The notes beneath the pieces are model-generated. The model had not been told where the DNA came from and made no database searches. It was given only the letters and a program-made list of their open reading frames with translations. Shown here piece by piece: positions 1 through 40,823 of a stretch of DNA of 40,823 bases (position 1 is the first letter of the stretch; every line of letters starts with the position of its first letter). This DNA is from Candidatus Calditenuaceae archaeon (lineage in GTDB: Archaea; Thermoproteota; Nitrososphaeria_A; Caldarchaeales; Calditenuaceae): the NCBI GenBank assembly GCA_025058055.1, contig JANXEU010000027.1:1-40823 (forward strand). Reading direction: 5' to 3'. Position numbers and translations under genes: made by a program.

Positions 1-2
1 TG

Positions 3-347
3 AGACCGGACTTCGTCAACATATCGAGGTTCTACCCGCGGCCGAAGACAGAGGCCGCGAGGCTGAGACCTCTCAGCGACGAGGTCGTCAACCGGAGGAG
101 CAGGGCCCTGACGGAGGTCTGCTCGAGGATCTCCCGGGAGAGAATGAAGGAGTGGATCGGATGGGAGGGGTTGGCCCTAGTCGACGAAGTCGGTCCTCGT
201 GATGAAGCCATAGCGAGGAACATCGATTACAGGCCTATAGCCGTCCCAGGGACCGATGGGAGGTCGCTGCTCGGCAAGTGGGTGGAGGTTCAGGTTACAG
301 GCGCCAAGACCTTCTGTCTGATCGGCGAGCTGAAGGGTGTCCTATAG
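3..347 (+). CDS. C-terminal part of MiaB/CDKAL1-like tRNA methylthiotransferase (archaeal e-MtaB type) with TRAM domain; truncated at window start
   Basis: Open frame from position 3 reads RPDFVNISRFYPRPKTEAARLRPLSDEVVNRRSR..., then a TRAM-like GKWVEVQVTGAKTFCLIGEL end; the FYPRPxTEAA motif is typical of the radical-SAM methylthiotransferase family. Confidence 0.7.
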   Translation, partial: RPDFVNISRFYPRPKTEAARLRPLSDEVVNRRSRALTEVCSRISRERMKEWIGWEGLALVDEVGPRDEAIARNIDYRPIAVPGTDGRSLLGKWVEVQVTGAKTFCLIGELKGVL

Positions 348-355
348 GTCGAACT

Positions 356-841
356 TCAGGCGACGTAGGTGAGGTTCTCGTCGTCGAAGTGCCTCACGAG
401 CCTCGGTTCAGATGGTCCGCTCTGACCTTGGTTCAGCAGGGCCCTCACCTCCTCCTCACCGAGGGGCTTTACGGCGAACCTGAAGGCCGGATGGTCGTCT
501 CCGAACTCGGACCTCGTTATCTCCATCACCAGCCGACGGGTATCAGATTCGTCCACGTAGCCGAGTGAGTGGAGGTACTCGTGCAGCAGAACTGTGAAGA
601 GATAGGACTTGAGCTCGGTCGGGGAGACTCCTTGTCCCACGAGCGCCGAGATCACCCTTCTGTTCAAGACGATGAAGTTGGTTCCGACACCGTGGTAAGC
701 GAGGACGAAGACGGGCTCGTCGGCTAGGACCAGCATCAACCCCGCCCTCCTGATGCCCAACCTCCCCTCGACTATCCTCTTGACTAGCGTGAAGACGTCA
801 CGAAAATCCTTAGCCCTCTCGAGCTCTGACTTGGCGTCCAA
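356..841 (-). CDS. Putative zincin-like metallopeptidase (HExxH-type: HEYLHSLGY)
   Basis: 161 aa ORF with LLHEYLHSLGY metal-binding motif. Confidence 0.6.
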   Translation of the reverse strand: MDAKSELERAKDFRDVFTLVKRIVEGRLGIRRAGLMLVLADEPVFVLAYHGVGTNFIVLNRRVISALVGQGVSPTELKSYLFTVLLHEYLHSLGYVDESDTRRLVMEITRSEFGDDHPAFRFAVKPLGEEEVRALLNQGQSGPSEPRLVRHFDDENLTYVA

Positions 842-1004
842 CGTCCTACATTCTGCTCAGCACCTCATAACCGTTATCCCTTCAAAGCACCTCGTTAAGG
901 ATCAAGGAGCTCCACACGGGTCAGAGTCTACCTGTGCGTTCGGTTGGCGAAGCCACGTCGAGAGGCAAAACCCTAATACCGGGGTATGGAGGAGTGGACG
1001 CGGG

Positions 1005-1370
1005 ATGTCTGCCAGCGAACTACCGATGAACGTACAGCAACAACTGGCTAGGCTCCAGCAGCTCCAACAGACCTTAGCGGCCCTCCTCTCGGAGAAGCAG
1101 AGAATCCAGTCGGAGCTCGAGGAGATCAAGTTGGCGCTGGAGGAGCTCTCCAAGGTCGACGAGTCGGTGATCGTCTACAAGGCTGTGGGGCCGCTGCTTA
1201 TCCAGACCGCTAAGGAGAAGGTGGTCACCGAACTCTCAGAGAAGAGGGACCTGAACGACACCAGGCTGAAGGTCCTCGAGAAGCAGGAGGCTAGGACGAG
1301 GAGCCAGATCGCATCGCTCCAGAAGGAGATACAGATGAGTCTTGGGACCGGTCGGTCAGAGGAGTCGTGA
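1005..1370 (+). CDS. pfdB: Prefoldin beta subunit
   Basis: Coiled-coil MNVQQQLARLQQLQQTLAALLSEKQRIQSEL...VYKAVGPLLIQTAKE..., hallmark of archaeal prefoldin beta; ATG at 1005 is internal to the longer listed ORF. Confidence 0.85.
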   Translation: MSASELPMNVQQQLARLQQLQQTLAALLSEKQRIQSELEEIKLALEELSKVDESVIVYKAVGPLLIQTAKEKVVTELSEKRDLNDTRLKVLEKQEARTRSQIASLQKEIQMSLGTGRSEES

Positions 1371-2401
1371 GCGCCCGATCGATGGCGCACAGGGATCTAA
1401 TCAGGTCTCCTGAGCTCATCTGGAGGCTCTGGGAACGCTTATCGGCCCTCCGGGGACTGAGGGTTACGATCCTCACACACGTCGGCGGGGATCCGGACTC
1501 GCTGGCCTCCTCGATGGTCCTTAAGTCACTGCTCGAGAGGGCTATCGGGTGCGCTGAGGTACACGTTCACGTCCCCGGAGAATTCTCCGACTCGGCGAAG
1601 AGGTTCGCGTCGGCCCTCGAGATGAAGCTGGCGCATGAGCTTCCCGACTCGGACTCGTACGTCGCGGTCGACGTCGGATCACCCTCACAACTGGGAGAAG
1701 TGCTGGCTCAAGTCGCCGAAAGGTTAATCGTCATCGATCACCACCAGCCTCAACAAACCTTCAACTCTTCAGAGGTTTTCGCGGCGCCCGAGTACCGCTC
1801 CTGCTCGGAGATCGTTCTGGACCTCTGCATCCACGCGGGTTACCATCCAGAACCTCTCGAGGCAACCGCCCTTTACTTCGGATCCTATTACGACACCGTG
1901 AGACTCACCACGAGCGACTCTCTGGTCCTGAGAAAGGTCGGTGTTCTGGGCGAGCTGGGTGCTGAACCAGGCACGTTCTCTGACAGGCTGGAAATCCCTC
2001 CGGACTACTCTGAGAGGGTCGCGAGACTCAAGGGCATCAGGAGGGCGAGGCTCTACAGGTGCGAGAACGTGATCGTCGCTCTCACGAGGGTCAGCGCCTT
2101 CAGGCCCTCAGTTGCTAGGGCCCTGCTCATGGCAGGTGCGGGCATAGCGGTCATCGGAGACGAAGTCGACGGTGTCTCGGAACTGACCTTCAGGGTCGCG
2201 AACGAGGTCGTGTCGACTTACTCGTTCAACGTCGTGAGGGACTTGGTTAACCCGCTCATCTCGAGGTACGGAGGTTCAGGGGGAGGGCACGCTGCGGCTG
2301 CGAGGGCGAGTGTCCGCGCAGGACTTGAGGAGGTCTTCAGGAGGTGCGTAGAGCTGATAGGCGGGATGCTGGGCACCAACCTATCGCCGGTGGACGAATG
2401 A
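1367..2401 (+). CDS. DHH family phosphoesterase (RecJ-like/NrnA-like)
   Basis: Motifs HVGGDPDSLASS, VDVGSP, VIDHHQP and C-terminal RYGGSGGGHAAAARA (DHHA1-like GGGH); GTGA overlap with upstream gene. Confidence 0.8.
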   Translation: MSARSMAHRDLIRSPELIWRLWERLSALRGLRVTILTHVGGDPDSLASSMVLKSLLERAIGCAEVHVHVPGEFSDSAKRFASALEMKLAHELPDSDSYVAVDVGSPSQLGEVLAQVAERLIVIDHHQPQQTFNSSEVFAAPEYRSCSEIVLDLCIHAGYHPEPLEATALYFGSYYDTVRLTTSDSLVLRKVGVLGELGAEPGTFSDRLEIPPDYSERVARLKGIRRARLYRCENVIVALTRVSAFRPSVARALLMAGAGIAVIGDEVDGVSELTFRVANEVVSTYSFNVVRDLVNPLISRYGGSGGGHAAAARASVRAGLEEVFRRCVELIGGMLGTNLSPVDE

Positions 2402-3249
2402 TGCCGATCATCGAGGTCGTGGACCTGAGGTTCAGATACGAGGGTTCAGAGACTTGGTCGATTGATGGACTCAGCCTAAAGGCCTCCGAGGGCGAGCTGG
2501 TGCTGGTGGTTGGGCCGACCGGTTCTGGTAAATCGACGCTACTCAGGGCCATAGTGGGTTTGGTGCCGCACTTCTACAGGGGGGAGTACCACGGCTCGGT
2601 GAGGGTCTGCGGAATCGATGTCTCCAACACGCCCGTACACGTAGTCGCGACCAAGGTGGGCATGGTCTTCCAGAACCCCGAGACTCAGCTCTTCTCAACG
2701 ACGGTGGAGGCGGAGATAGCGTTCCCGCTGGAGAACCTCGGCGTCCCGAGGAGCGAGATGCTGATCAGGGTTGAGGAGGCCCTGAGAGCGACTGGGATGG
2801 CCGAACTCAGAAAGAGGAACCCTGCGGAGCTCTCCGGAGGTCAGAAGCAACGGCTCGCGATCGCGTCAATCCTCGCCATGAGACCGGAGGTGCTCGTCCT
2901 AGACGAGCCCACCTCGATGCTCGACCCCGTGTCGGCGTCGGAGATCTTGGAGTTCGTGGTTCGTTACTGCAGATCGGAGCGAAGGACGTTGTTGATCTCC
3001 GAACACAGACTGGACCTTCTTGTCCCTCTAGTGGACAGGATGGTCATCATCACGGACGGCAAGATCTCCTTCGACGGCAGGCCTCACGATTTCTTCCTTC
3101 GTGGTACCGGTGAAGAGTTCAGGATTAAACCTCCCCGAGTCCCCGAGATCTACCACAAAGTGGTAGCGGCCGTCGGTCCGAACAAGTACGAGAGGGTACC
3201 GCTGACCGCGAGTGAGCTGGTGGAGCTGATCTCCTCCGGTGACCCTTGA
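2398..3249 (+). CDS. ECF-type transporter ATPase (CbiO/EcfA-like)
   Basis: Walker A GPTGSGKST, signature LSGGQKQRL, Walker B VLVLDEPTSMLDP. Confidence 0.85.
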   Translation: MMPIIEVVDLRFRYEGSETWSIDGLSLKASEGELVLVVGPTGSGKSTLLRAIVGLVPHFYRGEYHGSVRVCGIDVSNTPVHVVATKVGMVFQNPETQLFSTTVEAEIAFPLENLGVPRSEMLIRVEEALRATGMAELRKRNPAELSGGQKQRLAIASILAMRPEVLVLDEPTSMLDPVSASEILEFVVRYCRSERRTLLISEHRLDLLVPLVDRMVIITDGKISFDGRPHDFFLRGTGEEFRIKPPRVPEIYHKVVAAVGPNKYERVPLTASELVELISSGDP

Positions 3250-4079
3250 TGCTGGAGGCGGTGAACGTTCGCTACGAGTATCATGGAGGTAAGGTCGCCT
3301 TAGACGGCGTTGACCTGCAGGTACGCGAGGGTGAGGTCGTGGCGCTCATGGGAAGCAACGGTGCTGGAAAGACAACGCTCATGAAAGTGCTCGTGGGATT
3401 GCTTAGGCCGAAGAGCGGGAAGGTCGTGCTGGACGGCTCGGAGATCTCTGAGTTGTCCTCGAAGGAAGTCGCGAGGAGGATCGGTTACGTACCCCAGATC
3501 GCCGACAGCCTGTTCTTCCTTGAGAGCGTCCGAGAGGAGATGAGATACGCCCTGAGGAACTTCGGCATCGGGGACGCAGACCACCGTGTCGAGTTCCTGC
3601 TCGAGAGGTTCGGGCTCAGCGAATTGAGGGACAGGTCTCCGTTCTCCCTCAGCGGCGGCCAGAAGAAGAGGCTCTCGATCGCAGTCGTGCTGGCTTGGGA
3701 CCCTAAGTACGTGCTCCTCGACGAACCGACTCTGGGCCAGGACAAATCGGGCAGAGAGGCGATAGCGTGGACCATCGAGTCTCTAAGGAGGGAGGGCAGG
3801 GGAGTTGTGGTGGCAACACACGACGTCGAGTTCGTGTCAGAGCTGGACCCTCAGGTGACTCTTCTTAGTTCAGGCAGGGTACTGGCCTCAGGTCAGGCTT
3901 ACGAGGTCCTCTCCGATGAGAAGTTGATGAAGTCCGCGAACCTGCTTCCCCCACAATCGGTCATCATATCGAAGCAACTGACGCGTCTGGGGATTCGGAC
4001 CACGCACAGGGTGAACGAGCTGGTGTCGAGCATCGCGACCCTCATGAGGTGCAAGGAGTTTGGCGACAAGCATCGCTGA
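3246..4079 (+). CDS. ECF-type transporter ATPase, second copy (CbiO/EcfA-like)
   Basis: Walker A GSNGAGKTT, LSGGQKKRL, LLDEPTLGQD. Confidence 0.85.
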   Translation: MMLEAVNVRYEYHGGKVALDGVDLQVREGEVVALMGSNGAGKTTLMKVLVGLLRPKSGKVVLDGSEISELSSKEVARRIGYVPQIADSLFFLESVREEMRYALRNFGIGDADHRVEFLLERFGLSELRDRSPFSLSGGQKKRLSIAVVLAWDPKYVLLDEPTLGQDKSGREAIAWTIESLRREGRGVVVATHDVEFVSELDPQVTLLSSGRVLASGQAYEVLSDEKLMKSANLLPPQSVIISKQLTRLGIRTTHRVNELVSSIATLMRCKEFGDKHR

Positions 4080-4836
4080 CCTTCTCAGGTACAGGGAGAT
4101 TGAGTCACCGCTCATCAGGTTAGACCCGAGAGTGAAGCTCCTGATCTCCATCTATCTCTTCACCTCGACGCTGATCTTCGACAGGCCGCCCCTCCTCAGC
4201 GCCATCGTCTCCACCGCCGTGCTCCTCACAGTTGGGTTGACGCTCCACTCAATCGAGGCCTCTAGGAGGTTGCTGAGGACGATAAGGGCGCTCTCGTTCT
4301 TCCTGGCCTTCGTTGTGTTGCTGAACGTCCTAGGCTTCGTCACCCAGGGCCTGAACCCCCTGACGTTGGAGTTCGTGGCGATCACATCTTCGCAGTTATT
4401 GAGGTTCGTCGCGGCCATCGTGTCATTCTCGTTCTTCCTACTGACGGTTTCTCCGGAGGCGCTCGCAGCCACCCTCAGGTCGATGAGGCTACCTCACGAC
4501 TACGTCTTCGCGATGACCGCGGCGGTGAGGTTCGCACCGCTCTTCCTTGAGGAGATACAGGAGGTGATCGACTCCCAGAGGCTCAGGGGCGTCGACTACA
4601 GCACAAGAAACCCGGTCAAGCGTCTCAGGAACTACGTGAGGGCCTTCGTGCCGGTTGTGATAAACGCGCTCAAGAGGTCCTTCGAGATGGCAGAGGCCCT
4701 CGAGGTCAAGTGTTACGGCGCCGTCAGGAACAGAACCAGCTTTTACGTGCTGAGGCTCAGGAAGTCCGACGTGATGGTCCTCACAGCCACGACTGCGGTC
4801 TTCGCGTCGCTGGTCACTTTGAGACTGTTCCTCTGA
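4060..4836 (+). CDS. ECF transporter transmembrane T component (CbiQ/EcfT family)
   Basis: Multi-TM protein with SPLIRLDPRVKLL N-terminus and EVIDSQRLRGVDY / EMAEALEVKCYGA motifs typical of EcfT coupling helices; overlaps preceding ATPase gene. Confidence 0.8.
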   Translation: MATSIADLLRYREIESPLIRLDPRVKLLISIYLFTSTLIFDRPPLLSAIVSTAVLLTVGLTLHSIEASRRLLRTIRALSFFLAFVVLLNVLGFVTQGLNPLTLEFVAITSSQLLRFVAAIVSFSFFLLTVSPEALAATLRSMRLPHDYVFAMTAAVRFAPLFLEEIQEVIDSQRLRGVDYSTRNPVKRLRNYVRAFVPVVINALKRSFEMAEALEVKCYGAVRNRTSFYVLRLRKSDVMVLTATTAVFASLVTLRLFL

Positions 4837-5770
4837 GACGAAACTCCACAACTTGGTGGAGGTCGTTTAGCAGCGCCGCGACTGTCGGCTCGCCAGCACC
4901 GTGTCCGATCAACGTGAGGTCCCTCGCCAACCTGAACTTGAAGGTGATCGCATTGAGCGTGCCGTGGACGCAGAGCGGATCGTTCGCCTTCACCAGCCTC
5001 GGCGCCACGAGGAGTCTGCCGTCACTGTCGACCGATCCGATCAGCTTGACCGACATGCTGGACTCTCTTGCGGCCGCAACGGCCTCCTGCGTTACCTTCG
5101 CAATCCCAACGACCTTGACGTCCTCGAGGCCCTTCTCGAGACCCATCAGAGCGTTAGCGAGGATCAGGAGCTTAAGGGCGGTGTCGTAGCCGTTGATGTC
5201 GAGCGACGGGTCCCTCTCCGCGATGCCCATGTTCTGAGCCTCCCTCAGGGCCAGCTCAAACGTCAACCCCTCGAACTGCATCCTGCTGAGGATGTAATTG
5301 GTGGTGCCGTTGAGAATGCCTCTGATCGAGAGGAGCTCATCTCCACGCATGCAGAGCCTTCTGAGGGTGATCAGCGGGATGCCGCCGCCCACGGTCGCGT
5401 CGAAGAGTAGCAGAGTACCCGTCGATCTGGCGAGCTCCGTGAGCTCCCTGTAATGGAGGGCCACCGGTGCCTTGTTGGCGGTTACGACGTCGATTCCGTT
5501 GCTCAGGGCCGTCCTTACGTCGCTCAGACCAGGCTCGGCGCTTGGGAGGTTAGTCGGTGTCAGCTCCACCAGCACATCGAAAGCCCTCTCCCTCATCAGG
5601 GACAGCGCGCTCCCCTTTGTGAAACCCTCAGAGTCCCAGAGTTCTCCCCGAAGTTCGTCAGGAGATAGGCCGTGCACCCTGTAGAGGTAGCCTGTGGACC
5701 TCGAGACTCCCACGAGCTTGACGTTGGGAACCCTGTTGTCCATTAACTCCTTCGCGAGTAACCTGCCCAA
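4814..5770 (-). CDS. hom: Homoserine dehydrogenase (true start probably further upstream, around 5800)
   Basis: VVTANKAPVALHYRELTELA, DATVGGGIPLITLRRL, GILNGTTNYILSRM, DPSLDINGYDTALKLLILAN motifs; frame upstream of listed start encodes IFINGYGFLG (Rossmann). Confidence 0.9.
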   Translation of the reverse strand: MGRLLAKELMDNRVPNVKLVGVSRSTGYLYRVHGLSPDELRGELWDSEGFTKGSALSLMRERAFDVLVELTPTNLPSAEPGLSDVRTALSNGIDVVTANKAPVALHYRELTELARSTGTLLLFDATVGGGIPLITLRRLCMRGDELLSIRGILNGTTNYILSRMQFEGLTFELALREAQNMGIAERDPSLDINGYDTALKLLILANALMGLEKGLEDVKVVGIAKVTQEAVAAARESSMSVKLIGSVDSDGRLLVAPRLVKANDPLCVHGTLNAITFKFRLARDLTLIGHGAGEPTVAALLNDLHQVVEFRLRGTVSK

Positions 5771-5810
5771 GAAGCCGTAACCGTTAATGAAGATCCGTAA
5801 GTCCAGAGCC

Positions 5811-6284
5811 TCACACCTCCGACACCGCGAGGGCTCCGTATCTCTCAGCGATCGAGGTGAGGTCCTCGTGCAGCTCTGAGACCTTGTCCGCAGGAACCTC
5901 CATCAGAAGCTTCACGGTGAGGCTCTCGCCGAACCCGCGAGTGGATGACTCGATGACCCTGTAACCCCTCAACTCGAGCTCTGAGAGAAGTGAGTCCAGC
6001 CTGACACCTCCCACGACGATCGCCATGACCATTTGCTTCTCTAGGCTCTCTGCTCCCATGACCGGAACTCCGACGCCTTCGATCCCCTTCCTCGCCCTCT
6101 CGAGGCTCTGAAGGTCAGGGAACTCGACGTTGATGCTGACCGGCACGTACCCGGAAGTTATGATCTCCCTGTTGTGGACGATGGAGATGATGTTGCCTCC
6201 AGCTAGCGCGATCTGCTCGAGGACTCTCAGCAGCGTCCCGGGCCTGTCGATCAGCGCACAGGTCAGCCTCACTCTCTGCCTCAA
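5811..6284 (-). CDS. ACT-domain protein, probable regulator of amino-acid biosynthesis (adjacent to homoserine dehydrogenase)
   Basis: RVRLTCALIDRPGTLLRVLEQIALAGGNIISIVHNRE ACT fold signature; upstream of and co-directional with hom. Confidence 0.75.
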   Translation of the reverse strand: MRQRVRLTCALIDRPGTLLRVLEQIALAGGNIISIVHNREIITSGYVPVSINVEFPDLQSLERARKGIEGVGVPVMGAESLEKQMVMAIVVGGVRLDSLLSELELRGYRVIESSTRGFGESLTVKLLMEVPADKVSELHEDLTSIAERYGALAVSEV

Positions 6285-6410
6285 CGTCTCACCCTCAGCA
6301 TCCGCGTTGAATGGTCTTGGTGTCTAAATTAGTATGTGACGGCCTTTATGAAAGGATTCAGATACTCATCGGTGAGTTGAGTTAGTCGCAGCGGTCCTTC
6401 AGATCGACGC

Positions 6411-7883
6411 TCACCCTGCGCTGGGGAAGGAGAGGGCCCTCTCCAGCCATGCTCTCAGCTCAGACGAATGGACTCTGACCTGCTGTGTCGTGTCCCTGTC
6501 GCGGACCGTGACCGTGTCGTCCTTCAGAGTCTGATAATCTACCGTCACGCAGTAGGGAACTCCGATCTCGTCGAGCATGTGATACCTCTTCCCGATCGCG
6601 TCCTTCGACTCGTAGACCGCGTCGAACTCCATCCTCAGAGATTCATAGATGTCCCAAGCCTTCTCCGGAAGACCGTCCTTCTCGACCAGAGGCAGAACGG
6701 CCACCTGAACTGGTGCGAGGAACCTAGGCACCCTCAGAACCCTCCTCTTCTGCTCCCTGACGTAATTGAGCTCCATCAACACGTAGACGCTCCTGTCGAC
6801 ACCCATCGAGAGCTCGAAGACGTGTGGGAGGACCTTCCTGTTGCGGTTGGGGACGGTGAGGTCCTTTCCGCTCACCCTCATGTGTCCAGAGAGGTCATAG
6901 TCGCCCCTGTAATTGCACGCGACCAGCTCCACCCACCCGAGCGACGTCTGTACCTCGAGGTCCCACGCTTCCCTTGCGTAGAAGGCCTTCTCGTCCTCGC
7001 CGAGCCTTCTGAGCCTGACCTTAGACCTCTCGACGCCGAGCAACTCGTAGAACCTCTGCATCAGCGCGAGGTAGTAAGCGGGAAGCCAGTGGGAGACCAG
7101 ACCAGTCCTTAGGGCCTCCTCAACGGAGACCTCTCTGAAGTCACATCTCTCGTCGCCGAACCTAAGCACGTAGTCCTTCAGCCTCTTCCACCTCAGCGGG
7201 TCCACGTCGTCCTCGGGGTCGAAGAAGACCTCTACCTCGGCTTGGTAGAACTCCCTGAGTCTGAGAAGGCTTTGCCTGGGGGAGATCTCGTTCCTGAAGC
7301 TCTTCCCGAACTGACAGAGGGGGAGAGGTAGCTTGGACCAGCCTACCTTGTACGTCCTGAGGAAGTCGACGAAGAGCGACTGGCACGTCTCGGGCCTGAG
7401 GTAGGCCTCCTCGCCCTCGCCGCCGACGCTGACTTTGAACATCATGTTGAACCTCTCGACGCCGCCGAACTCACCGCCGCACCTCTGGCACCTGATCCCG
7501 TTCTCGAGGATGAGCGCGTAGATCTCCTCGTCCCCGAGCCTCTCTGGAACTATTCTGCCTGTGAGCTCTTGAATCAGCCTGTCAGCCCTGTAGATGGCCC
7601 CACAGTTCTTACACTTGGTCACCGGGTCCGCGAACGAGGCGAGATGTCCCGATGCGACGAAGACCTTCTTGGCCATGACGATGGAGCCGTCGAGCTCGAC
7701 CATGCCGTCGTACCTGACGACGTAGCGCCTCCACGCCTCCACGAACCGGTTCCTCAACCCAAGGCCTAAAGGGCCGTAGTCCCAGAACCCAGCAGGCGCA
7801 TCGTCGTAGATCTCGCAGGCCGGGAAGAAGAAGCCCCTCTTCAAGGAGAGGTCGATCAGCTCATCGTAGACTCTGCTGGACAT
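6411..7883 (-). CDS. glyS: Glycyl-tRNA synthetase
   Basis: GFFFPACEIYDDAPAGFWDYGPLGLGLRNR, YLRPETCQSLFVDF, FGKSFRNEISPRQSLLRLREFYQAEVEVFF class II aaRS motifs. Confidence 0.95.
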   Translation of the reverse strand: MSSRVYDELIDLSLKRGFFFPACEIYDDAPAGFWDYGPLGLGLRNRFVEAWRRYVVRYDGMVELDGSIVMAKKVFVASGHLASFADPVTKCKNCGAIYRADRLIQELTGRIVPERLGDEEIYALILENGIRCQRCGGEFGGVERFNMMFKVSVGGEGEEAYLRPETCQSLFVDFLRTYKVGWSKLPLPLCQFGKSFRNEISPRQSLLRLREFYQAEVEVFFDPEDDVDPLRWKRLKDYVLRFGDERCDFREVSVEEALRTGLVSHWLPAYYLALMQRFYELLGVERSKVRLRRLGEDEKAFYAREAWDLEVQTSLGWVELVACNYRGDYDLSGHMRVSGKDLTVPNRNRKVLPHVFELSMGVDRSVYVLMELNYVREQKRRVLRVPRFLAPVQVAVLPLVEKDGLPEKAWDIYESLRMEFDAVYESKDAIGKRYHMLDEIGVPYCVTVDYQTLKDDTVTVRDRDTTQQVRVHSSELRAWLERALSFPSAG

Positions 7884-7921
7884 CGCCGAATCGAACCGTC
7901 AGGACGTCATAGAAAAACCCA

Positions 7922-8755
7922 TCAGGAGAGCTGGGTACCGCAGGTGGGACACTTACCTCCGATGTCTCTCCAAGTCTCGACGCACTCCCTGTGCATCGGC
8001 GCACCGCACCCTGCGCAGTTCCTAGCTGAGCCCGGTTGTATGACGTCACCACATATCACGCACTCCATCCTCTGAGAGGGTTGCTGGGCCTGAGGTATCT
8101 GGGGAGGCGGAGTTAACCTCGGTTGAACCTCGGCTGACGCTGGTCTTGCGGCGATGGAGGAAGTCTCCTCTGACTCCTCTCTCAGGAGCTCTTCGAACAT
8201 CTCTTCCTCCGGTGAGACGGCTGGTGAAGAGATGGCCACTCCCTGTACTGCTTCTACCTCCATCGGCTGATACGGCTGGTAGGTCGAGGGTCTTGACTCT
8301 GGGCGAAGCGCGACCAGTCCTATCATGGTGGATATGGCACCACCTCCGGCCATCGCGACACCGGTGAACAGCGCCGCTATCGCGCCGACTTCGGTCCTGA
8401 ACTCGACCTGCAGCGATGGAAGCAGATAGAGGACCGAGTAAAGCGGAGATAAGATCGCTAGCGCGGCCCCACTCAATGCGAAGGCAGGCACCGCGAACCT
8501 GAGGACCTTTATGCTCGCGGAGACCGACGCGAGTACTCCTGAGGCGCCAGCGAGCCCAGCCGCGATCAGAGAGAACACGAAACTGGAGGGGAGGTCGTAT
8601 CCTTGGACGCCCTCAGCCATCACGTTGTCGTAGAGCAGAGAGACCCAGTCCAAGAGCAGAGTTAGGACGTGTACCGCACCGAGGATTGATATCAACGACC
8701 CGACCCTGATCAACCTAACCAGTGCGTCCCTAACGTCCGTACCCGTTACAAGCAT
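7922..8755 (-). CDS. Integral membrane protein with C-terminal RING-like (C4HC3) zinc-binding domain
   Basis: Four probable TM segments followed by linker and CVICGDVIQPGSARNCAGCGAPMHRECVETWRDIGGKCPTCG. Confidence 0.65.
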   Translation of the reverse strand: MLVTGTDVRDALVRLIRVGSLISILGAVHVLTLLLDWVSLLYDNVMAEGVQGYDLPSSFVFSLIAAGLAGASGVLASVSASIKVLRFAVPAFALSGAALAILSPLYSVLYLLPSLQVEFRTEVGAIAALFTGVAMAGGGAISTMIGLVALRPESRPSTYQPYQPMEVEAVQGVAISSPAVSPEEEMFEELLREESEETSSIAARPASAEVQPRLTPPPQIPQAQQPSQRMECVICGDVIQPGSARNCAGCGAPMHRECVETWRDIGGKCPTCGTQLS

Positions 8756-8850
8756 ACTGAACCGCCTAGGACATGCCGCTCCCCATGTTATATAAAGATG
8801 TTGTACAGGAAACGGTTAGAACACATAGGCGTCGGATCGACATCATTATA

Positions 8851-9300
8851 TTAAGGTTGCTCCTTCATGGTTTCGAAGACGAAGCACGTCTCCGTCTTGC
8901 TGACGTTCTTGAGCGGCCTCAGCCTGTCGATGACGAGCTTACCAACGTCCTCGACTGAGGAACCCCTGACCTTCAGTATCATGTCCCACTGACCGCTGAC
9001 TAGGTGGACCTCGTAAACCTCGGAGAACTTGGAGATCTGTGCAGCCAGTTCCCGCTGAGAGACGTCCATTGTGGGGGTGAAGGAGACCAGTACGAACGCG
9101 GTGGTTCCGCTGCCGATCTTCGCGTAATCCGGTATCACCGTGAAGGACCTTATGTAACCCTCCTCGATCAGCCTCCGTACCCTCTCTTGGACGGTGGTCC
9201 TCGGCAGGTTGAGCTCACCGGCAAGGTCCGTGAAGGTCTTCCTCGCGTCCCTCTTCAGCGCCTCTAGAATCCTCAGGTCCCTAGCGTCCAGCGTTGTCAC
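8851..9300 (-). CDS. Lrp/AsnC family transcriptional regulator
   Basis: LDARDLRILEALKRDARKTFTDLAGELNLPRTTVQERVRRLIEEGYI HTH plus RAM-like C-terminal domain. Confidence 0.9.
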   Translation of the reverse strand: MTTLDARDLRILEALKRDARKTFTDLAGELNLPRTTVQERVRRLIEEGYIRSFTVIPDYAKIGSGTTAFVLVSFTPTMDVSQRELAAQISKFSEVYEVHLVSGQWDMILKVRGSSVEDVGKLVIDRLRPLKNVSKTETCFVFETMKEQP

Positions 9301-9402
9301 GCGGTTTCACCCACCTCCCGTTATTTAGGGTAGGTTAGATAGCCGATCAGCTAATGGATGATTAGGCAGGTTTTTATCTGAAGCGTAGCTGGATCTGGAG
9401 AG

Positions 9403-10452
9403 TTGGCGAGGATAAGGAACGTAGCGATCCTCGGGTACGGTGGATATGTACCGAGGCTGAGGATCAAGGCGACCGAGATTGCGAGGATATGGGGGAGGGA
9501 GGAGGACGCGCTGCCGGTCAGGGAGAAGTCGGTCAACGAGCTCGACGAGGACGCGATAACGATGGCTGTGGAGGCGGCCAAGTACGCTATGAGGAGGGCC
9601 GGCATAGACCCCGCCGAGATAGGCGCGGTCAACGTCGGCTCCGAGTCGCATCCCTACGCGGTCAAGCCGTCGGGAACAGTGGTCGCCGAGGCGCTGGGCA
9701 TACCGCCGAACTTCCTCGCGGCGGACCTGGAGTTCGCGTGCAAGGCCGGGACTGAGTCCCTCCAGATGATCTCCGGTCTGGTCTCAGCAGGCATCATAAG
9801 GGCGGGTCTGGCGATCGGGGCCGACACGGCCCAGGGGAGGCCGGGGGACGCGCTGGAGTTCACAGCTGCAGCTGGTGCGGCGGCCCTAGTCGTCGGTAGG
9901 CCCGGAAACGGTGAGGTCGCGTCCATCGAGTACGCCCGGAGCTACGTGACCGACACACCGGACTTCTGGAGGAGGGCCCACGAGCGTTACCCCTCGCATA
10001 CGTTCAGGTTCACGGGTGAGCCGGCCTACTTCCATCACACGCTCTCAGCGGTCAAGGGGTTGCTGGAGGAGGCGGGACTGAAGGTCTCCGATGTCGACTA
10101 CTTCGTCTTCCATCAGCCCAACTACAAGTTCCCGTTCGCGGCCGCGAAGGTCCTCCAGATTCCTAAGGAGAAGGTGGAGCAGGGAGTCGTGACCCACCTA
10201 ATCGGCAACACGTACGCCGCTAGCTCTCTGATGGGGTTGGTGAGGGTGCTGGACGCGGCGAGGCCCGGCCAGCTGATCGTCCTCACGTCCTTCGGCTCCG
10301 GTGCCGGAAGCGACTCCTTCCTCATCGAGACCAAGGAGGGGTTGCCGGAGAAGAGGGCCAAAGCTCCGTTGCTGGACGCTTTGATCGGCAGGGCGAAGTA
10401 CGTCGATTATGCGACCTATCTCAGACACAGGGACAAGATACGCGGTGCCTGA
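9403..10452 (+). CDS. Hydroxymethylglutaryl-CoA synthase (archaeal type)
   Basis: GYGGYVPRLRIKATEIARIWG, AVNVGSESHPYAVKPSGTVVAEALG, EFACKAGTES, FHQPNYKFP; TTG start. Confidence 0.9.
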   Translation: MARIRNVAILGYGGYVPRLRIKATEIARIWGREEDALPVREKSVNELDEDAITMAVEAAKYAMRRAGIDPAEIGAVNVGSESHPYAVKPSGTVVAEALGIPPNFLAADLEFACKAGTESLQMISGLVSAGIIRAGLAIGADTAQGRPGDALEFTAAAGAAALVVGRPGNGEVASIEYARSYVTDTPDFWRRAHERYPSHTFRFTGEPAYFHHTLSAVKGLLEEAGLKVSDVDYFVFHQPNYKFPFAAAKVLQIPKEKVEQGVVTHLIGNTYAASSLMGLVRVLDAARPGQLIVLTSFGSGAGSDSFLIETKEGLPEKRAKAPLLDALIGRAKYVDYATYLRHRDKIRGA

Positions 10453-10455
10453 GTC

Positions 10456-11622
10456 ATGAGGAACGTTCACGTGGTGGGCGTCGGCTACACGAGGATCGGG
10501 GAGCACTGGGACGAGTCCCTGACCGAGCTCATGGCCGAGGCTTCGCTCGCTGCGATCGAGGACGCAGGCGTTGAGAGGGTAGACGGAGTTTACGTCGCGA
10601 GCACCTTCTGCGAGGTGACCAACAACCAAGCCGGCATTTCAGCTCTGATAGCTGAGGCGCTGGGTCTGAGGAGCGTGTACGGAGTGAGGGTTGAGGGTGG
10701 TGAGTCCTCTGGAATGATGGCCTTGATGGAGGCGTACGCTGCGGTCGCGTCCGGACTGGTCGACTTCGCGTTGGTCGTCGGCGGCGAGAAGCTCTCGGAC
10801 CTGTTACCGGACGAGTTCAACTCCGTTCACAGCATGACTCTGCCGTACGACTCGATGGGGTTCGCAGGTGTCACACCGGCGTCCATCGCGGCCCTTCTCT
10901 ACAGGGCATATCTCGAGAGGTATGAAATTCCGCAGGAGTTCATCGCTCAGTTCCCGGTACTCATGCACAACAACGCTGAGGGCATCAGCCACGCTCAGTT
11001 CCCTTTCAAGGTGAAACTCGAGGACGTGCTCGGTTCTCCTGAGGTTGCACCTCCTCTGAGGAGGCTCGAGTGCTTCGCGCCCTGTGACGGTGCAGCTGCC
11101 GTGATCTTCGCCTCCGAGGACTCTCAAACTAAGCGCTCATCAGGTCAGACTGTGAGGATCGGAGGGATAAGCATGAAGACGGATTACGTCTCGCCGTTCG
11201 ACAGGGAAGACCCGCTCTTCATGACCTCTGTGGCGCTCTCCGTCGACGAGGCCCTTCTTCGCAGCGGCATCTCCAGAGGCGAGCTAGACGTTCTTGAGGT
11301 CCACGACTCCTACTCAATAGTCGCGCCCCTTATACTCGAGAGCGGAGGGTTCTCGTCGCGTGGAGAGAGCTGCCCTGACCTCAAAATGAGCAAATACGCA
11401 TTGGAGGGCGAGCTCCCTATCAACACCTTCGGAGGCCTGAAGGCCAGAGGCCATCCGCTAGGCGCGACAGCGCTCTATCAGGTAGCCGAGGTCTACCTCC
11501 AGCTCACCGGAAGGGCGGGGAAGAGGCAGATCGATGGGGCGAGGGCAGGTGCGGCTATCTCCGTTTCGGGGTTCGGGACGATCGCTGGGACGGCCGTGAT
11601 GCTGTCGGGTGAAGGTGAGTGA
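10456..11622 (+). CDS. Acetyl-CoA acetyltransferase / thiolase (SCPx-like archaeal type)
   Basis: Thiolase fold motifs: GGEKLSD, EVHDSYSIVAPLILES, GGLKARGHPLGATALYQVAEVYLQL; directly downstream of HMG-CoA synthase. Confidence 0.85.
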   Translation: MRNVHVVGVGYTRIGEHWDESLTELMAEASLAAIEDAGVERVDGVYVASTFCEVTNNQAGISALIAEALGLRSVYGVRVEGGESSGMMALMEAYAAVASGLVDFALVVGGEKLSDLLPDEFNSVHSMTLPYDSMGFAGVTPASIAALLYRAYLERYEIPQEFIAQFPVLMHNNAEGISHAQFPFKVKLEDVLGSPEVAPPLRRLECFAPCDGAAAVIFASEDSQTKRSSGQTVRIGGISMKTDYVSPFDREDPLFMTSVALSVDEALLRSGISRGELDVLEVHDSYSIVAPLILESGGFSSRGESCPDLKMSKYALEGELPINTFGGLKARGHPLGATALYQVAEVYLQLTGRAGKRQIDGARAGAAISVSGFGTIAGTAVMLSGEGE

Positions 11623-12026
11623 GGTTCAACTTCAGGCCTCAGAGTCACTGGAGGTTCAAGAGGTTCAGGTACAGGACGGAGGTCTTGAGGTGTGCGAGCT
11701 GCGGTACCGTCAATGTGACACCTAGGCCTGTCTGCAGGCGCTGTCGGTCGAGGAACCTCTTGAGGGAGGAGCTCCCGGAAAGAGGCAGGTTGGTGGCCTT
11801 CACCGTCGTGAAGTCACCCACCGAGGAGCATAAAGAGCTGGCACCGTACATCGTCGGTCTCGTTGAGTTCGAGGACGGTACGCGCGTCGTCACGCAGATA
11901 ACCGATTCGGACCCAGAAGAGCTGCGCACCGGAATGACAGTTGAGCGTGTCGTCCGGAAGATAACCCACGACGGAGACTCAGGGATAATCGTCTACGGCT
12001 TCAAGTTCAGGCCTCTAGTGTCTTAG
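11619..12026 (+). CDS. DUF35 OB-fold/zinc-ribbon protein (scaffold of thiolase/HMGS complex)
   Basis: CASCGTVNVTPRPVCRRCRSRNL zinc ribbon followed by OB-fold; third gene of HMGS-thiolase-DUF35 cluster. Confidence 0.85.
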   Translation: MRFNFRPQSHWRFKRFRYRTEVLRCASCGTVNVTPRPVCRRCRSRNLLREELPERGRLVAFTVVKSPTEEHKELAPYIVGLVEFEDGTRVVTQITDSDPEELRTGMTVERVVRKITHDGDSGIIVYGFKFRPLVS

Positions 12027-12112
12027 CCGACTACTTGGACGGGAGATAACCTGGGAGGTGGTGTAGAGGAACAGATCGGCTTATCAGCATCCGTCACGGT
12101 CAGTTCTGAGAG

Positions 12113-12694
12113 GTGACCAACGACTCTTCTCTCTTCCCTCCATTCTCGAGGTGGATGGAGGAAGCAGTACTGGAGAATCCGCTGAGGCGGCTGATTCAAA
12201 GCCCCCTGAGGGTCCTGAAGGAGATGGGCGTGAAGTTGGGAGACGTTCTGATGGACGTAGGGTGCGGTTTCGGCTATCTGTCGATACCAGCGGCTGAGCT
12301 TGTCGCTCCTACAGGTCTTGTATACTCGGTAGACGTTGACGAGTTCAAACTCCGGAAATTGAGGGAGAGGGCCAGATCGAGGAACCTCAGCAACCTGAGG
12401 ACCATCAGATCGGAAGCTTGGAAGATCGAAGAGGTCGATTCCTGCACGGTCGACGTGGCCGTGATGTTCTTCAGCCTTCACCACTTCGAGAAGCTTAGAG
12501 AGTCGATGGAGGAGGCTAAGACCAAGCTGAGGAGGGGTGGGAGACTCTTCGTCTACGACCCGATACGCACTAGGTTCGCGGGACACGGAACGAGCGCAGA
12601 GGAGGTCATGAAGATGGGCATCGATCTGGGTTTCAGCTTGAGATCCCTCAAGAAAAGAGGCCTCACCTACAGCATCGAGCTGATGAAGTCGTAA
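12113..12694 (+). CDS. SAM-dependent class I methyltransferase
   Basis: MDVGCGFGYLSIPAAELV motif I, VDVDEFKLRKLRERA, LRRGGRLFVYDPI. Confidence 0.75.
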   Translation: MTNDSSLFPPFSRWMEEAVLENPLRRLIQSPLRVLKEMGVKLGDVLMDVGCGFGYLSIPAAELVAPTGLVYSVDVDEFKLRKLRERARSRNLSNLRTIRSEAWKIEEVDSCTVDVAVMFFSLHHFEKLRESMEEAKTKLRRGGRLFVYDPIRTRFAGHGTSAEEVMKMGIDLGFSLRSLKKRGLTYSIELMKS

Positions 12695-12767
12695 CCGGAA
12701 GACGTCACCTCTAACGTTTCCAACTTGGTGGCAGAAAGTTCAAGAAATCCAGAGCGAGAACAGAAGT

Positions 12768-12861
12768 GGGCCCGTGGCCTAGCTTGGATAGGGCGCCGAC
12801 CGTAGAGTCGGGCGCATGCCTCCGGAGCCGGAGGTCCCGGGTTCGAATCCCGGCGGGCCCG
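12768..12861 (+). tRNA. tRNA-Arg(CCG) with apparent noncanonical 19-nt intron (12799-12817, position 29/30)
   Basis: Acceptor GGGCCCG/CGGGCCC, T-arm CCGGG-TTCGAAT-CCCGG, mature anticodon arm CCG|GC-CTCCGGA-GCCGG after removal of ACCGTAGAGTCGGGCGCAT. Confidence 0.75.
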
Positions 12862-12919
12862 ATCTGATTCTGACGGCAACGTTCAGTAAGGGATGACTGC
12901 GTTGACAGACCAGATAGCT

Positions 12920-12991
12920 TGGACCGGGCGGGATTCGAACCCGCGACCTCCCGGGTGCAAACCGGGCGATCTGCCACTGATCTACCGGCCC
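12920..12991 (-). tRNA. tRNA-Ala(TGC)
   Basis: Acceptor GGGCCGG/CCGGTCC, anticodon arm CCCGG-TTTGCAC-CCGGG, T-arm GCGGG-TTCGAAT-CCCGC, discriminator A. Confidence 0.93.
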
Positions 12992-13159
12992 GCAGTGATG
13001 AGTTCCGGAACTCACAATATAGGTTTCGCGACGAGTGACGACGCTCTGAGGCGGGCTGCCTAACGGCACAGAAGTCCGGTGAGGCGCTTCAGGATCGAAC
13101 CCGATCTGACGCGTCTGCCCTCGGTTCAGCCACTCGAGAGAATTCTCTCATTGTGTCCA

Positions 13160-14521
13160 TCACGAGTACCTGCTCAGATATCGCTGTATCCCAGGCTTCC
13201 TCATGAGCGACGCCTCGGTTATTCTCCTGACCTTCCCGTAAATCTTGGATTCGAAGAAGGGCCTATCGAAGGCACCGAAGCACCAGCCTATCCCGAGGTA
13301 ACTGTTTGGATCGACTCCGTCGAGGCCGTACCTGTCGTTCAAATAAACGGCGTATTCGAAGGCCATTCGAGGGTCCTCCGTCCACTCGATCAATCTCTTG
13401 CACCAATACATCCGCATGTAGTTATGGACCTTCCCCGTACTCAATAGCTCTCGCTGAGCTGCGTTCCAGTACCTGTCGTGAGTCTGGGCCCTCTCCAGCT
13501 CCCTCAGGCTGTAGATGTGCTCACGTCTGTCCCCTGCGTGGTCCTCGAGCGTACTCCTCGCCCAAAGCGGCAGGCCCTCGAACTTGCCGAAGTCAGGGTT
13601 GTAGACCGCGGCGTTCCTCGCCAGCTCCCTCCAGACGACAAGCTCGTTGATCAAGGTCTGTACGTTCACGTCGTTCGGGGCGTAGTGTTTCAGAACCTCT
13701 CGCAGCACTTGAACAGGCGATATCATCCCCCACCTCAGGTAGGGGCTGAGTTCGGACGTGGCAACCGCCCCAGGATCCGATCGCCTCTCGGAGTAGAACG
13801 GCAACCTTTCCCCTACGAACGTTCTTAGACGTCGTAGCGCTTCGTCCTCCCCTCCGACGAGTTGATCGACGGCATCGACTGTGTGGTCCACCTCGAGGCC
13901 CTTAATGTAACCCTCAACTGTGTCCTCGTCCCAGCTGACAACGTCTAAGTCCAGTGAGGGGATCCTGGGAGCGAGCGCAGGGACCTCCTCCAAGAACTTC
14001 TCGAGGTTGCTCAGGACCTTCGGTCTGATGGTCATAGCGTAAGGCTCGGGCCTCCGGGACACGACCTCGACGGGAACCGTGACGTCTCCTTCGACCATCA
14101 CTACATGCGATTCGGATCCCTTGACGATCTCGTCGATGTACCTCCTCTGGTGGGCGAGGTACGGCCTATCCAAGACAACCATGCAGGACTCCCTGATCAA
14201 GGGGAGGAAGTCGTAATTCTTCAGGACCACGAGCTTGATCCCTCTCCGGGCGAGGGAGCTCTTCAACTTCATCATCCCCTCGAGCATGAACCTGAACCTC
14301 CTCAGGTTTGGGTGGGGCTTCCTCTCAATCAGCGGAAAGACGACGATCGCCGGCCTCCCCAGCTCGTTGGCAGCGTGTATCGCGTACTCCAGAGCGTAGT
14401 TGTGAACTGATCGATGAGAAGCGTACATGATGTACGTCACGAACTCCCCGCGGTTCTTTTCTTGGTCTGCCCTGAGGACATGTATCCGCTCCACCCTCAT
14501 GAAGCCCGGTAGGGGGATCAC
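13160..14521 (-). CDS. Deoxyribodipyrimidine photolyase, class II type
   Basis: YIMYASHRSVHNYALEYAIHAANELGRPAIVVFPL, FRFMLEGMMKLKSSLARRGIKLVVL, and C-terminal YWNAAQRELLSTGKVHNYMRMYWCKRLIEW...YGLDGVDPNSYLGIGWCFGAFDRPF. Confidence 0.9.
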   Translation of the reverse strand: MIPLPGFMRVERIHVLRADQEKNRGEFVTYIMYASHRSVHNYALEYAIHAANELGRPAIVVFPLIERKPHPNLRRFRFMLEGMMKLKSSLARRGIKLVVLKNYDFLPLIRESCMVVLDRPYLAHQRRYIDEIVKGSESHVVMVEGDVTVPVEVVSRRPEPYAMTIRPKVLSNLEKFLEEVPALAPRIPSLDLDVVSWDEDTVEGYIKGLEVDHTVDAVDQLVGGEDEALRRLRTFVGERLPFYSERRSDPGAVATSELSPYLRWGMISPVQVLREVLKHYAPNDVNVQTLINELVVWRELARNAAVYNPDFGKFEGLPLWARSTLEDHAGDRREHIYSLRELERAQTHDRYWNAAQRELLSTGKVHNYMRMYWCKRLIEWTEDPRMAFEYAVYLNDRYGLDGVDPNSYLGIGWCFGAFDRPFFESKIYGKVRRITEASLMRKPGIQRYLSRYS

Positions 14522-14669
14522 GGTGGGAGTTTCGGAGACACATGGATAAACTCTCGTTCAGCACGTCAAGCTCTCGGATGAGAGGGTTCGAGCCTTCGGA
14601 TCTCGTTATGTGGGAAGGCATTCATCGGAGGTATGCACTATTATTAGCTTGCCTCAACGTCTCATACCG

Positions 14670-15485
14670 ATGGACAATAATTCGGATGAGTGGAGATCTG
14701 TGAGCGATCTGATCTCCCTTAAGGGTAGGCGAGCGCTCATCACGGGTGCGGCCTCCGGTATAGGACGATCGATTGCCGAGAGGTTCGCTGAGGTCGGGGC
14801 TGAACTGCAACTGGTCGATGTGAACGAGTTCGGACTTGCCGAAGTATCGCGATCGCTCAACGAGAGGTTCGGGGCCACACTCAAGACTTTCGTGATCGAC
14901 CTCTCGAAGACCGACGATATCAAACGGCTTTGGGAGCAAATTGAGGGCGAAGCTCCAGACATACTCATCAACAACGCCGGGATCTACGAGTTCAAGGAGT
15001 TCCTTGAAGTAGACCCTGCGTTTCTGGAACGCACTTTATCGGTGAATCTCAAGTCGGCCTTTTTCATGTGTCAGCACATGATCAGGGCCAGAGAGAATAA
15101 GGGAGGGGTGATCGTCAACATCAGCTCGATAGAGGCCGTGCTGCATCTCGTTAAAGGGCTGACGCATTACGGCATCAGTAAGGTAGGGCTCATCACGTTG
15201 ACCAGGGCCCTCGCGAGGGAGTTCGGCGAAAAGGGGTTCAGGGTGAATGCTGTTATGCCTGGAGGTATCAGGACTCCTGGAACCGAGAGGCTGAGGAAGG
15301 AGGCGATGAAGAGGTTGCAGGTCAGCTTCTTCGTCACCGGATTCAGCTTCATCTCGAGAGTTCCCCTTAAACGGCTCGGGCAACCTGATGAGGTCGCTAG
15401 GGTGGTTCTGTTCTTGGCCTCAGACCTCGCAAGCTACGTCAACGGGGCCGTGATCGCGGTGGACGGTGGCTTCCTCACGGATTGA
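14670..15485 (+). CDS. Short-chain dehydrogenase/reductase (SDR)
   Basis: LITGAASGIGRSIAERF, INNAGIYEF, ISSIEAVLHLVKGLTHYGISKVG, RVNAVMPGGIRTPG. Confidence 0.88.
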   Translation: MDNNSDEWRSVSDLISLKGRRALITGAASGIGRSIAERFAEVGAELQLVDVNEFGLAEVSRSLNERFGATLKTFVIDLSKTDDIKRLWEQIEGEAPDILINNAGIYEFKEFLEVDPAFLERTLSVNLKSAFFMCQHMIRARENKGGVIVNISSIEAVLHLVKGLTHYGISKVGLITLTRALAREFGEKGFRVNAVMPGGIRTPGTERLRKEAMKRLQVSFFVTGFSFISRVPLKRLGQPDEVARVVLFLASDLASYVNGAVIAVDGGFLTD

Positions 15486-15487
15486 GA

Positions 15488-15562
15488 TGCTCCGGCCGGG
15501 ATTTGAACCCGGGTCTCGGGCTCGAGAGGCCCGCATACTTGACCGGACTATACTACCGGAGC
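15488..15562 (-). tRNA. tRNA-Glu(CTC)
   Basis: Acceptor GCTCCGG/CCGGAGC, anticodon arm CGGGC-CTCTCGA-GCCCG, T-arm CCGGG-TTCAAAT-CCCGG, discriminator A. Confidence 0.93.
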
Positions 15563-15642
15563 GCGGGTAAGCTACCCCCCTATAACTAGTCGATTACTGA
15601 GCTGTTATCTATACGTATCGGCTGAGCGTGGCGGCGTGCAGA

Positions 15643-16806
15643 TCAGCCTGCCTTGATCTCGACGACGTCTCCGTCTGAGAGGGAGTGATCTGGACCGACG
15701 CGCTGACCCTGAACCTTGACCGATCTTCCCCAGACCCTTGCGTACCTGAACCCCCTCGCGAGCTCCTTGTGGATCATCTCGGCGAGCTCGAGGACCGTTG
15801 AGCCCTCGGGGAGGAGGAGAGGTTTGTTGGAGACGACGCCGTCCTTCTGCGTGTACACCCTGATGAGGGACAGCGAACCGAAGAGCGCCTCCTTCAAATC
15901 TTCGATCGAGAGGTGATCGTGAACGCTCGTGGGAACGACCTTCAGACCGGAGCGCTCCGCCAACAGTCTGGCGACATCCCTAGCCCTTTCCGGACCCAAG
16001 GCGTCGGACTTGTTCAGCGCAACGACCGACCTCTTGTACACCGGTTGAACTATGACCTGCTCCTCGATCTCGTCGAGCGTTGCGTCTCCGATGACCTTCA
16101 AGACCGCAGAACTGTAACCGTAGGACCTCATCAGCTCGATGACCTCGGTTGCCCTGCACTGAAGCCGGCCAAGCACAACGAGCCTGATTCCCCCACCGTC
16201 GGTCCTCTGGACCTTTACCTCGCAACTCGGTCTCTTCAGGGAGATGCCATGGTCCTCCAGTAATGACCTGATGACCTCCAGCTGAGCCACTGGGTCTGAT
16301 GTTGAGTCCAGAACGATCAGGAGGAGATCGCTGTTCCTCGCAACGGAGACGGCCCTGCTGGTGAAGCCGGTAGGCTGAAGGTCAACAGTTAGGACCGGCG
16401 GGAGGTCGACCAGCTGAATTTCGGCATCGCGCACCAGCATCATACCAGGGTAGGGACGGACAGTTGAGAGCGGGTAATCGGCAACTGGAGACTTAGCGTT
16501 GGTGAGGACGTTCAACAACGAAGACTTACCCGAGTTGGCCGGACCTATGATCGCTATCTGCGCCCACCCCTCCTTCTCGACTGAGAACTCGTCCTTGCCA
16601 CCGGTCCTCCTTCTCCTCCTCTCCTCCATCTCCGACCTCAGGTCCGCGAGTCTCTTTCTCAGCTGTCTACGCAGCTTCTCGGTTCCCTTGTGATCCGGTA
16701 TCAGACCTATGGCCTCCTCGAGTTTGGCCACCTTCTCCTCTATGGTCCTGGCAGAGGAATACTCCGCTAGCTTGGCCTTAGCCTCTGCGGGGAGGTTGGT
16801 GGGCAT
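15643..16806 (-). CDS. DRG/Obg-family GTPase with C-terminal TGS domain
   Basis: IIGPANSGKSSLLNVLTNAKSPVADYPLSTVRPYPGMM, LVDLPPV, NKSD, C-terminal TGS VKVQGQRVGPDHSLSDGDVVEI. ATG at 16806 is the likely start. Confidence 0.85.
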   Translation of the reverse strand: MPTNLPAEAKAKLAEYSSARTIEEKVAKLEEAIGLIPDHKGTEKLRRQLRKRLADLRSEMEERRRRRTGGKDEFSVEKEGWAQIAIIGPANSGKSSLLNVLTNAKSPVADYPLSTVRPYPGMMLVRDAEIQLVDLPPVLTVDLQPTGFTSRAVSVARNSDLLLIVLDSTSDPVAQLEVIRSLLEDHGISLKRPSCEVKVQRTDGGGIRLVVLGRLQCRATEVIELMRSYGYSSAVLKVIGDATLDEIEEQVIVQPVYKRSVVALNKSDALGPERARDVARLLAERSGLKVVPTSVHDHLSIEDLKEALFGSLSLIRVYTQKDGVVSNKPLLLPEGSTVLELAEMIHKELARGFRYARVWGRSVKVQGQRVGPDHSLSDGDVVEIKAG

Positions 16807-16912
16807 CCAGAATTCAGTCTCAGGTCGTGAATTAAACCATGATACGCCGGGCGAAGGTGGCCGGGTCGTTAGGTTCAGGCTTTTAAGATGCGAATGGAAG
16901 AAGTCCTTGGAC

Positions 16913-17317
16913 TTGGGTAGACGGAGAAGGAAGATCATCAGGAGGGCACCGAGGCCTTTCCCGAAGGTCTTCTACTGCCCCCTCTGCAACCAGCAAGCTG
17001 TCACGGTGGTGACCGTCAGCGGCTACGTCGCAGAGGTCAGTTGCGGCAACTGTGGTGTCTCACATCAGGTGCCTTGGTACAGGAGCTCCATGCCCGTTGA
17101 CGCCTACTCCACTTGGTACGACATCATCATGGGGAGGGTGAAGGAGGAGGAGGTCGCGCAGAAGATAGAGCGCTTGAGAGTGAGCCACGAGCAGGTCCTC
17201 GAGGAAGCGGAGTTGATCTCGGAGGAGACGCCCATTGATGAAGCTGTCGCCGAAACGGTTGATAAGTCAGCTGAAGGCGAGGTCGGCACAGAAGATGAAG
17301 CAGGTCGTCAGGATTAA
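16913..17317 (+). CDS. Transcription elongation factor Elf1-like zinc protein
   Basis: GRRRRKIIRRAPRPFPKVFYCPLCNQQAVTV...VSCGNCGVSHQVPWYRSSMPVDAYSTWYDIIMGR matches Elf1 pattern; probable TTG start at 16907 or 16913. Confidence 0.7.
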   Translation: MGRRRRKIIRRAPRPFPKVFYCPLCNQQAVTVVTVSGYVAEVSCGNCGVSHQVPWYRSSMPVDAYSTWYDIIMGRVKEEEVAQKIERLRVSHEQVLEEAELISEETPIDEAVAETVDKSAEGEVGTEDEAGRQD

Positions 17318-17609
17318 GCTGGCATCGACGGACTTGGAGAGGTTGGAGAGCCTCTGCAAGGAGATCAGGGACATAGCGACTAAGGCCGGTGCTAAGGTCA
17401 GGGGCCCTACTCCCTTGCCGACGACGAGACTCGTCTTACCCGTGAGAAAGAGCCCCTGCGGTGAGGGCACGAAGACTTGGCGAAAATGGGAGATGCGGGT
17501 TCACAAGCGCCTCATGGACCTCACCATAACCGATCCGAGGATCATGAGGGAGATAATGAGAATTCAGGTGCCAGAGACTATCGCGATCGAGATGAGGGTG
17601 AAGAGCTGA
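17295..17609 (+). CDS. rps10: Ribosomal protein S10
   Basis: VRIKLASTDLERLESLCKEIRDIATKAGAKVRGPTPLPTTRLVLPVRKSPCGEGTKTWRKWEMRVHKRLMDL. Confidence 0.95.
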   Translation: MKQVVRIKLASTDLERLESLCKEIRDIATKAGAKVRGPTPLPTTRLVLPVRKSPCGEGTKTWRKWEMRVHKRLMDLTITDPRIMREIMRIQVPETIAIEMRVKS

Positions 17610-17625
17610 TTACCTTCTGGTCGAC

Positions 17626-18924
17626 TCACTTTCCGAGCTTCGTGATCTCTCTGATTATTCCCGCGCCGATCGTCATGCCCATGTCCCTTAACGCGAACCG
17701 CCCGAGCTGTGGGAATTCGCTGTAGGTCTCGAGCGCGACAGGTCTCAGAGGCTGCAACTTCACGACAGCAGCGTCTCCTGTTTTGAGGAATTGCGGGTTC
17801 TTCTCGACGATCTGACCAGTCCTCGGATCGATCTTCGCCTCCAGTTCCGAGAACCTGACAGCAGTCTGAGCGGTGTGTACGTGCATCACCGGCGTGTACC
17901 CGACTGCGATCGCGGTTGGATGGTTGATCACTATGATCTGGGCCCTGAACTCCTCGGCGACCTTGCACGGATTGTCGGCGTGGCTGACGACCATTCCGCG
18001 TGCCAGCTGGGCCTTATCGACGCCCTTCAGGTTGAAACCTATGTTGTCGCCGGGCAAAGCCTGTTGTAATGGTGTGTGATGCATCTCGATGCTCTTCACC
18101 TCAGCCCTTACTCCTCCCGGCATTATCATGATCTGATCGCCTGGTTTGAGGACTCCGGTCTCCACCCTTCCAACTGGTACGGTGCCGACGCCCTTGATGG
18201 AGTAGACCGCTTGAATGGGTATCCTAAGCGGCTTGTCGACGGGTTTGGGAGGCTCTTGGAAAGAGTCGAGGGCCTCCAAGAAGGTCGGACCGGTGTACCA
18301 TGCCATGTTCTTGCTCCGCTCAACAAGGTTGTCGCCTGTCCAACCGGAGACCGGAATGAAGGTGATCTTAGACGGATCGATGCCGATCTGACGCATCAGC
18401 GACGATACTCCTTGCTTCACCTCGTCGAACCTCTCCTTAGCCCAGTTCACCGTCGGGTCGTCCATCTTGTTGACCAGTACGATCAATTGTCTGATGCCGA
18501 GCATGAATGCTAGGAACAGGTGCTCTCTAGCTTGACCACCAGGTGCGATTGCCACCTCGTACTCCCCCTTCTTCGCGGATACCACCAACACCGCTGCGTC
18601 CGCCTGAGAAGCACCGGTGATCATGTTCTTGACGAAGTCCCTGTGACCCGGCGCGTCGATGATGGTGAAGAAATTCTTCTTGGTCTCGAACTTCTGGAAG
18701 CTCAGCTGTATCGTCAACCCCCTCTCCCGCTCCTCCTTTATGGTGTCCATGATGAATGCGTAGAGGAAGGTCTCTTTTCCCAGCCTCTTCGCCTCCTCCT
18801 CGAGCTGCTTCAGCTGCCTCTCGTCAACAGCGCCGTTCAGCACCAAGAAGTGTCCCATCGTCGTCGACTTGCCGTGGTCGACGTGTCCGATCACGATCAA
18901 GTTGATGTGCGGCTTTCCGGACAT
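17626..18924 (-). CDS. tuf: Translation elongation factor 1-alpha
   Basis: NLIVIGHVDHGKSTTMGHFL, DAPGHRDFVKNMITGASQADAAVLVV, NKMDD; full-length. Confidence 0.97.
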   Translation of the reverse strand: MSGKPHINLIVIGHVDHGKSTTMGHFLVLNGAVDERQLKQLEEEAKRLGKETFLYAFIMDTIKEERERGLTIQLSFQKFETKKNFFTIIDAPGHRDFVKNMITGASQADAAVLVVSAKKGEYEVAIAPGGQAREHLFLAFMLGIRQLIVLVNKMDDPTVNWAKERFDEVKQGVSSLMRQIGIDPSKITFIPVSGWTGDNLVERSKNMAWYTGPTFLEALDSFQEPPKPVDKPLRIPIQAVYSIKGVGTVPVGRVETGVLKPGDQIMIMPGGVRAEVKSIEMHHTPLQQALPGDNIGFNLKGVDKAQLARGMVVSHADNPCKVAEEFRAQIIVINHPTAIAVGYTPVMHVHTAQTAVRFSELEAKIDPRTGQIVEKNPQFLKTGDAAVVKLQPLRPVALETYSEFPQLGRFALRDMGMTIGAGIIREITKLGK

Positions 18925-19056
18925 TCTCGCTCGTCGATCTCACCGATTGTGCCGTATTTAAAATTCTTCCCTGATACTTCTTGGTACCGAACGGCGTTAG
19001 GCCGCTCAACTAAGCGGACGGATGTCCTTCTTCTCCAGACGCTTCGAAGGCTGAGC

Positions 19057-19614
19057 TCATCTAGACGAGAGAGCTACTCTCTCCTGCTCGATCTTCTTCT
19101 TCACCGCGTGGCTCTTCACGTCGTTCGAGGCCGCTGCGATGATCTCGTCAGCAAGGGCCTCATCTATCGACTTAGCAGATCTGAACGAGCTCGTCCTCGC
19201 ACCGTCGGCTATCCATCGAAGGGCCAAGTCCAGCCTCCTCTGAGGTGATATGTCAACAGCCTTGAAGTAAGTTATGCCGCCGTAAGTGACCCTCGTGGTG
19301 TCCTCCCTGGGAGCGGCGTTCTCGATCGCCTTGACGAGCACTTGAATCGGGTTTTCTCCGGTCCTGAGCTCCACAATGTGAAGAGCGTTCTTCACCACCA
19401 ACAGGGCCTTCTGTTTCTTACCGCCGTTTCTTCCAGGCCTCATCAGCATGTTCGCAAGCCTCTCGACGACGTTCACGTTGGCCTTTCCGAAGCGCCTGTG
19501 CTCGTGTCTCCCGCCGCTGTGTGGCAGGACCACGCTCCTCAGGTTGATGCAGGACCTCAGCCCTGCGTCCTTGACCTCGACATTGCTGACGTCCCACTCC
19601 TCGAAGAGTTTCAT
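19057..19614 (-). CDS. rps7: Ribosomal protein S7
   Basis: [62 protein letters not shown]. Confidence 0.95.
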
Positions 19615-19748
19615 CTGTTGCCCGAAATTCCACTTACGATATTTAAGTATGGTCTTCTCACGAAGAGGCGCTAGTCACGTCGCCTCACCGAAACCCCGAG
19701 CCCGCGTGATCACGGTTATAATTAGGGCATTGAGAGTTTGACGATGGG

Positions 19749-20204
19749 TTGCCAGAGCGAAAGTCGGCAGGAGCGGTGATATTCAACGACACCATCGGCG
19801 ACCGTTATTATCTGCTGCTACTCTACAGCGCAGGACACTGGGACTTCCCGAAAGGAGGGATCGAGGAGGGAGAGACTGAGGTAGACGCTGTGGTTAGGGA
19901 GGTCTACGAGGAAACTGGGATTAAAGAGCTGCAACTCATCAACGGCTTCAGGCAGATGATCTCTTACTCCTACAAGAGTCAGCAGGGAGAGGTGAAGAAG
20001 AGCGTCGTCTTCTATCTCGCAAAGACTGAGACCTTCGATGTGAAGCTGAGCCACGAGCACAAGGGGTACGCCTGGCTCAAGTTCGAAGACGCGGTCGATC
20101 AGCTCACGTACAACACCGCGAAGTCGGTGTTGAGGGGCGCCAACGGTTTTCTCAACGAGTTGAAGAGGGCCGGTTACGAGGGCCACCTCAAGCAGATGAG
20201 GTAG
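19749..20204 (+). CDS. NUDIX hydrolase (diadenosine polyphosphate hydrolase-like)
   Basis: Nudix box GGIEEGETEVDAVVREVYEETGI. Confidence 0.88.
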   Translation: MPERKSAGAVIFNDTIGDRYYLLLLYSAGHWDFPKGGIEEGETEVDAVVREVYEETGIKELQLINGFRQMISYSYKSQQGEVKKSVVFYLAKTETFDVKLSHEHKGYAWLKFEDAVDQLTYNTAKSVLRGANGFLNELKRAGYEGHLKQMR

Positions 20205-20210
20205 ACGCGT

Positions 20211-21938
20211 TTGAGGGGAACGGCACTCCTACTGGTGTTAATTATTACGACCATACTCACGGCGGCTCTCTGGCCGGCGAGCGCTCAGGAACATCAGCTC
20301 GAGCTTGAGGTCGTTGACGCAAAGGGAAGACCCGTATCGGCCGTTGAGCTGGTCCTCTTGGACGGCGCAATAAGGAGGGCATTCAGGACGACCGAGGACG
20401 GTCTTGCGGTGTTCAGGGCCCTCCCATCGGGGACCTACGTCGCGCAGCTCCAGATAGACGGCGTGTTGGTCCTCAACGAGACCCTAACTGTCCCTCAGCA
20501 AGGTCGGCTTAGGTTGGTCGCGCGAGTCGCTTCCGCAACTGTGGCCGTGCTGGACTCCGACGGTCTGCCCCTGAGGGGTGCGACGATAAGGCTCACGTCT
20601 AACAGCGGGCGGGTCGTAAGGGAGGGCATTACGGGTGAACTAGGAACGGTTGCTTTGAGCAACCTCCCTCTGTCGGAATTGGGGTCGGTTGGCACCTACA
20701 ACGTCTCAATCAGGGTACAGAGACTCACGGTAAACATCGGGACTTTGCACCATGACGTCTCTAAGGACAGGCACGAGTTCGTGGGCCCATTTGCGACCGT
20801 GCGGATGAAGTTAGTCGATTTGATGGGAAATCCGATCCCAGACGGTAGGGTCACCATCTCTACTGGCCAGCTCTCCTATCAGGCGTCCGTGTCAGAAGGC
20901 TTGACCGAGTTCAGGGGAGTCGTGACGTCCGACGTCGCTGGGCTCTACGAACTATCGGTTGTCAGATTGTTCGGCAGAAACAGGGTAAACGTGACGTTGC
21001 TTACCTCGACGCTAGAGCTAGTCAGGACGTCCAACGTGACACTGGTGGTTAACGCGCTGGACCTAGAGGTAAGGGTCCTCGCAGACGGAATCGACCCTGT
21101 AGTGGGAGTTCGTGTAACGGTGTCCTCTACAGTCGGTGAGCTCGGCACGAATTCCACAGACTCGAGTGGAAGTGCAAGGTTCAGGGCCCTCCCGGCCTCA
21201 AACGTTGCAGGAGTTGGTGAGATGACGTTGAGGCTTACCTTGGGTGGCAGGTCTCTTCTGAACTCGACTCATAGACTCACAACGGATAGCAGTCTGACGA
21301 GTATCAGCGTACCAAGGAAAGAGTTCAACGTTAAGCTCCTCTCTGCGGATGGATCGCCTCTCGCAGGCGCGCAGGTCCGGACGACCGACCCGGGAACAGG
21401 GAAACCTATGAACTCGACCACAGACAGCGCAGGAATAGCTAGACTCAGAGTCTTGCCCGTGCGCTTCAGAATCTCGGTGATCTACGAGGGCCATCTCCTT
21501 CAGACGGCGGAAGTCGACCCCATGAGGCAAGAGATCGAGCTGAGGGTCCTTAACGCCAGAATCCCGGTGACGTTGGATGTCCGAGATTGGTTCGGCGCAA
21601 GGTCTCAAGGGATCTCCCTGAAGGTCTCTCAGGCCGGACGAGAGGTACAGGTCACCCGCACCGATGGCGCCTTCTCGTTCATAGCTCCCGTACGAGGACC
21701 TCTGACCGTTGAGGTTTTCCTCGACGACCGACTCATCGCTAAGCGGGTCATCGTGGTTACCAGTCCATCGCGCGAGACTATCACGATCAGCGGCTTCTTC
21801 ATCGGAGGAGGGCTTGTGGGTCCTGATGTGATGGGGTTAGTTGTATCCTCGGCTGTTGCGGCCTCGATGATCGCAGGAGGCCTCTTGCTCTTCATGAGGA
21901 CACGAAGGCCAACGAAGGAGTTTCATGCGAGAGCGTAA
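20211..21938 (+). CDS. Secreted, membrane-anchored protein with repeated carboxypeptidase-regulatory/Ig-like beta-sandwich domains
   Basis: N-terminal signal/TM, repeated D..G.A.FRALP-type units, C-terminal TM VMGLVVSSAVAASMIAGGLLLFMRTRR. Confidence 0.65.
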   Translation: MRGTALLLVLIITTILTAALWPASAQEHQLELEVVDAKGRPVSAVELVLLDGAIRRAFRTTEDGLAVFRALPSGTYVAQLQIDGVLVLNETLTVPQQGRLRLVARVASATVAVLDSDGLPLRGATIRLTSNSGRVVREGITGELGTVALSNLPLSELGSVGTYNVSIRVQRLTVNIGTLHHDVSKDRHEFVGPFATVRMKLVDLMGNPIPDGRVTISTGQLSYQASVSEGLTEFRGVVTSDVAGLYELSVVRLFGRNRVNVTLLTSTLELVRTSNVTLVVNALDLEVRVLADGIDPVVGVRVTVSSTVGELGTNSTDSSGSARFRALPASNVAGVGEMTLRLTLGGRSLLNSTHRLTTDSSLTSISVPRKEFNVKLLSADGSPLAGAQVRTTDPGTGKPMNSTTDSAGIARLRVLPVRFRISVIYEGHLLQTAEVDPMRQEIELRVLNARIPVTLDVRDWFGARSQGISLKVSQAGREVQVTRTDGAFSFIAPVRGPLTVEVFLDDRLIAKRVIVVTSPSRETITISGFFIGGGLVGPDVMGLVVSSAVAASMIAGGLLLFMRTRRPTKEFHARA

Positions 21939-22819
21939 TAGAGATCGAGGTAACGTTTCGTGACCCTCTTGTAGTCTAGGTCCTCCACGATCTCTCTTCC
22001 CCTTCTGATTACCCGGTCCTTTACCTCTTCGAGTTTGCTGAAAGCCTCGACCCAGCCATGTAGGGTGGAATCGGTGAGCAGCAGCGCGTCGCTGTAGGGC
22101 TGGAAGGCCGGAATTCTGTTGGCGATCACCGGACACTCAGAGGCCCAAGCCTCCAGCATGACGCTGGGCATGCCCTCCCAACTCGATGTAATCATCAGAC
22201 AGACGGCCGACTTCATGTACGATATCACCTCCTTCCAAGGAGCGACTCGCTCTACGCCAAAGGCGACGTGCTTGACCTTCAACGCACTAACGACTCCCTT
22301 GAACAACCTGTAATTCTTGACTGGATCGTTTCTACCCACGAAGAGCACTAAGCTCTCCTTCGCAGGCTCGACCTCCTCTATCGCCTCGAGGTCTGTCATG
22401 TTGGGGATCCACGTCCACCCCTTCCTCTCGGCTTCATACTTCATGACCGTTGTTATCGCGCCTATTCGGCCCCTCAAGGCCCTCATACCGAGCCAGAAGG
22501 CATCAGATATCGCTCCGTACTTCTCCCTGAACTCAGCTTCACCTCCGTGGACGGTGACCACGCCTCTGTCCGCCAGCGTTAAGGAGGGCAGAAGCTTGGG
22601 CGAGTGAACGTGCACCAAATCAAACCCCCTCACCCTTAATGAGGCGCCCACCGAGAAGGTAAGAGACTTTAGCCTCGGAAGCCTCAGCTCCCACGAGTTG
22701 CCTCTGTGAATCGCGATCGCCTCAACGTCCTCCCTCCTAAGTCCCTTGTGGAGGAGCTGGACGTGCCTGCCTGACCCGCTCGCGCCGCCGTAGGTGTAAT
22801 TGACGAGCGCGACCCTCAA
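21923..22819 (-). CDS. Glycosyltransferase family 4-like protein
   Basis: NYTYGGASGSGRHVQLLHKGL, FVGRNDPVKNYRLFKGVV, SSWEGMPSVMLEAWASECPVIA. Confidence 0.85.
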   Translation of the reverse strand: MRVALVNYTYGGASGSGRHVQLLHKGLRREDVEAIAIHRGNSWELRLPRLKSLTFSVGASLRVRGFDLVHVHSPKLLPSLTLADRGVVTVHGGEAEFREKYGAISDAFWLGMRALRGRIGAITTVMKYEAERKGWTWIPNMTDLEAIEEVEPAKESLVLFVGRNDPVKNYRLFKGVVSALKVKHVAFGVERVAPWKEVISYMKSAVCLMITSSWEGMPSVMLEAWASECPVIANRIPAFQPYSDALLLTDSTLHGWVEAFSKLEEVKDRVIRRGREIVEDLDYKRVTKRYLDLYYALA

Positions 22820-22877
22820 ACCACCTCGAATCGCGAAGGTCGGGTTAAATAGGTGAACCTAGGCCTGGGAAGGAGAG

Positions 22878-23303
22878 ATGTCGACGGAACAAGTAGCTCA
22901 GCCGCCGAAAAGGGAGGAGAAGGTAGTCTGGGGAATAGTCCACATTTACTCCTCCTATAACAACGTGGTCGTTCACGTCACCGACCTGACCGGATCGGAG
23001 ACCTACGCAAGGGCCTCCGGAGGCATGTTCGTTACGGGCGGAAGAATGGAAGCCTCGCCGTACGCGGCCATGAGGGCGGCTAGCTTCGCGATGGAGGTCG
23101 CCAAATCCAAAGGCATCAACGCCGTCCACATTAGGGTGAGAGCGCCTGGAGGAGTCAAATCGAAGACTCCCGGGCCGGGAACACAGGCGGCGATCAGGGC
23201 CGTCGCTAGGTCAGGAGTGCTCATAGGCAGGATCGAGGACATCACACCAACGCCGCACGACAGCGTGAGAAAGAAAGGGGGAAGGAGGGGAAGGAGGGTC
23301 TAG
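22878..23303 (+). CDS. rps11: Ribosomal protein S11
   Basis: [33 protein letters not shown]...[19 protein letters not shown]. Confidence 0.96.
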
Positions 23304-23401
23304 ATCAGACTTCATAAACCAGTTGGATTTATTACGTTAATTACCCATTCAACGGATTCTTCAAGTAACATTTAATAGGTGGTCTCCGAAAAATATCAAA
23401 C

Positions 23402-23896
23402 GTGAAGACCATATACCTCATAGCAATAGTGGTGGCTACAATCGTTGTCGTCGGCATCGGTGTGGTTTTCGGGGTTGGGTCTGTGCTCTCCGCCGAGGAG
23501 ATCACAGTCAGACACGGCACGAAGTCCGGCGCGATCTTGCTGAACCTCAGGAACAGCGGCTTCTTGGCGGACTGTCTAATAGGTGCCGATGTCTACGGGG
23601 TGACCAAGGACGGAAAGAGGAGGGACATGGAGACCGAGCTTCACGACATGGTTATGGAGGGAGGGGTGATGAAGATGAGAAGGGTGGACAAGATCTGCGT
23701 AGAACCCCTCAGCACCGTCAGGATGAGGGGCACGGCAACCGATGGAGAGCACGTGATGATCTTCGGTGATGTCCACGGCATAGACCATTATGTAGTCCTA
23801 CTGAAGTTCCAGAGCGGTAAGACGCTCTCGTTCCGTGCAGAAGCACCTACTACGATGGGAGAGGAACTGTACGAACACGAGCATGAACACGAGTAG
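23402..23896 (+). CDS. Membrane-anchored PCuAC (DUF461)-type copper chaperone with His-rich tail
   Basis: N-terminal TM anchor, then ETELHDMVMEGGVMKMRRVDKICVEPLSTVRMRGTATDGEHVMIFGDVH, matching PCuAC pattern (H..M....GGVMKMR.V... HVMI); ends EHEHEHE. Near-consensus H/M ligand set. Confidence 0.7.
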   Translation: MKTIYLIAIVVATIVVVGIGVVFGVGSVLSAEEITVRHGTKSGAILLNLRNSGFLADCLIGADVYGVTKDGKRRDMETELHDMVMEGGVMKMRRVDKICVEPLSTVRMRGTATDGEHVMIFGDVHGIDHYVVLLKFQSGKTLSFRAEAPTTMGEELYEHEHEHE

Positions 23897-23944
23897 AACC
23901 GGACACTATGCTTATTTAGTATTTTTTAAGTAATTTGGTCCGAG

Positions 23945-25726
23945 ATGGTTCGGGTCCTAGAGGACCTCTCAGGGTGGTCGTCCCGAAGGCTCAACTACTG
24001 GTCGGGCCTTAGGTCGCGTCTCGAGGAGAGGAAGGCCAGGGCACCGCTCTTCAAGGAGGAAAATCTGGAGAGGATCAAAGACCTCCATCGGGCTTGGACG
24101 AAGAGGTACGAGGAGAGCGTACGCGCCGCTCCTGAGAGGAAGAGTTCGTTCGTCACGACCTCAGGCATCGAAATTAAGCCGCTCTACACGCCGCTGGACA
24201 TCAGTTGGCTCGATTACGAGACCGACCTCGGTTTTCCCGGGGAGCACCCTTTCACTAGGGGAGTTTACACGTCGATGTACAGGTCGAAGCTCTGGACCAT
24301 GAGGATGTTCGCTGGGTTAGGGACACCGGAGGACACCAACAGGAGGTTCAAGTTCCTGCTCGAGCACGGCGAGTCCGGGCTCAGCCTGGCCTTCGACATG
24401 CCGACGCTCTACGGCTACGACCCCGACAACCCTAGGTCGGAAGGCGAGGTAGGGAAGTGCGGTGTCTCGGTCTCGACCGTGAGAGACATGGAGGTGATTT
24501 TCCACGGAATACCACTCGATAAGGTCAGCGTATCGATGACCATCAACGCGCCGGCTGCCGTATTGCTGGCGATGTTGATAGCGGTTGCGGAGAAACAGGG
24601 CGTCCCTATGAACGTGCTAAGCGGTACCACCCAGACCGACATACTGAAGGAGTTCATCGCGCAAAAAGAGTGGGCTTTCACACCTGAGGCACATCTCCGA
24701 ATCATAAGGGACATGATGGAGTTCTGCACCAAGAACATGCCGAAGTGGCACTACATCAGCGTCAGCGGTTATCACATCCGTGAAGCGGGAGCGAGCGCCG
24801 CACAGGAACTGAGTTTCACGCTGATGGACGGATTCACCTACGTCGACCTCGGAGTCTCTTCAGGAATGAGCGTCGATGAATTCGTTCCGAGGTTCTCCTT
24901 CTTCTTCAACTCCACCATGAACTTCTTCGAGGAGATAGCGAAGTTCAGGGCCGCAAGGAAGATCTGGGCCACAGTCCTCAAGGAGTTCTACGGCGCGAAG
25001 AACCCTAGGTCTCTTACTATGAGGTTCCACACGCAGAACTCAGGCGCGTCGCTCACTTGGCAGCAACCTCTCAACAACATCATCAGAACGACCATCGAGG
25101 CTCTTGCCGCAGTTCTCGGTGGTACGCAATCGCTGCACACCAATTCCTATGACGAAGCTTGGGCTTTGCCCTCCGAGGAGGCGGTTCTGGTTGCACTAAG
25201 GACTCAGCAGATCATCGCCGAAGAGACGGACATACCTGACACGATAGACCCTCTTGCGGGCTCGTACTTCATTGAGTGGCTCACGGAGCAGATGTTCGAG
25301 AAGGCCCTAGATTACTTCTACAGGATAGACGAACTCGGCGGAATGCTTCAAGCCATCGAGGCGGGCTTCGTGCAGAGAGAGATCCATGAAGTCGCATACA
25401 AGACGCAGCTCTCGGTTGAGCGCGGCGACTCGGTAATCGTCGGGGTGAACAAGTACGTTATTCCGGACGAGAAGCCCATTAGGTACCTCCGGGTGGACGA
25501 GAGGGTCAGGGACGTCCAGTTGGCCCGACTCGGGGAGGTGAAGAAGTCCAGAGACAGGGAACGCGTAGCTAAAGCTCTCGACAGGCTCAGGTGGGCGTTC
25601 GAGCACGAAGAGGTGAACGTCATGCCGTACATCATCGAGGCCGTAAGGTCCTACGCCACTTTGGAGGAGATCATGAACGTCGGTAGGGAGCTCTTCGGGA
25701 CTTGGCAAGAGCCGCAGATCGTCTGA
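23945..25726 (+). CDS. B12-dependent acyl-CoA mutase large subunit (methylmalonyl-CoA mutase family; isobutyryl-CoA mutase-like specificity residues)
   Basis: FDMPTLYGYDPDNPRSEGEVGKCGVSVSTVRDMEVIF, SGTTQTDILKEFIAQKEW, ISGYHIREAGASAAQEL, AVLGGTQSLHTNSYDEAWALPSEEAV. F122/A149/Q240 spaced as Phe80/Ala/Gln198 of isobutyryl-CoA mutase. Confidence 0.9.
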   Translation: MVRVLEDLSGWSSRRLNYWSGLRSRLEERKARAPLFKEENLERIKDLHRAWTKRYEESVRAAPERKSSFVTTSGIEIKPLYTPLDISWLDYETDLGFPGEHPFTRGVYTSMYRSKLWTMRMFAGLGTPEDTNRRFKFLLEHGESGLSLAFDMPTLYGYDPDNPRSEGEVGKCGVSVSTVRDMEVIFHGIPLDKVSVSMTINAPAAVLLAMLIAVAEKQGVPMNVLSGTTQTDILKEFIAQKEWAFTPEAHLRIIRDMMEFCTKNMPKWHYISVSGYHIREAGASAAQELSFTLMDGFTYVDLGVSSGMSVDEFVPRFSFFFNSTMNFFEEIAKFRAARKIWATVLKEFYGAKNPRSLTMRFHTQNSGASLTWQQPLNNIIRTTIEALAAVLGGTQSLHTNSYDEAWALPSEEAVLVALRTQQIIAEETDIPDTIDPLAGSYFIEWLTEQMFEKALDYFYRIDELGGMLQAIEAGFVQREIHEVAYKTQLSVERGDSVIVGVNKYVIPDEKPIRYLRVDERVRDVQLARLGEVKKSRDRERVAKALDRLRWAFEHEEVNVMPYIIEAVRSYATLEEIMNVGRELFGTWQEPQIV

Positions 25727-25751
25727 CCGACCTCAGCGACTCCACCGACGG

Positions 25752-26228
25752 CTACACAACCTCTCTCCACCTCTCCCTTCTCACCCGCTCTACGATGTGA
25801 TCGATGATCACGTCGATCGGCGTCCCGGGTCCAAAGTTCCCTGATATACCCTCGCTCTCCAGCACAGGTTTGTCCTCAGGCGGGATGATCCCTCCACCGA
25901 CTACGACCTTGTCTCCGGCGCCCTTCTCTCGCAGAAGCCTAGCCACCCTGATGAAGTTGGGGATGTGGTCGGCGTTGTGGAGGCTTAGCGCAACCACGTC
26001 CACGTCCTCCTGAATAGCGATCTCTACCACCTCCTCGGGGCTCCTAAGTATCCCCCCATATACCACCTCCATGCCCGCGTCCCTGAAGGCCCTCGCCAGT
26101 ATCAGCAGCCCCCGATCGTGTCCGTCGAGCCCTGGTTTCGCGAGTAGCACTCTTATCCTTCGCTCTCTCCTCTGGACTTGTTCGACCATCCCAATTATCC
26201 GAGTGAGCCTTGGGTAATTAGAGTTCAC
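25752..26228 (-). CDS. Cobalamin-binding subunit of acyl-CoA mutase
   Basis: RVLLAKPGLDGHDRGLLILARAFRDAGMEVVYGG (DxHxxG), VVVGGGIIPPEDKPVLESEG...FGPGTP. Confidence 0.93.
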   Translation of the reverse strand: MNSNYPRLTRIIGMVEQVQRRERRIRVLLAKPGLDGHDRGLLILARAFRDAGMEVVYGGILRSPEEVVEIAIQEDVDVVALSLHNADHIPNFIRVARLLREKGAGDKVVVGGGIIPPEDKPVLESEGISGNFGPGTPIDVIIDHIVERVRRERWREVV

Positions 26229-26280
26229 GGGTCAGGACAGGGATCCGGTTCTTTTAGCAGCATCGACGTCGATCTCCGGA

Positions 26281-27099
26281 TTGGAGAGGAAGGCCCTCGG
26301 ATACGGAGAGAAGGTGCTGCTGCTCACCGAGCGAGGCAACAGGTACCTGCTGACCCTCAAACGTGGCGAGAAGCTCCACGCCGAGGACGGTGTACTGCAA
26401 CACGATTCGCTGATCGGAAAGGTACCTGGCGAAGTCGTCGAGACCAGTAAGGGCGTCAAGGTTGCCCTCCTCTATCCCAGCGTTTACGAGCTCCTCGCAG
26501 CGATGCCTCGGCGAACCCAGATCGTCTACCCGAAGGACTTGGGGTTGATAGCGTTCCTCCTAGACGCAAGGCCCGGATGCGCAATCGTCGAGGGAGGGAC
26601 CGGTAGCGGCGTGCTCGCCCTGTACTTGGCGACTCGCATTAGCCCCGGCGGTCTTCTGGTGAGTTACGACCTCAACGACGAGAGGTTCCCTATCATAGAG
26701 CGTATGGCAGAGAGACTTGGAGTGAAGGACGTTCTCAAGCTGAAGAAGGGTAGCCTCGCGGAGGTAGAGGAGAGGGAAGTAGACGCGTTCGTCGCCGACG
26801 TGCCTGACCCTTGGAACGTCATCGGAGGTGCTGTCGCATCCCTCAGAGGAGGTGGGACCTTCGCAGCGATCGTCCCCTCAGTCAATCAACTGGAGCGAAC
26901 AGTCTCCGCTATGAGGGCCTCCGGGATTATAGATCTGTTCGTGGGGGAGCTGTTGATAAGGCCGTGGAGGGTCAGAGAGGGCGCAACAAGGCCTGTCCAC
27001 ATCACGAGGAGTCACACGGTCTTCATAGCTTCGGGGAGGAAGGTGAACGTCCGGGACGTGTCTGACTGGAACCTCAAATTGCCGGTGGGGTTCAGGTGA
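26281..27099 (+). CDS. trmI: tRNA (adenine-N1)-methyltransferase TrmI-like
   Basis: GYGEKVLLLTERGNRYLL...RRTQIVYPKDLGLIAFLLDARPGCAIVEGGTGSGVLALYLA...VADVPDPWNVI; TTG start. Confidence 0.85.
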   Translation: MERKALGYGEKVLLLTERGNRYLLTLKRGEKLHAEDGVLQHDSLIGKVPGEVVETSKGVKVALLYPSVYELLAAMPRRTQIVYPKDLGLIAFLLDARPGCAIVEGGTGSGVLALYLATRISPGGLLVSYDLNDERFPIIERMAERLGVKDVLKLKKGSLAEVEEREVDAFVADVPDPWNVIGGAVASLRGGGTFAAIVPSVNQLERTVSAMRASGIIDLFVGELLIRPWRVREGATRPVHITRSHTVFIASGRKVNVRDVSDWNLKLPVGFR

Positions 27100-27700
27100 C
27101 CCTCACACTCGACTCGAGGAGGTTGAGGTACTCGATAAGCCTGGAGGAGAGTTCTTGGGCGTGTTGGAAGGGAACTGACTGTGGATACCTGCAGGAGAGC
27201 TTGACGTAGTAACACTTGGCGTGCGAGGCCGCAGCGATCGCTGCCACCTCACTCAACCTCTGATGTTCCTCGATCTCCTCTACAGACTCCATGCCCCTCT
27301 TCCTGGAGACGTCCTCGTCCTTACTCCTCCGCTCGAGTATGTCCTCCGGCCTGAAGTCCAAGAAGACCACCGCGTGTGGTCGTATAGCGTCCAAAAGGTC
27401 GGGTGGGAGGCCCGGGTAGTAGCCGAACGGCGACTTGATCAGGGCGTGTGTGTCGATGAGCACCTTTCCGTTCATCGCACCTATCTGCCTCGCGGCCTCG
27501 AGTTGTACGTTCCGGTACTCCTCAACGGGGATGACTCGCCGCATCTCGTCCCTGGACCTAAGGTTGTACCGCATCTTAGCGATCTCGAACATGAAGTCGC
27601 CGAGGTTCGCTACGACTACGTCAGCCGCCTTCTCGCGTACTATCCTTAGTATCGTTGTCTTCCCAGAACCAGGAACGGAGGTCACGATCACGCGCACCAT
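27092..27700 (-). CDS. adkA: Adenylate kinase (archaeal AdkA type)
   Basis: MVRVIVTSVPGSGKTTILRIV...LIDTHALIKSPFGYYPGLPPDLLDAIRPHAVVFLDFRPEDILERR. Confidence 0.85.
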   Translation of the reverse strand: MVRVIVTSVPGSGKTTILRIVREKAADVVVANLGDFMFEIAKMRYNLRSRDEMRRVIPVEEYRNVQLEAARQIGAMNGKVLIDTHALIKSPFGYYPGLPPDLLDAIRPHAVVFLDFRPEDILERRSKDEDVSRKRGMESVEEIEEHQRLSEVAAIAAASHAKCYYVKLSCRYPQSVPFQHAQELSSRLIEYLNLLESSVRVT

Positions 27701-27736
27701 GACCGTGAGAACATTCAGCAATCAGCACCTATTGAG

Positions 27737-27973
27737 CTATACTTTTTTCAATCTGAGGTCCGGAAACAGAGATCTGGCGGCCTCTATTACGTCCTCGCCT
27801 TTTACGGTCCTTCTGCCAGATGACGTGGCTATCTCGATGGCCCTCTCGCTGATCCTCATGCCTATGCTCTCCAGAATCGACCTGAGCTCGATCGCGGCCT
27901 CCTCACTGACTCTGACGGCGCCAGCTCTTTTCAACATCCTGTGAACTGGGGCCATCGAGAGCTCTCCCATCAC
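27737..27973 (-). CDS. Archaeal histone
   Basis: APVHRMLKRAGAVRVSEEAAIELRSILESIGMRISERAIEIATSSGRRTVKGEDVIEAAR histone fold. Confidence 0.9.
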   Translation of the reverse strand: MMGELSMAPVHRMLKRAGAVRVSEEAAIELRSILESIGMRISERAIEIATSSGRRTVKGEDVIEAARSLFPDLRLKKV

Positions 27974-28060
27974 TGATTATCGTCCTTCAGAGCGGGCTAT
28001 AGCGTTTAAGCTTTCAGACCAACCCAGCATTTATTCCGAGGCCTCCAGACGAATCATTGG

Positions 28061-29785
28061 ATGACCTCTGAGGATCTCCGCCAATTAGTCTATAAGTGGG
28101 CCCTGAAGAACGCATACGACCACGGGGGCTCCGCGCAGGAGAAGGCGGTGATATCGAAGGTGATCGCCGAGAGGCCGGAGCTGAAGACCATTATCAAGGA
28201 GTTGCTGAACGCGGTAAGGGAGGTCGTCGGGCAGGTCAACACCATGTCGCTCGACGCGATAACGCAGACTCTCTCTGAGGTTGCACCTGAGCTGATGATC
28301 GACAGAAGGACCGATGCTAAGAGAAGGTTGCCGCCTCTTCCCAACGCTGTCGAGGGAAACGTGGTTACTAGGTTGCCACCCGAGCCCAGCGGTTTCATGC
28401 ACATCGGACACGCCCTGAGCGGCCTGATCAACTACCTCTACAAGGAGATGTACGGCGGCAAGGTCTGGCTGAGGTTCGAGGACACTGACCCTAGGAAGGT
28501 AAGACCTGAGTACTACGACAGCTACAGGGACGGATACAGTTGGGTCGGCATTCGGTGGGATCACGAGAAGAACAACAGCGACGACATGGAGCTCTTCTAT
28601 CGAAACGCGAGGAGATTGGTCGAAGGGGGCAAGGCGTATGCATGCACTTGTGGTCGTGACGAGATGAGGCGTTTGAGGTCGGACGGAATTCCTTGCGATC
28701 ACAGGTCTCAGCCTCCAGAGGTCAACCTTGAGCTTTGGGACGGAATGCTAGAGGGTCGTTATTCCGAGGGCGAGGTCTCGCTCAGGCTCGTGGGCGACAT
28801 GAGCTCTACCAATACCACTCTCAGGGACCCTGTGATAATGAGGGTTGTGGACGCGGTACACCCACTAACCGGTGACAGGTACAGAGTCTGGCCGACATAC
28901 GATTACGCCGTGAGCATAGAGGACGCGATCTGCGGGATCACTCACGTCCTGAGGACCTCCGAGTTCATGCTCAGGGACGAGCTCCAGAACCTGATCAGGA
29001 GATACCTAGGCATGTCGAACCCGACCTTCGTTGAGTACGAGCGGTTCGAATTCGAGGGAACTCCCGTCTCCAGAAGGGAGATAAGATCGCTCATAGAGCG
29101 GGGGCTGGTCTCCGGATGGAACGACCCAAGGCTCGCAACGATAGCGTCGATCAGAAGGAGAGGGATACTACCGCAGGCCCTCAAAGAGTTCGTCGAGCGT
29201 TACGTCGCCCTGACTCAGAGCAGAAAAGTATACTCGTGGGACCTGCTATACGCGATAAACCGAAGGCACGTGGACGACCTCGCCTCGAGGATGTTCTTCG
29301 TGAAGGACCCGATGAAGCTCAAGCTAGACGGCATAGGCGAGCTCGATGTCGACCTTCCACTCCATCCCACCCGAAACCTAGGAAACAGGAGGTTAAGGGT
29401 AACGGGAGAGTTCTACGTCCCTGCAGAGGACCTGAAAACTGTCGGAGAAGGGGGAAGAGTCAGGTTGAAGCACCTGTGCAACTTTACGCTAAAGTCGGTC
29501 ACGGATAAGCTCGCCGAGGGAGTAGCTGAGCTCGGCCCTCCAGAGCCAGGTCTTAAGGTGATTCAGTGGGTGCCAGTAAATGAAGCGGTAGAGGTACAGG
29601 TGCTGATCCCGGGAAGGCTCTTCAATCCAGATGGTGCTTTCAACGAGGAAAGTCTGGAGATCGTGAACGGTATCGCTGAGCGCACCGTGAATTCCCTCGA
29701 GGTTGGATCTCACGTGCAGTTCGAGCGGTTTGGTTACTGCGTTAAAGACAGTCTTCCTAAGACTTTCATCCTCTCTCACCGTTGA
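28061..29785 (+). CDS. gltX: Glutamyl-tRNA synthetase (archaeal)
   Basis: TRLPPEPSGFMHIGHALSGLINYLYKEMYGGKVWLRFEDTDPRKV, archaeal GluRS. Confidence 0.95.
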   Translation: MTSEDLRQLVYKWALKNAYDHGGSAQEKAVISKVIAERPELKTIIKELLNAVREVVGQVNTMSLDAITQTLSEVAPELMIDRRTDAKRRLPPLPNAVEGNVVTRLPPEPSGFMHIGHALSGLINYLYKEMYGGKVWLRFEDTDPRKVRPEYYDSYRDGYSWVGIRWDHEKNNSDDMELFYRNARRLVEGGKAYACTCGRDEMRRLRSDGIPCDHRSQPPEVNLELWDGMLEGRYSEGEVSLRLVGDMSSTNTTLRDPVIMRVVDAVHPLTGDRYRVWPTYDYAVSIEDAICGITHVLRTSEFMLRDELQNLIRRYLGMSNPTFVEYERFEFEGTPVSRREIRSLIERGLVSGWNDPRLATIASIRRRGILPQALKEFVERYVALTQSRKVYSWDLLYAINRRHVDDLASRMFFVKDPMKLKLDGIGELDVDLPLHPTRNLGNRRLRVTGEFYVPAEDLKTVGEGGRVRLKHLCNFTLKSVTDKLAEGVAELGPPEPGLKVIQWVPVNEAVEVQVLIPGRLFNPDGAFNEESLEIVNGIAERTVNSLEVGSHVQFERFGYCVKDSLPKTFILSHR

Positions 29786-29904
29786 CGGCTCTTCTTAACG
29801 AACTGCTCGTGCCCCCTCGGGCATATCACGTGAAGGTAATCGCCGCGGTCCTCTTCATAGACCGACTCAACCTCAATCCGACAGATGAGACAGACGAACT
29901 TCAA
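29776..29904 (-). CDS. Small zinc-finger-like protein (42 aa), tentative
   Basis: TTG-start frame LKFVCLICRIEVESVYEEDRGDYLHVICPRGHEQFVKKSRQR with CxxC...CxxxH; tail overlaps gltX stop. Confidence 0.35.
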   Translation of the reverse strand: MKFVCLICRIEVESVYEEDRGDYLHVICPRGHEQFVKKSRQR

Positions 29905-29914
29905 GTCCCCTACA

Positions 29915-30262
29915 TCACGGTGGCCTTTTGAAGGACAACTTGCCGTCTTCTAGGACGAGTTCGTACTCGTCGTTCACCTCGAACCTCACGCCGAGCCTCT
30001 CGTACTCCTCCTCGGTCAGGTATAGGACCATCTTAGGGATCACCCTGTCCCTCTGGATCGGCATCAGCCCCATACCCTGCAGTTGCGTTAGAAGTGAATG
30101 GAAGATCTGCTGTGCCACCAGAACCTCCTCGGCTGCTAACACACCCCGTGTCGTTGAAGATGGAGAAGGCCTGACCTCCACCAGCTCGATGACCTTACCG
30201 GGTCTCCCCGTATCGGGATCGTTATAAGAAGAGACCCTGAAGACCCTTACTCTCATACTCAC
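29915..30262 (-). CDS. Conserved archaeal protein, possibly arcadin-1-like
   Basis: RVRVFRVSSYNDPDTGRPGKVIELVEV...LYLTEEEYERLGVRFEVNDEYELVLEDG; resemblance to arcadin-1 from memory only. Confidence 0.4.
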   Translation of the reverse strand: MSMRVRVFRVSSYNDPDTGRPGKVIELVEVRPSPSSTTRGVLAAEEVLVAQQIFHSLLTQLQGMGLMPIQRDRVIPKMVLYLTEEEYERLGVRFEVNDEYELVLEDGKLSFKRPP

Positions 30263-30355
30263 GGAAGTCGGATATCGAGGTAAAAACCTTAGCTCACGCG
30301 TCCAGCATCGGTTTCACGATATTCAGGTTGAGATTGGATCAATAGATGTGTTACC

Positions 30356-31378
30356 TTATGGTGTCAGCACCGCCCTCCCCATCAGCCCGCCGCCTTTGAG
30401 ACTCTCTAGAACCTCATTCACTCGATCAAGTGGATACTTATTGGTGACCACCCTTACTTTCCCTTGTCTGGCTAACTCCACCAAGTCTGCGAGTTCGAGG
30501 TAGTTACCGACCAGACTGCCCTCAACCGTCAGCTCACTCGCTATCATGTCAATAGACCTCGCGTTTATCATTCCTCCGTATCCAACGATCACGAACTTTC
30601 CTCCCTTACGGAGGCTCTTGTAGCACGTGTCATGAGTAGCCTGAGTTCCAACGAAGTCGATAATCGCGTTGACGCCTTTTCCCTTCGTTATCTCGAGGAT
30701 GCTTTTAACTGCGTCTTTCTTGGCGTCCACGACGTAGTGGGCCCCGAATTGCTCAGCTAGCTTGAGTTTGCTTTCTACTATGTCAACGGCGATTATGGAT
30801 GCGTTCGACATATGCCTGAGCAACTGTATCGCTATGTGTCCTAACCCACCGACACCCACAACACCGATGAACGCCCCTGGATACGAGTTCGTTGCCGCCT
30901 TCTTGACAGCCCTAATCGCTGTCAGACCAGCGTCAGCCAGCGGAGCTATTTCGGTTAAGTCCAGACCGTCGGCCCTCACCAGAGACCTGACGGAAGTCAC
31001 AACGAACTCCGCAAATCCTCCGTCCCTGTCTAGGCCGGGAAAGCCGAGGTTCTCGCAGTGCATGTCCTCCCCTGCACGACAGGCTCTGCAGGTACCGTCA
31101 GTCACCGCTGGGTGAAGGATGACGGGATCGTTCTTTTTGAACCCCTCGACCCCCTCTCCCACCTCTTCGATCGTTCCAGCGTTCTCGTGGCCTGGAGTAT
31201 AGGGCAAACGGACGTTGGTCTTCTCGTGCCACATGCCCTCTTGAATGTGTAAGTCGGTATGGCATACCCCTGCTCCCTTTATCCGCACTATCACTTGATC
31301 TGGCCTCGTGATCTTCGGATAATCGGCTTCAACAACCTTCAGTGGCTTATGGTACTCGAACAACCTAGCTGCCTTCAC
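30356..31378 (-). CDS. Zn-dependent medium-chain alcohol dehydrogenase
   Basis: GAGVCHTDLHIQEG, PYTPGHENAGTIEEVGEGVEGFKKNDPV, CRACRAGEDMHCENLGFPGLDRDGGFAEF, GVGGLGHIAIQLL. Confidence 0.93.
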   Translation of the reverse strand: MKAARLFEYHKPLKVVEADYPKITRPDQVIVRIKGAGVCHTDLHIQEGMWHEKTNVRLPYTPGHENAGTIEEVGEGVEGFKKNDPVILHPAVTDGTCRACRAGEDMHCENLGFPGLDRDGGFAEFVVTSVRSLVRADGLDLTEIAPLADAGLTAIRAVKKAATNSYPGAFIGVVGVGGLGHIAIQLLRHMSNASIIAVDIVESKLKLAEQFGAHYVVDAKKDAVKSILEITKGKGVNAIIDFVGTQATHDTCYKSLRKGGKFVIVGYGGMINARSIDMIASELTVEGSLVGNYLELADLVELARQGKVRVVTNKYPLDRVNEVLESLKGGGLMGRAVLTP

Positions 31379-31659
31379 GCAGGAGAGTTGAATTGCAGTC
31401 GCCTATTAATTTTACGGCGGGACGCTACACCTGCAACCCTCATAAGTTGCATTGCATAAAGCCTCTTCTAATACCTCGATCAAACATGAAAGACTCATTA
31501 CTGGTACGTTGATAAATTCAATTATTCTAAACTTCCAGCGTCCTCGCAACGTGTCAAAGTTCTTGATGCTAAGGAGTTCCCTACTCCAAGGTAGCCGGGC
31601 CTACAGATTTGAAGGCACTCCTGGGGAACGTTTTACAAAGGAGTAAAAAACAGAGGGCT

Positions 31660-32391
31660 TTAAGTCGAGTTCTGCCTGCTCGACAGGTTGAGACGGGGAA
31701 TGAACATCGGTGTTCTCCGAGCGTACTGTAAGAATTCCTCTCCGAATCGATTGAGGAGCTCGCGCTCTTCACGTCTTGCGGCACGGTAGTACAACGCGAT
31801 GATAATCGGCCAAAGAATCGCGGACGTAATGGTTGGCCAGACTACTAAGTACCCGAACGTTATCAAGATCAATCCGAGATATTGGGGATGTCTGACGTAG
31901 TTGTATATCCCCGTAGTTACGAGCCACTCTTGTCTAGCCGCGATTATCTCTCGCCATCCGAGATAAACCAGTATCATCCCTATAATGGAAATTGTAGAGC
32001 CTAGGATGTGACCAAACGTCCATACGTAACCCACGTATTGAGGTACAAGAGGTGTAGTTCCGAAGAAGCCGGACAGGAAATATATCGTGAGCGGGAAACC
32101 ATACATCTCTGAGAACATTGATATCATGAAAGCCACAAACGGGCTATGGTACTTCCATGAACCTTTCAACTTGAGAGGTATGAGCGCTAGGAACAAACCG
32201 TTAATGATGATGTTGAATAGGGCGATGTGCCAGAGCCCTTCAGGCAACGGAGAACTGACGATCCTATCTAAAGACGCCCTGCCGATGAACACGTATATGG
32301 TCGCCATTATTTGGTCGAACTGGATGAGTCCTGCGATTATCAGAGCAACGATTCCGAAGAAAATCGCGACGTAAAGGCGGGCGCCTCTCAT
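31660..32391 (-). CDS. Isoprenylcysteine carboxyl methyltransferase/PEMT-like integral membrane methyltransferase
   Basis: Multi-TM with GIYNYVRHPQYLGLILITFGYLVVW...EERELLNRFGEEFLQYARRTPMFIP, hallmark of ICMT/NnrU-like family. Confidence 0.8.
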   Translation of the reverse strand: MRGARLYVAIFFGIVALIIAGLIQFDQIMATIYVFIGRASLDRIVSSPLPEGLWHIALFNIIINGLFLALIPLKLKGSWKYHSPFVAFMISMFSEMYGFPLTIYFLSGFFGTTPLVPQYVGYVWTFGHILGSTISIIGMILVYLGWREIIAARQEWLVTTGIYNYVRHPQYLGLILITFGYLVVWPTITSAILWPIIIALYYRAARREERELLNRFGEEFLQYARRTPMFIPRLNLSSRQNST

Positions 32392-32403
32392 GACCTCAGC
32401 GAC

Positions 32404-33189
32404 CTATTGTTGAGCCGGGCCGCAATCTTTTATGTCTTCCCTTGGTGAGTTAATCCTAGAGTGCAGGAGAGCGGCACACAATGCCGTGTTGAAACCGAAA
32501 TTAACGTTCATCGACCGGCCTCGTTCTACTAATGTCCTCAGCTCCTCGAGACTAGGTGCTTTTCCGTCTAGTGACCAGACCACGAACCTCGCAACGTTGC
32601 GGCACAGACCCTTAATGAGGTCTAGATATCGGGTCAGGGCCTCCACTTCTTGAGCGTCCTCAACGAAGACCTGTTTCGTGCCAGCTCTTATCGTCACGCA
32701 CTCGCCCTCGACTTTCACCTCGTCGGGACTCAGGGCTAGTATCTCCTCTAGAGTGAGTCCGTGTTTTGTCAAGACGTTCACGACCCTGTACAGCCTCCTC
32801 CTGAGCGCCTTGAGTTTAAACAGCGCCCTCAAGTCTTCAAGGTTGTCCATCGCCTCCTCTCCGTATATCTGCTCAAAGGTCCTACCTTCGTTTATCATGT
32901 TAAGTTTGTCCTCATCAAAGTGGTTCAGGATCCGGATACGTACACGCTTCACGCCCTCAATGCGACTTACCGCTTCCTTGGCGTCTTCCAGCATCATGTA
33001 GATGAAGTTCGGAGAACACCAGTACATGGACGTCATTATTTCTACCTCGACATCGCCCAGTTCCGAGACCTTAACATCGCGAACAAAACCCAGATCTGTG
33101 ATCGGTTCATCGAGTTCTGGGTCGTAGACTTTGTTCAGCGATGAAATTACCTTCTCCTTTAATGAAGTAGTTGAACCAAAAGCGTTCAT
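32404..33189 (-). CDS. DUF59/MIP18-family (metal-sulfur cluster biosynthesis-like) protein with C-terminal extension, resembling propane-monooxygenase-associated DUF59 protein
   Basis: VYDPELDEPITDLGFVRDVKVSELGDVEVEIMTSMYWCSPNFIYMMLEDAKEAVSRIEGVKRVRIRI. Confidence 0.8.
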   Translation of the reverse strand: MNAFGSTTSLKEKVISSLNKVYDPELDEPITDLGFVRDVKVSELGDVEVEIMTSMYWCSPNFIYMMLEDAKEAVSRIEGVKRVRIRILNHFDEDKLNMINEGRTFEQIYGEEAMDNLEDLRALFKLKALRRRLYRVVNVLTKHGLTLEEILALSPDEVKVEGECVTIRAGTKQVFVEDAQEVEALTRYLDLIKGLCRNVARFVVWSLDGKAPSLEELRTLVERGRSMNVNFGFNTALCAALLHSRINSPREDIKDCGPAQQ

Positions 33190-33228
33190 AGAGTTTCACC
33201 AAAAAAATTTAATGAAAATCGGCCACCC

Positions 33229-34338
33229 TTATTTCCCTATTTTGATGATCGGAGGCTTAATGTTATACTGCTTGGCTATTGCGTCCTCTGCCAACTTCTT
33301 CTTCGCCTCGTTTACGTCAATCCCCCATAATTTGGCCGCGTTCTCTCCGAGGATCTTCTTCTTAGTCTCTAGGGTCAACTCTACACCGTACTCCTTCTCG
33401 ACGTCTTTGGGCAGCTCGAACTTCAAGAACTCCTCAGTCAGCCATTTGGGATGCCATAGTGCGTAGTCCGACCCGTAAAGGATTCTGTCTGGGCCACACC
33501 AGAAGAGGAGCTCACCGAGCACCTCGGCAAAGTACCTCGGTCTCTTGTGAATGAAGGCCATCACTACAGCCAAGCCCGCGTATACGTTCTTCTCCTGTGT
33601 GGCGATCCAGCAGAAGTCGTCTATCCTTGGCGCACCCGAGTGGGTGACCACGAAGGTCAGGTCTTGGAACGAGGTCGCTGCCGTGTCCACGTCGTGTACG
33701 TCGAAGGAGTCCTTGCTCAATGGCCAAACGGTTGGCCCCTTATGGGGAACCTGAATGCTAATTCCCAGCTCTCTGTTCTTTTCGAGATACTCGAAAGCCT
33801 CCTTAGAGTCCAAACGCCAGCCTTTGGATACTGTGCCGTCCATCTCTTTCCATTCTGCCGTATAAAGCTTTGTACTCTTGATCTGCCAAGGCCTAACCCG
33901 ATAGTTCTTTACGAGGTCCTCAAGCCTCCTTAGCCCTGCCTCTCCGTCTCTCGGGTCCCACGTAGCGCTGTTTACAAACCTGTCAGGGTATTTATGCATC
34001 GCTGCCAGCTGGTCCGCGTTTATAGTATCGTCGAACCCGTTCCTGTAGAAATACCTGAGCCCAACACCCATGAAAACTGCAACGTCGACGTGTCCCTTCA
34101 CGAAAACGTCTTCTATGGTCCTATCTACGCCGTACCAGAGGAATGTGTTGTAATCCCAGATGTATTCCTCCGGGCTCAAACCTTTATGGTAGTCGTAGAA
34201 ACAATCTATCCAGCCCTTAGCGAGCTGCGGACGGAGCCAATTCTCCGGCCTGGCATCCCAGATATGCGTGTGATAATCCATAACGAACACGTCGTGCCTC
34301 TTGCCGTCAGGAGTCTCTACCACAATCATTGTACCCAT
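33229..34338 (-). CDS. Amidohydrolase family (amidohydrolase_2) protein, similar to those in actinobacterial propane monooxygenase clusters
   Basis: VMDYHTHIWDARPENWLRPQLAKGWIDCFYDYHKGLSPEE, VPHKGPTVWPLSKDSFDVHDVD, VTHSGAPRIDDFCWIA, LYGSDYALWHPKW. Confidence 0.85.
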   Translation of the reverse strand: MGTMIVVETPDGKRHDVFVMDYHTHIWDARPENWLRPQLAKGWIDCFYDYHKGLSPEEYIWDYNTFLWYGVDRTIEDVFVKGHVDVAVFMGVGLRYFYRNGFDDTINADQLAAMHKYPDRFVNSATWDPRDGEAGLRRLEDLVKNYRVRPWQIKSTKLYTAEWKEMDGTVSKGWRLDSKEAFEYLEKNRELGISIQVPHKGPTVWPLSKDSFDVHDVDTAATSFQDLTFVVTHSGAPRIDDFCWIATQEKNVYAGLAVVMAFIHKRPRYFAEVLGELLFWCGPDRILYGSDYALWHPKWLTEEFLKFELPKDVEKEYGVELTLETKKKILGENAAKLWGIDVNEAKKKLAEDAIAKQYNIKPPIIKIGK

Positions 34339-34431
34339 AAAATTCGTCTTTTTAATTTAAGTTTATCGTTCTTACAAATGTTCGATTCTAATCCGTAGGT
34401 ATATATATCAGCACGTCATGTAATTAACGCC
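34339..34431. promoter_or_regulatory. Divergent promoter region between amidohydrolase and CuMMO operon; TATA-like box tatatatat about 34400-34408
   Basis: 93-bp AT-rich intergenic region; GGTATATATATCA lies about 25-30 bp upstream of the CuMMO C start codon (34432), consistent with archaeal TATA/leaderless or short-leader transcription; T-rich/AT-rich box on the other strand. Confidence 0.6.
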
Positions 34432-35013
34432 ATGGAAGCAGGAACAGGAAAGCGAGTAGGAACTGAGATTGAGCCGAAACCACCGGTCGGAAAGGTGAAG
34501 CCGGTGTTCAGCATCGCTGACGAGGGCCGCGCGATCAGAAACTTGATGTGGATGTGGTGGGTGACGGCAGTCGTCTACAACTCGGTTGCGATTCCGGTGA
34601 TTTGGGACCCAGCTCAGCACTCCTTCCTACTTAGGGACGCAACGTGGACACCTCCACACCTGATGATCTTCGGTCCGTACTTTGCCCTAATATTCGCGAT
34701 GGCGATAATTTTCCAGCTCTACGCGCTGAAGAAGGCACAGCCCTACATTATTAATAAAATCCCGGTGACGCTGTGGGTGTTCCCGATAACAGTGTTCGGC
34801 TTCACGCTGGGGTCGATGATAACCAACGAGTTGGGCCACATCTTCCTCTTCAGAGAGGAGTTCTTCTCAATGCCGACGCACTGGAACTTCGTGCTGACGT
34901 TCATGTTCATCTACGCTGTCGGTGTGCCTGAGGTCGTCAGAGTACTGCTGAGGTTACAGCATCTAGAGAACCTTGCACAGCGACTCGTCACACAGGCTAA
35001 GGTAACAGCGTAA
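34432..35013 (+). CDS. Copper membrane monooxygenase subunit C (PmoC/AmoC family)
   Basis: WDPAQHSFLLRDATWTPPH (D59, H63, H76) and TNELGHIFLFREEFFSMPTHW (N132, H136, H150) match spacing of CuC (D-x3-H-x12-H) and CuD (N-x3-H-x13-H) ligands. Confidence 0.92.
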   Translation: MEAGTGKRVGTEIEPKPPVGKVKPVFSIADEGRAIRNLMWMWWVTAVVYNSVAIPVIWDPAQHSFLLRDATWTPPHLMIFGPYFALIFAMAIIFQLYALKKAQPYIINKIPVTLWVFPITVFGFTLGSMITNELGHIFLFREEFFSMPTHWNFVLTFMFIYAVGVPEVVRVLLRLQHLENLAQRLVTQAKVTA

Positions 35014-35018
35014 ATTAG

Positions 35019-35807
35019 GTGGCTCGAATGGCTCAACCGGTTGAGACGCAGCCCATATTTTTTACGAGAACAATTAGATGGATAGCGTTCACAGCGACGC
35101 TCATCTTCTCTCAGAACATGCTGACCGTCAGCTCGCAGATCGGCGTCGGAGACTGGGAGTTCTGGATCGATTGGAAGGACTGGGGATTCGCGCCATTCGT
35201 ATTCACGTGGCTGGTGGCGACGCACTTCCCGATATACTCGCTGGTGTTCAAGAGGTTCTTCAACCTATACTTCGGTGCTACGATGACCTTCGCCTTCTGG
35301 TACATTCAGAGGAACATCATGGTGTACTTCTTCTTCGTTGAGATGAACAACTACCCGTTCAACTACGTCCAGGTACCGTCATACCTCTTCTCGGCGCTGG
35401 CCACAGACTTGACGCTGTTCGTCATGAAAGACAGGCATCCAGGGCTGTACATATTGATATCTTCATCGATCGCAGGCGCGTTGACGGCCCCCAGTGTTCT
35501 CGTGTGGCACAACCTTCCGTTCATGATGACCGAGGTGGCTTACCCAGACCCAGTCAACCCAGAGACGACGCACATAATGCCGATCTGGTACCTGATAAGA
35601 ATGGTGGTGCCCAAAGCGCCGATACCTGCATACATCTCTGAGGCTTGGAGTTGGCCTCATCCCTATAGGTCATTCTATGAACCAATTCAGATAATGGCAG
35701 GAACGATGGGAGTGATGGGAGCGATTTGGGCTGGATTCACGTACATCTTCTACTGGGCTATCTTCCGTGGCGTCGAGAAGACAACCAAGTACTTCCAGGA
35801 GCAGTGA
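35019..35807 (+). CDS. Copper membrane monooxygenase subunit A (PmoA/AmoA family)
   Basis: Multi-TM protein with VGDWEFWIDWKDWGFAPFVF (cf. GDWDFWxDWKD of bacterial PmoA/AmoA), located between C and B subunits. Confidence 0.9.
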   Translation: MARMAQPVETQPIFFTRTIRWIAFTATLIFSQNMLTVSSQIGVGDWEFWIDWKDWGFAPFVFTWLVATHFPIYSLVFKRFFNLYFGATMTFAFWYIQRNIMVYFFFVEMNNYPFNYVQVPSYLFSALATDLTLFVMKDRHPGLYILISSSIAGALTAPSVLVWHNLPFMMTEVAYPDPVNPETTHIMPIWYLIRMVVPKAPIPAYISEAWSWPHPYRSFYEPIQIMAGTMGVMGAIWAGFTYIFYWAIFRGVEKTTKYFQEQ

Positions 35808-36292
35808 TGAGAATGGTCTCCTTTAGGTTGATCCTACCTCTGCTTACAACGTTGGTGACCTTCTGGTGGGTCGGAACAATAGCTTTGGTCTTGGCGCACC
35901 ACGGATCAGCGCTGATGTTCACTCACGAGATGTGGGAGGCTTCGCGCTTGGGCGCGATCTTGGGAGCGGTAGCCTTTCTAATCTTGGTTCTAATAGATCA
36001 AGGAGTGAGGACGTTCATAGATCACAAGATTCTAGCTCGAATGAAGAGTGCTCTCATGTACCGAAACCGTGGAAGCATAATTGCGCCCTTCATAGCGGTA
36101 GCCTACGCGCAACAGGCTCAGGTTCAATACTGGGACGTGTGGTACAGTGATGCAACCAACGCGCTAGTCGGTACCGCATCTTGGGTCTTCATGGTACTAG
36201 TGACGGCCTATTACCTTCTGAAGTGGATGAACAATGACAAGAAGTTCTATAGGGCACTTAAGAAGCAACTAGAGGGAGGCGAGGCGAGATGA
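35807..36292 (+). CDS. Membrane protein between CuMMO A and B (positionally AmoX-like; unknown)
   Basis: 161 aa, about 3 TM, ATGA overlap with A gene and overlap with B gene; contains AHHGSALMFTHEMWE. Confidence 0.65.
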   Translation: MRMVSFRLILPLLTTLVTFWWVGTIALVLAHHGSALMFTHEMWEASRLGAILGAVAFLILVLIDQGVRTFIDHKILARMKSALMYRNRGSIIAPFIAVAYAQQAQVQYWDVWYSDATNALVGTASWVFMVLVTAYYLLKWMNNDKKFYRALKKQLEGGEAR

Positions 36293-37026
36293 ACAAGAGT
36301 AAGACCTTAGTCTTGGGTGCGTCGATTCTGTTGCTGATGCTGTCTGGTTACATAGTCGGGGCGGCCGCACACGAAGAAGAGCCATTCGTAGATTGGGAAG
36401 TTGCTTACAGCTACATCGAATGGTTAGGACCTCCTGAGTACACCTATCAGGGAAGGAAGATCGTGGCAGTTCCCGATCCGGTCTCGCGAATTGATCCTCA
36501 CATAACGATGAACACAGGAGACATCCTTTACGCACGGTACAGGTTCAGGTTCCTGGGTGAGGACCCCATCAAAGCCGATGCCTTCTATCTAACTAGATTG
36601 GGGTTGGACTTTGGGATACTAGGGAAATACGTGAACGGGAAGTTCATCGGAGGTTCCTACTTCAGAGCCGAACCAGGACAGACTTACGAGGTTCTGCTGG
36701 TCTTGCGAGCAATAACCCCGACCAAGGGGGTGACGAGGCACCTTCACGTCGGCATATCGCTTGAGGGCATCGGTAACATACCAGTTGCTGAACCGATGAT
36801 GGTCCACCTACCCGGAGAGAGGTATCATCCGAGACTCTACGGTCTGTTCGTGGACATAATTGGCGAGAAGCAATCGGAACCGCTAGCTGGTCTAAACCTT
36901 CGTCCGGTCGGGGAGGTGAAAGTCGTCGAGGATTGGTTCTGGACGCCCGGAAGCATTTACGCCAACATCGGAATCGCGGCGGCCTTTATGGCCGTGATGT
37001 ACTTCGCAGGTAAGAGGAGGGGGTGA
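36289..37026 (+). CDS. Copper membrane monooxygenase subunit B (PmoB/AmoB family, single periplasmic cupredoxin-like domain + C-terminal TM)
   Basis: Signal peptide ending GAAA then His28 (predicted mature N-terminus), and RHLHVG (H151, H153): CuB site ligand set His-N-term + HxH; C-terminal TM. Confidence 0.88.
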   Translation: MNKSKTLVLGASILLLMLSGYIVGAAAHEEEPFVDWEVAYSYIEWLGPPEYTYQGRKIVAVPDPVSRIDPHITMNTGDILYARYRFRFLGEDPIKADAFYLTRLGLDFGILGKYVNGKFIGGSYFRAEPGQTYEVLLVLRAITPTKGVTRHLHVGISLEGIGNIPVAEPMMVHLPGERYHPRLYGLFVDIIGEKQSEPLAGLNLRPVGEVKVVEDWFWTPGSIYANIGIAAAFMAVMYFAGKRRG

Positions 37027-37033
37027 GGGTGGA

Positions 37034-37333
37034 ATGAGTAAGCGAAGAGGTGAAGAAAAGGAGTTCAACTTCATGATGACACTGCCGGCATGGTTCCTAA
37101 CGGTTACCGGCACCACCATAGCGAGCCTACCACAGTACTTCATAGTTCAGTTCGCGCTGCCAGCGTGGGTTGCGTTGGTCATAGGGATACCTATCCTAGC
37201 CGTCGGAGGCATAATGCTGGTGCTCGCGTGGCTGCCTGAGAGGCAGAGGAAGTATCCCGAGATACTCGAGTACACACAGACACCGATACCCAAAGTCTAC
37301 ATCGAGGAAGCGAAGAAGGAAGGTCTACTCTAA
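37034..37333 (+). CDS. Small two-TM membrane protein, putative accessory CuMMO subunit
   Basis: 99 aa, two hydrophobic segments, 7 bp downstream of B gene. Confidence 0.6.
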   Translation: MSKRRGEEKEFNFMMTLPAWFLTVTGTTIASLPQYFIVQFALPAWVALVIGIPILAVGGIMLVLAWLPERQRKYPEILEYTQTPIPKVYIEEAKKEGLL

Positions 37334-37466
37334 ACGAACGAATCTTTTTATTATCAAATTTTAAATTGATAAGGTGTATTCTCTTATTCAGCGTCACTTA
37401 GAGATTAGGACCAGCACAAACAGAGGAATCAAGACTATGTTATAAGAATACTTAATAAATCGGGCC

Positions 37467-38039
37467 GTGCTAATAGACGATATGAGGAAAGTAATTGCCG
37501 TGGTGGCCGTCGTGGTTGTGATAGGGGCCCTCACCTTCTTCATCTTTGGTCAGAGAGGCCCGAGAGAGATAATTTTGGAAGCATGGGAGTTCGGATATAA
37601 CGGAACGACAGGAGGCCCAACGATCAAGCTGAAAGCAGGTGAAGAGATCAGGATCACGCTGATAAACAGGGGTGGCGTGGCGCACGAGATAATCGTGGTG
37701 AAGGACCAGGACAGAGAGGCCTTTCTGACGGAGACCCATAAGCTGGTCAGGAGGTTCATCGAGAAAGGTGTAACCGACCCTATCGTGATTCACGCGTCTC
37801 CAGAGTGGCACGTCTCGTACCGGATCTTCGCGGTTACAGAGATGGTGATCGGTGGAAACATCGTACTCGGCTTTAGGACGATCGACCACATTCACGTCGA
37901 GAGAGGGCAGGTGTTCTCGTTCACGATGAAGCTCGATAAGCCGGGAACCTACAACTACGTCTGTGGACTCACGGAACTGACCTTCCCTGAGACCCATGCG
38001 GACAGGGGAATGTACGGAACGATAATCGTCGAAGCTTGA
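37467..38039 (+). CDS. Membrane-anchored cupredoxin (type 1 copper-like)
   Basis: N-terminal TM; GGVAHEIIVV...YNYVCGLTELTFPETHADRGMYGTIIVE gives H...C...H...M ligand pattern. Confidence 0.85.
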   Translation: MLIDDMRKVIAVVAVVVVIGALTFFIFGQRGPREIILEAWEFGYNGTTGGPTIKLKAGEEIRITLINRGGVAHEIIVVKDQDREAFLTETHKLVRRFIEKGVTDPIVIHASPEWHVSYRIFAVTEMVIGGNIVLGFRTIDHIHVERGQVFSFTMKLDKPGTYNYVCGLTELTFPETHADRGMYGTIIVEA

Positions 38040-38051
38040 CGTTTACACGGC

Positions 38052-38777
38052 TCAGAGGTGGTCTAACAGCTCGCTGAACTTGCGAATTCTAACGTCGGGC
38101 TCAAATTCGACCTCGTCGAAGTTCTCTCCAGCTACGTCGATCCAAATAGCCCTCAAACCTGCGGCCTTGCTTCCAACGACGTCATATACGGTACTGGAGA
38201 CGTGCGCGACGTTCTCAGGTCGAAGTCTCATCCGTTCAGCAGCGTCCAAGTAAATTTTGGGGTGAGGTTTGTAGAGTCCAGATTGCTTGGCTGAGAATAG
38301 GTAATCGAACTTCACCTTAAGCTTCTTCGTGAGCGAATCGATGGTTTCCGGGTCACCGTTCGAAAGGACGGCGATCGCATACCCCTTTCCCCTCAAAGCG
38401 CCAAGCGTTTCATCAACCTCCGGGAGGGGCTTCAGGTCGTTCCATTTGTTGACTAGCTTGTCGACGGCGCCCCTGTCGACCGCGATCCCAAGCGACTTGA
38501 GCGTATGAACGAGCGACCGCCTAGTGATCTCCAGGAATGGGGTATGACCCTTACCCAATAACGTGTCCAGCATCGTATAGTAGATCTGCCTAGTCCTCCA
38601 CTGATCGAGTATCTGGTCTGCCCTGACTCTTTGGATCGAGAGCAGCTCATCGATGAGGGGTATGAGGGTTCCTCTCCAGTCAAAGAGGGTGACGAAGAGA
38701 TCGAAGGTAACAGCCTTAACGTCCTGGAGTTTCACAAAAACAACACCGTGACGCAATATATATACGTGTTGGAGCAT
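38052..38777 (-). CDS. HAD-superfamily hydrolase, (S)-2-haloacid dehalogenase-like
   Basis: VTFDLFVTLFDWRGTL, IAVLSNGDPETI, SGLYKPHPKIYLDAAERMRLRPENVAHVSSTVYDVVGSKAAGLRAIWID. Confidence 0.78.
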   Translation of the reverse strand: MLQHVYILRHGVVFVKLQDVKAVTFDLFVTLFDWRGTLIPLIDELLSIQRVRADQILDQWRTRQIYYTMLDTLLGKGHTPFLEITRRSLVHTLKSLGIAVDRGAVDKLVNKWNDLKPLPEVDETLGALRGKGYAIAVLSNGDPETIDSLTKKLKVKFDYLFSAKQSGLYKPHPKIYLDAAERMRLRPENVAHVSSTVYDVVGSKAAGLRAIWIDVAGENFDEVEFEPDVRIRKFSELLDHL

Positions 38778-38907
38778 CGAACGCCAATCGTCGACTCATT
38801 GACGCTCTAATTTTGCAGCAGCCGATTTATTGAAGGTTCTGGAGGCTTTAGATTGTCGGGAAAGGGCCCCCATCCTCACCGTTAAATCGACCCAACGGTG
38901 AGCTTCT

Positions 38908-39327
38908 GTGATGACGGAGCGTACCTTCGTGATGCTGAAGCCGAGCGCGCTGGAGAGGGGACTGGTCGGCGAGATAGTCGGCAGGTTCGAGAGGAAGGGG
39001 CTGAAGCTGGTCACGGTGAAGACGGTCGCGATGACTAGGAGTCAGGCTGAGGAGCTGTACTCGGTCCACAGAGGGAAACACTTCTTCGACGACCTAGTCA
39101 GCAGGATCAACGGCAGGAAAGTAGTCGTGATGGTGCTGGAGGGGAGGTCGGCCGTGTCGGTCGTCAGGAGGCTCATAGGTGCCACGGATCCTGTCAACGC
39201 AGAACCAGGGACAATCAGGGGAGATTTGGGGCTAGACTTGACCGACAACCTGGTTCACGCCTCAGACAGCGAAGAGAGTTTCAGACGCGAGTGCTCCATC
39301 TTCTTTCCAGCGTACGAGTTGGGATGA
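38908..39327 (+). CDS. ndk: Nucleoside diphosphate kinase
   Basis: ERTFVMLKPSALERGLVGEIVGRFERKGLKLV...GATDPVNAEPGTIRGDLGLD..NLVHASDSEESF. Confidence 0.95.
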   Translation: MMTERTFVMLKPSALERGLVGEIVGRFERKGLKLVTVKTVAMTRSQAEELYSVHRGKHFFDDLVSRINGRKVVVMVLEGRSAVSVVRRLIGATDPVNAEPGTIRGDLGLDLTDNLVHASDSEESFRRECSIFFPAYELG

Positions 39328-39384
39328 TCTACCTGAAAAAACGCTATCTGGAAAGCTTATCTCTGACTATCACGGCCCTCTTGG

Positions 39385-40296
39385 TTGGTGGAGGGAGCAG
39401 TAAAGAGGGACGACTTCGTGTCCGAAACAGCCCCTCTACCTGACTTTATCGACGATCACGAGCATTTAGGTCTCGAATCGAACGATCAAGCCGTCTCTTC
39501 CCTCGTGGTGCTTCGAAGCTCGATGATTCACTTCTCCAAGTTGTTGTTCAATCGGCAGATCGATGGTAAGACATACCTTGAGCTGATGGCCAACTCTTAC
39601 GAGCAGATCCGAAAGGTCCTAGTGAAGGCGGTTGAGGAGGACTACCCTGAGAGCTTCTTCAGGGTTTACGCCGAAGTTTTCAGCGACCCCATCCTCACGA
39701 GGCTCGCCGTCTTCCTCCTCTACAATCACAGATCATTCGACTTGAGCCATGATGAGGCGAGGTGGTGTGTGCTGGTTATGCAGGGTAACATAGCAGACGC
39801 AGGACATCCACCTATCTCGAAACCCCAGTCGGAGCAGAGGAGAGTCTTGGAACCTGAGCGCGCTCAGAGCTCGGTTGAGAAGGCGTCTTCTGCCTCTATG
39901 ACTGGAGGTAGAAAAGAGACGGATCTCATGGCCACTCAACTCTCCGAGAAGCCCTCAACCGCTGAAGAGGTTCAAGACGAGTTCACGGAGATCGTCAAGG
40001 TCCTGATGAAGGAACGCGATAGGTTGCCCGAGAGGGAGAGGTACCTCGTCTTCTTGGCGCTGCTGGCCATATCTTACTGCAGGGGTAAGGCGAGCCGGTC
40101 ACAACTGGTGCAGCTGGGGAATGAGTACCTCGACAAGGCGGTTGGACTTGACACTTCACGTCTCGACGAGCCTCTGAAGTCGTCGCTGAAGAGGTTGGCC
40201 TCGACGCTGAAGAGAAGGAACTTGCCGTCAGCGATCGTTAACGTCCTCGATAAACCCAAGGTTCTCAGCTCAGGACGCAGAGTCAGGATAGAGTGA
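39385..40296 (+). CDS. Conserved hypothetical protein, two helical regions joined by low-complexity linker
   Basis: 303 aa intact ORF, TTG start; no family recognised. Confidence 0.55.
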   Translation: MVEGAVKRDDFVSETAPLPDFIDDHEHLGLESNDQAVSSLVVLRSSMIHFSKLLFNRQIDGKTYLELMANSYEQIRKVLVKAVEEDYPESFFRVYAEVFSDPILTRLAVFLLYNHRSFDLSHDEARWCVLVMQGNIADAGHPPISKPQSEQRRVLEPERAQSSVEKASSASMTGGRKETDLMATQLSEKPSTAEEVQDEFTEIVKVLMKERDRLPERERYLVFLALLAISYCRGKASRSQLVQLGNEYLDKAVGLDTSRLDEPLKSSLKRLASTLKRRNLPSAIVNVLDKPKVLSSGRRVRIE

Positions 40297-40494
40297 TCAT
40301 CGCCTTTGCCTCAAAGGCACTTTGCTCGTGAGAGTCCACTTGAGCCGTCGTGGGTCCTTCTTCTGGTCTACCATGTAGACCCTGCAACGCCTGCTGCAAA
40401 ACCAGAGAAGCGTTCCGTCCCTCCTAGCGTACAGCATCCCGACGCCGTGCGGGAACTCCTTCTCACAGAAGGCGCATCGGTGCATCGTTACCAT
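40297..40494 (-). CDS. rpl24e: Ribosomal protein L24e
   Basis: HRCAFCEKEFPHGVGMLYARRDGTLLWFCSRRCRVYMVDQKKDPRRLKWT. Confidence 0.93.
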   Translation of the reverse strand: MVTMHRCAFCEKEFPHGVGMLYARRDGTLLWFCSRRCRVYMVDQKKDPRRLKWTLTSKVPLRQRR

Positions 40495-40665
40495 GGCTGA
40501 TCACCTCACACGCTCGATTAATTTAAAGATCTCCCATCAGAGGCCTCCGGCGTTCGCGCGAATCTCAGAACGAGAACTGCTGCGTTCTAGGTCGAATCTG
40601 TTCTCGATGACCATATTCCTCGGTCTTCGAGCTGAGTATCGGCCGATCAACGCTAAAGAATTGGC

Positions 40666-40754
40666 CGGGCCCGCCGGGATTCGAACCCGGGACCTCCGGC
40701 TCTCTCCGGAGCCCTTAGAAGGCCGGCGCTCTGTCCATGCTGAGCTACGGGCCC
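40666..40754 (-). tRNA. tRNA-Arg(TCT) with canonical 37/38 intron of 14 nt (about 40702-40715)
   Basis: Acceptor GGGCCCG/CGGGCCC, anticodon arm CCGGC-CTTCTA[AGGGCTCCGGAGAG]A-GCCGG, T-arm CCGGG-TTCGAAT-CCCGG. Confidence 0.9.
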
Positions 40755-40823
40755 AGTAGCTGTTCTAACCAAATACTTATATACTACCGACATATTAGCC
40801 CCATGCGAAGACTCAATGGGCGG

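Follow-up and report, generated by a model that had tools for sequence, protein, structure and literature searches.

The closest described relatives of the enzyme reported here are the copper membrane monooxygenases (CuMMOs) of the Thermoplasmatota order 'Ca. Angelarchaeales', whose published gene order is C-A-X-B (Diamond et al. 2022, PMC9038741). The substrate of this type has been in question since 2022, and ammonia has been put forward. Elsewhere in the archaea, a bacterial-type hydrocarbon monooxygenase (HMO), up to 51% identical to bacterial proteins, has been described from Ca. 'Aerovita' in Syntropharchaeia (PMC12533140). Among the bacterial soluble di-iron monooxygenases (SDIMOs), genes for a metal-dependent hydrolase, a metal-sulfur protein, an alcohol dehydrogenase (ADH) and GroEL are conserved downstream of prmABCD (PMC4428276), and an amidohydrolase-like protein amounted to 3.2% of the proteome together with an acetone/propane-type Mim cluster (PMC7176365).

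Here we analyze a 40,823-nucleotide stretch of DNA (the window) that encodes an Angelarchaeales-type enzyme in a genome that is not Angelarchaeales but, judging by its genes, of the Thermoproteota. The C-A-X-B order itself is not new, and on this point the original prediction, which had called it unusual, did not hold against the published order and these close relatives; the setting is new. We put the probability at roughly two in three that the locus is a horizontally acquired catabolic island in Caldarchaeales and that its CuMMO adds a hydroxyl group to a small carbon compound, in the likeliest case an alkane of C2-C4 or the ketone/alcohol formed from it.

The copper monooxygenase genes and their relatives

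The island and its flanking genes, in window coordinates, are:

28061..29785, + strand: glutamyl-tRNA synthetase, left host flank (82/78/70% to the three congeners, 37-39% to Angelarchaeales)
29915..30262, - strand: arcadin-1, left host flank (Pfam Arcadin_1; about 90/88/71% to congeners)
30266..38905, no strand: inserted island of ~8.64 kb (50.9% GC vs 57.7% in the left host DNA)
30356..31378, - strand: Zn-dependent NAD(P) ADH, MDR family (Pfam ADH_N, ADH_zinc_N)
31660..32391, - strand: ICMT/PEMT-like membrane methyltransferase-family protein (Pfam ICMT, 34.8 bits; 47-57% to the Angelarchaeales cassette homologue)
32404..33189, - strand: long MIP18/FeS_assembly_P protein with an extra C-terminal domain (Pfam PF01883)
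33229..34338, - strand: Amidohydrolase_2 family enzyme, propane-monooxygenase-linked subfamily (Pfam PF04909, 136 bits)
34432..35013, + strand: CuMMO subunit C (Pfam AmoC; ligands invariant)
35028..35807, + strand: CuMMO subunit A, with bacterial-type GDWEFWIDWKD motif (Pfam AMO)
35807..36292, + strand: subunit X, 161 aa
36289..37026, + strand: CuMMO subunit B, short archaeal form with one cupredoxin domain and a C-terminal TM helix (ligands; fold match)
37034..37333, + strand: small membrane protein S, 99 aa (47-57% identity; kept after B in 5/5 Angelarchaeales loci)
37467..38039, + strand: membrane-anchored blue-copper protein (cupredoxin), host-lineage type (Pfam Cu-oxidase_3/SoxE)
38052..38777, - strand: HAD type II hydrolase at the island's right end (above the NCBIfam TIGR01428 cut-off at 152 bits; shares the island's low GC)
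38908..39327, + strand: nucleoside diphosphate kinase, right host flank (85/80/72% to congeners)

Six plus-strand ORFs lie in 34432-38039. C-A-X-B, all intact, spans 34432-37026 and is followed by S, a small 2-TM gene, and then by the blue-copper gene. The C-A-X-B-S genes are packed (14 bp between C and A, a 1 bp overlap of A and X, a 4 bp overlap of X and B, 7 bp between B and S), but the cupredoxin gene begins 133 bp past S, so the earlier description of six tightly spaced genes was slightly generous for the last.

Subunits C and A both passed their Pfam cut-offs (AmoC, 41.6 bits vs 26.7; AMO, 43.8 bits vs 27.5). B fell below the threshold in the profile search, and the profile check proposed with the original prediction was borne out for two subunits, with the third supported by fold: the best PDB matches of its predicted model were the AmoB cupredoxin domain 4o65, pMMO 6cxh and AMO 9leg (E 3e-5 to 9e-5). 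That model, of moderate pLDDT (58.7), was used for fold identity, not geometry.

All the copper ligands that had been predicted are in place. In C, the CuC ligands D59/H63/H76 and CuD ligands N132/H136/H150 are invariant in six independent sequences, have the PmoC type of spacing (+4,+13; +4,+14) and line up with bacterial AmoC in the alignment. The CuB ligands of B, H28 (predicted as the mature N-terminal His), H151 and H153 (HxH), are invariant in six sequences, and GDWEFW of A in five independent ones. With A, B and C encoded together, B identified by its predicted fold, the sequences confirm an archaeal CuMMO rather than a chance resemblance.

The closest proteins found were those of the Angelarchaeales CuMMO (C 77-79%, A 59-62%, B 36-43% identical). 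Trees grouped the window with Angelarchaeales at 100% support, both for C, with AOA and AOB as comparison, and for A, with AOB. Given saturation on the outgroup branches (1.6 to 5 changes per column) and a long window row, these trees are compatible with a window position either inside or beside the five soil Angelarchaeales, and with either direction of transfer. A search for A in a thin sample of 393 Thermoplasmatota genomes found one carrier, and the full Angelarchaeales order (37 genomes) held five CuMMO carriers.

The affinity with AOA is low: C is about 28% identical and separates from AOA in the C tree with full support, while A had no phmmer match in the amoA-bearing AOA loci. A, B and C lie outside the AOA clade, in agreement with the original prediction of a CuMMO distinct from AOA amo. 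A profile comparison of X and S with AOA AmoX, made on very shallow alignments, gave no signal.

Insertion into probable Caldarchaeales host DNA

In three congeners (G247, G274 and G098), the genes for glutamyl-tRNA synthetase, arcadin and nucleoside diphosphate kinase are contiguous, with a short spacer at the site (78 bp in G247 and similar in the others) and no island. By blastn against these genomes, homology ends near window position 30265 and restarts near 38906; no repeats of at least 10 bp were found at the insertion site. Because lower-GC DNA is inserted here with host DNA on both sides, we conclude that this is horizontal gain and not a binning or assembly error, and the island appears to have been gained as one inserted block. 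A misbinned Angelarchaeales contig is ruled out by the contig's EF1A, which is 89-96% identical to that of congeners but 55% to that of Angelarchaeales, by the host-like colinear flanks and by the points at which blastn homology stops and restarts.

The host is probably a member of the Caldarchaeales (Aigarchaeota), Thermoproteota outside the AOA class. UQ_con, a eukaryote-like ubiquitin E2, was present in 13/13 genomes of this order tested, whereas none of the three AOA genomes, the one Angelarchaeales genome and the 14 controls had it. We found no CuMMO in 43 other genomes of the order, a group not previously known to carry such enzymes.

Two genes toward the right end are additions relative to the Angelarchaeales loci. 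The cupredoxin, 45% identical to a protein of congener G098 and 44% to the host's own paralogue but 26-29% to Angelarchaeales, is a host-family protein outside the Angelarchaeales core set that joined the island. The HAD hydrolase had no homologue in the Angelarchaeales loci examined.

The minus-strand genes and the propane monooxygenase module

The original prediction began at 34432 and captured the CuMMO half; it missed the more informative half, on the minus strand at 30356-34338 (ADH, ICMT-like, MIP18-like and amidohydrolase genes), as well as the limits of the insertion and its horizontal origin.

Angelarchaeales loci long enough to show it share a cassette of amidohydrolase, MIP18, C-A-X-B-S, ICMT and ADH; the cassette is conserved in two archaeal phyla despite rearrangement. 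The window amidohydrolase is 63-66% identical to its cassette counterparts, with which it forms one clade (100/99 support), 48-54% to SDIMO-operon homologues and kin, and only about 30% to its best match within the host's own order. It had no match in a PDB sequence search, and its predicted structure (pLDDT 40) was not usable. The long MIP18 protein is 38-43% identical over its full length to the Angelarchaeales cassette protein and 28-34% to its counterpart encoded in SDIMO operons of bacteria. The ADH resembles Aeropyrum ADH 1h2b (62%) as much as it does the ADH of the Angelarchaeales cassette (60-62%) and may have been recruited separately.

Among 15 plasmid loci with amidohydrolase homologues of at least 48% identity, all had a long MIP18 gene and 10 had an SDIMO alpha gene within 10 kb. 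The pair had no SDIMO nearby in five of the 15 (bacterial or haloarchaeal), so the module is not confined to the surroundings of hydrocarbon oxygenases. At about 30% identity, neither SDIMO nor long MIP18 was found in any of three loci, and 75 bacterial AMO (ammonia-oxidiser) loci, 899 kb in all, gave no match to the amidohydrolase, MIP18 or ADH. In bacteria these three make up the helper set of soluble di-iron propane monooxygenases, and in the window the set likewise adjoins an oxygenase. The island contains neither a di-iron oxygenase nor a GroEL-like chaperone; its oxygenase is the CuMMO. Since the amidohydrolase-MIP18 pair accompanies both iron and copper oxygenases, it is unlikely to serve a di-iron centre only.

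Substrate and comparison with known systems

Helper genes of iron-based propane oxygenases beside a CuMMO point away from ammonia and toward gas-type hydrocarbons as food. The best reading of the cassette is that a copper enzyme takes the place of the di-iron one, acting as a monooxygenase for short-chain hydrocarbons or a derived ketone/alcohol. The copper sites in C would use O2 and two electrons, probably from quinol, to form an alcohol, as in the family, for example turning propane into 2-propanol or acetone into acetol. The co-encoded ADH would then yield an aldehyde or ketone, and the amidohydrolase with its MIP18-like partner would provide a further step or a support function common to bacterial di-iron propane monooxygenases. 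Electrons could pass to the host's pre-existing haem-copper oxidase, present in its genome (G000) and in all three congeners, with the host-type blue-copper protein as a possible carrier; substrate and electron route alike are what we infer from the gene set.

If the CuMMO is instead an ammonia monooxygenase, ADH and amidohydrolase would be incidental neighbors. Diamond et al. hold ammonia feasible for this CuMMO type (PMC9038741), CuMMOs are promiscuous, and C aligned best with bacterial AmoC in both PDB and NCBIfam. At about 30%, however, that similarity cannot identify the substrate, and neighbors that stayed together across two phyla despite rearrangement, matching a propane-monooxygenase set seen in none of the bacterial AMO loci, make ammonia an unlikely substrate. 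Methane seems slightly less likely again. In its favor, the family includes pMMO, the conserved ADH could oxidise methanol, and Angelarchaeales, in which no methanol dehydrogenase was found, do have secondary ADHs. To our knowledge, the helper module is not part of methanotroph pmo operons. It belongs instead to propane-type SDIMO clusters (PMC4428276, PMC9213486).

The island could also mislead in other ways. It is known from one genome, a MAG that is 77.5% complete, and its GC is lower than its surroundings, as contaminant DNA or a chimeric assembly might give. Yet the flanking host genes keep the order that they have in three congeners, homology breaks sharply around one short spacer, and the contig's EF1A is 96% identical to that of a congener, as expected of the unchimeric contig that the original prediction presupposed; with the island only 35-80% identical to known Angelarchaeales, it is no stray copy of a sampled genome, and we regard an artefact as highly improbable. 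We also doubt that the cassette was acquired recently and is silent or decaying. Only one of four species of the genus examined carries it, but all ORFs are intact, the ligands are invariant, a host-type blue-copper gene has joined, and B and MIP18 have diverged while C holds 77-79%, the pattern that would be expected of active-site selection.

Returning to short-chain hydrocarbon oxidation, it is tempting to speculate that the oxygenase is interchangeable: the same amidohydrolase-MIP18-ADH set would serve a bacterial soluble di-iron oxygenase and an archaeal copper membrane oxygenase, and the copper form would have passed from one archaeal phylum to another, equipping Caldarchaeales to oxidise short-chain hydrocarbons (or ketones) aerobically. 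We consider the odds of this broader proposal evenly balanced, and found no literature report of such oxidation in Caldarchaeales. If true, more archaeal lineages would be capable of aerobic alkane oxidation, and this CuMMO would be seen to spread as a cassette; for the Angelarchaeales type, the conserved helper set is a direct genomic clue to carbon.

Compared to the prmABCD and mimABCD clusters of Actinobacteria and Proteobacteria, the window likewise has an amidohydrolase (about 50% identical), a long MIP18 and an NAD(P)-ADH beside the oxygenase; however, their oxygenase is soluble and di-iron rather than a copper membrane enzyme, and their GroEL-like protein is absent from the island. AOA AmoABCXYZ shares with the window a short C and a short B with one cupredoxin domain, but the GDWEFW motif of window A is absent from the AOA loci with amoA, and the second ligand stretch of C is shorter by one residue. 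The 'Aerovita' HMO is, like the window enzyme, a horizontally gained CuMMO of a non-AOA archaeon proposed for short-chain hydrocarbons, yet it is bacterial-type, whereas ours is of Angelarchaeales type with an SDIMO helper module. The Angelarchaeales CuMMO matches the window in C-A-X-B order, short B, all copper ligands and its neighbors S, ICMT, ADH, amidohydrolase and MIP18, but it belongs to another phylum, Thermoplasmatota rather than Thermoproteota, and has a membrane-protein gene between MIP18 and C that we did not see in the window. The window genes, for their part, are rearranged into two divergent units with a host-type cupredoxin and a HAD gene added, and X aligns to its Angelarchaeales counterpart (52-60 aa) only over residues ~105-161; the ~100 aa at its N-terminus, predicted to contain two TM helices, are extra.

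Copper monooxygenase genes and their closest relatives

The six open reading frames of the copper membrane monooxygenase (CuMMO) operon at 34432-38039 on the plus strand are present as originally described, in the order C-A-X-B-S-cupredoxin, where S is a small membrane protein. In the profile searches that had been proposed, subunit C scored above the Pfam AmoC cut-off and subunit A above the AMO cut-off. Subunit B fell below the Pfam threshold, so its identity was settled by fold instead: a model (pLDDT 58.7) based on the window sequence together with those of five relatives found its best PDB matches in the Nitrosocaldus AmoB cupredoxin domain (4o65), pMMO (6cxh, 3rfr), and AMO (9leg), with E-values of 2.8e-5 to 2.9e-4. 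Across six sequences, none of the predicted ligands varies, whether D59/H63/H76 and N132/H136/H150 in C or H28/H151/H153 in B, and those in C line up with bacterial AmoC. They correspond to the established CuC and CuD positions of PmoC and the CuB position of PmoB in pMMO. The AmoC of ammonia-oxidising archaea (AOA) is shorter by one residue in the stretch following the N/H pair, which makes window C bacteria-like there.

An alignment scan of GTDB species genomes with C returned five loci at 77-84% identity, all from soil MAGs named 'Euryarchaeota archaeon EA_n', after which identity fell to about 30% (Nitrosomonadaceae). Going by genome names and sample codes, these MAGs are probably the ones from Angelo soil to which Diamond et al. 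gave the name Ca. Angelarchaeales. Over full length, the window proteins share 77-79% (C), 59-62% (A), 36-43% (B), and 47-57% (S) identity with them, and in trees window C and A cluster with their counterparts at 100% bootstrap. The gene order, at first thought peculiar, is C-A-X-B in all five genomes and is stated by Diamond et al. (PMC9038741); it is therefore already known and not specific to this contig. The enzyme is of the Angelarchaeales type, itself already known. In the openly available literature searched, we found no report of a CuMMO in Caldarchaeales/Aigarchaeota.

Gene S is kept in 5/5 Angelarchaeales loci; the main text of Diamond et al. (PMC9038741) appears to mention X alone. 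X has 161 aa in the window versus 52-60 aa in the soil genomes, and only its last ~57 residues match. Its N-terminal ~100 aa (35807-36112), with two predicted TM helices, have no Pfam match or counterpart in Angelarchaeales X, and are possibly a fused extra subunit. Subunit C of all five Angelarchaeales loci (L042-L046) keeps the N/H/H of the second copper site, which in pMMO is called CuD. The 2022 paper (PMC9038741) reports that D-sites were not observed, which may be a difference in definition.

An island in a Caldarchaeales genome

For EF1A, encoded on the same contig, identity is 96, 94, and 89% to three congeners and 55% to Angelarchaeales. In all three congeners, about 560 bp separate GluRS from NDK, with arcadin-1 in between; in the window the distance is 9.1 kb. 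Nucleotide homology to the congeners ends at ~30265 and restarts at ~38906, points separated by 78 bp in congener G247. A chimera would need two errors, at both ends of one short spacer, which disfavours an artefact; host EF1A, colinear flanks, and homology stopping and restarting around that spacer dispose of the concern that the contig is chimeric. GC is 50.9% in the island versus 57.7% on its left, and GC3 60-72% versus 67-83%. Judged from sequence, the island is an insertion and not an artefact. Each protein of the soil genomes differs from its window counterpart by 20-60%, and the tree does not fix the position of its root.

The genome (1.17 Mb, 77.5% complete, 0.7% contaminated) belongs to the same phylum as AOA and a different class. 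A ubiquitin-conjugating E2 (PF00179) occurs in 13/13 genomes tested of the host's order, whereas three AOA genomes, one Angelarchaeales genome, and 14 controls lack it. Caldiarchaeum subterraneum is known for its eukaryote-like ubiquitin system of E1, E2, and RING proteins (PMC5654768), and together these observations strongly indicate that the host is a member of Caldarchaeales (Aigarchaeota). Subunit A was found in 0/43 other genomes of the order. Across a 400-genome sample of the phylum, C occurs elsewhere at about 28% only, in 71 genomes that appear to be AOA by family, size, and gene.

At the end of the contig (40662-40755), ARAGORN predicts a 'tRNA-Pyl' with anticodon CTA. This is more likely a misread tRNA, perhaps intron-bearing, than one for pyrrolysine; the program makes another odd prediction at 12767-12862.

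Helper genes and a proposed pathway

The island also holds:

Left of C, minus strand: amidohydrolase, long MIP18-like, ICMT-like, and alcohol dehydrogenase-type (ADH) genes
38052-38777: HAD type II (2-haloacid dehalogenase-like) gene, low GC

The same four helper genes flank C-A-X-B-S in every Angelarchaeales locus whose contig extends far enough, though in a different layout, with amidohydrolase-MIP18 before C, ICMT after S, and ADH convergent. That two phyla keep this content although the genes have been rearranged suggests a shared function. Window ADH is equally near an Aeropyrum enzyme and Angelarchaeales ADH, and may have been acquired twice, separately; this would, if anything, support a need for it. 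The cupredoxin and HAD genes are not in the Angelarchaeales loci; for the cupredoxin, the nearest proteins come from the host's genus (45% identity, and 44% for a same-genome paralogue), versus 26-29% in Angelarchaeales. Between MIP18 and C, locus L045 carries genes for a 191-aa membrane protein (6446-7018, minus) and a ~210-240-aa secreted or membrane protein (7100-7813, plus), both without Pfam match. L042 has a similar pair, L044 and L046 the first; neither was seen in the window island.

We propose that the CuMMO would hydroxylate a small carbon compound, ADH would convert the resulting alcohol to an aldehyde or ketone, and the amidohydrolase-MIP18 pair would add a further step, one to which, to our knowledge, no reaction is assigned even in bacteria. 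Respiration would use the haem-copper oxidase that the host, like its congeners, has of its own. On the host backbone, a PCuAC-type copper chaperone gene (23402-23896), with 59-60% identity in two congeners, could assist in supplying copper to copper proteins. Genes at 23945-26228, also kept in two congeners, look like methylmalonyl-CoA mutase large and B12-binding subunits and would permit propionyl-CoA use if propane were oxidised terminally.

Comparison with propane monooxygenase clusters

Clusters of the bacterial soluble di-iron monooxygenase (SDIMO) of propane type have a tail of amidohydrolase, MIP18, and ADH, a suspected likeness that we then tested. The window amidohydrolase has plasmid relatives at 48-54% identity in Rhodococcus, Paracoccus, Aminobacter, Bradyrhizobium, Caballeronia, Gemmobacter, Rhizobium, Thermomicrobium, and haloarchaea. 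The long MIP18 partner accompanies it in 15/15 loci examined, and an SDIMO alpha subunit lies within 10 kb in 10/15, mostly directly upstream, in the usual order alpha-reductase-beta-MmoB-(ADH)-amidohydrolase-MIP18-GroEL. Loci with ~30%-identity amidohydrolases had neither (0/3 for each), and 75 bacterial AMO loci (899 kb) gave no match to amidohydrolase, MIP18, or ADH. The link to SDIMO is not exclusive, since 5/15 loci lack it, including two haloarchaeal plasmids (L217, L224; amidohydrolase 51% identical) with ADH-amidohydrolase-MIP18; the module may have its own role in alcohol or ketone use.

The main text of the Angelarchaeales paper (PMC9038741) does not mention the amidohydrolase, and the literature found on CuMMO with amidohydrolase came to one match, about bacterial alkane degraders. 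In cells using the Mim acetone/propane-type oxygenase, the amidohydrolase-like protein made up 3.2% of the proteome (PMC7176365). In the amidohydrolase tree, the window and Angelarchaeales proteins form one clade (100/99) apart from the SDIMO-linked ones, which is consistent with the amidohydrolase having joined the copper enzyme once. Because the amidohydrolase-MIP18 pair accompanies iron and copper oxygenases alike, it more likely acts on pathway intermediates than builds a di-iron centre.
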